From NCBI GenBank assembly GCA_015501605.1, contig JADNRZ010000014.1, positions 124,001 through 188,000 on the forward strand: a DNA stretch of 64,000 bases, written 5' to 3'. Both the position numbers and the translations under genes were made by a program. The notes beneath the pieces are model-generated. The model saw nothing but the letters and a program-made list of their open reading frames with translations, was not told the origin of the DNA and did no database searches. This document shows, piece by piece, positions 1-64,000 of the stretch. Each line of letters starts with the position of its first letter. Position 1 is the stretch's first letter. This DNA comes from Panaeolus papilionaceus. Lineage: Eukaryota > Basidiomycota > Agaricomycetes > Agaricales.

Positions 1-62
1 ACCCACTCTTCGTCCTCCATATCGGACCTTCCACCCGATAAAACCCACTCCATTCTTAACAG

Positions 63-3000
63 CCCACCTTCGTCATCTGGCTCAACGCAGAGCCCATTCT
101 GCTCTACCTTAGACAAGAAGCAGAAGTAGCTCATCTCGCTGCTGTATACCTCCGCTGGGTCTCTCTAGGTTTACCAGGTATGCAATCCACCCATCACTTA
201 TTTTCAATCACAATTCTCACTGCTTCTCTCTTCTTCACTTCTCTTCATTTTCACCGCTCACTCCACTCATCCGACATTTTAAATTTGCACCTTCATTCAT
301 TTCGCTTCCGTTGATTAAAATAACTGGCCTCAATGAACTCAACCTGACACACCAACAATTTCGGGTCCTATTTTTGTCACCGGCCATTCATCGGCATAAT
401 GGTGCAATATCCCTCATCATCACCATAATCCACCTTGCGCGTTCTAATTCGCCTTGTGTCTGTCTTCTAAACCCGTTCGCCACCACTTGGTGCGACGCGC
501 GCCACTTTCAACTCCTTCTTGGTATAAATCGGACATGAAACTCGCACCACGCTCGGCCCCTCGGTTTTGCTCCCTTTCTTTCTTTTGATCATTCTCGACG
601 TCTTTGAATCCATCTTCAACAACGCCAATCCCAACGACTGACGGCTGGAACTTGACCGACCATCTTCCTTTGCGCGCTTCTTCTTTCTTGGCCTTGTGAC
701 TGTGATCGGACGACCGCACCTATTCCCGACGCATCTGCAACCCGCCATCCTGTCGTTCCCTCCCTCCCCCCGTTCATGTTCCGCATTGACATCGTTTCTC
801 ATCTCTGCATCCGACATGCCATGCCGTGCACAATGAATTTCACATAATCTCTGGCGTTCATTTCATCTCCCTTGCGTTATTCTCACTTAACCTAATTGCC
901 TACCTATCCCTGCACTTTTGACGTTAATTCGTCCCTGGATGTCGACCCTGGATTTCTGATTGGGTTTCTCGATTCTTCCTTCATGATCATGATCACTTGC
1001 CCGTTCGCTGTTGTGGTGGGTCTGTGACCGTCTGTCTTGTTTTTGGGCTTGACCTTGATTGGATTGGTATTGGTATGTATCTGCGGACCGACCGGCGTTA
1101 TTACCGAAAACCCTCCAATTCCAATCGAATTCGAAATCAAAATCAAAATCAACAGCATACGCGTTTAATAGTATCATAAGGTATGTTTTTCATTCCCATC
1201 CTGTTTGGATTTTGACGCTAATGAACCAATCTCTTTACTTCCTTCTTAATTCCTGAATCCTCCATTTGGCGTCGTCTCTCCTCGTTCTTCAATCTGGACT
1301 ACCAACATCTGACTGACATCGCACCCTGTGCCCTTTCGATTCTCTGTCATGTCTAAATGTCCACCGTCTCCTTGGAACCAACCAACCATTCATCTGCACT
1401 CGTTTGCCAATGCTGACACTCTAATTCCCCATGATCCGCCCTTTGCTTGTCCCTCACTCTTGCTCTCGTGATGGGTTTTCTGCTGATCCCTCTTGCATTG
1501 GGATTGGATGCATAGACGATATTTCCAATCTCAAGGTCCGCTCCGGTTTTCTTTTTTGATCTTTTCTCTTCGTTTCTTGTGGTCGTCCTTTCGATTTGGG
1601 TTCTTGCTTGTTCTTCCATGTTCTTTTTCCCTTTCTTCATTTGTTTGTTTGGTTTGATACCCGTTCCTTTCGATTTTTTCGAGGCTCTGTACCTCAATTT
1701 CGACCCTCTTCTGCTTTTCTCTTCCTCTGAGAGGGTACCAGGGCTTGCCCCGGTAGGGTAGGCTCGTACCCCACAATCCCTACCTACCTCGGGTTTCGTT
1801 CAAGTATCCGAAACACCTGAATTCTTCTTCTGTTCTCTCCGTATGGAGAACACATGACCGCACCATCTTCTCCTCTCCTTTTCGTTCGCTTCCTCGCAAT
1901 GTGGAGCGTGCGGTGTGGTGCGGGGTATGTTGCTACTAGCGCAGCTGGTTATGGTCTCATTACTTCCTCTTCCTTCCTTGACTCTTCCATCTCGTTCTCA
2001 CAGGCGTTTTCAATTCACTTTTCTTGCTTGTCTTGCTCGTTCTACTTGGATGACAGTGGTCGAGGCCATGTCGATGTCAATGCCACTGATCTTCCCTTGT
2101 CTCGTGATGTCTACCTGACGAGTCACCACTCTGTATTGGTTGGTGGTATGCTCCCTACTTTCGTACTCCGAAAGCCAGTCTCGCTCCGATGATGTGAGCC
2201 CATGATTATGGCCTGTGGGTTGGTTGTGTAAACCCACAGGTCACGGCATCCCATCTCAAAATTGGAATTTAGTCTGGTTTTCGGAGCGGGAAATTGGAGC
2301 CCTCTGATAGTCATCTGACTTGCATTTCGTTTCGTTCCATTTATTTGTCATTGCATTTATGCCTTTTGTTCCTCAATCCCTGCGCCGTCTCATTTTAGCT
2401 TCGCTTTTCGTGCCCAGAACTCCGTTATTTTAAATTTGGAGTTCGAAACGCAGCGCTTCGAAGCTGCGATGGATTGAGCGCACTTGGCTTCGAGCCTTAT
2501 TTCGTGTTTTTGCCATTTGTGCACGGAAGGCCTATTCCGCGTTTTTTTATTCATTTGTTCCTTCCTTCCTTTTCCTGAGATGCATCAGTGCAGGGGCAGT
2601 CACTTCTTTTAATTTTATTTTTTCGACCCTTCATTTTTGCATTTCATTGCAATTCATTCGGAACAAGTCTACTCGAGCGACCCTTGGGCTTGTTACATGT
2701 TCATGTTGCTCGAGCCGCATGTCACTCATTCGAGTCGTATTCATTCGAGACCATTGAGTTTCGAATGACAGACAACCTGAACAAGATTAAAGTTTAACCT
2801 TGTTGAATGGATGCGGGTATTCAAAAAGATTGATTTGATGATTTGATGCGTTGATGTCTGATGTGATGGTATACATCGCGGGATGGTCGGAGCGAAGTTG
2901 CGCTGATTCTTTCGATGGGCTGATTGAGTTCGATAATTTTTTCTTCTTCAATAATCCTTTGATCATTATTCGAATCACCACCTCGAACCAACACTAATCA

Positions 3001-4640
3001 CTTTTACATTTCATCAGGTCTATTCGCTGTACCCACACGCATCGTATTCATCGTTGCACCATTCAATGCAATCCTAAATTACCTCCTCGGTACGCTCCTC
3101 TCCTCCTCTCTCACCTTCCCACCTAACCTAACCTCTTCACAGTATGGGGCCCTGAACCCATCCGTCTCGGCTTCATCGGCGCCCCTCTCGCCACCGCCTT
3201 CTCCTTCAACCTCATTTCCGTTCTCTCCCTCATCTACGGCCTCTTCTTCGCCCCCACCACCGCCTGGCACCCCCTCTCGCGACGCATGTTCGAGCCCTCG
3301 GGTCTCCTCACATGTGTGAAGCTGGGTCTGAGCGGGGTAGGGCAGACGGCGAGTGAGTGGTGGGCATGGGAGCTTATTGCGCTTGCTGCGAGTTTGCTGG
3401 GGAGTGTGCAGTTGGCGTGTCAGAGTGTGTTGTTGGTTAGTTCGAGTACGACGTTCCAGGCCCCGTTTGCGCTGGGTGTTGCTACGAGTGTGAGGTGAGT
3501 GGCTGGGTAGGAGGAGCGAGGAGCGAATGCTGATGTATGCGCTTTTTTGGTGACTTGTAGAGTGGGCAATTTGCTTGGTGAAGGTAAAGCGAAGCGAGCG
3601 GGTGTGTCGGCGTATACTTCGATTGTGATGGCATTTGCTATTGCGTTCTTTACGAGGTGAGTGTGGATATCATACTTATTTTTCTCCATTTCTCTTTCTC
3701 GACGAACCTACATGGGCTACTCCACATCGCTTGTGGATTCAACTCTTATTCTTTACACGGGGCACATCTTTCCGCTATGTTAAACCCCCAATTTGTTGGG
3801 TTTGCGTTGGAGCGATTCGAGGGTTTGAATCTATTCGATAGCGGTTTAAGATATAGATGGAGATATCCTGTCATGTAAAGGATGAGTACCGTAGTCGGGC
3901 CGCGGCGATGTGAAGACACTGCCCACCTACTTCTCTGTGTTTTTGGGTCTGACTGGATTACGGGAAACGCATGCATGACCATCCTTTTCTTTCTCTTCTT
4001 ATTCACGCGATGACGACTGCATATCGAACAGAAACTGACATCTTGATCATAGTATGATGTTCCTCATCTTCCGTCACCAGTGGGCATACATCTTCAACAA
4101 CGACCCTGGTTCGTGTTTCGCCTTTCCTTATCTATCGAATGCTAACATTGACATTGCGCTCATCTAACAGAGGTCGCCAAGCTCGTCGCGTCCATCATAC
4201 CCCTCGTGTCGCTCTTCCAAGTCTTTGATGGTACAGCAGCTGTCACGGCCGGTATCCTCCGCTCGATTGGAAAGCAGTTTATCGGGGCGATGCTCAATCT
4301 GAGCGCGTATTATATTTTCGGTGCGTATCTCCACATTCAACCTTGTCCTTTCTTCGCAACAGCAACACCCAAACTCTAAACTCGACTAACAAATCAACTC
4401 CTACGCACAGGCATCCCACTCGGCATCTGGCTCGCCTTCCGCGCCGACTTTGGACTACACGGTCTCTGGATCGGGTTGACCATCTCACTCATCTACTCAG
4501 CTGTAGGGGGGACGTGGATCTGTTTGCGCGCGGATTGGAATGCGGAAGTCCAAAAGGTTCAAGAGAGGCTTCGTCAGGAACGCGAGGGTGAGAGGAAGGC
4601 GCTGAATGGGGGAATGAGTGATGATGAGGAGAGCGTTTGA
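63..4640 (+). CDS. MATE family efflux transporter, 3' part (5' end outside window)
   Basis: Integral membrane antiporter of the MATE family, expected to export drugs or metabolites in exchange for protons or sodium. The gene enters the window already inside its coding region. Exons read: 63-177, 1156-1180, 1516-1535, 3018-3089, 3143-3494, 3561-3656, 4053-4108, 4171-4320 and 4411-4640. Joined, they give the family pattern LRWVSLGLPAYAFNSII, then RRYFQSQGLFAVPTRI, then NYLLVWGPEPIRLGFIGAPL, with later helices around VGNLLGEGKA and GTAAVTAGILRSIGKQF. The C-terminus is a short acidic tail ending DDEESV. The introns at 178-1155, 1181-1515 and 1536-3017 are very long for this genome, where 48-60 bases is usual. 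They isolate two micro-exons of 25 and 20 nt that carry the conserved YAFN and RYFQSQ segments. The intron DNA is pyrimidine-rich and shows no convincing gene. The donor after the 20-nt exon is GTCCGC, an unusual GT donor. The family call is firm; the substrate is unknown. Confidence 0.85.
178..3017 (+). other. Three long introns with two micro-exons in the MATE gene
   Basis: This 2.8-kb stretch lies between two MATE exons and contains only the 25-nt exon at 1156-1180 and the 20-nt exon at 1516-1535. The introns are about 978, 335 and 1,482 bases. The plus strand is strongly T/C-rich in the first 2 kb. The open frames present are short and resemble no family I know. I see no tRNA, transposon end or snoRNA-like box pair that I could defend. 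Confidence 0.6.
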
Positions 4641-5384
4641 GGTGTGAACACGACATGATGATGATAACGACTTGTTTTGTTTGATGATGATGGGTTGACT
4701 GGTTTGTGTTTTCTTCTGTGTTTTATCCCCCTTTTTTGATTTCTTTGCGAAACCTTGAGTGTTATGTATTACAAGTGTTTTGTTGCTCTGGGTATTACTT
4801 TACTTTTCTTCTCGCCCAGTTGTTGTTTTATAACCTACTTATTCCCTTTGCTTTGCTTTCGCGTACCCACACACGGTTTTTGCTTCGCTGTTTTCCTTCT
4901 TACCCCACCCAGCTTTGCGCTTTCCCTTTCTTCCGTTCTTACTCCCGACACGACGAACTCTGTGACGGCTTTTACATAACGAATTTCTTGAATGACTGCA
5001 TGTAGCAATGAATGAATGAAGTACCATACATACGACCTTTTTGATGTAATGTAGGGCGTAATGATATGGCTTGTGTTTGCGTTTGTGAACTGAGTTTTGG
5101 GTGAGTGGAAGACATTCTCGCATGATCAGATGCGACAAATAAATTAAGTCGGGCGAGTCGGGTGGGAAGACGGATGTTGTACTGCAGGTTCTGAATGCGC
5201 GTTTTAAGCTCGAGCAAAGCAACTTTCAGAGCTGGGATAATTATGAATTTTTTTTGGTTATTCATTATGCATTAAAGTATTAAGGTCACTGTACAAAGTG
5301 TCGCGTCAGAAAATTTCAGTTCCACGAGACAGTATTTCCTGAACTCACAAGGAAAAAGGGTAACTAGCACGCGACCTATGCTTT
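4641..5384. other. Intergenic, convergent 3' ends
   Basis: This gap lies between the end of the MATE gene (plus strand) and the end of uS8m (minus strand), so it should hold two converging 3' untranslated regions. It is T-rich just after the MATE stop and has no frame I would call a gene. Confidence 0.5.
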
Positions 5385-5846
5385 CTATCGTGCTCTGCAA
5401 ACGGCCTCACCCGCAATCTTGAGCTGCAACGCCTCTCTCGCCTCCAACCACTCATTCTCCTTGTCCTGAGTCTTCACCATCGCCACCTCACCCATCCCCA
5501 ACGGCTTAACCTGCCCGCTCCTTCTCCCCGAACAAATCATCCTAATATCCCTCAAACTCATAAACACCCTCCTACTTGGCTTGCTAATAAGCTCCATGCT
5601 GCTCATCACAGGCTGGTCGTCCCGGTACTTGAGCTCAGCCCAGATACGGCGCTCGGACTCTTTGGCGGTGGTGAAGTCGGCGGGGGAGGGCCCGGCGATG
5701 GTGCCTCTGGTGAGAGAGGAGAGGAAGCCGGCGCGTAGGAGGATGTTGAGGATGCCGAGGGTTTGAGTGTTGTGGTTTAGTGATATGCGAGCGTGTCGTG
5801 CGCGGAAGGCGTTTTGTAGCTTTGAGCAGATTTCGTGAGGAAGCAT
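5385..5846 (-). CDS. MRPS8: Mitochondrial small ribosomal subunit protein uS8m
   Basis: Structural protein of the mitochondrial ribosome small subunit, which binds the central domain of the small-subunit rRNA. It is a single-exon frame of 153 residues. It starts MLPHEICSKLQNAFRARHAR, which fits the uS8 N-terminus where a helix is followed by conserved small residues. The middle part ILNILLRAGFLSSLTRGTI matches the expected 'ILNVLYREGFI' type strand. The C-terminal half SKPSRRVFMSLRDIRMI corresponds to the S8 stretch that normally reads 'ISKPSRRVY'. The length is close to that of fungal mitochondrial uS8. The chosen start is the first ATG of the frame and is followed directly by the family motif. 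A nuclear gene with no separate targeting peptide is usual for this protein. Confidence 0.85.
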   Translation of the reverse strand: MLPHEICSKLQNAFRARHARISLNHNTQTLGILNILLRAGFLSSLTRGTIAGPSPADFTTAKESERRIWAELKYRDDQPVMSSMELISKPSRRVFMSLRDIRMICSGRRSGQVKPLGMGEVAMVKTQDKENEWLEAREALQLKIAGEAVCRAR

Positions 5847-7173
5847 GATTCCTTTTTTTTTGTCGGTGTTGTTGGTGGTTGGTTAGTTGGTAAATTTAGG
5901 AATGAAAAGAAGGAAGTTGGAAGGCAGAGAAAAAGCGTGGCTCTGTCAAGGTTGATAGGCGTGTAGTGTCCTGGGTTATGTTTTAATTGAATGGGACACC
6001 TTCGTGGATTTCAACGTACGAGTCCGACGCGAACGGTTGGGGCTCCAATTTCTTGTTGTGCTTTATTTGGTTTACATTTTATTGGCTTTAATCCTCTTTA
6101 ATCCATTCCGACGACGACAGTCACCCATCTTGCTCAATGTCTTTCAATGATTCTGTTCTCTCTGTCGGTGGTTAAAGACTGAGAACAGTTTAGGTAGTTT
6201 TCTCTGGCTGCTAATATTCTCTGGATGAACACGTATGCGCACCAAACCTGGAGGGTCTCGCAATACCGTTTTTTCCATCCCCGACTTCTTACACGCAGGC
6301 GTGGCGCTGGGAAATGTCGAAACCACTCTTGACAGTTTTCATGAAAATTACGCTTGTCGACTATCTAAATTCACCTGCCTTGCTGTGCACACTAATCCTG
6401 ATACCTTTGTGAAACTTGTAACCAAACACATTCCTTTTACTGACTGTTTGTGGTCTATCATACGTCTCGAACGTCTTTCTTTGGCTCGTATCTCAGACCA
6501 AGGACACGGAACAGCACTGCGGCTGCTTAAAGTAGTTTGATTCCCTCGCCTACGATGGACGAATGAAAGTCACGCGCTTGACTATGTTGATACTGCTTTC
6601 TCGTGGACTCTCGTGGGCCCTGCTCTACCATATATCGTCCTAGGCGCATATCACGACTCTTCTCATCCACGTATTCCCTCGTGGTTTGCCAAGGCAGCCG
6701 CTGATGGAAGACCTCAAATATTCTATTCAACATAATTTCTACTGAATTCTATCCTCTAACTATCGACAACTATTTATAACTCTTGAGCTTCTCTGGCCCA
6801 GGGCATAAACACTTCATCCCACACACCCGCTTCACACTGCATGAAGGATCCTCCAGGCACACGCACACACACACTCACCACTGCACAATCGATACCCTCT
6901 GAGAGATTCCCATCTACCCATCACTCTCCCCTTCCCTAGAGCTCAGAATGGACATCAAGCGATGCCTTACTCACAGGAATAGACCACTTTCTTCCACACG
7001 CATCCTGTGTTTGCCATCGTATCACTCACCCTATACAATCCATCACAAACTCACACACCGCGGGGATGCATATCTGAAAGAACTCCCCAGTTTGGTCCGG
7101 ATTTGTCATTGCATATATATTCCATCCACTACTCCACTTCGGAGGCGACTTGCTTTCTTCCCTGTCGTTCATC
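5847..7173. other. Long intergenic region, divergent promoters
   Basis: This 1.3-kb gap separates the 5' ends of uS8m (minus strand) and the MFS transporter (plus strand). It holds a run of ATG-initiated frames shorter than about 100 codons, none with recognisable motifs, and a short CA-rich tract near 6860. I see no gene, tRNA or transposon end. It probably contains both promoters. Confidence 0.4.
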
Positions 7174-9756
7174 ATGTCCTCTGACAATACCGGTAGCACA
7201 GAGAAAGTCGACGCTGAGAAGCAGGAGCGCGCGTCCAATGCTAGCCATAGCCAAGGCTCTGCTTCGGAGGTCGACCTCTACTCCCTCCATGAGTTGCACG
7301 CAGGTCGTCTCATCATCGACCCGGAGTTCGTACTAGTCCTCTACTGACACTCACATGTGCGCTGACCTTGTTCGGACAGGGAGGCCAAGATCGAATTGGG
7401 AGAGGCTGTCGCTGCCCGTTTGAAGCTAACCAAAGATGGCACCAAGGTTCTCTGGCCCCAACCTACGGATTCCGCTCTCGATCCTCAGAATTGGAGCGAC
7501 CGCCGCAAGACCATTCAGCTCATCATTATCACTCTAGCAGCTATTGTGCCAGATTTTGATTCCGGTATTGGTTAGTACCGGGGTGTTGAATTATGTCTCA
7601 CATAACCTTACGTTTTGACTCCCCCACATCCAGGTATCGCTGCCATCTTCGCACTAGCCGAGCAATACAACACCAACCCGGGGGTTATCAACAACATGAC
7701 CTCCAAGTGCGTACCTTTCAGTCATATTGGAAAAAATTTAACCTCAGTTCCCTTTTGCTGACATTTTTTCTCTGTTTGTTTTAAGCTGGAGTATCTTTTT
7801 ATTGGGTGGGTCCTCCCATCATAACAACCCTGATTCGACAGGATATTGACACGGCTGCAATGTTCTAAAAATAGGTTGGGGAGGTCTCATGTCTGTGATG
7901 TTGATTCGAAGGCTTGGACGGCTGCCGGTTCTATTTTGGTCTCAGGTATGTTTCCTCCGCGCAATTTGCCTTGTCGAAACAGAGTAAGCTGATCATCTTG
8001 ACATATTCGTTTACAATTGTAGCTCTTGGCACTTGGATTCCTTGTCGGATGCACATTTGCGCCTAATCTTAGAACCTTCACAGGTAAGTAGATGACTACC
8101 AGTACAACGCTCGCCTTTTCGAGCTTGTTTCTGCCCATCCCATCCCTTCCTTGCGGCTGTGTTTCTGATGCGTCTATTTTTTATTTTCACTTCGTAGCTA
8201 TGAGGTGCTTGACAGCCGTATTTGGGTGCGTCACCTTATTTTGAGCCTGATTCGATCAAGATGTCTGAACACAACTCTACCCTTTCCTAGAACTGCACCT
8301 CAGGTCACGGTGAGTGTGCTCCATCACAGGGCCTAAACAGATTTACCGAGCGGCTTCGATTAGGGTTTGTACATCGTAACGGATCTGTACCCGTTCCATC
8401 TGCAAGCTAGGAAGGTTCGAAACTATTATTGGTCTTGTACCCACAACCATGTTCTGACATGATGATCTTTTGCTGCGCTTCATAGCTCAATATCTGGACT
8501 ATGGGCTTCATCATTTCACCTTTCCTGTCCCCATTCGCATTCGGCTTCTTGGTCGCACGAACAAGCTGGCGATGGGCATACGGAATTGGTTCGCTCTACG
8601 GCCTCGTCGTCGTTCTCCTCATCGTATTCTTTATGGAAGAGACGTAAGTCATACTCTCTCTTTCATCACCTACAACCCTCCCTGTGCTTCACCCCGTCCT
8701 CTCGAACGATATTAACCATCTTTCGAAACAGAATGTACGACCGAACCGTCAAACCCATCCCCGAACCCGAAACCACAGGCCTGCGCTACCGCATCGAAAC
8801 CCTCCTCGGCATGACCGGCTGGAAGATGCAAAAGTACCGCGTATCATGGGCCGAGTCCATCTGGACGCCATTCAACCTCGTCTGGCGACCCCATTTGTTG
8901 ATGGTCCTCCTCTTCGAGGCTATGATTTTCGGATTCGGTATTGGTATTAATGTTACGAATGCTGTGTTCCTTGGATCGCCCCCTCCTATTGGTTATGGCT
9001 TCAGTCCGTTCGGTATTGCTGGAGGATATGGAACGCCTATTGTATGTCTCGTCTCTCGTCAGTGGTAGGACTCTCCTAATCGTTTCTTAGGTCGCTGTTA
9101 TTCTCGGAGAGCTGATTGGTCGATACTTGAACGACTTCATCATGAACGTCACCGTTCGACGAAACAAGGGTGTCTTCGAAGCCGAATCCCGTCTATGGTT
9201 TGTCCACCTCCATCTAACCTCGCCATCATTAGTGATACTAACCAACCAACTCACACAGGGCATGCTACGTTGCACTCCCACTCTTCATCTGCGGCTTCGT
9301 CCTCCTCGGCGCGTCATTCCAAAAGCATCTCAGCGTCGGCGCGCTCGTCATGGGCTGGGGTATTGCCGAACTCTCCATTATGATCAACACTGTCGCCATC
9401 TACGCATACTGTAACGACGCCTTCCCGAAACACCAGGGTGAAATTAGTGCCCTGGTCAATCTTGCTCGTGTCCTCGGTGGATTCAGCGTTGCTTATTTCC
9501 AGGTTCCGTGGGCGATTAAGCATGGTGCTATTCAGGTGTTTGGTGTCGAGTCTGCGTGAGTTTCCATTTCATCGTGTGGGTTTGCGTTTGTTTCTGATAT
9601 TGATATTGTTGCAGCATCGTCGCGGGTCTCTTCGTCCTGTTTATCCCTTACATTCAAATATACGGCCCCTCGCTTAGGGTACGAGTTCTCGAATTCATCC
9701 ATGTCAATCATGCTCTAACCTAACTCCCCTCACAGGAAAAATTCTCTCCCAAGTAA
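7174..9756 (+). CDS. MFS transporter (fungal DHA1-like)
   Basis: Major facilitator superfamily membrane transporter, probably at the plasma membrane, moving small molecules. The ATG at 7174 opens a soluble N-terminus (MSSDNTGSTEKVDAEKQE), followed by LDPQNWSDRRKTIQL, a typical entry into helix 1 of fungal MFS proteins. The motif A region reads LMSVMLIRRLGRLPVLFWSQ. Later parts include LNIWTMGFIISPFLSPF, the pair TSWRWAYGIG, the long central loop starting around MYDRTVKPIPEPETTGL, and GYGFSPFGIAGGYGTPI. The end is GPSLREKFSPK then TAA. About twelve exons are needed. Two are very small: 8198-8225 (28 nt, the segment AMRCLTAVFG) and 8291-8309 (19 nt, encoding TAPQVT). Both keep the frame and join the expected helix sequences. 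I cannot predict the substrate; similar fungal proteins are annotated only as general substrate or multidrug transporters. Confidence 0.8.
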
Positions 9757-10228
9757 TCTCCCAATCTCACCCGACCCCTCGCTCCGTTTCATTTTCACTC
9801 CACTGAACATGAACGCTTTTACTATCGAAAAAATCTTTCCTCATCGTCGTCGAATTACATACAGTATGAATATGTTATATCAAAGGTACAGGCTAGATCT
9901 TCTTTTTTTTGGCTTTTAGTGAGGCCAGACTTGTTTTTCCCTTAGTTATTTTTGTTTTTTTACAACTCGGAATATGTATACCAGTTTTTAATCTTGTTGT
10001 AATCGATTGATTATTTGTATTTGAATTGTAGCTCGATCGAGGAGGCGCTTCATCAATCTGAGTGGCGCATTATCTTTACGATGTTCTTGCGAACCGTTAG
10101 CTGACAAATGCCATATGGGCTCAATGGCGATGAAGTGCCCTCTCCATGTCAGCCATATCCGATGATCGGATTGTTCGAAACTACAATATCCCTGTCATCG
10201 CAATCATCGTCATGCAGAGGATTGACAG
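9757..10228. other. Intergenic, no gene seen
   Basis: T-rich 3' flank of the MFS gene, followed by sequence running into the F-box relic on the other strand. No frame, RNA gene or repeat stands out. Confidence 0.4.
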
Positions 10229-10764
10229 TCAGATAGTCATAGGCAAAGTTATAGATCGAACCATAATGGTTCTCAGGGGTGATGGATTGACGACTTCGTG
10301 CAGACATGGATAGAGATCAAAGGTTGGAAAGTCTTCATATGCGGGAGGTCAGATTGAACGACCATAAGTATGCCAATAGTCGAACCTGCTCACCGGGATT
10401 ATCTTGACCACAGGGAAGCTTCTTCGACACGGTGATAAATGCTAAGTCCTGCCTTTTGGTGCTTGCATTACCATCACTGTGGTTCTTGCTCTTCTTTCTC
10501 CTCCAGCACCTCCCACCTTCCACGAGCGTCAAGCGCCGGACTTGCGAAAATGGCTAGTCCTTTCTAGCAATAAAGATAAACGAGATGGATGCGTCGGCTT
10601 TACCCAGGTCCACCCAGTCTGGGTATGTATCTTCCGATAGTCCTCGATATCATGTTGGACCATATGTCGGATGGGACGAGGCCAGCAAATCTCGTTGCTT
10701 GATTGATCTGTTGCAGGGGTTCATAGCGCGTGTTCTGGCGTTGGATGAGTGTAGGGAGTGACAT
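10229..10764 (-). pseudogene. F-box gene relic with large internal deletion
   Basis: Broken copy of the two F-box genes that lie just upstream on the same strand. The N-terminal piece starts at 10764 with MSLPTLIQRQNTRYEPL and contains GLVPSDIWSNMI, matching MSLPDEQQ and GLIPSDIWSHIF of the gene at 10970-12730. About 100 bases on, a piece with LTLVEGGRCWRRKKSK matches LTLLERAGPWKRKK near the C-terminus of the same gene. A last piece DFPTFDLYPCLHEVV matches its final exon (DFPQFDLFPALQEI), with what looks like the matching splice acceptor before it. Around 400 residues of the middle are missing and the pieces are not in one frame. It is most likely a dead paralogue; a short expressed F-box-only transcript cannot be excluded. 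Confidence 0.7.
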
Positions 10765-10969
10765 GGTGCCTGGCTGGACGAGAGCCAAAATGACGCGACG
10801 AATGGCTGAGAGCACTATTGGGTGGGGCTTCTTTGAGGGGTATGATTCATAGATATGGGATTCGGACTTTTAATTTCTTTCATCGTAAAGGTCTTTGTCT
10901 AAACACCATCACTCCTTGAGTCACATCAGGCAGAAAAGAGTTTCGGCGTACGACGAAGAAAGCAGCGTT

Positions 10970-12730
10970 CTAAAAATCAAGCTCAGATTTCTGAGCCAGG
11001 ATGGCACCACTCATGCTGTCACCCTCTACTGAAGATTCAATGTGCAGGAATTCCCCAACAAAACGGAGAATTTCTAAGTAGTGGTTCGACTTCTGTCGCA
11101 ATGCGGCTGGCAGTTTGGGAAGGTAGCGGATTTCCTGAAGAGCGGGGAAAAGATCGAATTGGGGAAAGTCTATAAGCGGCCGTTAAGTCACCGCTCAGGT
11201 GCAGAAGTATCCACACCAACCTAGATTAGATCTGCCAATAGCCAATGTTTTTTCTGAAACCCAGTAGGGCAGCCACTGATTCAAATGCGCTTGATCGAGT
11301 TGAAACCGACGCGCGCATTTCTTTCTTTTCCAGGGTCCTGCACGCTCCAGCAGCGTAAGTCTCTGCACATTCCAGAATGGACAGTCGTCTCTGGAGGTAA
11401 AGACAACTGGAAGGGGTTCATCACGTTTACCCTTCATGAGCTTGAGATCGGTCGCACCGTTTATAACTGGAATAATAAATTGCATAGCATGAGTGTTGAA
11501 TGGGTTGCTGCTGCAGGCAGGCTTTTGGCGGGCGATGTGGAAGCGTAAACCCGATTTGTTTGTCGAGTTGTGAATGAGAAATCGGTGGTGCCCTGACAGA
11601 ATCCCAACAGCTCCTGGATCAGGGAGTGGATGAGGCCATCGGGCGAACCATCGTTGAAGACCTCTCACCAAAAGCCCATCCAGCTGTTCATCCAGAACAG
11701 GCGACACCGATAAATACAAACTACCCGCTCGCCTTGCAGAGATACAATGGAATAGCTCGCAAACACCCCCACCCATGTGTGCATCGATTAGTGACAGATC
11801 GACAAGATCTGGAAGCATGACTTGAGGTACGGTGGGTTGTGATGCTGCTACTACCATCCCTTGGATGTGAAGGTGAGTAAGGCAAGGCATGTGCTCCAAA
11901 ACCGTTATCCACTCGAAGGAACTAGGGACGCTATCCCGATACTCGGCTGATTGCAACCAGAAGCTGCGTCCCGATAAGGGGTGGGGCATTTGACCGACGG
12001 ATAGTCGGGTAACATTGGCAAAAAGTGGATGTGAAAAGTCATCAACATGGCAACCATGCAGGATGAGCGTTCGAAGACTTGAGTGTTTGGAATCAACGTC
12101 GCCGTGGATTGGGTGTATCGGGATGACAGGTAATGGCGCATTATAGGGCCTCGAATTTCCAATGCAGACTGTCACGCTCTTCATGTTGTCGACATCAAAT
12201 CGCGTCAGGACATCCTGAGTCAGCTCTATAGCTGCCCTTCGTTCCCGTAAACCGGCTGGTATAACTTTCACTTCGACACTATGGACCATTTTTGGTGATC
12301 GATCGACAAACAAACGGCCAGCCGATATACAGTACGAGCTCCTAGACCCACAGATATGTGCAGAGGTGCAGCCTTTGATCGCGCTATTTTGAGATGTAGC
12401 CACAGTGTCGAAAAAAGAAAAGTTGATATGCCTCCAGAGTTCTGGGGTACCAATCGCAATTTCTCGCCAGGTTCGGCACACTTGGGAGACGCTTCGTAAA
12501 TCTCTGTCCCCGTGTCTCTTTTGAAGCTCAAGTGCTGTATTTGCTGAGCTTTGGAGTGAGCGGCGACCAACCACATCATCGAAAATCATAACGGGCGGGT
12601 GAGTTAGAATAAAGAAGATATGTGACCAAATGTCGGATGGAATGAGACCAGCGAGTGTTGTCTCATCATTGATTAGCTTTAGTAGTTGGTATCTACGAAT
12701 ATTTCGTTGTTGTTCATCAGGAAGCGACAT
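10970..12730 (-). CDS. F-box domain protein (mushroom-type, LRR-like C-terminus)
   Basis: Probable substrate-recognition subunit of an SCF ubiquitin ligase. The start chosen is the ATG at 12730 (MSLPDEQQRNIRRYQL) because the relic and the neighbouring paralogue begin with the same MSLP/MPLP pattern; an in-frame ATG at 12826 adds 32 residues. The F-box reads GLIPSDIWSHIFFILTHPP at about residues 26-44, followed by LRSVSQVCRTWREIAIGTPELW, a split of the usual 'VCRRWR-ia-tpeLW' continuation (in two parts: LRSVSQVCRTW and REIAIGTPELW). The rest shows loosely repeated leucine-rich strands. An intron at 11170-11220 (51 nt) joins RSNL to DFPQFDLFPALQEI, and the stop is at 10970. The same exon break exists in the paralogue at 13008-14731. 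Target proteins are unknown. Confidence 0.75.
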
Positions 12731-13007
12731 TGTTGGGCTTTGGTGAATGCTATGCGAGGTTGCCGGATGAATTGACCAGAAATTTTGACAAAGTGTGGGA
12801 ACCCTTAATTCCCCAGGATCCATCATCTCGGCAGCGATACAGTCACGTCGATATTTGCAATTAAATTGTACTCGAAATTTGTCTCTACCTTTAACTTTAT
12901 CTATAACTTTTCAGTAAAGAAGATCAAAAAATATCGTTCTGGCCTAAATAACTTCTTTTCGAAACAAATCTTCTAAACGATGACGCGAACCAACAAAAGG
13001 CCTGAAT

Positions 13008-14731
13008 TCACTGGCAGATTCGAAGATGTCGGCTTATGAAATCTGACATCTTGAAAAGCAGGTTCGTGCCATTACCCAGCTCCAATGGGCTCCCGGGAAG
13101 GTAGTGTATCTCCTCAAGCGCGGGCAATGATGCAATCGACGGAAAGTCTGTCGATAATGTGTAAAAAAGCAGCACAAATTGGAGAGAAGAGAACGCTCAC
13201 CTAGATTCAATCTCCCTCGTGTTATCTCTCTCGAAAAATGGACGAAGGGGAGCTTCCTTCCACGCTTTTTGTACCTTCTCCACGACAAGCCATATTCCAT
13301 CAAAACGAGATTCCTGATGTTCTTCAGGGTAACGTCTGGTATTGCAGAATGATCGAAACCATGGTCCCATTTTGTCGAAATTATTTTGAGGGTGGTGGCA
13401 TTAATTATGTAGGGAGACACCGTAGGTAATAGCGCATGAAGGAAGTCTCGCTTGGGCCATCGATAGACAACCTGGAAACGCAGGCCAAGAGTGCCAGTGT
13501 CAAGGTTAGACTGGCAGATATTGCTGATCATGAACCGATCCTCCATTGGCATAAGAGACACTACCCCTGGGTTGGGATGGGGATCAGGGAAGAGTGCGAA
13601 CCACGCCTTGAGTCCCTTCAAAAGGTTTTCCGATTCTTCGTCATCGTAGCGCGAATCGGAGTCGGAGATGTACAAGCTGCAAGCCCTTTGGGGTGATATA
13701 CCACATAGCAATTTTCCTATGCCATCTCCTATTCCGGCAATTAGAGAAAGGTCAACCAAGTGCGGTAATACAACCTTCTGCACGCTAGCTTGAGTCGAGC
13801 CTCGATTGGATGATGACTTCACAGCGCTTCGGATATGCAGTCGCATCAACTGCGGCATATTGTGCAACATGTGTAGCCACTGCTCCCAGCTCGAGTACGA
13901 GCTTCGCAGTTGTTCCGTGTTGGGAATTGACGGCCAACGATATATCTCGGCAGGGTTACTGACGAGAAGGTGGGTGACTCGCTTGAAGCAAGGTAAAGAG
14001 AAATCTGTGGAGCATCGATAGAGCAGAACCGTCCGAAGGGATTGCGGAGATTCCTGCCTTTCTGGAATGGAAATAGATAGCGGTATTTCGTTGCCTCGAT
14101 GCGGAAGTGTTACCACAAAATTACGCATAGCCGCGTTGTGTATGAGCATTTTCGTCTGTTGTTGCACCTTGTCGTTCAGTGAATTGATCATAACTGACGA
14201 ATTGAACTGATATTGCGGAGGGGCGATCTCCAACGTGTGGATAGACGGGACTTTAGCACCGCTGTAAAGGAAGGTGTCTTTGAAGGTAGGTCCGCATAGT
14301 AAGCGAAGTGGAGCACCTCGTGATCGATATTGCTTCAGCCGATCCCAGGTTGAGCGAAAGCCTTTCACTCGAGTCCACAATACGGGAGTTTGCAAGGTAA
14401 GCTCTCTCCACATCCGACAGACTTGGGATATTGCCCGCAAATCCTCGTCCTTGTCCTTGTCTCTCTGAAGCGCGATGGATGAGAGTTTGTCAGTTGCGTT
14501 GTAAGCAATAAGATCATCGAAGGCTATGAGGGGAGGCAGTGTCATGAAGAATATGTTGGTTAGGATATCTGCGGGTATGTGTCCGATTATGGTCGTTTCG
14601 GTGTTTATCTGGCGCATTACTTCATCTCGATGCTCCTGGATCTCTCGGAGAAGTCGTTCACGATGATCCTCGATATCCTGGAGAAGTTCACGACGATGTA
14701 CATTGAGGGCCGAGGTGTTTGGAAGAGGCAT
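13008..14731 (-). CDS. F-box domain protein, paralogue of the neighbouring gene
   Basis: Same family and orientation as 10970-12730. It starts MPLPNTSALNVHRRELL, then an extended charged helix (DIEDHRERLLREIQEHRDEV) precedes the F-box GHIPADILTNIFFMTLPP. The post-F-box segment ISQVCRMWRELTLQTPVLW is conserved. The two-exon structure matches the paralogue: exon 1 is 14731-13201, a 53-nt intron follows at 13148-13200, and exon 2 encodes DFPSIASLPALEEIHYLPG and ends ISRHLRICQ before the stop at 13008. Without removing this intron the frame would run into unrelated residues, so the intron is well supported by the paralogue. Expanded F-box families of this kind are common in mushroom genomes. Function beyond SCF adaptor is not predictable. 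Confidence 0.75.
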
Positions 14732-15315
14732 CTTTTGGTTCGACGTTGAAGAGGTCCAGTCTATGAAGGTGACAGGCTGAAGGATGTAAATCGTCCGGAG
14801 AAAGCAGCAACATATTCTGGCTTAGGGCTTGCTTCTGGTATAAATACGGCGAACAGAGTACTGTGGTGTGTCTCTTTGGTCGGGTTTCCATGTATTTCGA
14901 TCCCATTACACGTGTAAATCAGCGATGGTTCTCTAGGAGAAGTGCACCCATCTCTCAGCTCATTGGTCAATCATTCCTTGGATAAGCGCCCAAGGTTCCT
15001 CGTGGTCAAAAAGGGCACCACCTGACCCCCATGCCGAACTATTTGTGCTATCGCTTGGTTATCGTGCTTTAGCATCATCATCAGTTGACATTTGATGAAT
15101 TGTACCCTCACAAAGGCCGTTACATTTTCCCCAGCAAGTCGGAGATAAATATGACACCAACTTGAAGTCTGGGGTTCATGTACGATTAGCACAAGGAAAG
15201 CGTGTCACCCGCCTGGGACATAACATTAGAGCACTACGGTACAACAAAGTGGATCATGGCGAGATGGGTGCATGCGGTATATTATAGGGGCCTGCTAGTA
15301 CAAAGGGAAGGAGTA
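14732..15315. other. Intergenic, no gene seen
   Basis: About 580 bases between the F-box start and the 3' end of snurportin-1. I see only short frames without motifs and no RNA gene. Confidence 0.4.
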
Positions 15316-17147
15316 CTACGAATCCATGGTTACGTCCCGACTCTGCAATTCCGCTAACATCGAATGTTCGATATGAGGGTTCATGCCATTGACTCCAGGA
15401 TAATGTGCCTGCTGCTGTTGACGTGTCAAGCGCGTCTGAACCAGCCTGTAGTCGCAGATATAAGCGGTTAGTTAAGGGAAACTGCGTCAAGATATGACGG
15501 GAAGTATGAGACTCGCCTTTCAAAGAGGTCTAATGGTGGTTCATCCCCATGTTCGGCCACTGAGTCATTCATTTCTTCTGCGTCTCGCTTTTCCAGGGTT
15601 CTCGCTGGCACCCAGCAAGCTAGTGGACTTGTACCAGGTTCATATGAAGCAGTTGAGACATAGAGTAGCAACCCATCAGACGGGGTCTGCGCAACGGCGG
15701 TGCCCCCCTCGGTGACCTGAATCGATCCACCACCAAATACGGGCGGAGGTAACGGCGCTGATCCGTTGAATGCTTGCGGGTTCCCAAAACCAAAAGGAAA
15801 CATTGGTGCGGGCGCTTCTACCTCCATAATCTCCCCCACACCGTCTCCAGCTGTTTCAACAGTAGGAACACTGACAATTGGGGGCAAAGACACGTCGATT
15901 GACCGCCAAGCTCTTGCAGCAGGGATAACTTGAGCTAAGAGGCTTTGTAGAGATGTATCGGAATGGAATGGCACAGGGACAAATGTTGTTGGGTATCGAA
16001 ACTTAGGAGGAGCACTGACTTCTGTGCTGGATGACGGAACATCGGTTGAAGATAACACGTTGTGAGGTTCCTGAACGAAGGTGGTTGAAAGTGGGGCTCC
16101 CACTTGCATTTCGGTCAACCTCGTATCACGCCACCAGAACCTGATCAGAGGCGTCAGAGAGAGATGAAAGAGAAAAACGACAGTAATAATATACCTAAAT
16201 GCAGCTTCGCAGTCAGAGACATCCTGCCCTTTCCATCGCACTACGTCAAGCACATGCAAAATCCCATTCTGCTTCCAATTAGAGTCAAGAATGCAATCCA
16301 ACACTGTGAGGGGAGGCAGCGGCGACGGAAATCGAAGGAGCGATTTGCCCAGCAGACGAGAGCGCAATGTTGTATTGGGGACTGTTATAAGACACATTTT
16401 AGACCACAGAAGGAAAATGAATAAGGATAGCGCACCGATGCCTGCTACACCAGCAGATTGATGGGTGACAGCCAAACAGCGTTTGCCAACAGGTATAGGA
16501 GCAACCGCTACCCAACCATGTTCCAAATCAGAGGGCAGGCCATCATTCAGCGTAGAGTGAGAGCTATCTGATACATTTCCCTGAGAGTCCCATGGTAGAT
16601 CGGGTCGCATCTCCAACAGTTCCGCGTACATGCACTTATCTGACCACTTTGGATTGGCCTTACTTCCATTACGCTGCTTTTTGCCCTTTCGTTTCTTCGA
16701 CTTCTTGACTGGCTCAATAGGAGGTGTTGCACCAGTATTGGAGGTAGAAGCCTGAGGAATTTTGAGCTCTGGAGTGGAAATGACATTTGGAACTGGGATG
16801 GATGGCTCTGGTTGACTGAGCATGGTAGCGTAACTAGCAAGAGAGCCAGGGTGGGGTTGCGCAGACTCGAGCTCTTCGTCTTCATCCTCTGATTCTCCAA
16901 GATTAAGAGATGCAAACAAGTCTAGCTGGCGTGAACTATCGATCCGTTGTGCTCTTCGCTATTGAGCTGCATAAATTCTTTGGTCGTTGTAATGTGTTGC
17001 CAACGGTATTACGGACCTTTTTCTGGTCCTCCAACGCCTGCAAAACTTAGATGAAGCATATTATAATGGATTCAAGGATACCTTCTTTCTTCTCTCTTGC
17101 TGAGAAGCAATTGGAGGCAGCTTGTATGTCGCTTTTCTTGTGTCCAT
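15316..17147 (-). CDS. SNUPN: Snurportin-1, m3G-cap snRNP import adaptor
   Basis: Adaptor that binds the trimethylguanosine cap of spliceosomal snRNPs and hands them to importin-beta for nuclear import. Six exons: 17147-17082, 17037-17017 (21 nt), 16958-16436, 16381-16195, 16140-15517 and 15445-15316. The rebuilt N-terminus, with SQQERRKKALEDQKK then RRAQRIDSSRQLDLFASL, has the basic importin-beta-binding pattern of the family. A short acidic stretch (ESEDEDEELES) follows. The cap-binding domain shows HGWVAVAPIPVGKRCLAV, TVLDCILDSNW, ILHVLDVVRWKGQDVSDCE, AAFRFWWRDTR and DGLLLYVSTASYEPGTSPL, all in the family order. The last intron (15446-15516) is read as GC-AG with donor GCGAGT. This avoids a frame that otherwise ends in unlikely residues, and gives a glutamine-rich tail ending VTMDS. 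Two introns (16382-16435 and 16141-16194) are in-frame and lack stops, so a naive model would retain them. Confidence 0.85.
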
Positions 17148-17479
17148 GATGGGAAGAGACGAAATCGATTAAACCCTAACCACCTTCCAGGTTCCCTCAT
17201 AAAACGTTTCCGACCTCGCTATCATCACCCGAATAAAACAAATTCGTATTCTTGTTGACAACTTCACGTCGAGCATCTTGACCTTCAACCTCGACATTCT
17301 AACCATCAGAATGCACAAACCCCCTTGCTTTTTGGGCAGATTCTTGGTGATGGAATGCATGATTATAATTTATGTTTGAGCATGGGGACATATCATCTGA
17401 GTTACTACGATGGCTAGTAAAAACATCGCTGTTTAAATCTGCCTGGTGCCCTTCCTCCCTGTAAATCGTTGCCTGACCA

Positions 17480-19530
17480 TGAAGGCAATTGCTTTGCTGC
17501 GTTACTGCACTACGTTGCACCATACGCTGGCGCTTGGAAACTCTCAACTATCTCAACTAATACTCTTGCTGGTGCTCTCTCAACAAGATTTACACCAAAC
17601 CATCTCCAGCAGATGTCTCCAAGTCAATTGACGCCAATAACGAAGGAAAAATCTCTCTTGCAGAATTTCTTACTGTGTTAAACCTTGGCTGGGAGGACCA
17701 TGAAGCTTCACATCATGCTCGAGACTTAGGCATATCTCACCCGTTCCAGTTTATCCAGGAATACGACTCTGACGGTATGACGTATCTGCTTTTATCTTTG
17801 TGGATAACCCATTCATGCCAATTTTTATAGCCGACGGAGAACTTTCTTTCGATGAATTTTCCTTGGCTTTTGGTGAAATGCCCTCTCAACCGTCTGAAGG
17901 AGCTGCAGACAGATGTGCTGCAATGCAATCCCACGTCGACACATGCAAAACCAGCGATATTCTACGGTGCAGCGGTACGCCCATGTCAACTGATCCTCTT
18001 TTTAGACATTTCGCTAATCTGTAACACTAGCTCACATTGATATGGCACAAAGCATCTGTCACACCGACTATCCCAATCTTGTTCAACAACGTATTATGTC
18101 GTCTCCGCGTGGATCTATCTGTAACACATATAAACTCCCTCGTTAATTGAGTTAATAGCAGAGCTAGGACCTTACCAACCACAGAGACGATTCTTTTGGA
18201 TTTTCTTGGATTGGGCCGTTGTAAATGCCCACTCTCATAACCGCTGCTGCTGCCTTGATTGCCCAGAACGAAATCGCTGCAGCCATGTATCACGAAGTTA
18301 AGAATCTCGACTTCGAGGTCAGTTCAATTTTGAACATTCTCATTTTTCTCTGACATGTCGTCCTCGCACTCCTTAGGTCTGGACTACTCGCCCTCGCCCC
18401 CAATGCGCTACATAGGTTTATTAGAGTAGCAGTGTGGTACCATTGGATCTGGCTGAGCACGCGGTTGCTCAGAAGGGGGTTCTCGTCTTTATGCCAATTC
18501 TTACAAAGGTCTGTATCCTTTCGACTCCATCATGGTTTGGAGCTAAAATCATTGCAACAGACCATTTTAGGCATGGGAGTCAAGCCTGCGGCTTCTGGAA
18601 TGCAGGGTGCAAAAGCTTGTGCTTTGGGTAAACCCCACGGGGTGCCTGGAGAACAACAGACGGCTGGGTTACTATCAAGGTGGATCGATGGGCCCGTTCA
18701 GTTTAGAAGGAGCCTTCATCCTTGCCACTCAACTAACGGAAATTAACTTTGCGATACTGGCAGCAAATGCCAATGCAGCACGAAGGCCGATCTTTTGGAT
18801 AAATGGCATTATCCCTGACATCCCAGGGACCAGTCATTTAACAACATGCCTTGGTCACTACGCTCCAAATTACTAATTTTCAATGGATTCTAGGTTTTCT
18901 CGGAGAGCAGATTTCTCCATCAAACAGGCACGGCGACTGGGGATACCAGAGCTGGCATTTACTTTGTTGTACGTATACGTTCATTTGTATAGCACTTATG
19001 CCTAATCTTTCTCCCTAGATTGACGTTAATGGTGGACGAAATCCTGACGAGAATGATACCCGCAACGTATTTGTATTCGCTATGCATAGTGAGTCCGCAA
19101 TTGGCGCGTCCTAAACCCTGTGTGTGTATCACTGATCATGTTGATTTAGCTATGGGTCCTTACTCGGGGATCAATGCCCCGAACGACGATATCCTCAATA
19201 ATCCGACATTCAGTATCATAACCCCAGGAGTAGAGTCGCAGGAACCGGGTCGAGGACCAGGACCCAATGCTAGAGGGCACCAGCGTTTCCTGCCACACGC
19301 GTGTGTGTTTACCATTCAGCTTCACTATGCGTTGTCCTTATAATACAATGTTTGACAGCACGCTGCCTGGGTTCCATATAACAGCCTCAAAACCTTTATG
19401 TCACAAAGTAAGTGACGACAGTCGGTCCATTCAATACGAAGCTTATCACCCTCGTTCAGGCCCCAGTGACTCTCACAACCGTGTTGGGTTCCCTGGATAT
19501 ACGCAAGTTGGAAGCTTCCATTTGTAAGTG
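17480..19530 (+). CDS. Unrecognised multi-exon locus with two EF-hand-like loops, possibly decaying
   Basis: A gene-like region with clear splice signals but no complete model. The best part is an EF-hand pair: one loop at about 17626-17670 (DANNEGKISLAEFL) and a second split by an intron at about 17776-17830 (YDSD then ADGELSFDEFSLAFG). Calcium binding is therefore plausible. Further exon-like pieces are AAALIAQNEIAAAMYHEV (about 18250-18310), VPLDLAEHAVAQKGVLVF (about 18436), GPFSLEGAFILATQLTEI (about 18690) and GPYSGINAPNDDILNNPTF (about 19150). They are linked by plausible GT and AG sites, but a continuous frame fails near 18220, where a stop or frame change separates two good pieces. I do not recognise the family. 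It may be an intact gene with exons I mis-joined, or a pseudogene. Nothing in the neighbours suggests its role. Confidence 0.35.
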
Positions 19531-19888
19531 CAATACCACCTGAGTATTATTTCTGGATTGGTATTGAGCAATTGTGCAACAGGTATATTTTTTCGGGAGA
19601 CACAAACAAGCGCATGACCCAGGTCGAGTTATCTCAACACCGACCAATCTGACCCTCCCAATAAACAAACGTGAAACCATTCACCAAAGTAGTCTTATAC
19701 TATTATTTAAGTCCAGACGACGTATTTCAGTATATATATATATATATACCTTTATTATTTGGCTTTCTCTCGCATACGTTGAATGTTTTGAAAATCTCGA
19801 GTGCTTGAAATGTGTAAGATAAAGGATTATTGCGGACCTAACCCAAAATCAAGGTTGTCATCGATCTTTACCCGCAACCACCACCACA

Positions 19889-21357
19889 ATGTCTTCAAAG
19901 ATTGTGCAAATCGCCGACCTTCCAGGTTTACAATCTTCAAACATTTATTAAAGCTCGAATATTGATTTTTATTCAGGTCACCAAGACCGTGCCTGGCAGG
20001 TCGCATGGAATCCATCCAAGCCCCTCATAGCTTCATGCTCAGCAGATAAATCCGTCCGCATTTGGTCCTATACTCCCCGTTCCACTTCTTCTTCAACGCC
20101 CCTAAATTTTGTAGCGCATCCAGAAATACCAACAGGGCATGCTAAATCGGTGAGGACGATTGCATGGTCTCCCTCGGGGACACAGCTCGCGACAGGCTCA
20201 TTCGACGCAAACATCGGAGTTTGGGAGAAGGAACAAGACTCAGACCAATGGGAATGTATCTCTACTCTCGAGGGGCATGAAACAGAATGCAAATCAGTTG
20301 CATTCTCGCCCACCGGCCCACTTTTGGCCAGCTGTAGCCGCGATAAGACAGTGTGGATATGGGAGGGTCTGTCATAATTTCCTTCACTGCTCCGAGCCTA
20401 CATGTTTTCAACCTCTCACCCTCGCTTAGTTCTTCCAGACGGCGAATTTGAAACCATTTCGGTGCTTATGGAACACACTCAAGACGTCAAAGCTGTTGCC
20501 TGGCATCCGTTGGACGAGGTACCTCTTCTCCACGAACATTTGTACATTTCGATTAACCTGTTTTGGGCTGTAGGTTCTCGCATCTGCCTCCTATGACGAT
20601 ACCGTCAAACTCTACATCGAAGATCCAACGGACGATTGGTTCTGCTTTGCCACTCTCGAGGGACATACATCCACAGTATGGGCTATAGCATGGAGTCCAG
20701 CTTTCGGATCAGGTGCGTCATTCCACGAAATCCTGGAATCTTATCATCTTAACCTGTTGATCTTGCCATTATCTTAATTTCCCAGACCCTTATTCAGCTG
20801 GAACATATCTCGCCTCTGCATCTGACGACAGGGCAATTCGTATATGGCAGCGCGTGGCAAAACATAAATTCGAATGTGTGCTAGTAATCACAGGGGAAGA
20901 ACCCACCACGCCAGGAGGCAAACGGGTTGAGAAACGCTTCCAGAGGAGCTTGTACTCCATCAGCTGGAGAGAAAAGCCTAAAGGATGGGGATCTCAATCA
21001 TCAAACACGGACTCCATGCAGGTCGATGGTGAACCCGAAAAAGAACTGTCGACTGCATCGGAAAGCAGCTGGGTTTCACTTGGCTGGCTAGCATGTACGG
21101 GCGGCGATGGCGCCGTTTGGGTATTTGAATTGGAAGCACCTTCGCCTGCAGCTGCGCCTTCTACGAAACCCTCACCTCCTCGCGCAACACTCGCAGCATC
21201 CGTTGATCAAGCTCATAGCGTACACGACATCAACTCAGTAGCCTGGTGTCCGTCGGCATTGAAGCCAGTCGAGGGCAGCTCAAATTCCCCACCCCTTCCC
21301 CCACTGCTTGCGACTGCGGGGGACGATGGACATGTCCGCGTCTGGGAGATAGTCTGA
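19889..21357 (+). CDS. CIA1: Cytosolic iron-sulfur assembly protein CIA1 (WD40)
   Basis: WD40 beta-propeller of the CIA targeting complex, which helps insert Fe-S clusters into cytosolic and nuclear apoproteins. Five exons: 19889-19925, 19977-20366, 20430-20518, 20574-20712 and 20786-21357. Repeats are visible in order: [150 protein letters not shown], and late blades ending [17 protein letters not shown] seven-bladed propeller with the YDDTVKLY and DDWFC pattern (here [15 protein letters not shown]) is characteristic of Cia1/CIAO1 rather than of general WD40 proteins. The insert around the sixth blade is longer than in animals. The start ATG lies directly before [12 protein letters not shown] and the first intron. 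Confidence 0.9.
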
Positions 21358-21586
21358 GCTACTGTAGATGGGACACACTACGATTTTTACTATTGGGCAA
21401 GACCATCCCTTAACCTGGCAACATGTCAAACTATTAGGCACCGATCCATGATATCGAAGTAGAACTTCAGCGTGAAAACTGCAAGAAGATTCTGTCAAAA
21501 ACCATCCCAGATATTGATTGTATTCAATTACAAACTGATGTAGAGGCCACGACTCATGATGAAGAAAAATAAATAAATAATTATAG

Positions 21587-21670
21587 CTCTCTGTCTGGGA
21601 GTCGAACCCAGCTTTCGCGCGATCACTATTAGATGACAGGCGCGTGTACTAACCGATATACTAACAGAGA
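21587..21670 (-). tRNA. tRNA-Asp(GTC) with a 12-nt intron
   Basis: On the minus strand the sequence folds as a cloverleaf. The acceptor stem TCTCTGT pairs with ACAGAGA, the anticodon stem CGCGC pairs with GCGCG, and the T arm is CTGGG-TTCGACT-CCCAG. The loop reads CT-GTC-A, interrupted after the base 3' of the anticodon by TCTAATAGTGAT, then C. Removing these 12 bases leaves a 72-nt tRNA. A T-run follows on the minus strand (plus strand AAAAAT near 21565), fitting Pol III termination. Confidence 0.9.
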
Positions 21671-21926
21671 CTGGATTAGGAACCACAGATGAAGGTTTGA
21701 ACTGAAACTCATTTGCGGGGAGAAAAATAGGCTTTGATGATTGTTGCATGGCATAATATGTCCCACTTACCCAAACTTGTATTTGCAAGCAGTCAAAAAT
21801 ATGTTCATCGTCAGAGCAATATATAATATACATTCGTTAGTAAATAACTGCACAATAAAGCTCCATACTTTATTGTATATAGAAATGTATCCGTGTTCGT
21901 GAACGTTAACTTCAACTTAAAATACA

Positions 21927-23407
21927 TTATAGAGTCAAATCCATGACAAACGCTTCCTGCTCAGGAGCGAAGCGCGGCGCAAAGATGTAGTTCAAAATAA
22001 ACGCAAGCCGAATACCACCTTGAGCAAGCAGCTTCTCCACAATCATCTGCTTAGCAATAGCGCCGGCGTATTCTGGGGTATCGAGCTGAGGGACGCCGTC
22101 CTGCAGCGCTTTAGCAATAACCTCATCGGAATCCTCAGCCAAATCAAAGTCGTGGTCGTGGTGATGGTCTGCCATTATGTCGTCAACGGAAGAACCCCGG
22201 AGGGCGAGGGATTTAGGCCACACGATGTCGCAGTTCAACTGGTGAGCTGGCTTCGACCAATGATACGGGCACACAACAGGACCATCTGGCAGGATTTCCA
22301 CGCCTTTAGGAACATATCGGAAGATAGCCTCATACAGGTTGCTGAGACCAGAAATGACTTGCTGCCATACTGGAGAGCCTGAAAAAGAAGGCGAGTTCAA
22401 GACTGTGGTGGACGATGTGGGTGCGGGGCAGGTATACCAGGTCTTGACTTCTTCGGACCATGGGTTCAGAATACCTTCCCATAGGATACGACGGATATAG
22501 GGGTCATAAATGGTCCCCCGTAATGCCTTCTCGACTTGAGGATAAGGAAGGGGTCGAGAGTAATTTCCCGGAACAGTGCGTACAGACTTTGCGATAAGTA
22601 ACCCGTCCCAGACGGAGTGAAGGTCTATCGGAAGAACATTTTGTCAATCAGGGCGAAGATTCAATGAGTCATGCACAGAAAGTGAAGGCTGTCGCGATGA
22701 GCGGGACCAATGAATACCAGTCGCTGTGCATAGCTGGTTGTTTGCATTGTATCATATGATAGGAACACTCCTCTTTGACGTTTGGCACATTCTAGGGTTG
22801 AACTAAATTGCGACTTACTGGTGTGTCTGCGGTCAAATAGAACTTTGGCACCATTTCCTCCGCGCAATTTGCCTGTCAAATGAAGAGGCTGATGCATGTC
22901 TCCAACAAAATGGATCAAGAACTTGAGGGCTTCGTTTGCAGTGTGGTGGTTGACCTCGTCACGTACCCAACCCTGAAGAAGGGCGGTAGTGTTCTTCACC
23001 CCGTCGAGAACATTAATGTGCTCTGTACCTGCCCAACCATCATTGCCGGGATAAGCACATGACTCGGGAGGGTTATCGTCGAGAGCTCCGACGTAATGGA
23101 GTGATGCGGACCACCTCATCCTCATGCGGTTCTGGTCTGCCCATGTCGCCACTCGGGAAAGATGGCACTCCCTCCTTGGGAGGTCCAAAATTTCACAAAG
23201 GGTAGGCAAGACGTCTGGATGCAAATGCATCTGAGCAATTGTAGCCACTATTTCGTGTCCTAAGGGTGATTCTTAGTTGAACATGTATTCCAAGAACAAA
23301 CAATAAAGCAACGAACCAACTGCGCCCCATGCATTAGCTACAGGGACATATTGCAGGACACCAACAAGGGGTATGAGTGCAGTGACTAAAGGTATAGATA
23401 GGCGCAT
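21927..23407 (-). CDS. Secreted S1/P1-type zinc nuclease
   Basis: Extracellular zinc-dependent endonuclease that cuts single-stranded DNA and RNA and removes 3' phosphates. Three exons: 23407-23317, 23259-22819 and 22624-21927. The first 25 or so residues (MRLSIPLVTALIPLVGVLQY...) form a signal peptide ending before WGAVGHEIVA; the mature N-terminal Trp and the following His are zinc ligands in this family. The other ligands are in place: Asp in VATWADQNR, His in ASLHYVGALD, the motif HFVGDMHQPLHLTGKLRGG, and NLHSVWDG after the second intron. The C-terminal third holds PEYAGAIAKQMIVEKLLAQG and GIRLAFILNYIF, the usual closing helices. A His/Asp-rich patch (ADHHHDHDFDLAEDSD) in the C-terminal third is unusual and may bind metal, which is inference. 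Nutrient scavenging is the likely role. Confidence 0.88.
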
Positions 23408-23748
23408 AATAGAAAGGGTATGGAAGGGATGAGCAAGAGGAAGCTCAGCCTTTTAAACGGAACAAGGCAAGGAACAAGGGTCGTGTCATACTAATTAGGT
23501 CACTCGCCATCAAGACGCGTCCCTTCCAAATATTCTCACAGCCCTCATGTGAGCAATCAGACAAAAATAGGGGTACCATGTAAATGTTCCCATGTAACCC
23601 ACTGCCACGGCATAGCCTGCAATGCGTCGACGAGGTGAAATCAGCAATAACATTTCCTTCACAATTCTCGGAAATAAAGAACAAATCTTAAATTTCAAAC
23701 TACATACTGAAGGAAATCTGAAGCGCATCTTCTTTAGGTTCTATTCAA
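23408..23748. other. Intergenic, promoter side of the nuclease
   Basis: About 340 bases between the nuclease start and the stop of the next minus-strand gene. No frame or RNA gene that I can support. Confidence 0.4.
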
Positions 23749-24795
23749 CTAGTACTCATTATCAAGGTGTTTCGCCCAAACCACAGACCTTCGGGCTAGA
23801 TTCATCAACCCCTCAAATTTAAGCAGGTTTTTTAAAGAATTGGCAACTGGGTCGATCCACAGATTACCATCCTCTTTATTTTTGAAATATCCTTCTGAGG
23901 GCAGTAAATTAGCAGCTTGAATAGCTTGACATCTCAAGGCTTACCTCTACGCGCCTCAACGAGCCCTGTCGCTAACTCCCATTTATCGATACGATAACAA
24001 TGCAACCCGGCTAGCCAATCTTCATCTGCGGCTGTACCATAACCAACCGAGTAAACGAGACGTATTAGTCTTGAATCAGCCTCCTGAGTATCAGTTACAT
24101 GCGACGGTTGAGTGTCGTTGAATACATCCTCTGGATCCACGCTTTCGCGACACAGGATGACAACGGCTAATTGTTGATGGTTCAGGAGGATACGGTCGAT
24201 TTCCGGCATCATTCCCTGTCCTCTGTCATACACGGCCAGATGGGTAAGGTGCTTCAGATGACCTAGCGCTTGTTCGACAACTTGGAGTTCCCTCGTTGAT
24301 GGACGATGCGTGATATCAAGATGCGTCAACTGGGATAATTGTGGCATCATCATATCCCCTGGTGTGATGAAGGATATGGATCCTGCCAAACGCTGCAGGC
24401 GGACCGAAGTATTGGTAATATAAGAGAGGACGTCGTGTAACGGATCGAATATTCGGAGTGTCTTGAGGTTAGAGCATTTTGGGAGCACTTTCTCTGTTGT
24501 CTCTAAAATGGGGTCAACGAGGACAATGTTTTCGATGAGGGCGTAATTGTCCTCGTTGTGAAAGTCACAATCATAATAGAAAATGATTAGGGTGTTGTAC
24601 ACTTGTGGTTTCAACCTATGTGGACGAGTCTAAACACAAATCAGGACAGATATTGGCACATAAATCTTACCTTGTATACACACGCTTTGAGACTCGAAGC
24701 AAGTGGGGATACAGGCAGCGTGAATACTCTGAATTGGTTGCAGCAAGATCGAATATCAAGTCCTGTAACTCGAGAGGAAGTTCAACGAGCCCCAT
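23749..24795 (-). CDS. Hypothetical protein, F-box/LRR-like, tandem paralogue A
   Basis: Three exons: 24795-24671, 24615-23945 and 23894-23749. The N-terminus MGLVELPLELQDLIFDLAAT resembles a short F-box start, where a conserved LP-E precedes a helix. The main part has repeated SNLKTLRIF, LSQLTHLDI and LKHLTHLAV strands, typical of leucine-rich-repeat proteins of mushroom genomes. A conserved block VILCRESVDPEDVF and the end YFKNKEDGNLWIDPVANSL are shared with paralogue B. The first intron joins VYT-R to LKPQVYNTLIIFYYD with a proper phase, which supports the upstream ATG at 24795. The product is probably cytosolic, and a role in protein turnover can only be guessed. Lineage-specific families like this are frequent in agaricomycetes. 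Confidence 0.65.
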
Positions 24796-25068
24796 AACGA
24801 TGATCGTCGTCAAAGTGGAAGATCATGAGGAATTGTCCCATGGGCGCTCTTCTTAAATTGATGGGGTGTATCGGCAAACAGCGACGATGATCAAAGGCCT
24901 CTGAAGCTGAATGATTTCAGACTTTGATCGTTCCGACCATACTTGTCGTTACATTTCAAGAGATATCTATTGGAAATTTTTGTGAAAAGATGCAGAAACG
25001 AGACCCGTCATAGATCTACGCTAGATACCGGCCTTATTTTATGAGTCGTAACATAGGCCCCAGTAACA

Positions 25069-26175
25069 CTAATCCTGTGGTCCGGAGACCTTGTTATTGT
25101 TTTCCCGATCCGCTTTTAAGTGCTCTGCCCATAATTTTGAGCTGGAAGCTAGGTAATCACACCCACGGGATTGAAGTAATTCGACCACCACACCAAAACT
25201 CGGGTCGATCCAGCCACTGGCATCTTTGCTGTTTTTGAAATATCCAACTACCATTGAAGCAAAGGTAATCAGCACCTTCATGAATCGTGAGAGTAGAATT
25301 AAAATCTCGACACTTACGCTTACGAACCTCGAGCAACCCTTCAGCCAGCGTCCATTTGTCTAGTCGATAATTGAGCAGTCCCGCCAGCCAATCATTATCA
25401 GCAGCACTACCGTAACCCGTAGGACAAACTATTCGAAGCAACCTCGGATCGGCCATCTGAACAGGTGTGGCAGAAGAGGGGAGACTATTTTCGTCGTAAC
25501 TATACTTTGGATCAATGGTTTCACGACAGAGGATAACGATGGTTAACTGCTGATGACTGAGAAGTATGTGATCAATCATTGACATATTTTGTTGTCCTTC
25601 TCTATCGTCCACGGCCAGATGGGTTAGATGTTGTAAATGACCGATCGCTCCATTTATGAGCTGAAGCTCTCCCGTTGATGGTCCATTAGTGAGATCGAGA
25701 TGTGTCAACTCGGAAAATTGCGCCATCATCAAATCTGTGCTCGCAAACTCCAAAAGAAGCGGCGACACTGCGAGACGTTTCAGGCGCATAGAGCTGGTGC
25801 CAATGTAATGGGAAATACGCATTAGTGGTGTGAATGTGCGGATTGTTTTAAGATTGGAACATTGTGGAAGAATCCGTTGGGTCTGCTTGAGGTCGCTGTC
25901 CACAAGGACAAGATTTTCGATGAGGGCGTAGTTTTGTTCATCATCAAAATCGGGGCCAACATCAGTGACAAACACTGTCCGATAAAGCAGTGGCTTTAAA
26001 CTGTGTTATATCAGCTCGTAAACAAAGGGAGGGTCAAATATCGAGCTCACATTGAATGTACTCTCCTGGACACAAGGAGCAAATGAAAGGGCAAGTCCTG
26101 GGGGTCATCCGGATTAATCGTAGCGAGTTCGAATATCAAATCTTCCACCTCTGTAGGTAGTTCTATTTGTGTCAT
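25069..26175 (-). CDS. Hypothetical protein, F-box/LRR-like, tandem paralogue B
   Basis: Same exon plan as paralogue A: 26175-26051, 26000-25318 and 25247-25069. It starts MTQIELPTEVEDLIFELATI, continues with ALIENLVLVDSDLKQTQ, CSNLKTIRTFTPL, FSELTHLDLTNGPSTGELQ and LQHLTHLAVDDREGQ, and ends in WIDPSFGVVVELLQSRGCDY and a short polar tail. By eye it matches A at roughly half of positions, with the intron positions kept, so the pair arose by tandem duplication. The gap between them is about 270 bases. No catalytic motif is visible. Confidence 0.65.
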
Positions 26176-26455
26176 GTTGGAGATACTGGGGAATTAAACG
26201 GGAGGTCGCAATAGGCGCTCTTCGAGAATTGATGGATGGATATCGGCAAACAGCGATTATGAGCGGATGACATTGGTGGAGGCTGTCAAGTGGCTGTGAG
26301 AATATTCATGGAGCAAGATGCTTTCCGTCTCTTCCGCTTTCCGAGCTTTCCAAGGCATCAACTTTCACTTAGGACCCCTTTTGCTGGTCGCACTCATACA
26401 TAACTACCTGCAGCTTTCCAACGGATACACAAAAGCCGTTTAAGCTAATTGCACT

Positions 26456-28075
26456 ATGTCAACTTTACTGCACCTCGTTTACGTTCACGGGTTCCAAGGT
26501 GCAGTTTGCTTGATTTGCCAATATCAGGCTGTATAATGGATTAACGAAATAGACTTTATCAGGAAACGATACAACCTTTCAGGTATATTTTTTGATACAC
26601 ACCTCACCGATAATACCTATCCTCTATGTTGATCGTTTCTTGTCTGTTTCCAGTCGTTTCCGAAGGATCTTCAAGAGTACCTTTCATCAAGGATACCCCC
26701 CGAACTTAACATTAGAATTCAGTCAAGCTTATATCCCACCTATAAAAGTGTCAAGCCTATATCTCATGCAACAAGGAACTTCATGGAATGGTTCGATCTA
26801 CTTCATGATTATATACCCCAGCCGAGCTGATCTTACTTACATCCAGGCTTTCCACCCAACCAGAGGGCCCTGTCATTCTCATCGGACATTCCATGGGCGG
26901 CTTGCTAGTAGCAGACGCTGCCACAGACCCATCCAATAACCCACCAGCTTCCAACGGCAAGCCCCGGCACAAACGTATCGTCGGGGTCATCGCTTTCGAC
27001 ACTCCATACCTCGGCATGCATCCTCACGTCGTTATCAGTGGTATTGCTTCACTTCTTCCCAAAGGCGAATCAGAAAGTGAAACTGGGCCGGACGGGGAGA
27101 AGAAATTGAAGACTGAGAAATCGATGAACAAGCACCCACAGATAAATGTTGTAGACCCGGCTGTTACTGATGAGTGGGAGGCCTTCAAAGCCAAAATGCA
27201 TAGTACGTCATTATCGTCTCCGACGACCCTGAGAGGGAGTATGACCCTCATGCGTTGCAGTCCATCCTTCACATTCCCCATACCATTCATCCAGCGCCGA
27301 TTCCATGTCGACATTGTCGACTTCCAGTTCTTCATTCAGCGATAAACGCTCGAGATCGCCATCCCCGTCACTCATGAACCGCCTTCTAGCACACGTTCCT
27401 GCTTCCTCACAGAACGATCCTATTGTGCGATGGTTGCGGAAACACGCAGATGATCCAGTTTCTGCTGGGAAGCGTTGGATCGTAGAGCGCCTCCAGTTTG
27501 GTTCCTGCATGTTTGACCCATCTGGTCTCAAAGAACGCTACATCCGCCTCGTGGAATGGGAAAAACAAGGCGGACTGTGGGTTAATTATTGGACCTGTAC
27601 GCGCCGCAAAGTGAAAGTCGAGAAAGAAGGCACAAGTGGACCAGATGACGCTGCAGACACGCAAAACGATACCGACCTTCTTCGTCCGCCTCTTAGTGCC
27701 AGGTCGGATGGATCGTCTGATACAATCAGCACTGTCAACTCTATAGACACCCTTTCGTCCGCAACCATTGCTGATTCGAATCAAGACAAGGGCGAGGGGA
27801 GCAGTAAATTGTCTTCTGCAAAGAAGGTTGCAAAATATGGCCGGCATTTTGTTGTCGTGCCAAATGGTGTGGGTGAATATCTGGGAGGTTGGCATAGATG
27901 GGAGAACGTGGTCATCGCAGGTGTAAACGACGAGGTAAATGCTCACACCGGCTTGTTTATACGGAAATGCAACTTGGAGTACCCAGCTCTTGTTGAGCGC
28001 GTTTCTGAAAGAATCCTCGGATGGTGCCATCAAATAGCAAAGGATAACCCTTCCATGAATGCCCAACACTCTTAA
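26456..28075 (+). CDS. Putative serine hydrolase (alpha/beta fold, GHSMGG)
   Basis: Probable lipase or esterase of the DUF676/PGAP1-like group. Five exons: 26456-26498, 26563-26582 (20 nt), 26654-26790, 26847-27202 and 27261-28075. The start gives MSTLLHLVYVHGFQG, where HGF is the oxyanion-hole strand turn. The 20-nt exon adds NDTTFQ. Exon 4 holds the nucleophile elbow VILIGHSMGGLLVADAA with the catalytic Ser, and then GVIAFDTPYLGMHPHV. The fifth exon is low-complexity and charged, with a conserved-looking stretch KYGRHFVVVPNGVGEYLGGW near the end. The other catalytic residues are not certain: a candidate acid lies in FDTPYLG or INVVDPAVTDEW, and a candidate His is GEYLGGWHRWENVV or VNAHTG. 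No signal peptide or membrane helix is evident. The substrate is unknown. Confidence 0.7.
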
Positions 28076-28288
28076 ATATCGATCTCAAGGCGTTGTTGTG
28101 GTAATACTCCCAAATACTTAGACCTTATTAATACCCAAACCACCAGATTTATAGTAACATTATCGTACATCGACTGCGTGTATATGTATATATAGTACCT
28201 TGTTCCCCGAATACGCTCTTTTGTACACCTAAGACGACGGATAAAACTGGAAGAATTTGAAATCAGTGACCCATGTCAGAGTCTACTA

Positions 28289-31200
28289 CTACTCAGACGG
28301 ACGGCCGACGATCCAGAAATCTGGTGCGTATCCTTCGACGGTTTCCCCATTAACAATCTTCAGCGCGGTCGACACCGTATCGTACCAGGTCTTGACCAAC
28401 TTGACCCGCTCTTCAAACTGCTCAGGGGTCTCACCTTCCTTCAAATCTTTCGCAACATCTTGAGACGACTCCTCCAAACACTTTGTCTGAATCTGGACGA
28501 TCAGTGCAGGGACTTGGTTTTGTGTAAGCCACAGCTGCACTTTGGACTGAAGATCTTCTGAATATGCAAACGATTCTACCAAAACGACACCTTTGACGTT
28601 GTGCTGCAGAAACTTGTCAAGACACAGTATAAGCTGTCAACAAAAAAACTCACATAGAGATCTTCTGTCTGTAAAAGGTGCAAAGCATAGTCTAGCCCAC
28701 CCGCATCGATTAGGGTAGGTAGACTCGGTCCACCAGCCTCCAACCACCGCCTAAGGAGGTGCGAAAAGCCCCAATTGTTTTCCTGCTCGAGGGCTTCTGG
28801 TGAACCAATATGATCCTTGATGAGCGACACAATCGTGTCACGGCAACCCGCCAAACCCGCCATATCACCAAATGTTCCGACGACGAGGTCCATGTCCCCA
28901 ACAGCACCTGGGGATTCCACCGCAATCTTGAATAGCGCACCAATGAGACCTGACTCTACGGCGGCCGCTGCATTTTCGTCCGTCAACACTGGTCGCAATA
29001 CCTCCAAGGCTTTGGCGAGGGGATCCAGCTCCTTTTGTACACGATTTGAAATAAGAGGGATAAAGTCGGTGATCTCAGTGCTACCCTCCACGAAAAGTGC
29101 CTGTAAGAGCACCAATGCCACTTCCCGCACATCCATTTCACTGACGTTCAGAGACTTCCTAAGATATTTACCTGGCTTGGCTTTGAGAACCGCCTCCTTG
29201 CCAGCCGACGAGGAGTCGAAAAGAACTTGCATCAAATCGATAACCTCCTTGCGATCGTGAGGAGAATCGCCCTTCATCAAGGGGGTGAGGGCTTTGGTCA
29301 ACTTGTCGACGTTGGTATGAGCAAGCAGTCCAACGAGACCACCAATACGATCGAGAGCAACGTCCTCACTAGAAAATAAGCGGAGAAGGACATCATAAAT
29401 GTCGGTTTTGGCAATGGAGTCCACACAAGTCTGGTTATCCCTCGTCAAGAAGTAAACGTTCCTAGCGACCTCCTGAGCATCATAGACGGCTTCCTGGTTG
29501 CGGATGTAGCGAAGGGCATGCGCCACCGCTTTGTCGTGAGCGATGAATGCCTCCTGTATTTGCTTGAGCTTGTCGGCGTCGGAAATATGTTCTGCAATGT
29601 GGGCAAGAAGCTTGATAGGTAGATGTCCAGTCTCGTCTTCATTACTGCTGATGATGATATCTACGTCATCATCGTCATCATCGTCACTGTCCTTCTCTTC
29701 ATCCCCATCCTCTTCCTCAGGGCTAGCATCCTTGTCTTCCTCCTCATCAGGTGTTCCCTCCTTTCCCTCCTCAGGATTTTGACCCTCCTCTCCGGCCTTC
29801 TCTCTTTCGTCGCTTTCGTCAGGCGAGTTGTCGTAGGCTTTCAGAATGTAGTCGATGATTCCGGCCTGATAGAAAGCAGAACACATAATCGGGTTGGACG
29901 ATATCCACGAGTAGTACTTGTCAAATTCTGGGGTTTGGCTGGCGGAGAGAACATCCTGTATAGATTTAACGAGAGGTTTCACGCACTCCTCGTTATCGGT
30001 AATATATATTCGCAGGAATTCCAGCAGGTCAGAGGGTTCATAGATGTCCCTTGCGACAGAGGCCTGGATAATTGGTGGAATAATATCTGAATAGAAGCCT
30101 TTGAGAATGGAACGTAGGCTCTTGAGGATTTCTGCAACGCCCGAAAGTACTCTGATGGGTGTCAAGGATAAGTCAAAAGTCGCTCATTATCAGCGTCAAG
30201 TCACTTACTCCTCGTATTCCTTGATGGCCTTCTTGCGCCTCTCAGACGTTTCTTCATCGACCTCCTCCTCTTCGCCTTCTGTGGGTCCACCAACCGCCTC
30301 CGGTCCTTTATTCGCCCACTTCATCAGGTGCTGGATTGTCTCCGACGTGAACTTCCCTTTCCAGGTGTCGAGTAATTTGGTGTCGGGATCGTCTTCAAGT
30401 GAGTAGCCGACGAGACGAATCATGAATCGAGCAACCTTGAGAGACTCTATCGTGTCATCTTGGATGAGCGTAGCAACCACCTGGGCTAAGCGGGGACTCC
30501 TCCTTCCAACACCTACGTCCGCCGAGTCTGCCGCCAGAAGCACTCTGACCGCTTCTACCGATGCTCTGCGTGCCTCTACAGTTGGGTGGTCCTCTTCGAG
30601 TAGTGTTAGCACACGTTCTAAACCACCAGCTTTAAGGGCGGCATCAGCAATGACTCTCCTCTGACGGCCGGCATGGCGATTGGTGTAATTCCCATACAAC
30701 GATTCCAAAAAGAAAACGTCTGCTGTAGGAACAACGGTTTCGAACGCGGTCTTCACGAGCTCAAATCCGCGCTTGTACTCCCAAGTGAACTGGCTCAGCA
30801 GGTAGAGCGCTTCCACTGACGTGCTGGGCGATTTGAGAAGACCAATGGTTTGGTCCACCAGCTCCTTGGTGACAATGATATCCTTCATAGGACAAGGGAG
30901 CTCGGGATCGTCGTTATCGCGGAAGTAAAATCCAGGCTCTCCAGAGAGAATATCGCCAAGAAGATGAAGGCCTGCGTTGACAACTTCAACATCTGCAGAT
31001 TTCAAGGTGCTGAGAAGTCTGGGGTAAACAGCGGCAGATGTCAAAAAAGTGGCAGCGTCCTTCCGCCTGGACTCCCCATCCTTATACGAGTCAAGAGTCC
31101 TCGCCAGAATTGAGCCCGCCAACTTGCGGATATCCGAAATTCCGTCATCTGCAAAGAGGTCGACAAAGTACTGCAGCGCGCCTTCCGTGTCGATGAGAAC

Positions 31201-32617
31201 TGATCCAAACAGTTGCTCCGAGTCCATACATTTATCGAAAAGCGACTTAAAAAAAATGAGCTCAAGTGACAAGAAGAAAGTTCAACACTCTTACAAGGAG
31301 AGGAGCGGTCTGGTCAGCCTTTCGACGACATGTTTTGATAACAAAGTCACACAAGCCGCTATCGATGGCTACCTTTCTAATATCCGTGAAACTGTCGTTC
31401 AAACCGCTGATGATCTGGAGCTTCGTTTCTACAGATACCTCCTCATCGCTCCAGATATTGGTGAAGACAGTTGTAACAGCTTTCTTCGGTTCGTCGTTTC
31501 CATCTTCTTCAATCAGTCGTAGGATGGCAAACTCACAGGGCGCGCCGACAGTATTGGGACGTTTGAGGGCAATCTGCAGGACCAGGGACTTGATAGCATC
31601 GAGTTGGTCTGCAAAAACGATGCGGACAAGAGAGTTGACCTCGCCGCGGTCCTCGCCAATAAAGTTCGCGGCAACTTTGGCAATTTCCTCATCTTTGTCG
31701 GAGATAAGTTGCGCGAATGCAGAGAAAATGAAAACGATAAGGTTCCCTCTGTTGGTTTCGTCGGGAAGGTTGCTGTTGATAGTGTCAAGATGTTCCATCA
31801 TCTGAGCAAAACAACTAGCAGCAGCTGCACGAATTTTGGCAGTCTTGCAAAAAGCGGAGGCGAGTATGGCATCGACAACATTGGCCTTTGTGAATATTGG
31901 AACCAGAGTCGACCTGGAAAAGATGAGACAATTTTCGAATGCCTCGATGAGCGCGACTACGCGAGCCTCGCTGGAATCAGATTCTTCTGGATTCATGGAA
32001 GCCACAGGAGCATAAATGGTGGTCAATTCCTGCAAGATGTCCTCTTCTGTGGAAGGGTGCTGTCCCGTAACTTCTTCCAGGATGCTGAGGATATGATACA
32101 AATCTGCAGAATTGCCGAGAGCGATGAGGGTGACGAGCTTTGGGATAAAGGGGATGACCTTGGGCAAGGTGTCTGAAGATAGAGAAGTGAAGGTCCCCAT
32201 AGTCTCTAGGAGACTACTACGAAGTGTCTCATCATCGGTGGTGTTGGCTACTTCGAAGATCACAGGAAGGTTGATGACGTCTGGGTTTTCGATGGCGAAT
32301 TCCCTTTGATTCTCGAGAAACAGGTTGAGTTTGTTCAGAGACTAGATAAAATGAGCCAACTAGCCACACACATAGCAACGTGCACGAACCTCATTCCACG
32401 TATCTGGCTCTGAAGACTTCAAAGCTTCAAATACCGCCGGGAAATCGCTGCGCTCCAGCGGAACATATGGGGTAGATTCCTCAGAAGCAACGCTAAAGCG
32501 CTCTTGAATATCTGAGCCGTATTGCTCCTAATTACCAGGCTCATCAGCAAACATACCCTGCAGCGATTGAGACAATCAACGCACCATCTTGTAAGATTTG
32601 GGGTAACAAGACGCCAT
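28289..32617 (-). CDS. Large ARM-repeat-like protein of unknown function
   Basis: Six exons: 32617-32585, 32527-32390, 32341-31295, 31245-30209, 30151-28654 and 28603-28289, giving about 1,370 residues. It starts MASCYPKSYKM then EQYGSDIQERFSVASEE. The chain is nearly all helical with repeated paired helices, such as NSLVRIVFADQLDAIKSLV, VVNAGLHLLGDILSG, ASVEAVRVLLAADSADVG and VIDLMQVLFDSSSAG, which is the look of an armadillo/HEAT solenoid. One acidic insert of about 40 residues (EEDKDASPEEEDGDEEKDSD and a run of Asp) sits near residue 930. The end reads YAPDFWIVGRPSE. No catalytic motif, signal peptide or membrane helix is visible. A scaffold role in the cytosol or nucleus is an inference from the fold only; I do not recognise a named orthologue. 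Confidence 0.65.
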
Positions 32618-33070
32618 TGTAGCAAAAAATTCCAGGGAAATTTAAGGCTTTGCGAAGGATACAAAGTGGTCGAAAGCGATGCGATGCGGTTTAGGGCGGT
32701 GTGATTGTACCTTGCAAGAAATGAAGGGACCTGAAGGGACCTTTCAAAAGTCGAAAGATCGATAGAACGGAGGTCGAAGCTCGAAGAAATCATATCCGCA
32801 TGACATTTCTACGCCACGAGGAGATGGTAAACACGATAATCTGGTCCAAGATTGCGACCCGGAAGACACATATAGCTCCGAACATACATACTTAGATATA
32901 AGGATCTGTTGGGACATTCCGAAGTCAATACATTCCAACTGACGGTGACAGCGCTCAGGAGTCAGCGTGATCACTTGGCGTGACCAATAATGAATGTGAC
33001 TCATGTTGCATAATCAGTGTAACATGTCACGTCCATTATCGGTGGCGATGCAATTTTTATTTTATCAACC
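32618..33070. promoter_or_regulatory. Shared upstream region of two divergent genes
   Basis: 453 bases between the ATG of the ARM-like gene (minus strand) and the ATG of METTL18 (plus strand). Both promoters must lie here. No TATA box stands out for either, which is usual for housekeeping genes. No gene is seen inside. Confidence 0.4.
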
Positions 33071-34413
33071 ATGTTCAAATTCAACTTCGACATCGACCAC
33101 GACCACGACCACGACCACGAGCTCGATGAATCAATTTTTGGTTCTTCAGTAGAGCAAAGCACAGTAGTAAAGGAAAGGGACAATATACCGTCGTTGAATC
33201 CTTGTGCAGAACATGCTCTCAATGAACTTGTCTGTCGTTCTTACAACTGCACTCATTAGCCCCTTTCTGATTCTTCTGTCAACAAGCTGGAACTAGTACC
33301 GCCTTTAATCTCGTACTCTCCTATCAAACTCACAACAAAGTCCGGGTCGACTTTGACTCTTTTACGACGCGATCTATTTGATGCACGTTTCCAACTCATC
33401 GCCGAAGGCGCGAACGATGAATCGAGTGCTGGTGACGATCGAGAGGCACAGCCGCGCGTAAATGAAGAACTTAAATTTGTGGATGCACCATCTGACCTAG
33501 TTCCTGGAGTTTATGAAGGAGGACTCAAAACTTGGGAATGCAGCCTCGATCTCGTTGGTTATTTGGACTCGATACGAGATGAAGAGAATCCCTCAAGATT
33601 CAATGGACGAACTATTTTGGAGGTTGGTCTCAATCTTCTTTTTAAAGTCGTCCTTGACTTTTTAATACTCTTCCAGTTAGGCTGTGGGACTGCTGTCCCA
33701 TCACTCTATATTTTTAGAGAGGTTCTGGCTGCGCTGAAAGAAACCAGTACAACCAAAACGGAATTCCATCTACAGGACTACAACACCCTCGTTTTGCAAC
33801 TTGTCACCCTGCCCAATCTTATCCTAACGTGGTGTAAGACCTTTCTCGTCCTTGCTTCTGCTCAAGTTAATCTCTGCGTCTAGATACATCAAGTTTAGCT
33901 GATACGTACCGCTCGACAATAGATGACGCTGAAATTGCCCCATCCCTCGATCTAAGCACTCCAGGAGAGTTATCTATTACACCTGATCTCAAGACAGCCT
34001 TTACGGAGTCTCTAACGTCCAACAACATCTCTCTACGATTCTTTTCTGGATCCTGGGACTCGTTTGACCCGGTTAAATTTCCAGGACCCACAGGATACGA
34101 TGTCTTGCTGACATCGGAAACGATTTATAGTCCCCAAAGTCTAGGTCCACTTCTTAATCTTCTGGAGATTGTCCGTGCACCTACTCCGGATAAGCAAGCG
34201 ACATCGTTGGCGGCACTAAGCCTTGACAATCATAAAGCAAGCACTCGAACGTCATGTCTTTGCCTTATTGCTGCTAAAGTCATCTATTTTGGAGTTGGTG
34301 GAGGTGTCGAAGAATTTGTCAAGGAAGTAAAAAATAGGCGGGGCCGTGTAGAGACAGTTTTGGAGTCCAACATTGGCGTGGGCAGGAGGGTTATGCGCCT
34401 GATATGGTACTGA
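33071..34413 (+). CDS. HPM1: Protein-histidine N-methyltransferase METTL18/Hpm1
   Basis: SAM-dependent methyltransferase of the METTL18/Hpm1 group; yeast Hpm1 and human METTL18 methylate a histidine in ribosomal protein uL3. Four exons: 33071-33229, 33260-33622, 33677-33833 and 33884-34413. The N-terminus has a run of Asp-His pairs (IDHDHDHDHELDESIFGSS). The recognition part reads LIAEGANDESS, then SDLVPGVYEGGLKTWECSLD. SAM motif I spans the intron: GRTILE joined to LGCGTAVPSLYIF. It is followed by LQDYNTLVLQLVTLPNLIL, the family's DYN...VL...T-PN block. After a long loop come YDVLLTSETIYSP, then KVIYFGVGGGVEEFV and the final strand RVETVLESNIGVGRRVMRLI. The length of 402 residues is near the family norm. 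The protein is predicted to be cytosolic or nuclear. Confidence 0.88.
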
Positions 34414-34704
34414 AAGGCTGCTAGCGCTTATGCACGTAAAGTTTTGCACTGCGTTTGGGCGGGTCTCCAGAGGTCCATAATCGCCATTGAATACACACAT
34501 ACTTATTCACGAAGTCGTGACTTGGCCGCAATACCCGAAGTCATAAATATACACCCAGGCTTATGGAAGCCGCAACCGGTCATTTACAGTTTGCACAGCC
34601 CACGGATGACTGGTTATCGCAGCGCTATTAACCCTGTGTTGATTATCAATATATCCCCACAATCACTCTGCCTTGTGCTCTTCTCTCTTCCCATCAAGTC
34701 ATGC

Positions 34705-35567
34705 ATGTCTTACAGCAACAGAATCTACCGACTAGATCCGATGAGCATATCCAACAACAGTAAGAATTGGGTGTACTGCTGCTTTATTTTAGATGACCAA
34801 ACCCTACTCTTTGAAACAGCGATGGGAATGACATCTACCATATCAGTGAGTGCTTTGTCATTTCACTGGCTTGATCTTTGAGTGACATCCAACCACAGTC
34901 AGACTATTGCACGAAGTACGCATATCTGACGCTCAACCCTCCACAATCGAGAGAGCAGGGCCCTCTATCTACCATCCACCCCTTCCCCGATCCTATCCTG
35001 ACTTCATACTAGAAACTGCCCATCTTTCGCCAGCAACAACCGTGATAAATGGCGGACTATCTTCTCCTCTGTGGCGACAAATTCTCACTTACTGGTTCCC
35101 TCCCAGCGAGGGCTTTATCATCATTGATGACTGGAGATGTGGCAATAACCACCAACCACCAAACATGTCTGTCCTGTATCAGGACCAAGCTGTCCTCCTC
35201 TTGCAGCTGCATGGCGAAATTAACCTCGACCTCGACATAAGCCAGCAGATTCTGCGGAATAATGCCGATCAGCTATTTGACGCTGTTGCGGTGTGGTCAG
35301 GACACCCTGCCCTTTGCGTTGTTTCGGCCATAGGCGCACGGTGGAACACCTTCATCAGATCGACGGACATGACAAGCGAGATTGCAAAGCAAATTTTAGG
35401 GTATGATTGGTACGGGGAGTGGTCTGAGGACGTCGCCTCAGATCGGTCTCATGAACTTCTTGGGAGGTATTTTGGTATTCTGAAAACATCTTGTATGTGC
35501 ACTTTCCATCTAAATTCTCCAGCGCTAATAATACTAACGCCCACACAATTTTTTAGTGCGAATATGA
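34705..35567 (+). CDS. Hypothetical protein, three exons
   Basis: Proposed exons: 34705-34849, 34899-35492 and 35557-35567. It starts MSYSNRIYRLDPMSISNN, goes on with WVYCCFILDDQTLLFETA, and exon 2 carries LPRSYPDFILETAHLSPATT, YWFPPSEGFIIIDDWRCG and GYDWYGEWSEDVASDRSH. The junction of exons 1 and 2 uses a non-consensus donor GTGCTT, because the better site GTGAGT three bases before it puts exon 2 in the wrong frame. That junction is therefore uncertain. I do not recognise the family. No signal peptide or membrane segment is clear. The amino-terminal tone resembles agaricomycete proteins of unknown function. Confidence 0.45.
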
Positions 35568-35867
35568 TCGCTAAATCTGCCGCAACGCTCCATTGACTAG
35601 CATTAACCACTGCACCTTTGTTTTTATTTCATGGACGAGTCTTCTTTTCTGTGTTGACCCCCCATTACGTATCAGAGCACTAACATGTCATTCACGGTTT
35701 ACCCCCACATTGTGCCAATCATAACGACGAGGATTGCATAACGAAATTCAACAATGCATTCTCTTAAGTTGTCAATTCACCTTGGCCCAACCAGGCGTAA
35801 TTTCGTTGTTATCATCCTCCCCACCCATACGACCAGACACCATCTTCCTCCACTCCGCCCTGTACCC

Positions 35868-38800
35868 TTAATTTAAACAGTCCTCCGTATACCGTCCGAC
35901 ATGCGAGTCCCTATGGAAGTTTTGTTTGTTCAGGTCCACAAAGTCAACCCACACAGAAGGTCCCAAACGGAGAGTTCCTGTGGCAACAGGCTCTCGTCTG
36001 ACCTCAGGTTCAAGAGTTCCGTTGCAAAAATCCGGTGCGAGACCCGGGCCATGAGATATCGGCGGAAAAGGGTCCTCGTAGATTTTAACCGAAACTTCGA
36101 AACCAGGCTTAAAGAATGATGGTGGATTGTCGTTGTCGAAAGGTTGCATTGCACGCTCGTAGAGGTCCATGTAGAGCAGCAACGACCCGTTTGCCAACTG
36201 CTCTTCCGGTAGCGCATTGTTGAGGTCCAGCGATATCTTTTCTGCAGTCAGCTGGGCATTTGGCGCTTTGAGTAGCATGTGGTCGATGTGGGGGTCCTGA
36301 GATGTTCCATAAAGATAAAATGGACAATATGGATGCGGGTAATCAGGATCCCTCCAGCGCGAAAGCAGTGACCTTTGCTTGATGATTTCCACCTCAACTA
36401 AGCAACAGCATGTCAGATTTGTGCCTCTAATTTGGACAGGGTTAAGTATGCTGTCTCGTCGAAAGGTCTGACTAAGACGTTTACCTGTGGTAAATGTATC
36501 CCGTTAGTTGCTTTGACTCCATGATGTTTTCCAAAGTTTGCTTCTCCACGAAAAATGTGAACACTTCCTCGGGGAACAACATTTTGGCATTCAGATAAAG
36601 ATTCCATGCGTTGTTAGAGTTGATCGAAGGTTTGACCCTGAGGATTAGCTGTTGTCGTCCGTTCGCTTTGTAGAATAGAGGGCAATAGACGAGGTAGACT
36701 GGCTCGGTTCCATGCAAGATAAACATGTGTCCCTGCGGGGTGATTGAATTTCGAGCTACAACTTGCTGATTATTTTTTTTCGTTTTGTAAACCACAACAG
36801 TACATAACGAGCGGAAAACATACCTTCATTTCCTGTTCCAAGGTTTGGCGGAATATTTCAGTGACCTGCCCAGTTAAGTCTGCGGCTGCCTGGAAGGGTG
36901 ACATGACGACGTTTCTGAGCACAAATAAGTCTTGGGACGAGTCAATTTCGAGACCCAAACGCTTCTTGAACGAGGCCAGGCATCGGCCATACTCCTTATG
37001 CGAAAACACAGTAGAGGTGATAAAGATGGGTATATCATGGGGCCGTTTACCCACACCAGTGACGGAAAGCCTGTCAAAGATGCACTTGTTCAAGTAATTT
37101 GCCTCTTCCACGTCGGTGTTGAGTGTAAAATCCTGGCCATTGTCACCTCCAAGGCGGAAGCTGCATGCAAAGGTGTTTATGTTCAGGTCGGATCCTAAAG
37201 CCAGTAACTCGTCCAGCGCGTTTGGATCGGCGTCCTCGATGATGTCTTTGTTGCTTCGTCCTAATATTTTCTGGCGGATGAAAAGTTTCTCTTTTTCTAC
37301 CTCTTTTTGATCTGGTTCGGATAGGAGCTTGTTTAGTGGAACAACGATGTATGGGGTAGTTGCATCGGATATAGTGGCCCAATGAGCTGATATCTGGCGG
37401 AGTTTCGGCGTAAGTTCATTCATCACTACACCAAATTAAGAGCATTTACTCGAGCGCAACTAAATCGGACTTCGCCCAGCAAGCTTCCGTGACCGAGTTT
37501 GTGCAGTCCGACGACTGAATGATGAAGATACACGGCTGCCGCTGCTGCTCCTGGTTTACTGTGGTTAAAGGGTGAATAAGTTGTGCGAGGGGAAGCATCG
37601 CAATTTTCATACCTTCCCTCGACGCCGTATACGCCAATACTCTCCCCATTCTGGCCTTGGTTGATATAAGGAGCTGTCCAGGTGAGCAGATATCGCAAAC
37701 GACCATCTTTATAGCACTACAGAATAAAACCTCAATTTCCTTCAACGCCACGAAGAAGGGGGACTCAAACCAATCCACCCGCAGGATAGGGGCAGTAACC
37801 GCTTTTGTGGGGATCAATGGTGATAGAGTCGGCCTGTGAAAGTAGCTTGATTTGTTTCAAGGTGTGATTCTTGAGTGAGAGAGAAGGAGCGTAGAGGTGC
37901 GATGGGAACCTCGGATGGAGGGGTAAAGGGGGTGTCTGTGGAGCTTGCCGATGAGGTTCTTCGCGAATCATGGAGGCAAAGTACCCTCCCCAAGCAGCAT
38001 CTGAACACCAAGGACAGTCAGCTTCTTGTCCAAGGATTAGAACAGCAGGAAATTCATGCCAGCATGGATAAGGAACGTCATTCCTTTCTGCTCATATTCC
38101 ATTCGCAGCGCCACAATTTCGTCCAAGGGGTCAACCGCACCTTCTTCAGTAGAGCCAATGATCGCGACTATAGCGTAAATTGCCTGCTGATTTTGGTATC
38201 GCTCCTCAATGAATGACCGTAGAGCTGCTTTATCCATCCTGGCATCTTCATCGACGGGTACATCTACAACGTTTGAAGCGCCAATTCCTGCTAGGGCTAT
38301 AACGCAGGTAAAATTCCCTAAGAAAACGGCAAGTTAGGACTTAATAGCAACTCACCTGCCCCCTTCAGCCAAGAATAATGCTTGGTACTGGTTATTAAAT
38401 ATTGCGTAGGTTTCTCAATTCCCCATCGCTGCTCCACTACATCCTTTCCAGTCGTTTGGATAATGTACGGTCTTACGGAGTCCTCCAGAAATTTAGAGCT
38501 GATGCCAAAGTCCTTGTTCAACCGGTCGGGGATATCAAGGATGTCGACAGACCGCAGATTCAGGAGCTCCCAAGTACTGAGTTCGCTGAACAGGTAGTCT
38601 TCCACGGTACTGCACTTTCGGATCCGAAATCTATCGGAAAGGAAAGACAGCTCCTTTTCGTCCATCATTGCCTCACGAAGGGCGAGAGGGTAGAATTTGA
38701 GATTACGGGCTGTTGGCCCCAGTAAAGCTCCGTCTTATTGAGGTCGGCATAACTGCTTACCTGCCCTGTTGATAAATGTGAATTGTCAGATAAAATGCGA

Positions 38801-39429
38801 GGAGTGCTAAATAAAACATACCAAATCGATTCAAGGTTTGCCACAGTCCCGTCGCAAGTTAGATGACCCCAGGGCTTCACGGAATTGCTGAGGGGATAAC
38901 CCAGCATCTCGCACATTTGGAACCCCACATCTAATTCCAATAGGGTCGTGATGGGACTTGCCTCGAAAGCGACGTTGTTAGGGTTAAACAACATTGCAGA
39001 GAGCCAGCCCAAGATTGAGGGTAGGCTGCTTTCGAAGGACATATGACCAGCATATCGGGTAGAATAGATTGGGATCGAGTTCTCATTTAACATATCGGAG
39101 AGACGGGTGAATTCACGACGAAGGTGATCAACTGCTCTCTTATAAGTCGGCGACTCTTTGATTTCGTTGGTAATGAATATCTAAAAAGCCAATAGGTTTT
39201 TAAGCAAACGGTGTTCTTCAACGGCAGTTGGATCACAACCTACCCCATCCTCTGGGTGGTATGCCTTGCGTGCTTCTGCGTGGCTATTGACGATATAAGC
39301 GAAGAGGTCCTTCAGCAATGTCGCATTTCCTGCCTGTGACCCAAGAAACCATGAGGACACGGCTTCGTGAAGGACGGGAGACAAATTGAAGTCGTTAGAG
39401 GACGATCGATCTTCCATGATATTGGTCAT
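35868..39429 (-). CDS. Group II PLP-dependent decarboxylase with C-terminal extension (aromatic/tyrosine decarboxylase-like)
   Basis: Pyridoxal-phosphate enzyme of the aromatic L-amino-acid decarboxylase group. Exons read: 39429-39244, 39180-38822, 38765-38761 (5 nt), 38709-38356, 38317-38060, 38000-37771, 37716-37613, 37558-37450, 37393-36824, 36765 to about 36485, and about 36395-35868. Family blocks in order: PIYSTRYAGHMSFESSLPSI, WGHLTCDGTVANLESIW joined through the micro-exon to AARNLKFYPLALREAM, TSTKHYSWLKGAGN, IGSTEEGAVDPLDE, HADAAWGGYFASM, ITIDPHKSGYCPYPAGGL with the PLP lysine in DPHKSG, and KPGAAAAAVYLHHSVVGLH. About 400 residues follow the catalytic part, longer than in animal enzymes. 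A Psilocybe cubensis non-canonical decarboxylase with an added C-terminal domain is known, and this may be the same type. One intron is read as GC-AG (38001-38059). The junction near 36395-36490 has a one-base phase conflict I could not resolve. Confidence 0.75.
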
Positions 39430-40135
39430 TCAGAACTCGGGGAGAAAAGTAGTGCTTTTATACCTGCCGATAAGTTTTCAAATCGTCAGATAGAAGTCTC
39501 GGATTTATATGTAAGCTGGAACGTACTTGTGAGACTGATATATTGGGTGAGCCCCTGGCCATCTTCCGCTGAAACTGGCTTGAGTCTTGAGATACAAAAA
39601 TTAGAGGCCCGTGGAGCAGGGTGTTTTCCCGGGTTCTGTCTGGCCTCTTGAGGCTTGCCAGTCGACATACATCGCTTGAACCTTCAGTTCAATGTCTTGT
39701 TTGAAAAAATAATGTGGTTCATATACCCAGATTCGAGTTCGGAGAGTCAACACGCGTCGTCGGAGTAGATAATGATCGTCATCAACCGAGACAGTCCGGT
39801 GAAAGATACTTCCGGAAGGCAGTTCAGTACGTCTAGTTGTGAGTACAATTAATATCCTTACTTTGGATTATTACCGAGTCCCTTTTGGAGTTAAGAAGGG
39901 GTCAACATACCTCGGTTGATCGATGGAGACATATGTCGTCTATACACGGTGACTGAACATTGAAAAGCTTCCCAGATGTTCGCACTGGACAAATCACAGA
40001 ATGCAAAACGTGAGTTTTAGTGAGAAAAATGGCAGAGAAGAAAACGCCGTCCATTTCAAACGTCCTCGTATTAGTGGTATTAGTGTAAGATGTCGATGGT
40101 TAACTTGTAATGATATGCTTGAAATCAAAAAAGGT
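39430..40135. other. Intergenic, no gene seen
   Basis: About 700 bases upstream of the decarboxylase, up to the tRNA-Ala. Short frames only. An upstream non-coding or short coding exon of the decarboxylase could lie around 39500-39670, but I could not support one. Confidence 0.35.
39456..39462 (-). promoter_or_regulatory. TATA-like box before the PLP decarboxylase
   Basis: On the minus strand the sequence TATAAAAGC lies about 27-33 bases before the proposed ATG at 39429. If it is used, either the leader is extremely short or translation starts further in. It is also possible that the true transcript starts upstream and this match is chance. Confidence 0.35.
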
Positions 40136-40221
40136 TGGACGCATTGGGAATTGAACCCAACACCTCTCGCAAACCAAGTTCAATGCTAAGCGAGCGTGAT
40201 AACCAACTACACCATGCGCCC
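40136..40221 (-). tRNA. tRNA-Ala(AGC) with a 12-nt intron
   Basis: The minus strand gives acceptor GGGCGCA paired with TGCGTCC (one G-T pair), discriminator A, anticodon stem CTCGC/GCGAG and loop TTAGCA-T with anticodon AGC. An insert of 12 bases interrupts the loop after the base 3' of the anticodon. The T arm is TTGGG-TTCAATT-CCCAA. The spliced length is 74. A T-run follows (plus-strand AAAAAA near 40128). Confidence 0.92.
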
Positions 40222-40568
40222 TGTAACGGTTTTTAGGGAACGTGGAATTGTGGGCCCTAATAGGTTTTCTCCGTCCACAGTATGCATCATCGTAGTTACT
40301 TAGCATGGCGCAATTCAACATTCGTTCTAATCATGAGTGGTGGTTATTATTAACTATAGTGAACTAATCGTAATAACGTAAGTAGTCTGTCTAAAAGCGG
40401 ATTAAGATAGCAAGCATTAGGGCATGGTATGTGCCATGGGCTCGTCGGCAGACGCATGGTGGTACAGATAGCAAGCCAAACCACCATATAGATAGGTGCA
40501 TTTTAGGATACCCAATCACCTCCTCGTAAAATCACCTCCGACTCAACGTGATAACGAGTCATAAGCGG
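40222..40568. other. Intergenic, 3' side of HSP60
   Basis: About 350 bases between the 5' end of the tRNA-Ala and the HSP60 stop codon. No gene or repeat is seen. Confidence 0.4.
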
Positions 40569-42538
40569 TTAGAAGCCGCCCATTCCTCCCATTCCGCCCA
40601 TACCACCCATGCCTCCCATACCACCAGCGGGCTTGTCCTCCTCGGGAGCGTCAACAATGCATGCCTCACTTGTGGTCAACAAGCTGGCAACACCGCTGGC
40701 ATCGACGAGGGCAGTTCTGACAACCTTGAGAGGGTCGACGATTCCAGCCTTGATCATGTCGACGTATTCGCCCTTCGAGGCGTCATAACCCCATGAGAAT
40801 TGTTCGGGGCTGCCGTACTGCTTGAGGAGAGTACCGACGATGACAGAGGCTTCCTCACCAGCGTTGGAGAGAATGGCGCGGGATGGTGCGGTTAAAGCAC
40901 GGCGGATGATGGCAACACCGAGCTCCTGGTCAAAGTTGGAAGTAGAAATGGGCTTGACATCAGGTGCAACGGGTGATGAGGAAGAGCCACTTCCAGGGGA
41001 CGTGGTAGCAAGCTGAAGAGAAGCCTTAAGCAGGGCGATACCACCACCGGGAAGGATACCCTCCTCGACGGCCGCGCGGGTGGCGTTCAAAGCATCGTCG
41101 TAACGGTCCTTCTTCTCTCCAACCTCAACCTCGGAGCTACCTCCAACCTTGATAACGGCAACACCTCCGCTGAGCTTGGCAAGACGTTCGTGGAGCTTGG
41201 TCTTGTCGAACTCCGAGGTGGTGGGGTCGCTGAGAACAGCGCGAATCTGCTCGCAACGGGCTTGGATGGCATCCTTGGAGCCATCACCGTTCAAAACAAT
41301 AGTGTCGTCCTTGGTAATGGTAATTGAGCCGGTGGAGCCGAGCATGTCAGCGGTGGCACGCTCGAGCTTGATGTCGAGCTCATCAGTGAAGACGGTTCCA
41401 CCAGTAAGGATGGCAAGGTCACCAAGGATGGACTTGCGGTTGTCACCGAAGCCAGGAGCCTTGACAGCAGCGACCTGGAGCTGACCACGGAGCTTGTTGA
41501 GAATGCAGGCAGCGAGAGCCTCACCGTCAATATCCTCAGCAATGATGACAAGAGGACGACGGGCTTGGGCAGCAGCCTCAAGTGAAGGGAGAATATCCTG
41601 CAGAGCTGAAATCTTCTTCTCACTGAGCAGAACGTATGGCTTCTCGAATTCGACCTTCTGAGTCTTGACGTCGGTGATGAAATAGGGTGAAATATAACCA
41701 CGGTCAAAACGCATTCCTTCCGTAATTTCAATCTCGTCCTCGATGGTACGACCCTCCTTCACGGTGATAACACCCTCCTTGCCAACCTTCTCCATAGCTT
41801 GAGCAATAAGGTTACCAACGTGCGTGTCGCCGTTGGCTGATATGGTGGCTACTTGGGCGATCTCAGCAGTGGTGGTAATGGTCTTTGTATTGGCGGAAAG
41901 GAACTCGACGACCCTGTCAACAGCTGCTTGAGATCCCCGACGAAGGTCCATGGGGTTGCAACCAGCGGCGACGTTCTTGACACCTTCCGAGTAGATAGCA
42001 CGAGTGAGAACGGTAGCGGTTGTTGTACCGTCACCGGCAATTTCGTTGGTCTTGGAAGCAACATCCTGTACGAGACTAATGCCAGACAGGTTAGGGTGCG
42101 AACTTACCCGAGACGCGTTGCAAAAACTTACCGAGCACCAAGGTTTTCGAACTTATCCTTCAATGTGATGGACTTGGCAACGGTAACACCATCTTGTAAT
42201 CCATTAGACTAATTTCCGGAAGAGAGTCAAGTAACGTAGACATACCTTTTGTAATTTTAGGTCCACCGAAGGACTGCTCAATGATGACGTTGCGACCTAA
42301 ACGCGTGACAAATACGTGAATATGAATACATTCACTTCTAATAGTCCCTCTACATACCTTTAGGGCCTAGCGTTACACTAACGGCGTTGGCAAGAATGTC
42401 AACACCCTTGAGAATGCCTGCTCTTCCCTCATTCGAGAACTTAATCTCCTTGTGGGCACCGCGCGCGAGGATTGGCTTGGCCGACTTTGTGGCAGCGCGA
42501 CGAATTGAAGAGGAAGATGTTGAGGACAAACGATGCAT
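40569..42538 (-). CDS. HSP60: Mitochondrial chaperonin HSP60
   Basis: ATP-driven chaperonin that folds proteins in the mitochondrial matrix, partnered with HSP10. Five exons: 42538-42358, 42296-42246, 42192-42132, 42075-40569 for the long last exon; the small exons carry [16 protein letters not shown] and [20 protein letters not shown]. The start [20 protein letters not shown] is a basic, Ser-rich presequence for matrix import. Conserved blocks: [91 protein letters not shown], and the C-terminal repeat of Gly-Gly-Met that closes the equatorial cavity. The length is normal for the family. Three introns sit within the first 140 codons, with none in the rest. The promoter shows a TATA box and a heat-shock-element-like array. 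Confidence 0.96.
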
Positions 42539-42631
42539 CGTTGGGCTTTTGAGGAGGAGTTGGAGGTATGAGAGAAACAGAAAGAAGAAAAAAGAGAGCA
42601 GAGGTAAACTTTTGAAATTTCGTGTGAAACC

Positions 42632-42638
42632 TTTTATA
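42632..42638 (-). promoter_or_regulatory. TATA box of HSP60
   Basis: The minus strand reads GCTATAAAAGG, about 95-100 bases before the HSP60 ATG. This is a good TATA position for an inducible gene with a leader of roughly 60-70 bases. Confidence 0.6.
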
Positions 42639-42650
42639 GCCCAACTCTGC

Positions 42651-42673
42651 GAAATCCTACGAAACCTCTAGAA
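42651..42673 (-). promoter_or_regulatory. Heat-shock-element-like array upstream of HSP60
   Basis: Three GAA units begin at 42651, 42661 and 42671 on the plus strand, exactly 10 bases apart. Between them, in the positions where inverted TTC units are expected, stand the imperfect CCT and CTC. This fits alternating 5-bp HSF1 sites with two degenerate units, just upstream of the TATA box. Heat or stress induction is inferred, in line with HSP60 genes elsewhere. Confidence 0.5.
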
Positions 42674-43139
42674 CTTGGTGGCACGTGGCTGCCCAAAACT
42701 CACACGTGACTGCCGTCCCCAGGTTCCGATCCGAATTCAACCCCAAGATTCTTATTTCTCGGCTTTGATGAGCTTCGATGTCGAAATAAAGACGTTGGCA
42801 AAAGTCTAAATTATTCTTGACTTCTCCGTCATCGGAAAGGGATAAGTATAACATCTCTCGGATCCGAGTCTCAGGGAAAATGGATTGCAGTGAGAGAGGT
42901 ATTAAAATGTATGTAAATTAAGTGAAATACTATTTTCTCGTGATTTTGTGCATTGCGGCACCGTAACCAAAGTATAAAAGCGGTACCTGAGTAAGATACA
43001 GCCAACTTGACAAAACCACACCTATAAAGTCATCAAGTATTCCTTAAGCGCTGGTATGACCTTCGTCGGAAGTGAGGGGAAATAGCCAAAATCGACCAAA
43101 TCGCGCGAGGAAGCGACTTGCTGTGAAGCACAATCGGAT

Positions 43140-43556
43140 GAGATTCCAACACACGTGAAAGCGCTAAGCGCGACACGTGAACGACGATGGCAGAAGACTA
43201 AACTTCGCGCTGCCATCGTGTTGGGAACCTGAGCGTTGGGGGCAACGAGAGTCTGAAAAGCAGACCCTCGAGCCAATGCCAACACTAGAAGGGAGTAGGT
43301 GGGAGGGTCGCAAAAAACACAGAGAGCGCGACGCCGAACGGTAGCAGCAAGACTGATAGGATGCCCACTGCAGAGATGGCAGTGGTTTGAGAGAGAGAGA
43401 TGAAAAAACCCAAAGAGAATTCGCGAGCCATCGATAAGAAAGAAGGCTCGACGAGACGTGATAAATTGCGAAGCTAACTAGGATGAAGGATTTCCCAAAT
43501 CGCGCGCCTTTTTTATCCTCTGATGAGCGGGCCTTGCGGCCCGTCTCATCGTCAAA
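43140..43556 (+). repeat. Hairpin-ended repeat, right-hand part of a copy
   Basis: This shares blocks in the same order and orientation with the copy around 61750-62885. Shared blocks are: acctgagcg-tgggggcaa; gagccaatgccaac followed by a short tail and gaagggagtaggtgggaggg; ctgca-gat-ggcagtggt; cgcgagcc-atcgata; and aggctcgacgaga. It ends at a palindromic hairpin at 43522-43550. No protein is encoded that I recognise. Confidence 0.6.
43522..43550. repeat. Conserved palindromic hairpin (copy 1)
   Basis: GATGAGCGGGCC, loop TTGC, then GGCCCGTCTCATC: a near-perfect hairpin with one bulge. It is followed by GTCAA. The same structure with paired base changes recurs at 43699-43727 and 62857-62885. 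Confidence 0.7.
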
Positions 43557-43733
43557 CGTTAGCTCGCTCTGATTATATATAGCTCCATACACTAGGAGCG
43601 ACCACCCTCTGTGAGCTCTCCTCTCTCTCTGGTTTCCCCACAGCCGACTCGTAACTCTTATACAAAGATTCTCTCTCAGGCTAGTGTGCTGCACCCCAGA
43701 TAAGCGTACCTTACGGTCCGGCCCATCGTCAAA
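43557..43733 (-). repeat. Hairpin-ended repeat, opposite-end fragment in reverse orientation
   Basis: Read on the minus strand, this piece has TATAAGAGTTACGAGT and, further in, GGAGAGCTC. The same pieces occur near 52905-52970 downstream of a tRNA-Ala. Its outer edge is the hairpin copy at 43699-43727. This suggests that both ends of the element family carry the hairpin as a terminal inverted repeat beginning TTGACGATGGG. Confidence 0.45.
43699..43727. repeat. Conserved palindromic hairpin (copy 2, decayed)
   Basis: GATAAGCGTACCTTACGG then TCCGGCCCATC, followed by GTCAA. The layout matches the other two copies, but mismatches weaken the stem. Confidence 0.55.
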
Positions 43734-43801
43734 TCACTTCGGTCAGTTTGAAAAAAGTTCATAATTTCGGCTTCAAGTTGAAAGGATGTCAAAATGACAA
43801 G

Positions 43802-43870
43802 TGGACACATTGGGAATTAAACCCAACACTTCTTGCAAATTCTGGATGCTAAGCGAGCGTGATAACCAGT
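43802..43870 (-). pseudogene. tRNA-Ala(AGC) relic
   Basis: The minus strand keeps CTGGTTATCACGCTCGCTTAGC, then a diverged anticodon arm and TTGGG-TTTAATT-CCCAATGTGTCCA. The 5' acceptor strand and first half of the D arm are replaced by unrelated bases, and the anticodon stem no longer pairs fully (TTGCAAG in place of GCGAG). It is a truncated copy of the alanine tRNA found intact three times in this window. Confidence 0.75.
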
Positions 43871-43924
43871 TCCCCTTATAGCTTAAGCGCCGGCGATCAC
43901 ACATGTCTCAGTCACTGTTTGGGC

Positions 43925-44510
43925 GCCAGAAATGCGAGTTACGGGTGCGCTCAAAGAGAGGAAGGTGGGGGGAAAGAGTGCACTATTGCCCTTAGACGCT
44001 GGGAGACGTCAGGTTGAGGAGGCATTGGTACCCGGTCGCGACGATAAACCCAAAATCCAATAATAACGAGCCACCGGTAGGACAAGTTGTGTCTCGCGTT
44101 CTCTAAAACCTGGCAAGTGTGAATCAAGCCAAAGAAACGACGGAGGGTCGAAGAAGAAGCTTCCAACACAAAGCCGGGAGATACGTGCCAAGCCCTTTTG
44201 GTAGGAGGAAGACCATTGGATTGTAGTTATTGTTGAATACAAAGAGTCGATATCAGCACCAGAGAAGGGAGTAGGAGGGAGGGTTGTTGAACATTCGACT
44301 TGAGGGCATATAAGATTATATAAGAAGGCTTACAACCGGCAGTAGTGAAAACATGAGGGGAGAGCAACTGGCGAACCCATCGATGGGGTGGAAGACTCTA
44401 ATATAGTGGATGTATTGCGTCTCGACCAAGAGACAGAAGAGGCTGGGGGGATTGTCAAGTACCTATTTCTGGCGGTCCGGGCGGTCCGGCTCAGTGTCAA
44501 ACGTTCCCAT
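43925..44510 (+). repeat. Third, diverged copy of the hairpin-ended repeat
   Basis: This carries CGAGTTACGGGTGCG, CGGTCGCGACGATAAAC (compare CGGTCGCGACGAGAAAC at 53054), GGAGGGTCGAAGAAGAAG, AGAGAAGGGAGTAGG, GAACCCATCGAT and a decayed hairpin end near 44475-44505 (GCGGTCCGGCTC then GTCAAACGTT). The order agrees with the copy split by the KDZ element. Confidence 0.5.
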
Positions 44511-45322
44511 TTAACTTCTCAAGCTGGTGTGGTTTTCTCATTGCGGAGTGCCCCTGTCCATAGAATTTCTTGGAGCTATCTTTCACAGCTAACGATGGAG
44601 CAACAGACCCAGTTTAACCAAAATACTGCTTTGGATTTTTGTTTAGAACCAAATAGGATCACCACTGCTCCATAGCTTTTGAAAGCGGCATGCCAATCCC
44701 TGAGCAACAAGGTATAGGGAATTACTGTTTGGCCGCTCATGATTCCTCCAAAAATAAACGAAAATCAAAAGCATCACGTTGGGCAAACTGGGTCTATCGT
44801 TTCGTCGTTAGCTGTAACCCATGACTGTTTGTAAAATTAGATCAATAACTATTTATCCCAATGGTTCAATTTGCGACTATCATGGATAGATTCTACCGGG
44901 ATTCCAGCTCGCTTAGCTCCAACACAGCATATTTCAATTGTTGGGACTGTTATAATACAGGTTGAGCTGGGTATGCGTACTAGATGCGCAGCAGCAGGCA
45001 ACATGGGAGTTAGCTCACATGACAGGCAGTAGGCTGTGTTCGAGGAATGGCACTACATCTACCTGTGTAGTATGCGTCCCCATTGAGCAACATCGATCGA
45101 AGCAGCGGAGCATTCATCAATGCGGCAAGTTTGTAAACTCCTGGCATGTGTGTAAATTTATATTTAGATGCGCCAGATTACCAGAGCAGCTTCGAATGCA
45201 GTAAATAATCTCATAATAGTCAAAATACGGAGAATATCCGGAATCCCTCGCTGTCATTCAAGCTATATAAACGATATCTCGAATGCTATATGTACACCTA
45301 TCATTCTATACCCTGATATTCG
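44511..45322. other. Intergenic, no gene seen
   Basis: About 800 bases after the repeat island. It includes two stretches near 44590-44640 and 44690-44800 that resemble each other in opposite orientation (ATGGAGCAACAGACCCAGTT and AACTGGGTCTATCGTTTCGT), possibly an old inverted duplication. No gene is supported. Confidence 0.35.
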
Positions 45323-46120
45323 ATGGCAATTAAATCCGCTTCCAGCTTTGTCGTCGCCGCCGTGCTATCCTATGTGGTCATCACAAGTACTAAATACCTC
45401 CAGATCAACGCAACCGTTGGCCAGATCACTAATTAATCCCCTTTACCCCCTTCAGACGCTGCAGTGGTTACTGTTAACTGGGTGCAACCCCCCTTGGGAA
45501 TGGACCTCCTTCGACGACCTCACCCCCAAGGACGACGCCAAGTGGATATAGTTTTGACCGTCAGGGAACAACCATCGTTTCCGCCATTGGCCCTGCTGAA
45601 TCAGGACTTACCAAGTATGAGATCAAGTTTATTCAAAGCCGTGCTGTCGCCTATGGACCTGAGACAACTCAAACATTCATCTCCGAGCCGGTCACTGCAA
45701 TCTGCACGTCATTGCCATTTTCTGTACACTAAAGTCTGATACTCATACTCGTTCCGTCTAGACACCGTCGAACAAGGTTCAGGAAGTATTCTCCGGGAAT
45801 ACGGTGATCCGTATCACACCACTTTCGCAGGAGGAAGTTTCGACGTAATTGGGAGCAATTTTGATTGTACAGTCGACGACGAGAAAAAGATGGGCGTGTG
45901 CAAGGGAGCAAACTTGTACGCCGATGTGGCCGAGGTGGTCAGTGGGACTCAAACCGTCCTATCCACACGCACAGAGACTATGTCTACGACGTTCACAGGG
46001 ACGGTATACCCAATGGCAACACTCGGAACCCCCAGCGGAGCAAATAAGCGCTCGGTTCCTGCTGCATCTTTTATCATAACGATGGCTGCTGTGGTTTGTG
46101 GCGTTTGTATTGTTATTTGA
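45323..46120 (+). CDS. Probable GPI-anchored or tail-anchored surface protein, exon joins uncertain
   Basis: The ATG at 45323 starts a signal-peptide-like segment (MAIKSASSFVVAAVLSYVVI). The last exon, from about 45761 to 46120, reads DTVEQGSGSILREYGDPYHT, then FAGGSFDVIGSNFDCTV, a Thr/Ser-rich stretch (TVLSTRTETMSTTFTGTVYP), a basic site ANKRSVPA and a hydrophobic end ASFIITMAAVVCGVCIVI. This is the layout of a small GPI-anchored mushroom wall protein. A middle exon contains IVSAIGPAESGLTKYEIKFI. The joins between about 45375 and 45760 are not settled, because two frames look coding in the 45450-45545 interval. No enzymatic motif is visible. The function is unknown. Confidence 0.5.
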
Positions 46121-46750
46121 GCCAACCAAGCGTGCTTGTTCGCGTAATTTGTGACCCATTACATACCTATGCTACCCTGAAACTGCACCAGTTAATCGAG
46201 CCTTATCGTCACTTTGACACTCGAATGGAACGCACAGTGTTTAAACAAGCCGTGAACGATACGAAGCATCTATACGGAGTGACACCTCTGGGCCAGCAAA
46301 TTGACTAAAACGGTAGTTATCTCCAAATGCAGGACCCTGGTGGAAAGTTTGAGTGTCGGGACTTTTGCGGTTGCTTCTGTAAACTATGCAGCTCTTGATA
46401 ACATTATCATGGTTCTGAGCTTATGCGACTCACGAGCATGGAGGCACTATGCCTGGCTAAATATAGTTCAAGTCCTTCCAAGCAAACCCGCCGCGATTAG
46501 ATGCATGGCGCCACTCAATGGTCACACAGTTGCTGTCCCCGATGGTGACATGTTGATTCTCGAATGAATTGTATGTAACATTTCTTCTACTGTAGCTATT
46601 AAATAAAAATGTCCACTGGTCAACCACTAAATGAAAATGAATAAATAAAAGGGCATAAAACATCCATTTCGTGAGAACACGTAATCATTGCAAAGATTTA
46701 GTCGTAAAAGCAAGCCAAAGATGAGTGCAGAGTGATGAAATTAAAACCGA
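46121..46750. other. Intergenic, convergent 3' ends
   Basis: About 630 bases between two converging genes. Only short frames without motifs. Confidence 0.35.
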
Positions 46751-48345
46751 TCATCCTTGGTAAGATGGTGGAGCTTCTTCGTACTCGTTCACGGTTTTAA
46801 ATCCTCCCTTCTTCTCGTTTGAGCTTGGCGCCTTCCTGGAGCCTGACGATCCATCCTGTGTTGATCCCGATGCGTTGGCCCTTGACGGAGGAAGCGCAGA
46901 GGCGTATAACTGGGCAGCCGGCGTCACCGCTGGACCTGCTTTTCTTGGTACAGGGGGTGGAATTGTTGCTCCAGAAGAGGCACTTTTCTGGGTAATGTTA
47001 CTAAGCGTCGACAGTGTAGCAGCATATGCAGATTGTGGAGGGTTGAATCGATTCGGTGCTCGGGTCTCTGGGTTTGTTGGAGCACCTGATATGTACCCGC
47101 CAGGCATATGAGGTGCTCGTCCTGAACCCAATGTGTCCTGTGAACCAATGCCCCGTAATGACGGTCCGTCTGTATATGAAAGGTTCAAATCGCTTCCTGC
47201 CTGTGACGTTGGAACAGGAGCATATGAGTTGCGTGTGACAGTACTATGTCGATATCCGGCCGGGTCGTAGAAAGTACCTCCAGGTGGTGTTTCAGTCCCG
47301 TTTTTAGAGCTATAAAGCGTCGATGAGTCGAATAGGGGACCAGTTGGGCTATCGTGAGATGTCCATCCAGCGGGGTCATAGACCGTACCTCCACGGGGCG
47401 CCATACCTGCAGTCGGGCCCATTCCCATGCGTCCACTGTAGGCAGAATTGGGAGTCGTGTCATCGTAGAATGATGGAAGATTAGATCTGGATAGCTTCTC
47501 CTCCTGCCTCGTTTCTCTTCTTCTTTTTTGTCGTCGATACAACAGAATCAAGACAAGACCGATTAATGCTACGAGCCCAAGGAGACCCCCGACTGCTATC
47601 CCAGCAATAGCGCCTGATGACAGCTCCTTGCTCGCAGCAGCAGCAGCAGCAGATGTTTGCGATGGCGAAGATTTCGTAGATGAAGAAGCTGCGGTGGTGG
47701 ACGACGTGGTGGATGAGGAAGTGGATGGCAATTCCGTAAGGCTGTAAAACAAATAAGAAAGAAGTTCTAAAATAAACACCGCAACACGCACATGATTCCA
47801 TCCACAATTGCATATGGCTGTCCAGCACCCACTGATATTACGAGCGTATGCTGAGTGTTAGGTAGGTTCGTTCTCGACCAGACCACAGCAGAGGCAACTG
47901 TTTCCTTCCCACTCCCGTCATCACTGCCTGTATGGTCTTGAAGATCAACTAACGTTGGTGGTGCCCCATCAAGTGAGAGTGCTGTGTTGACAACATAGGG
48001 CCAAAGAGGCGACATGAAGTATATACCCGTTCCTATGAAAAGGTTGGTTTAGTTTTGTGATGCAACAAACACAATCGGGAGTTGTCCAGATGTACCATTA
48101 AATGTCAGCTCTGCGCGAGCCGACGGATTCTCAGCAAGCTTGTGATCACCTCCATAGTTAAGTGGTGTCGGCGCGGAGGTGTTCCATGCTGTTGGGAAGT
48201 AGGAAATCCTCGGATCGTTATCGTCAAGTGTTACATTTTGCAGATTTTGTCCGTTCACCGAAGAAGAACAAAAGATTAGAAGTAAAAGAGTTGTGGTCAG
48301 AAGACTCTTCAACGTCGATTGCCCATGGTCCGTAAATCCAGTCAT
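46751..48345 (-). CDS. Single-pass membrane protein with extracellular beta-type domain
   Basis: Three exons: 48345-48096, 48032-47792 and 47741-46751. It begins MTGFTDHGQSTLKSLLTT, then a hydrophobic signal segment (TLLLLIFCSSSVNG). The ectodomain starts QNVTLDDNDPRISYFPTAWN, with PSARAELTFNGTGIYFMSPL and LVISVGAGQPYAIVDGI. This pattern is common in agaricomycete surface proteins and resembles a carbohydrate-binding-like beta sandwich. A Ser/Thr-rich stalk follows (STSSSTTSSTTAASSS), then a membrane helix GAIAGIAVGGLLGLVALIGL with a basic stop (YRRQKRRRE). The tail of about 250 residues is cytosolic and disordered, with repeated GGT-YDPAGW/Y units and a final EYEEAPPSYQG that could bind WW domains. 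Function unknown; a wall sensor is a reasonable guess. Confidence 0.7.
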
Positions 48346-49158
48346 GTTGGTCTTTACAGTGCAGCCGGGTAATGGACCTGTTTTCAGTTTCTTGAAGCGT
48401 TTGAACCCCCGGCAGTAGAAATGAAGCCAGTGTTCCTTGAACGGAAGCCGCAAAAGTAACTGATGTTACAGATGTCGAGGAAAGGATAAAGATGGGTTGA
48501 CTACAGCCATGCACACTGCATGTTTACCCAATTTCAACATGTTTGCGGTCGTGGGTGTGCCTGTTGATGGAAGGATGGCATGACGTGAGATCCGGCCTTT
48601 GCCGCTGCAATGAATTTAGACTTTGTGGGCATCTAATCAGAAACGTGCTCAAAGTTTCTTTATGATAAGTAGACAGAATATACATTTCGATGTATGTGGA
48701 CATCCAAGCAAAGGGGACTCTACGAAGCAACAATACTACATGCCCTTATTATGAAATATTGTGGGATTCCGTTTTTGTTGATGCCTTTGCCAGCCTGAGG
48801 CGACCAACAAGGGATGTAATACAATCTTTTTTTAGAACATATAAATACCTCAGATGAAACGACGTCCTGTCGTCACAGTGTGTAGGAAGCAAAAGTCGCT
48901 GAAGGAAGCGCGGCGCAAATCTTCTCCGGGCCTGGCGCCTATCATCATCAACGCTTGGCCACTCCGAACCGATGCGCTCTGGGCCTGCAGATCGGCACAA
49001 ACATTGAAACACGAGACTATCAATAGCACCATACTACATTATGTAAACAACCTACCAACATATGTCCCATCAACCAGGTATCCTATATACAATACTAAAT
49101 AGAGACAGACAGTTAATGTGACAAAAACAAAGTGCAAAATAAACAATGCAAATGAAGC
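48346..49158. other. Intergenic, no gene seen
   Basis: About 800 bases separating two minus-strand genes. No frame with motifs, no RNA gene. Confidence 0.4.
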
Positions 49159-51714
49159 CTAAGTCCATCTATTCGGTTGTTGTGATGGATATTCTGAGGA
49201 AGGCGGGTAGTGGTAATGAGGAGATTGCGGTGATGAACTCGCTAATGGTGACTGAACTGGGTATAAGTTCTGATTTGGAGACGCATAAGGGTCATACCCC
49301 TGTTCATGATAGCTGGAGTGCATTGAATATGTGTCATCCTTGTAGCGCCCAGAAGGGAGGGCCGGAGAACTCGCGTTCCAATCTTGTCCACCATGATCCT
49401 TGGAGTAGGGTACGAATGCAACCTGCGACGAGTTCTCGTGATAATCCCACGGTCTCGAGTCTGGTGTTGGAAGTACAACATGCGAAGCTTGTGCTCTGCG
49501 TCCTTTCGCGGCGCGCTTGCGTCGCAAAACCACAACGACCACAACAGCAATCAGGCCTAAAGCAGCGGCTCCTCCAGCGGCAGATATGATGAGCACCATG
49601 TTATTCGACTTTTCCCCGTTTTTATCAGTCTTAGTTTTTGATCCAGCATTTGTACCATCTCCACCACCTTGCACGTTATCGAGGCGAACACTGGAAGGAA
49701 GGTTACTCGGAGCAGAGGTGGGTTGCTTTTCAACGCGACCAGTACCAACGATCACATAGGTACCGTTACTGGGTATATCGTGGATGTTGACATACAGGAA
49801 GGCGGGACCTGGTTGGAAGAGGTTAGGATTGGGTGGCAGCTGGGATACGTGCAAAGTAATGGAACCGTTCTTGTTCACGGTGAAGCTGTTGTCGAGTTGC
49901 AAGAATCTCTGTCCCATTTGCATGGCATGCGTACTGAATCCAGTGCGGATTAGCACGACCTTGGCCGACTCCGCTGCGTCATTGGCGGAACCTTTGTATG
50001 ACGATGCAGGAATGGTAATTTCGAAGTAACTGCCCCCATAAGATAGCCTACTGGCGACATTAACTGGCGATGGGCGAACCTCGGCGGAGAAGTATGAAGG
50101 ATAAAATATATTTGCGCGATACTCTGTTGGGAAAGCACCATCGAGAACCACATCGGCGTTAGGGTTAGAACCTGCCACAAGCACGGACGCGTCTGGAAGG
50201 AGAAGTGCAGTGGAATGGTACATGCGAGGAATTGTGGAATCAAGTAGGCCATCTTGTGACCAACGCTTCCCTCGTGGTGCATCAGGATCGTAGATAGCAG
50301 GCTTCAGAACCGGATTACCTGCAAGCGATTGACCGAAGGGCATCTGGGGAAACGGTGTATTGGGGGTGCCAGTTGTTGTGTATCCAGCAGTCCCGAACTC
50401 CGCACCGTTGAGAAGCAGGTATTTACCATTGGGTAAGGCGATGAATTGGGTCATGGACCGGCCTACAGGCATATCGTCGTCTTGTTCATACACAACTGCT
50501 TGCGACTTGTCGAGGGGCTCGGGGGTGATGCGCTGGCAATCTTTTGAGGCAGGGTGTGTCCAGGTGTCAATGGCTGGCCCTCCAAAGGTCCCCCACATTG
50601 AATCATCCATGTCAGATCCACCACAAAATACCATAGTTGGGGTATAATTATTCTTGGGTGTGAGGGGGAGCATGGCAGTGGCACCCGAGGCAGGATAGAC
50701 GCGCACAACTCCCTTGGGCATTGCGGGGAGTGGCGTTTCAACGTTGCTGTTGTAATCCCAGAGCGCTGTAAATGGAGAATGAGAAAGCGCAACTGCAGTA
50801 ATTATGAAAACATACTTGTCGAGAGGTTGGCCTGCATGAACATCTTTCCCGATGGCATGAGATAGGTATGAGCATATGCATTCAAGCCAGATGTTGTCAG
50901 CATAAATTGCATGACTTTCGGTTCCTCTGGACGTGGTGGATAGAACTCATAGGTAGGTTCCGATAAACCGTTAGAGTAGGCAGGATCTGTGTTCGGCCAC
51001 CACCGATTGATGTAACCACCTGATACGAATCCACCGATGATCACAATTTCACCTGTTCCAGTAGCCTCTGCGGCAGAATACCACCTTTCCCTTTTCATGA
51101 TTAGGTCGTTTTCGTCGTACCATTTGCAAGGCATCATGTCGAGATTGTCCGACGTTGTGCAAGGATTTACGATACGAATCGCTTTTCGTCCATCGAAATC
51201 CTTGTATGTCACGTCCCACATCCCTGTGTTGGCACCGGGATTCTTTTGGCTTCCAGCCTTTCCTCCTGGACCAACCGCGTCGTTTCCCCCAAAGGCAGCG
51301 TATGAGCCATTTGGAAGATGCATACCGGAGGCGCAGAAGACATTGCTTCTGACATCTTGAGTCTTAGCTTCTCTTTGTTCAATGTCCCTGCAAAGAGAAA
51401 ATAATTGAAGCCGCTGCTTCCAAAAAGGACACGACACGACCCACCAAACAGATGCCCAAGCAACATGACCAGCTACCTGAGCAGCGTTGTTCTCGGCCTT
51501 GTCCAAGATATAGACGCTGCGTTGATTTCCAAGGAACATCTAAGCCTTTTTGGTCAAGAAAAAGCGGGTGACCTTATACAAAAATTCTACACACCATCAA
51601 TGCACTAACTTTTGTATGACCACCATCCTCAAAACCGTTTGGCGTGATGCCTCTGGAAGCGGATATAAGGAAACCCAGAGTCAAAGCCCGAATAGATAGC
51701 CACGATACTGGCAT
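49159..51714 (-). CDS. GLOX: Glyoxal oxidase-type copper radical oxidase with C-terminal membrane anchor
   Basis: Oxidises aldehydes to acids with release of H2O2 that can feed peroxidases. Four exons: 51714-51595, 51539-51445, 51387-50816 and 50765-49159. Signal peptide MPVSWLSIRALTLGFLISAS. Family blocks: MMFLGNQRSVYILDKAENNA, then NVFCASGMHLPNGSYAAFGG with the Cys of the Cys-Tyr cross-link, RWYSAAEATGTGEIVIIGGF with its Tyr partner, ESTI-type centre IPRMYHSTALLLPDASVLVA with the axial Tyr and a copper His (YHS), and TGFSTHAMQMGQRFLQL with the second copper His. All five catalytic residues expected from Phanerochaete glyoxal oxidase are present. After the catalytic domain come a stalk, a membrane helix (MVLIISAAGGAAALGLIAVV) with basic stop RRKRAAKGRR, and a Tyr/Pro/Ser-rich cytosolic tail ending QQPNRWT. 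The anchored form would hold H2O2 production at the hyphal surface. Confidence 0.9.
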
Positions 51715-52754
51715 GGAGCCACCTAGAAGAAGAGAAATAACAGAAAAAGAGCGTTGAAAACGAAGGGATAGGTGATGGAACAATAATGGACGGGAATAAG
51801 TCGAGATTCGAGAATCTGAAAGAGAAAAAACATCTCTGCCATCACCGCAACCCACTGTATCGACTCAGACACCGTGATGACATTGTCAGTTTGATATTCA
51901 GGACGGTTGCATGGGGACTCGAAACCTGCCCTGAAATCTAGCGACGAATTCTCCGATATCGGATACGCACACGCGTGTGCAAACCTGGGGAAATGCTGTG
52001 ACTTTTGCCGCTCTTTGCCCAAGAACACCATCAGGAAACAGCTGTGAAGAGAAGAGAACAGGTGGCTGATAACGTTGCGAGTCATGGGTAGCAATGTGAG
52101 GATGCGAGATAATAATTATGTGAATAACCATGGAACTTGAGGATGTATAAGCGCAAAATATATATATCGAGACTGATTTGCTCGCTTCAGAACTTTGACC
52201 GTGGATTGCCTTTGCAGGTCTCATCGTGAGATAAGCAGTATATTTCATGAAATCACGAAATCATTGTTTTGAATGTTGCGTCCACTTACAACGGATTCAG
52301 CGGACTTTCGTGTGTGCGAGAATGAATTCTTCAAGTGAAATCAGGCGTTAGAGGAATCTGTCACTGTTTTTGTTTTAATTTAACTAGGTAATTAATTAAT
52401 CGTGATAATGGTAAACACATACCTACGTTTACCTTGAAATTGTAGGCAGTGGATGTGGGGTGAGTGTCAAGTCAAGCGAACATATCAGTCGCGTCTATCA
52501 TAAACCTTTCAAGCTCCGATTTACAGTCAGCCATTCATGCACGTCAGTTCAGGTGTTCATGTCAGTCCTAGTCTCAGTCCTTTCATAGCTTGACTCCTTC
52601 AAGTTGTACCAACAATGTTAATCGGATGATTCACCCTAGGCGTTCTCTTGCTTTTCATCGACACCACCGACGCTTCTGTGACCTGAAGTATGTCGGGCTG
52701 CCCATTCAATGAGGTGCGCGCGCTTGGTCAGTCTCCCACCAGAGTTACCATATC
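51715..52754. other. Intergenic, upstream of glyoxal oxidase
   Basis: About 1 kb up to the tRNA-Ala. A TATATATA tract lies near 52160, too far from the ATG at 51714 to call a TATA box with confidence. No gene is supported. Confidence 0.35.
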
Positions 52755-52835
52755 GGGCGCATGGTGTAGTTGGTTATCACGCTCGCTTAGCATCGTATTT
52801 GCGAGAGGTGTTGGGTTCAATTCCCAATGCGTCCA
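52755..52835 (+). tRNA. tRNA-Ala(AGC) with a 7-nt intron
   Basis: Same tRNA as at 40136-40221: acceptor GGGCGCA/TGCGTCC, anticodon stem CTCGC/GCGAG, loop TTAGCA-T, T arm TTGGG-TTCAATT-CCCAA, discriminator A. The intron is only 7 bases. A T-run (TTGTTTTT) follows immediately. Confidence 0.92.
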
Positions 52836-52869
52836 TTGTTTTTGACTTTTGTCAGTTACACCAAGAAGA

Positions 52870-53104
52870 TTCAGAGTCATGAGCCGGTGATCCTCCTCAT
52901 ACACATATAAGAGTTACGAGTGTGCTACCGTAACGGGAACCAGAAATGAACGCTCGCAGGAGAGCTCGCTTCTCGAAATGAGGAATATCAATATATTAGA
53001 GATTTTACTAACATCATCGGGTTACGAATGTGTTAGGTTGCGGAGGCTTTGGCCGGTCGCGACGAGAAACTCAAATTGTGAGAGAGTCGAGTCGCGACCG
53101 CACG
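52870..53104 (+). repeat. Hairpin-ended repeat, left part, interrupted by the KDZ element
   Basis: This shares TATAAGAGTTACGAGT with the minus strand of 43557-43733 and CGGTCGCGACGAGAAAC with 44033. It ends at the target site ACCGCACG (53097-53104), which is repeated after the inserted element at 61691-61698. The left boundary is uncertain. Confidence 0.5.
53097..53104 (+). repeat. 8-bp target site duplication, left
   Basis: ACCGCACG directly before the left inverted repeat; the identical 8 bases follow the right inverted repeat at 61691-61698. Confidence 0.9.
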
Positions 53105-53463
53105 CACCTGTGGTTACCGTATCAGCCTTGTGATTCTAGGCGTCGGATCACCCGATCACCCCTCTGGAATTGTAGGGAAAATTCCCTTCCAGATAGACTC
53201 TTCAGAAACCCTCCAAAATACGAGGGACTTGGAGAAAAAAAAGTAGATACCTAGGGTAGGGTAGGGGTAGGGGTATACCGGCAACCTCCGGGACACCATC
53301 AGGAGGTGTTACCGGTCCGTCGCTCACCATCAATCCCGACCCCACGCTGTCACCGACATCACGCGCTTCGTCAGCGCCATCAAACATGTTGAGCTCGTCG
53401 TTGCGCACAATGAGCTCGAGTATTTCACTCAATATTCACTCAAAAAATACAGAAAAAATTGTA
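53105..53463 (+). repeat. Left terminal inverted repeat of the KDZ element
   Basis: About 359 bp, matching the reverse complement of 61332-61690 without any length difference (position pairs all sum to 114795). The similarity continues inward with a few mismatches through an A/T-rich tract (TTAATTAATT). Confidence 0.9.
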
Positions 53464-53521
53464 GATTAATTAATTTAATTAAATAAACATATTTAAATAT
53501 AATAAACGATTAAAGAGCACT

Positions 53522-56500
53522 TCAATGACTATCAAGAGACATTTCCATCAAAAGAAAGGCCTCCTCCTCTGCTTGTTGTTCCTGTTCCTCCTCCTCTTGT
53601 TCAGCTGCCTCTTCTGATGATTCCGCAACGGATCCGCGTGTGGTGAGAGATATGGGGGAAGAAGGCACCGTGGTGGGGATTTGGGAACCCTCAATGCTAA
53701 CACCTTCATCCAGGGTTCCCGAGAATCCCGGGAGCTTGAGCAGGCCCTTCATGCGCGTGATGTGAACGTCATTCTTCAGTTTGAGAGAGATAAGGCGTAG
53801 GTGGATTTGGTGGGCAAGAAGGGGTTGTGTTTCAGAGAGGGTGTCGACGTGGTGAGCGAGGAAAGCCTCCTCGTCGCGAATGTAGGTGGTAAGTCGGCGG
53901 ATTTCAATGTTGAGCCTCTTGATTTCGTCGCGCGCACCCTTGATCTTGAAGAACTGGTCCACAAGGGTTCGCGACCCTGCCTTTGCCCAGTCTCGCTGAC
54001 GAACGTCCTCGCGCGTGTCGGAAAGCAAGTCAAAGTCTGCGAGCTGGGTGTACTGCACGACTTGATCCCACGTGAGCACACCCCGCCCAACAGACTTTGC
54101 TGCAGCGTTGTAGTCCTCCACGGCGCTACGAATGGCTTGAGAACGGGCCTTGAGCGCTTTCCCAATTTGCTGTCGCATTTTGTAGCCTGTAGCGTTGTAA
54201 AACAATAGGAAAGATCAGATAAAAAGAAAAAATACTCACCAGTTTGCGACATGTTCATTTTCGTCAACTCAAATAACCGCGCCACAACTAGACCCTCCAA
54301 ACGGTCGACGGCAGCGCGATACCGGCGTAGATACACCAGCTGCTGCGTCTCCTCCCACTCCTTGTCACCGGGTATCCAGCGATCTTCGGGCTTGATGTCC
54401 AGCTTGACCTCTAATCCATGAATCATATCCATCTCGCGCCGATGACGTTCTTGAAGCTGTCGGCGTTTGGTTTCATTGCGGCGGGTTTCGTCAGGTGTGG
54501 TGTTGATGGTGGATGGGGTCAGTGAAATCCATTGGGATTCAGCGGCCGTCAGCAGGACTCTAGGAGGATATATTCAATGTAATATATCAATAGGTGGATA
54601 CAAGATAGACGTACTGGGTCTTATAGAAGCTCTGCAGCTTCTGATAATACTCCATCTTAAGGGTCTCCTCTTCAGGCTCGCGCGAGAGATTTGTGAGGTA
54701 ATTACTTTCCTCTGTTAGCCACCGTTGAAATAGAGCCGTGTCCTTGCCGAGGCCTTGTTGGTGCATTTGCTGGAAGAGAGCGCCTTCACGAGCGATGATG
54801 TCGAGGGCTCGTTTGTAACTATTTACAATGAATGAACCTGAATAAAATATATGTGGTCAGCGGCAAATGATAAAGGTATAGCAGTATGGTACTTAATGAA
54901 AGGTATGTATCTTCTGAGTCTGTGTGCTTAACAAATCCGTTGATAGTCTGGCGGCGATGGAAAATACTTGAGGAGCGCGTTGATGGTGCGAGGCCGTTTG
55001 AAAGCGAGAAATAAGGTTCGCATCCCTCAAAGGGATCGAGGCCTGTACCGTCGATGTACGCTGCGAGGTTCTTCAGTTGGCATTTGCGGTTGTGGGCATG
55101 GCCGTGGAAGTTGCCAACGAGGAAACGTGTGCGCAGTTCTTCTGCCCGTGGTCCTAAAGCGCTATTCTTCAGCGTCGTCCCGAACTTGCAACCAATGTCG
55201 TAGCCTATAGCGAGGTCGCTGCCGAAGGCATCCAGAAGGCGTTCAACGGCGGCGAGGGGGTATTTGGATCTAGACGTGAGGGAGGTGATGACGGTGAAGA
55301 GGAAGAGGTAGATGTGGGAATTTACTCACTGTTCTCCGCTTCTCACCATGTCCATCACCAGCAGGACATGGGAATGGCGGCATAGGACGAGGAATATACC
55401 TGTCTCATCAAATATTCCCCACATCCTCGCTGTCTTCTCGTTTGCCATGTTCTTCCAGCGGTCATCACATCCATTGGGATCTGTCTGTTAATTCTGGTAA
55501 GTAATGGTTATTATGATAATGAAAATGTGCTTACCACTTCTGTTTTCTGGGGAATGAGAGCCACAGAACCCTTACCCCACCTGTCAACCTCTTCCCGTGA
55601 GAGGTAATAGTCACCTCGGACAACGCGTGGGTCGTGGCGTTCGTGATTCTCACCCAGCTCTCTTCCTCCCTCCACCTCCTCTGTTTTGTCTCGTCGTGCC
55701 AGTCTCTTCAACGAATCGTTTCCGTCCATGGTCAGTAACATGGAGAACTTCAAGTCTGGTTCTCCTTGAAGTTTGTAAGTGCACGGCACACATGCGTGTC
55801 TCAGTCTCCACCCTTTCTGGTCTCTGCCTAATGCAGTGTTGATCCTCTCATCAACAATGCCCAATATATCAAGGTAAGTGTCATATGCAACCGAGAATTG
55901 CTTACTGATGTATGATTGGTAGGGGCTACGATGCAAGTCGCACAGCGTCCTTGTGAATGCCTGGATTGAGAGACGAGGACAACGAAGGGATGCTGCGCGA
56001 AAGAGCTCCAAAGTCCGGATTGTGAAACCAACAGTCGGCGCTTCTGGCGCACATGGTATCATTCCGTGACGAACAAATGAGGCTGCTAGGGATGGCAAGT
56101 CGGTGTACAAGGGTACGGCCACTCGGGAAACACCTGGTGTCGAGGTAAGTTCACATTTATTCCATCCCAAGTCCCAACATACCATAGGTATCAATTCTTC
56201 GGACAGGGAAATCCCCTTCCCTTTCAGCCTGGTATTCTGGATATTCCGGTGGGTTCTCGTTTACAAACGTTTTATCTCCCTGTCGGTGACTCCACACTAG
56301 ATACGCCTCCAGCATTTCAGGCATCTGGGAGGCAAACGCCAGAACCCGCTTTTCAATTGCATCGCGACGCGTTCGCGTGTCCCGCTTTCTTCGTTTTCTA
56401 TTTTTAATATGATTATCAGTAAATGTTTTAATATGAATGAGGCTCAAGTAGCTTACCTAGGTGCATGATCTTGCAATAGGGACTCAACAATCTCCTCAAA

Positions 56501-56833
56501 CTCGCCTCCGTGGTTGCTGATATCCAAGACCTCCCGTCCCTCCATTACAGCCAACAGCCTTGCCTGTACCTCGCCGTTTGTTTGCGCGTCCCCCATATCC
56601 ACGTCCATCCAGCCACCTACATCGTCATCGTTGTCGCCCAGCTCGTCACTGTGATCCATATTCAAACCCATGCGACTGAGGAACGCCTTTCTTCGTCGCT
56701 CGCGCATCTCCCTGTGCTGCTTTCGTGCACTCAACTGATAATCTCCAAGCTGTTTTCGAGACAATGCCTTCCCTGAATGTGCCTTTCCGTTGATGTCAGT
56801 GCCCATGATTCGGGCGACCTTTATGGTTGGCAT
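53522..56833 (-). CDS. KDZ-type transposase
   Basis: Transposase of the Kyakuja-Dileera-Zisupton class, with an RNase H fold. Eight exons: 56833-56457, 56397-56183, 56133-55535, 55484-55330, 55269-54893, 54837-54615, 54559-54240 and 54186-53522. Start MPTIKVARIMGTDINGKAHS. Recognised segments: LPSLAASFVRHGMIPCAPEA, ISKQFSVAYDTYLDI, ERINTALGRD, ACVPCTYKLQGEPDLKFSML, LTMDGNDSLKRLARR (the family's MDGN-SLKR block), RGDYYLSREEVDRW, DDRWKNMANEKTARMWGIFD, ETGIFLVLCRHSHVLLVMDM, AIGYDIGCKF, and GNFHGHAHNRKCQL. The acidic candidates for catalysis are the Asp residues of MDGN, GIFDETG and GYDIGC; I cannot assign the exact triad. The C-terminal 400 residues are coiled and charged, ending in a Glu/Gln-rich tract. 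No broken frame is seen, so the gene may be active. Confidence 0.88.
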
Positions 56834-58049
56834 GTTGTATGTTTTAGATGTGACAGTCGTCAAACCAGGCCACGGGGTAGTAAGAATATGGTATGTTTCG
56901 TGTCTAAACTTGATGTTTTTCTTGCTTGAATTCATCACGTGAAACAGGTTAAACCATACCCCTATCTGCCCTATCTCCTCAAAAACATACTTCGGTGAGT
57001 ACATACAGCACATATGAGTAACTTTTGGATATAATGACATATCGGACATTTCAAGGAACCATTGTCTGCTACTTACAACGTGCCAGATACGTTCGAATGG
57101 CTTCGTTTGCATTCACTCAAGGCTGAACATATTCTCAAGGTCAGTAAGCCCTCCCTTTGCTTGCTTTACAATGCCACACGACACCTAATGTACCATGTTT
57201 GCTTCGGTAGGGTGTAATGGCAGTATATACACCATATTCCTCGTCACCGGGCCTTGCAGGCTTTTCGCCCGCGCCAGAATTAGCATAGATGTAATGTTAG
57301 AGCACCAGGCTGGTTACCCTATGTACATTCAGCGTTTTATATAGCATAATTTCGATATTTCTATATTTTAAGATCATGTGTCTATCGATTGAGAATGTTT
57401 TTGACGAAATCCGAAGAGATATTGGTGCCCCACATTGGGCGAACAGGAAAGTGGTCGAAATACTCGTTAGGCGCCCTATTGATGTATTGATCATTTCGAG
57501 AGCATCGAACGTTCACAACATCAAAAACCAGCACTTATTCTTTTATATCTTCATCAATTCTTACTCAAATCTGGAGATGCTACCCTCGTTTTAATCGCGC
57601 GTTTAAGCGCTTTCATATGCCGTCCTTTATATGGTAAACGAATAAAAACTCGCATTGCAAAATACGTATTAGTGTAAAAACAGTCGATTTTTGGCAAAAT
57701 TCGGAGTCTGATATTTCACTCTTTTGTTTCGGAATTTATGACTAAATACATCTGAGAGTATTATAACGACTTTAAAATATGAATCCGATGCATCTACCAT
57801 CCACTGTGAACATGCCGAGAAAAAACATAAATAAATCTCTGAATTAATACAAACAGTAACTCTGCGTATTTTTATACAGAACAACTTTGATTATTATACA
57901 ATGTGAGATATATTTCAATTAAAAATACTCGAAAGGCGTCCAAGCTGAAAGAACTAATAGATTTAACACAATGGTACATCACAATGTTCAGACTCATATT
58001 TCCCTACTCGTATGCGTTATGTTTGATTTTTTGACATAATCTAATACTA
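56834..58049. other. A/T-rich spacer inside the KDZ element
   Basis: About 1.2 kb upstream of the transposase. A/T-rich from 57300 on, with a 72-codon plus-strand frame at 57376 that has no known motif. It probably holds the transposase promoter. Confidence 0.4.
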
Positions 58050-58247
58050 TTAACCTATTAAAAGTCTTTGAACACTATCCGATAGTGGTGGACAGTCTAA
58101 TACATGTGCAGCGATATTGTTTTGTCGTACTGCATCCCGGTACTGAGTCCCGGATTTAGTTCCAAATAAGGTAATTCTGCACATTGGACATGAAGTTGTG
58201 TTGTGCTCGCCTTCACACTTTCGAGAGTAACAAATCAATCCAGCCAT
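58050..58247 (-). pseudogene. RING-finger-like fragment
   Basis: A 65-codon frame reads CYSRKCEGEHNTTSCPMCR followed by ITLFG, the look of the second half of a RING domain (Cys/His pairs and final CPMCR). The first half of a RING is not visible upstream. It may be the last exon of a longer gene or a captured fragment. Confidence 0.4.
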
Positions 58248-58327
58248 TTAAAAAGAAGAAAAAAATATGAGAATGATTCCATACATATACTGCAGCTCTA
58301 CATATAAAAATGTAGCAAAAAAATAAA

Positions 58328-59200
58328 TTATAACGCCTCAATTTTGCCCGACATGTACATTTGCCCAAATACCTTCCATGCCTCAGCTTCACTACCTGAT
58401 TTCATCCTTCTGGCTCGAGAATGCGGTCCTGCAGCATTCCATGCTGCTACACTGGCATAATAGCACGCTTATTAGCCACAATAAACAATAGAAAAAGAAA
58501 TTCAAAAGCACTTACTTGCCATGATAAACACCAGGTCTGGCACCTCTAACAACAACATAAAAGGCAGTGTCCTCCTCCACAAATGGCTGGGAATGACAAG
58601 GAGAGATCAGAATAGATGATGAGGGACGAGATCCAGAGCGCTGAGGTGTCGAAGGCGGAGAGAGCGCTGAAAAACTCTGTGCAAGCGATGTGATGTCGCC
58701 ATTACTTCCTTGTTGTACCTGCCTGCGGGCGCATTCAGCTAAATCGGGCTTGCGGGCGACTTTGCTGTTCCAGGCCTGGATTGCATCGTCTACGGTTGCA
58801 AAGCCTAACCATGCGGCACCTGGCACATTATCGGTTGACCGCACAACCTCAGGCCTGTTCACAGCTTTGATAAGTTATTAATAGATTAGCAAAATAACAT
58901 TGTTAACGCACCAGCTATGAAAAATGCCAACCTTGCGCCCATTCCAGACACAGTAGGCATCAAAATTCTGACCTGGAGAGCGCTGACCCTGGTTGTGAAT
59001 GAATTTGGTATAGTGGGGAATGGGTGGGGATGGGTTAACGAGCTCAGGGTGTCCCACATCTGATTCGTGATCTGTCGCCGGCTCATCCGAGTCGTCTAAG
59101 ACCACGGTGAATCGGGCTGTGCGTTTGCTCTTCCTAAGTTCTGCTTGCTGTGAGATGAGAAGCCCTGTCAAGGACCGTGTCACTTACCTGGCATACTCAT
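58328..59200 (-). CDS. Transposon-borne protein with two RNase H1 N-terminal (hybrid-binding) -like domains
   Basis: Four exons: 59200-59188 (13 nt), 59143-58912, 58854-58516 and 58451-58328. Start MSMPAELRKSKRTARFTVVL. First domain: FDAYCVWNGRKVGIFHSW, joined by the intron to PEVVRSTDNVPGAAWLGFAT then VDDAIQAW. Second domain: AFYVVVRGARPGVYHG, joined to NVAAWNAAGPHSRARRMK then SEAEAWKVF. Both fit the pattern of the RNase H1 N-terminal domain, which binds RNA-DNA hybrids and double-stranded RNA: an aromatic and Val strand, G-R/A-x-x-G-I/V-Y/F, a conserved Trp, and a later A-W/F helix. No RNase H catalytic domain follows. The linker is Ser/Pro-rich. Intron phases match across all three junctions. 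Role in transposition is unknown; binding of hybrids or of the element's ends is speculation. Confidence 0.7.
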
Positions 59201-59418
59201 TATCAGTGTTAGTCAATGAGAAATGATTGATCGTTGAATTGCCTTATCGGTGAAATTGAACATCATCACGTGCTTGACACGACCCTGTGACTTTCGTGGT
59301 GTGTACGCGTTGTGTTGAGAATTAAACAAACTCTGTTGATTTGGTATTCGCTACAATGGTCGGGTATGTCTACTTTCTCTATCTTCCTCTAACCCCACGA
59401 CTCATTGCCCTATTCACC

Positions 59419-61241
59419 ATGGACTTGAGTCGAATTTTGAACAATCAAGCCACCCCCGTTATCTCAAACCCCACGGCACCTGCGGAAGGACATGTTGACA
59501 GCTCCCACACGCTGTCAAACGTTGACAGGTCTTCGGCTCCACTCCGAGGCCGGGAACCCTTAGCTCCCATCTCCATCAACACAACCTCCCACCTTCCCTC
59601 ACCAGTTCCTTCCTCTCCACCACCTGTTCCCTCGTCTCCCCCTCCTCAAACTAGCTCATGGTCTGAACGCAACCCCTCGTATCCAACACAACCCAAAGTT
59701 TCTCGCCCGGCGCCCAAGACCACCGCTGCAGGCAAGGCAGCAAAAAAACAACGCAAAGAAGAAAACCGTGCGAAGAAGGCATTGTTCGATGAAGCCGTGC
59801 AGGTTCTCATTGAACAACTCGAAGACGATATTCAGGAACTCGCCGAGCAGTTCAACAAGCCTGTTGCCGACATCAAGGCTATTGTCCTCAGCACAGCCAG
59901 CAAGCCAAAACGCAAACTAAGCGATGCCAACGTTTTGCTGATGCTAGAGGCTCATCTAGCTAACATCAGTAAGTGTCAACTCATATATTGTTTTTATTTT
60001 ATTTTTTTAATGATTTGTGCTAATATAGATAACGAGCCTGCTCAGCACGCGCTCAAGCAGCGCCTCCCCCGCATCCGTGTTGATCTTGCCAACAAAAAGT
60101 ACTCCACCGCCGAGATCAAAGCGGCGCACAAGTTCGCGGAGGAGCACAAAAAGTTCAAGGCCCAGGGAATACGGTCGAGCGAGAAGGCGGCGCAAACAGA
60201 CGCGCTGCACACCATGAACGACGTTAAGACTCAGGTGAGTAAGATCTACATCGTTCATGGCCATTACTTACATCTTTGTCCACTTGTTAGCTCACCGACC
60301 TGTTCTGGCGCTGCGGCATTGTGTCGTTGCTTCTCCTGAGCAGGTCCAGTGTCATGCAGACGTTCACGCCGGTCCTATTCGAGGTTGTTGGGTCTGGAGG
60401 GTTCTTCAAAGCCTGCCTGGGTAAGGAGGGCACGGAGTCCGTCCTCCTTTATGACCAGTTCAACTGCATTCGTGACATTGGTAAGTTTCATTGTTCCCTC
60501 TGACTACATGAATACTAGCTAATCATACCTACCATGAAACCTCTCAGCACTCCCCCCGCTCATTGCTACTAGTACCAAGAAGACTAAGAAGTCTACAGTG
60601 AAGCAGAAACAGAAGGAGGTGGTGCAACTTATCACCAAGCTTCTGGGTGAGTGTCCATCCCTGTACTATTATTAGAATGATGCTAACTACTACATGAAGC
60701 CGAAGCGACAAATCAGGCGTGTACTCAAATGAACTACACGTCCTACGACAAGTCCATCCGCTATCAACATCACGTCGAAATCGTTGGCTGGCCCCCTGCC
60801 GTCCCTTTCAAACGCCCTAGCACCATCACGAATGGCACCCACCTCAAGCTCCTTGTGGATGCGATCGCCGACGAGACGCTCCATTTCGCTCCCGTCTCGG
60901 CTCCGGACCTTGTGGCCCTGACGTCGAAATTCTCATCGACTATGAGCGCTGGCAAGGGTAAACGGAAACGGACCGAGAACGACGACGACGACGACGAGGA
61001 GGAAGATGAGAACAACGATGAGGAGGAGGATGAGGAAGACGAGGACAAAGACGACGATGAGGAGGAAGAGGAGGACAAAGATGAAGAGGAGGAGGAGGAG
61101 GAGGAGGACAGGATCAACGATGACGTGGATGTGCACGAGGGTGATAACGAGAGGGGTCGTCCGAACAAGAGGCGCCGTGTTTCGTCACAGTCTCAGGCCC
61201 GTAGTCGCTCCGTCCTCACCAACACTGATACTGAGGATTAA
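59419..61241 (+). CDS. KDZ-element cargo protein with VGWP motif and acidic C-terminus
   Basis: Five exons: 59419-59968, 60029-60234, 60291-60480, 60548-60646 and 60700-61241. Start MDLSRILNNQATPVISN; an upstream ATG at 59356 is possible. The N-terminus is Pro/Ser-rich (PSPVPSSPPPVPSSPPP), then a Lys-rich helix (AGKAAKKQRKEENRAKKALF), LTDLFWRCGIVSLLLLSRSS, a basic patch STKKTKKSTVKQKQKE and the block MNYTSYDKSIRYQHHVEIVG, WPPAVPFKRPSTI. I know the pattern 'Y-x-V-E-L-V-G-W-P ... P-S-x-I' from many agaricomycete predicted proteins of unknown function. A long run of Asp and Glu follows, then a nuclear-localisation-like RPNKRRRV. It is probably a nuclear protein; the acidic run is reminiscent of histone chaperones but that is not a homology claim. 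Confidence 0.7.
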
Positions 61242-61331
61242 TATATTTAGTTTCAATGTTTTTATCATTATTTTAAATGTTAACATGTATTAATCCCTCT
61301 AAATGTTTTTATTTAATCAAATTAATTAATA

Positions 61332-61690
61332 TACAATTTTTTCTGTATTTTTTGAGTGAATATTGAGTGAAATACTCGAGCTCATTGTGCGCAACGACGA
61401 GCTCAACATGTTTGATGGCGCTGACGAAGCGCGTGATGTCGGTGACAGCGTGGGGTCGGGATTGATGGTGAGCGACGGACCGGTAACACCTCCTGATGGT
61501 GTCCCGGAGGTTGCCGGTATACCCCTACCCCTACCCTACCCTAGGTATCTACTTTTTTTTCTCCAAGTCCCTCGTATTTTGGAGGGTTTCTGAAGAGTCT
61601 ATCTGGAAGGGAATTTTCCCTACAATTCCAGAGGGGTGATCGGGTGATCCGACGCCTAGAATCACAAGGCTGATACGGTAACCACAGGTG
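61332..61690 (-). repeat. Right terminal inverted repeat of the KDZ element
   Basis: Reverse complement of 53105-53463. It ends GGTAACCACAGGTG at 61690, immediately before the target duplication. Confidence 0.9.
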
Positions 61691-61698
61691 ACCGCACG
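61691..61698 (+). repeat. 8-bp target site duplication, right
   Basis: ACCGCACG, identical to 53097-53104. Confidence 0.9.
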
Positions 61699-62094
61699 AG
61701 ACGACTACCAAGGGGTAGGTCGAATCGAGGGTTCCCAGAGACCTGACACGTGAAACTCACGCGAAAGAGACACCGGAAGGTCGAGGAAGAACCTCAGACC
61801 TCAGTGCGAAGGCGGGAACAACGCGCCAAAACCTGAGCGCTGGGGGCAAACGTTGGACTGTCAGAGCCAATCCAACGAGCCAATGCCAACGCTAGAGAAG
61901 GGAGTAGGTGGGAGGGACGCAAAAAACGAGTCGAGAGTGTGAACGAGCACGAGTAAGCTAACACCACTGCAGGATAGTGGCAGTGGTAAAAGATGAAGAG
62001 AGAAAAACTCGCGAGCCCATCGATAAAGATGAGAGGCTCGACGAGAAAGGATATATTATCATTAAGCTAAATACAGGAGAGGTTGAGTGGTTCC
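61699..62094 (+). repeat. Hairpin-ended repeat, middle part between two insertions
   Basis: This contains ACCTGAGCGCTGGGGGCAA, GAGCCAATGCCAACGCTAG, GAAGGGAGTAGGTGGGAGGG, CGCGAGCCCATCGATAAAG and AGGCTCGACGAGA, matching 43140-43500 in the same order. It ends at GTGGTTCC (62087-62094), the left target duplication of the next insertion. Confidence 0.65.
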
Positions 62095-62812
62095 AGGACC
62101 CGGGAAGCTCTCGGGTACTTTTGTCCAGTTTTCGCGTTTTTCTGGGGCGATTTTAGACGTTTTCGTGTCCGCTTTATCGCGTTTTTCAGGCCCAAATCAT
62201 GGTTAGCTGTCCGGTTTTCGCGTATTTGAGGCAAGGGGTCTAGGCCAAAAATAAAATAAAATAGCTGATGGCACATCAGTCTCACCTAGATATGGATCGG
62301 TATTGCACTCGCTTAGACTTGGCCATCTTACAATCCACGAGGTTACATCTGAAATTAGCATTTCTCAGTGAAACATGGACACAAAAGTCATAAATAAAAT
62401 TTAGCGAGCATAACAGTATTTCACTGACCCTATATATCATATTTGCGTCCTTCCTGTGATCTCGAATAATTCATTCAATATGTATATACCCTATTACAAA
62501 AGTCTATATTTTGAAGTGCTCTTTGTGTTGGTGAGAATGGAAGCTAGATATAACTAGCCCTGTCATACAGTCATGTGCTCAGCATTGCTAAGAAATAGTT
62601 TACAAGAAGTACGAAGGTCCTAGGTAGTGCAGACAAATGGGGGCCCCTTTGTACGAGGTGTACGCAGGTCGCGCGCAGTGCGCGCGCAAAAATTTCCTTT
62701 TATGGACGATTACAAATCAATCTTGTCCGATTTCGCGTATTTTAGACCCCAATCCATCGCGTATTTCAGGCCAGAACTCTGGACAATACCTAGGGGGAGC
62801 TTCCCGGGTCCT
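62095..62812. mobile_element. 718-bp MITE (hAT-like, 8-bp target duplication)
   Basis: Inverted ends AGGACCCGGGAAGCTC agree over the first 16 bases; inside them TTTTGTCCAG and TATTGTCCAG also correspond. The flanks carry the direct repeat GTGGTTCC at 62087-62094 and 62813-62820. Interior repeats of the type TTTTCGCGT and TCGCGTATTT recur on both sides. No transposase frame is present. The hAT assignment rests only on the 8-bp duplication and short ends. Confidence 0.75.
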
Positions 62813-62820
62813 GTGGTTCC

Positions 62821-62889
62821 CTGTCACCCTGTGTGCTACCTCGTTTCTTATCCTTAGATGAGCGGACCTTACGGTCCGCCCCATCGTCA
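62821..62889 (+). repeat. Hairpin-ended repeat, right end
   Basis: It resumes after the MITE and ends in the hairpin at 62857-62885 followed by GTCAA, as in the copy ending at 43556. Confidence 0.6.
62857..62885. repeat. Conserved palindromic hairpin (copy 3)
   Basis: GATGAGCGGACC, loop TTAC, then GGTCCGCCCCATC. Compared with the copy at 43522-43550 the stem differs by GGGCC/GGCCC versus GGACC/GGTCC, a paired change that keeps the stem. Confidence 0.7.
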
Positions 62890-63152
62890 AGCCAGGGATA
62901 GTGTTGATAGTGACAGGTTAAAGTTGCCTTTTGATGATTCACGTCACAATTCTGATTCCATCTGGCTCACAAGTCCCTTTTCCTTCCATTCCCTCTCGAC
63001 ACATTTGAATCTTTGTCTAAAAAGCCTCCGCAGAATTGCCACATTCATCAGTTCAACGAATTCTCTCTTTTGAACTTGGAATTTTGCGGTGGCCGGGCAA
63101 GGTTGAAGTACGTCGGTAAAATGAGGTAGCGACCCGTGAAGCCATTTCGAAA

Positions 63153-63236
63153 GGGCACATGGTGTAGTTGGTTATCACGCTCGCTTAGCATTCCTTGGTT
63201 TGCGAGAGGTGTTGGGTTCAATTCCCAATGTGTCCA
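63153..63236 (+). tRNA. tRNA-Ala(AGC) with a 10-nt intron
   Basis: Acceptor GGGCACA paired with TGTGTCC: relative to the other two alanine tRNAs, the pair at position 5-68 has changed from G-C to A-T on both strands of the stem. Anticodon arm, T arm and discriminator A are unchanged. The intron is 10 bases. A strong T-run (GTTTTTTT) follows. Confidence 0.92.
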
Positions 63237-63478
63237 TGTTTTTTTCTCTCTCTCGTGCTCAGTGTTGTTGCTGTCTGCACTTCGCATGTCCAACATGTTC
63301 ATAATCGACCACGAGGAGGTGTGTAGCACGAAACATTGGGCAATGATCCTGTGTTAGGTCGGCATATTATACTTTGTGCATTGAACAGACGAAAAAAGAG
63401 GTAACTATCGAAAGCAGAGTAAGACAGCAAATGAGGCAGGTTAATTATATGTGTGATTAGTGGTAAAGTGCGCAGTGT

Positions 63479-64000
63479 TCACAGGGATGCGATGACAGAT
63501 GTTAGCCAGGCGTTGCTTTCGATCTGGGGTTTGAATGCGTCGAGCGAGCTCTTCAGCTGTGCCAAGTCTGATTCGGAAGGGTCGTCCAAATCCATAGCGT
63601 CCTCATTGTCTGACTTGGAGGCCCAAGTTCGGAAGAATTCTTCCATTATCTTGACTCCTTCTTCGACTGAGGCATCAGGAGCCCGAGGTGTACTTTCAGC
63701 TGTTTGAATCGTTAGTAATGTATTGATAGAATGCCTTAATTTTTTTCTTACCACCTGCGAAGTCTTCGAGTTCTTCCGTGTTCTTTTGCGCAAGCTGGTG
63801 ACCTCATTAGGTATCATCAACTCCAGACCAACGAGACAACATACCTTGATGACATCCTCAGGGAAATTTGCCAGTCTGGCGACATGAATACCAAAGCTTT
63901 GGTCAGAGACGCCTGATATGACCTGATGAGAACTAAATCCTTAGAGTAAAAAATGTATCGTAACGTACCTGGCTTCACCTGGTACAGCAAGGTGATATCC
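63479..64000 (-). CDS. MSH2: DNA mismatch repair protein MSH2, C-terminal exons (partial)
   Basis: MutS homologue that forms MutS-alpha and MutS-beta and recognises mismatches and loops in nuclear DNA. Only the end is in the window. Exons: beyond 64000 to 63969, 63912-63845, 63794-63755 and 63699-63479. They read ITLLYQVKPG, VSDQSFGIHVARLANFPEDV, IK then LAQKNTEELEDFA, and an end with VEEGVKIMEEFFRTWASKSD and DAFKPQIESNAWLTSVIASL. The block 'Y-V-x-P-G-x-x-D-Q-S-F-G-I-H-V-A' is diagnostic for MSH2. The ATPase and mismatch-binding domains lie outside. Confidence 0.9.

What the first reader, a model, noticed from the sequence alone, without database searches (positions are those of the whole stretch)
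53097..61698. Complete, probably recent KDZ transposon with perfect long inverted repeats and 8-bp duplication
The sequence shows about 359-bp inverted repeats with no observed differences, ending CACCTGTGGTTACC, and identical flanking ACCGCACG. The transposase frame joins across eight exons without a break. KDZ transposases are known from fungal genomes (Iyer and colleagues), but a whole element with defined ends, target duplication and three genes is a useful reference copy. That it is young or active is inference from intact repeats and frames.
Basis: partly seen in the sequence, partly recalled or inferred. Interest (0 to 1): 0.8.

Follow-up and report, generated by a model that had tools for sequence, protein, structure and literature searches.

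The report
Young three-gene KDZ mushroom transposon
This is a complete, recently moved jumping gene of the KDZ type in a mushroom genome; it belongs to a group of such elements that also carry two conserved extra genes, one of them built from the RNA:DNA-hybrid-binding piece of the enzyme RNase H1.

Summary
Window 53105-61690 (8,586 bp) is a KDZ DNA transposon with 359-bp perfect inverted ends and an 8-bp duplication, ACCGCACG. The genome (Panaeolus papilionaceus, by protein names) holds a second copy 14.9 kb away, inverted, with its own duplication (CGTTCTCA), differing by one base of C-run length. A related repeat on contig C15 carries the empty site with a single ACCGCACG. The element is young; present activity is not shown.

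Complete KDZ elements with long ends and 8-bp duplications are already in print. What I did not find in print is this cargo. Four diverged groups here share three genes in one order: KDZ transposase, a protein with two RNase H1-type hybrid-binding domains, and a third protein. All 8 third-gene loci found lie inside such elements. Between two copies all three genes show dN/dS well below 1. The 10 hybrid-binding domains read share intron position and phase with the host RNase H1 gene, which points to exon capture. A 10.7-kb insert in a Pleurotus Helitron, described as captured viral genes, may be the same kind of element; not tested.

The parts
53097..53104 (.). left target site duplication ACCGCACG
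   Evidence: identical to 61691-61698; single copy in a paralogous empty site on C15
53105..53463 (+). left terminal inverted repeat (359 bp perfect; 99% to 53495)
   Evidence: identical in copy 2, 85-90% identical in the C16 and C67 copies
53522..56833 (-). gene 1, KDZ transposase, 976 aa; exons 56457-56833, 56183-56397, 55535-56133, 55330-55484, 54893-55269, 54615-54837, 54240-54559, 53522-54186
   Evidence: splicing; Pfam KDZ PF18758 residues 327-566, E 8.6e-74; D334, D473, E533 kept in 8 of 9 further copies compared, C67 having N for D473
58328..59194 (-). gene 2, 233 aa, two RNase H1-type hybrid-binding domains (PF01693); exons 59188-59194, 58912-59143, 58516-58854, 58328-58451
   Evidence: E 1e-13, two stretches; the junctions inside both domains agree with GenBank models P0007 and P0008, whose N-termini differ from mine and P0007 has one more splice between the domains; RNase H1 structures match by sequence
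59419..61241 (+). gene 3, 528 aa, acidic-tailed protein of unknown role; exons 59419-59968, 60029-60234, 60291-60480, 60548-60646, 60700-61241
   Evidence: weak GTF2I-like match at residues about 338-391, inconclusive
61332..61690 (-). right terminal inverted repeat (359 bp perfect; 99% from 61300)
61691..61698 (.). right target site duplication ACCGCACG

Best explanation
Window 53105-61690 is a complete, probably autonomous KDZ cut-and-paste DNA transposon. Its DDE-type transposase recognises the long inverted ends, excises the element and inserts it at a staggered cut that becomes an 8-bp duplication (shown: ends, duplication, paralogous empty site, open spliced frame, conserved D, D and E; inferred: the enzyme steps, from what is known of KDZ/Zisupton elements). 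The near-identical inverted copy 14.9 kb away most likely arose by a short-range jump from a replicated donor into a nearby site (inferred). The element belongs to a sub-lineage with a fixed three-gene set. Gene 2 most likely arose by capture and tandem duplication of the hybrid-binding exon of an RNase H1 gene (supported by shared introns), and its product most likely binds RNA:DNA hybrids or double-stranded RNA and so helps the element's expression or its escape from silencing (inferred, about 0.35). Gene 3 is most likely a DNA- or chromatin-binding partner (inferred, about 0.4).
For: PF18758 E 8.6e-74. 359-bp perfect ends and ACCGCACG on both sides. Second copy 8,587 bp, one 1-base C-run difference, own duplication CGTTCTCA. 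Four paralogous empty sites, one with a single ACCGCACG. Further bounded copies with exact 8-bp duplications on C67, C48, C17 and C71, 7 of 8 bases on C16. Genes 1, 2 and 3 in the same order and orientation in the C6, C16, C48, C14, C17 and C71 elements. 8 of 8 gene-3 loci found lie in such elements (with 31 and 70). C6 against C16 dN/dS: gene 1 0.114 (bootstrap 0.086-0.144), gene 2 0.261 (0.179-0.429), gene 3 0.185 (0.116-0.269). All 10 transposon hybrid-binding domains read, and the host RNase H1 gene, have a phase-2 intron at the same place (6 plus host, by script; 4, by eye).
Against: No expression or mobility data. The C16 copy has a stop at codon 682 of the transposase frame, and the C67 copy has lost most of genes 2 and 3 and has N for D473, so some copies are decaying. 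dN/dS rests on one pair of copies, one of them with a broken transposase frame. A profile search for PF01693 over the genome found only the host RNase H1 gene, I think because introns split the transposon domains. Only the second domain of C14 gene 2 reaches the profile cut-off; the first domain there and the domains of C17 and C71 rest on alignment and motif. The host gene was called RNase H1 from its PF01693 match and a partial RNase_H match below cut-off in one exon (E 0.0044). The CxC cysteine cluster often found in KDZ transposases is below cut-off here. Roles of genes 2 and 3 are not tested.
Confidence: 0.88

Rival explanations
1. Ordinary KDZ transposon whose genes 2 and 3 are passengers with no role in transposition, kept only because they happen to lie between the ends.
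For: C67 lost most of both and still has an 8-bp duplication and recognisable ends, though it may have lost them after inserting; [quoted passage not shown]
Against: Both genes recur in four diverged groups in the same order; dN/dS 0.26 and 0.19, highest of 200 bootstraps 0.465 and 0.421.
Confidence: 0.2
2. The two near-identical copies on C6 reflect an inverted segmental duplication or an assembly error, not transposition.
For: They lie only 14.9 kb apart, inverted, and differ by one base of C-run length.
Against: Identity stops at the element's ends; each copy has its own 8-bp duplication; flanks of copy 2 have no second match in the genome.
Confidence: 0.04
3. Gene 2 is of viral origin (caulimovirus viroplasmin), as the domain name suggests and as was written for a Pleurotus Helitron gene.
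For: The Pfam family is named after caulimovirus gene VI.
Against: The host RNase H1 gene has the same domain with an intron at the same position and phase as the transposon domains read; RNase H1 chains are the best solved matches. A spliced cellular exon fits better than a virus gene.
Confidence: 0.05

Closest known systems
Cryptococcus KDZ1, KDZ2, KDZ3 (PMC12810828, passages seen)
   Same: KDZ transposase, about 9-11 kb, TIRs of 139-241 bp, 8-bp duplications for KDZ1 and 4-8 bp for KDZ2 and KDZ3; seen to insert in a reporter gene
   Different: Here TIRs are longer (359 bp), no significant CxC1 domain, and genes 2 and 3 are present; the passages name only KDZ and CxC1 domains, and the figure and supplements were not seen
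Zisupton / Dileera / Kyakuja elements with TET/JBP (PMC12730594, passages seen)
   Same: KDZ transposase; Zisupton and a Dileera family make 8-bp duplications
   Different: No TET/JBP gene in this element; the Kyakuja families described there have 7-bp duplications and no TIRs; place within K, D or Z not tested by a tree
Pleurotus ostreatus helpo1.3 long copy, capD-capE-capF (PMC4289320, passages seen)
   Same: 10.7-kb insert, inverted repeats flanking capD and capF, capE with PF01693, capF with an RNase H-like fold, capD with a match to a herpesvirus tegument protein
   Different: Described as viral or captured Helitron genes; sequence not available here, so kinship is untested
Cellular RNase H1, N-terminal hybrid-binding domain (PF01693)
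   Same: Domain, intron position and phase
   Different: Two copies in tandem, no RNase H catalytic domain found in gene 2

Membership tests
KDZ DNA transposon | Kyakuja-Dileera-Zisupton transposase domain | tested here: met
   PF18758 248 bits against cut-off 26.6, profile 1-217 of 217
KDZ DNA transposon | catalytic D, D, E kept | tested here: met
   D334, D473, E533 aligned in 9 further copies; only C67 differs, N for D473. That these are the catalytic residues is recalled, not tested
KDZ DNA transposon | terminal inverted repeats | tested here: met
   359 bp perfect
KDZ DNA transposon | 8-bp target site duplication (Zisupton, Dileera) | tested here: met
   ACCGCACG; paralogous empty sites
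KDZ DNA transposon | CxC cysteine cluster ahead of the core (frequent, not universal; recalled) | tested here: inconclusive
   CxC1 E 0.11 and CxC2 E 0.18, both below cut-off
Kyakuja | 7-bp duplication, no TIRs (as described in PMC12730594) | tested here: not met
   8 bp and long TIRs
Zisupton or Dileera | position in transposase tree | not tested
   no named reference sequences fetched
TET/JBP-bearing KDZ element | TET/JBP dioxygenase gene | tested here: not met
   no such domain in the three proteins; between genes 1 and 2 the longest stop-free frame listed is 97 aa
RNase H1 hybrid-binding domain (PF01693) | profile match above cut-off | tested here: met
   C6 51.7, C16 54.6, C48 41.5 bits with two stretches each, C14 22.0 with one, against 21; C17 and C71 not scanned
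GTF2I-like repeat (gene 3) | profile and fold match | tested here: inconclusive
   Pfam E 0.03-0.13, below cut-off, 3 of 6 members; 3 of 3 solved-structure hits of the C6 core are GTF2I, E 0.25-1.5; Foldseek ranks 2-5, 17 and 24 of 51 are GTF2I at E 0.46 and above, but rank 1 and many others are ribosomal proteins, on a model of mean pLDDT 68; no GTF2I match with C48 or C14 proteins

The most novel reading that the evidence does not exclude
A mushroom-wide KDZ sub-lineage carries a fixed three-gene set in which a captured, duplicated RNase H1 hybrid-binding domain shields or licenses the element through R-loops or double-stranded RNA, and a GTF2I-like protein binds its DNA; the Pleurotus Helitron's 'captured viral genes' are a nested member of it.
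Probability: 0.25. Interest if true: 0.65.

Novelty: new variant of a known kind. Interest (0 to 1): 0.5.

Why it matters
It gives a clean, datable KDZ reference: two almost identical copies with different duplications, a paralogous empty site, and family members at several depths of divergence. More broadly it shows that a KDZ lineage has kept two accessory genes through long divergence, one of them apparently taken from RNase H1. That makes a testable case of a transposon using a hybrid-binding protein, and offers a simpler reading of a 'viral gene' report in Pleurotus. The C14 pair also shows how two such inverted copies can flip the DNA between them.

Tried and rejected
Rejected: segmental duplication for the C6 pair (separate duplications, flanks of copy 2 without a second match). 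Rejected: viral origin of gene 2 (intron sharing with host RNase H1). Not settled: GTF2I kinship of gene 3 (below cut-offs; negative with C48 and C14 proteins). The whole-protein model of gene 3 was poor, mean pLDDT 45.8, and was not used. PF01693 searched over the genome gave 2 matches, both in the host gene on C12, and P0011 as query gave none; I think because introns split the domains, so these searches do not count the transposon copies. The solved-structure search with alignment A2 gave 56 hits; the two alignments shown are acidic low-complexity stretches, the other 54 were not viewed. Two other KDZ loci (C17:6000-15500 and C30:31000-40999) showed only low-complexity matches to genes 2 and 3, but the stretches may not cover whole elements. 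Literature: KDZ, transposon, target site duplication, terminal inverted repeats 5 papers; KDZ, transposase, Basidiomycota, viroplasmin, at least two terms, 20 of 145 listed; Zisupton and related, 20 of 995 listed; KDZ with Cauli_VI 0 papers; viroplasmin, fungi, transposon 8 papers; GTF2I, fungi, transposon 4 papers, none opened; KDZ and accessory genes, at least four of five terms, 15 papers; hybrid binding domain, transposon, fungi, RNase H1, at least three terms, 10 of 20 listed; Panaeolus/KDZ/transposable elements, at least two terms, 10 of 23 listed. Four papers were seen, each in passages only. Iyer et al. 2014 is not held, so I cannot say that it does not mention this cargo.

Full report
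What is there. The window lies at C6:124001-188000 of a 50.9-Mb assembly in 71 contigs. Proteins of the element are recorded under Panaeolus papilionaceus; for P0002 and P0007 the contig length given, 1,442,516, equals that of C6, and for P0009, 962,734, that of C14. P0001 and P0008 fit the C16 copy by sequence, but their contig length, 803,873, is not that of C16, 797,500. The element spans 53105-61690, 8,586 bp. Its ends are perfect inverted repeats for 359 bp and pair at 99% to 391 bp; ACCGCACG stands on both sides.

It is young. A second copy at C6:200552-209138 is inverted, 8,587 bp long, and differs from the first by one C in a run of Cs, which could even be a sequencing error. It has its own duplication, CGTTCTCA, and its flanks have no second match in the genome. 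14,861 bp separate the two. So the same sequence was inserted twice, separately, with no base substitution since. A short-range jump during replication is a usual explanation for such pairs in cut-and-paste elements (recalled; inference here).

Empty sites. The flanks of the window copy belong to another repeat. Five members match the left flank up to the insertion point (C20, C7, C14, C15, C34); four of them also match the right flank from that point, with an overlap of 8 bp (7 bp on C14, where the left match stops one base short; C34 has no listed right match). Aligned to the joined flanks these four carry the octamer once: ACCGCACG on C15, ACCGCCCG on C20, ACTGCACG on C7, ACTGCACT on C14. 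This fixes the boundaries and the size of the duplication independently.

The genes. Gene 1 (minus strand, eight exons, 976 aa) is a KDZ transposase (PF18758, E 8.6e-74). Gene 2 (minus, four exons, 233 aa) has two PF01693 stretches, the hybrid-binding domain of RNase H1 (E 1e-13; RNase H1 chains E 0.00066). Gene 3 (plus, five exons, 528 aa) has four relatives in Mycena species (E 1.8e-18 to 1.2e-4) and no family above cut-off. The splicing is predicted. The junctions inside both domains of gene 2 agree with GenBank models P0007 and P0008, but their N-termini differ from mine and P0007 has one more splice between the domains; P0002 follows my gene 3 up to exon 5 and then leaves it.

A lineage with a fixed gene set. 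Other bounded copies: C16:775837-784477 (86% identical; GTTGGATT and GTCGGATT), C67:1746785-1752648 (internally deleted; GCTACGCC twice), C48:29130-37743 (CCAAAAAT twice); C14:193951-204165 and 216630-226844, 99.9% identical and inverted; C17:663504-676417 (TATAGGTC twice) and C71:265070-276461 (TAATGGGT twice). By DNA alignment they fall into four groups: C6/C16/C67 (75-87% identical over 0.56-1.00 of the query), C48, C14, and C17/C71 (72% over 0.36); between groups at most 0.30 of an element aligns. Genes 1, 2 and 3 are present in the C6, C16, C48, C14, C17 and C71 elements in the same order and orientation, gene 3 of C17 and C71 being recognised by its core alone; C67 keeps gene 1 and only ends of genes 2 and 3. 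Searches with the C6 gene 3 (6 places) and with a C14 gene 3 core (8 places, the same 6 among them) found 8 places in all; 8 of 8 lie inside such elements (with 31 and 70). KDZ domains as such gave 134 matched stretches in the genome (a lower bound), so most KDZ copies were not examined, and I do not know how many carry genes 2 and 3.

Selection. Between C6 and C16, dN/dS is 0.114 for gene 1 (975 codons), 0.261 for gene 2 (233) and 0.185 for gene 3 (525); 200 bootstraps give 2.5-97.5% ranges 0.086-0.144, 0.179-0.429 and 0.116-0.269. Noncoding sites differ by 0.207 (2,550 sites), the inverted ends by 0.074 (718 sites). The cargo has been kept by selection over that span, though one pair of copies is a small base and the C16 transposase frame has a stop at codon 682.

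Origin of gene 2. The host gene on C12 (about 1325.6 kb) has PF01693 split over two exons, and the second of these exons also shows the start of an RNase_H domain, below cut-off (E 0.0044); I take it as RNase H1. An intron cuts its hybrid-binding domain after the second base of the fifth codon past the conserved glycine (GIFDT^). In all six transposon domains tested by script (C6, C48, C14, two each) an intron sits at the same place and phase; the four domains of C17 and C71 show the same, read by eye. Capture of the exon followed by tandem duplication, before these groups parted, is the simplest account. Which RNase H1 gene, and of which species, was the source is open. PF01693 relatives exist in Trametes, Schizophyllum, Mycena and Phanerochaete proteins, by eye with two domains each; whether they lie in KDZ elements could not be tested.

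Gene 3. Its conserved core resembles GTF2I repeats weakly: Pfam E 0.044, 0.031 for the C16 protein, 0.13 for one Mycena protein; 3 of 3 solved-structure hits of the C6 core; Foldseek ranks 2-5, 17 and 24 of 51 on a model of mean pLDDT 68, best GTF2I E 0.46, with a ribosomal protein at rank 1. None passes a cut-off, and the C48 and C14 proteins gave no GTF2I match. I leave it open.

Known and new. KDZ elements with TIRs of 139-241 bp and 8-bp (KDZ1) or 4-8-bp duplications were seen to move in Cryptococcus (PMC12810828, passages). Zisupton and a Dileera family make 8-bp duplications, Kyakuja 7 bp without TIRs (PMC12730594, passages). [quoted passage not shown] (passages). So the element is a KDZ transposon and as such ordinary. 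This particular pair, a hybrid-binding gene and gene 3, was not found in print by the searches listed; Iyer et al. 2014 could not be read. In Pleurotus a 10.7-kb insert in the Helitron helpo1.3 has inverted repeats flanking capD and capF, capE with PF01693 and capF with an RNase H-like fold (PMC4289320, passages). The layout would match gene 3 - gene 2 - gene 1. This is a lead, not a test.

Verdict. Observation confirmed; interpretation supported; youth shown, activity not. Interest is moderate and rests on the cargo and its origin.

Noticed in passing
G000:C14:193951-204165 and 216630-226844 (loci L017-L020): Inverted 99.9% identical KDZ pair whose flanking 8-mers are exchanged (TTTTTCAT and CACGGGGG each appear once beside each copy, in opposite orientation): the mark of a 12.5-kb inversion by recombination between the two copies.
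   Followed up: partly
window 60700-61690: The GenBank model of gene 3 in this copy (P0002) splices from exon 5 into the terminal inverted repeat, unlike P0001, which ends in the acidic tail as mine does; probably a mis-annotation.
   Followed up: partly
window 52907-53104 and 61691-62094: The element sits inside another repeat family with members on C20, C7, C14, C15 and (left part) C34; its nature was not determined.
   Followed up: no
window about 52755-52843: A roughly 90-bp unit here recurs at several places on C6 and C22 and once on C12, 86-93% identical.
   Followed up: no
L033: C30:32957-34659 and 35823-37527: A 1.7-kb inverted repeat, 99.9% identical, close to another KDZ locus.
   Followed up: no
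G000:C14:41080-41176: A fragment 81% identical to a 110-bp outer part of the inverted end with no element attached in the stretches read.
   Followed up: no
G000:C16 and C67 copies (L011, L012): Decay: the C16 transposase frame has a stop at codon 682; C67 has lost most of genes 2 and 3 and has N for D473.
   Followed up: partly
G000:C12:2943854-2946816 (L021): A C14-type transposase at the very end of contig C12, cut off by the contig end.
   Followed up: no
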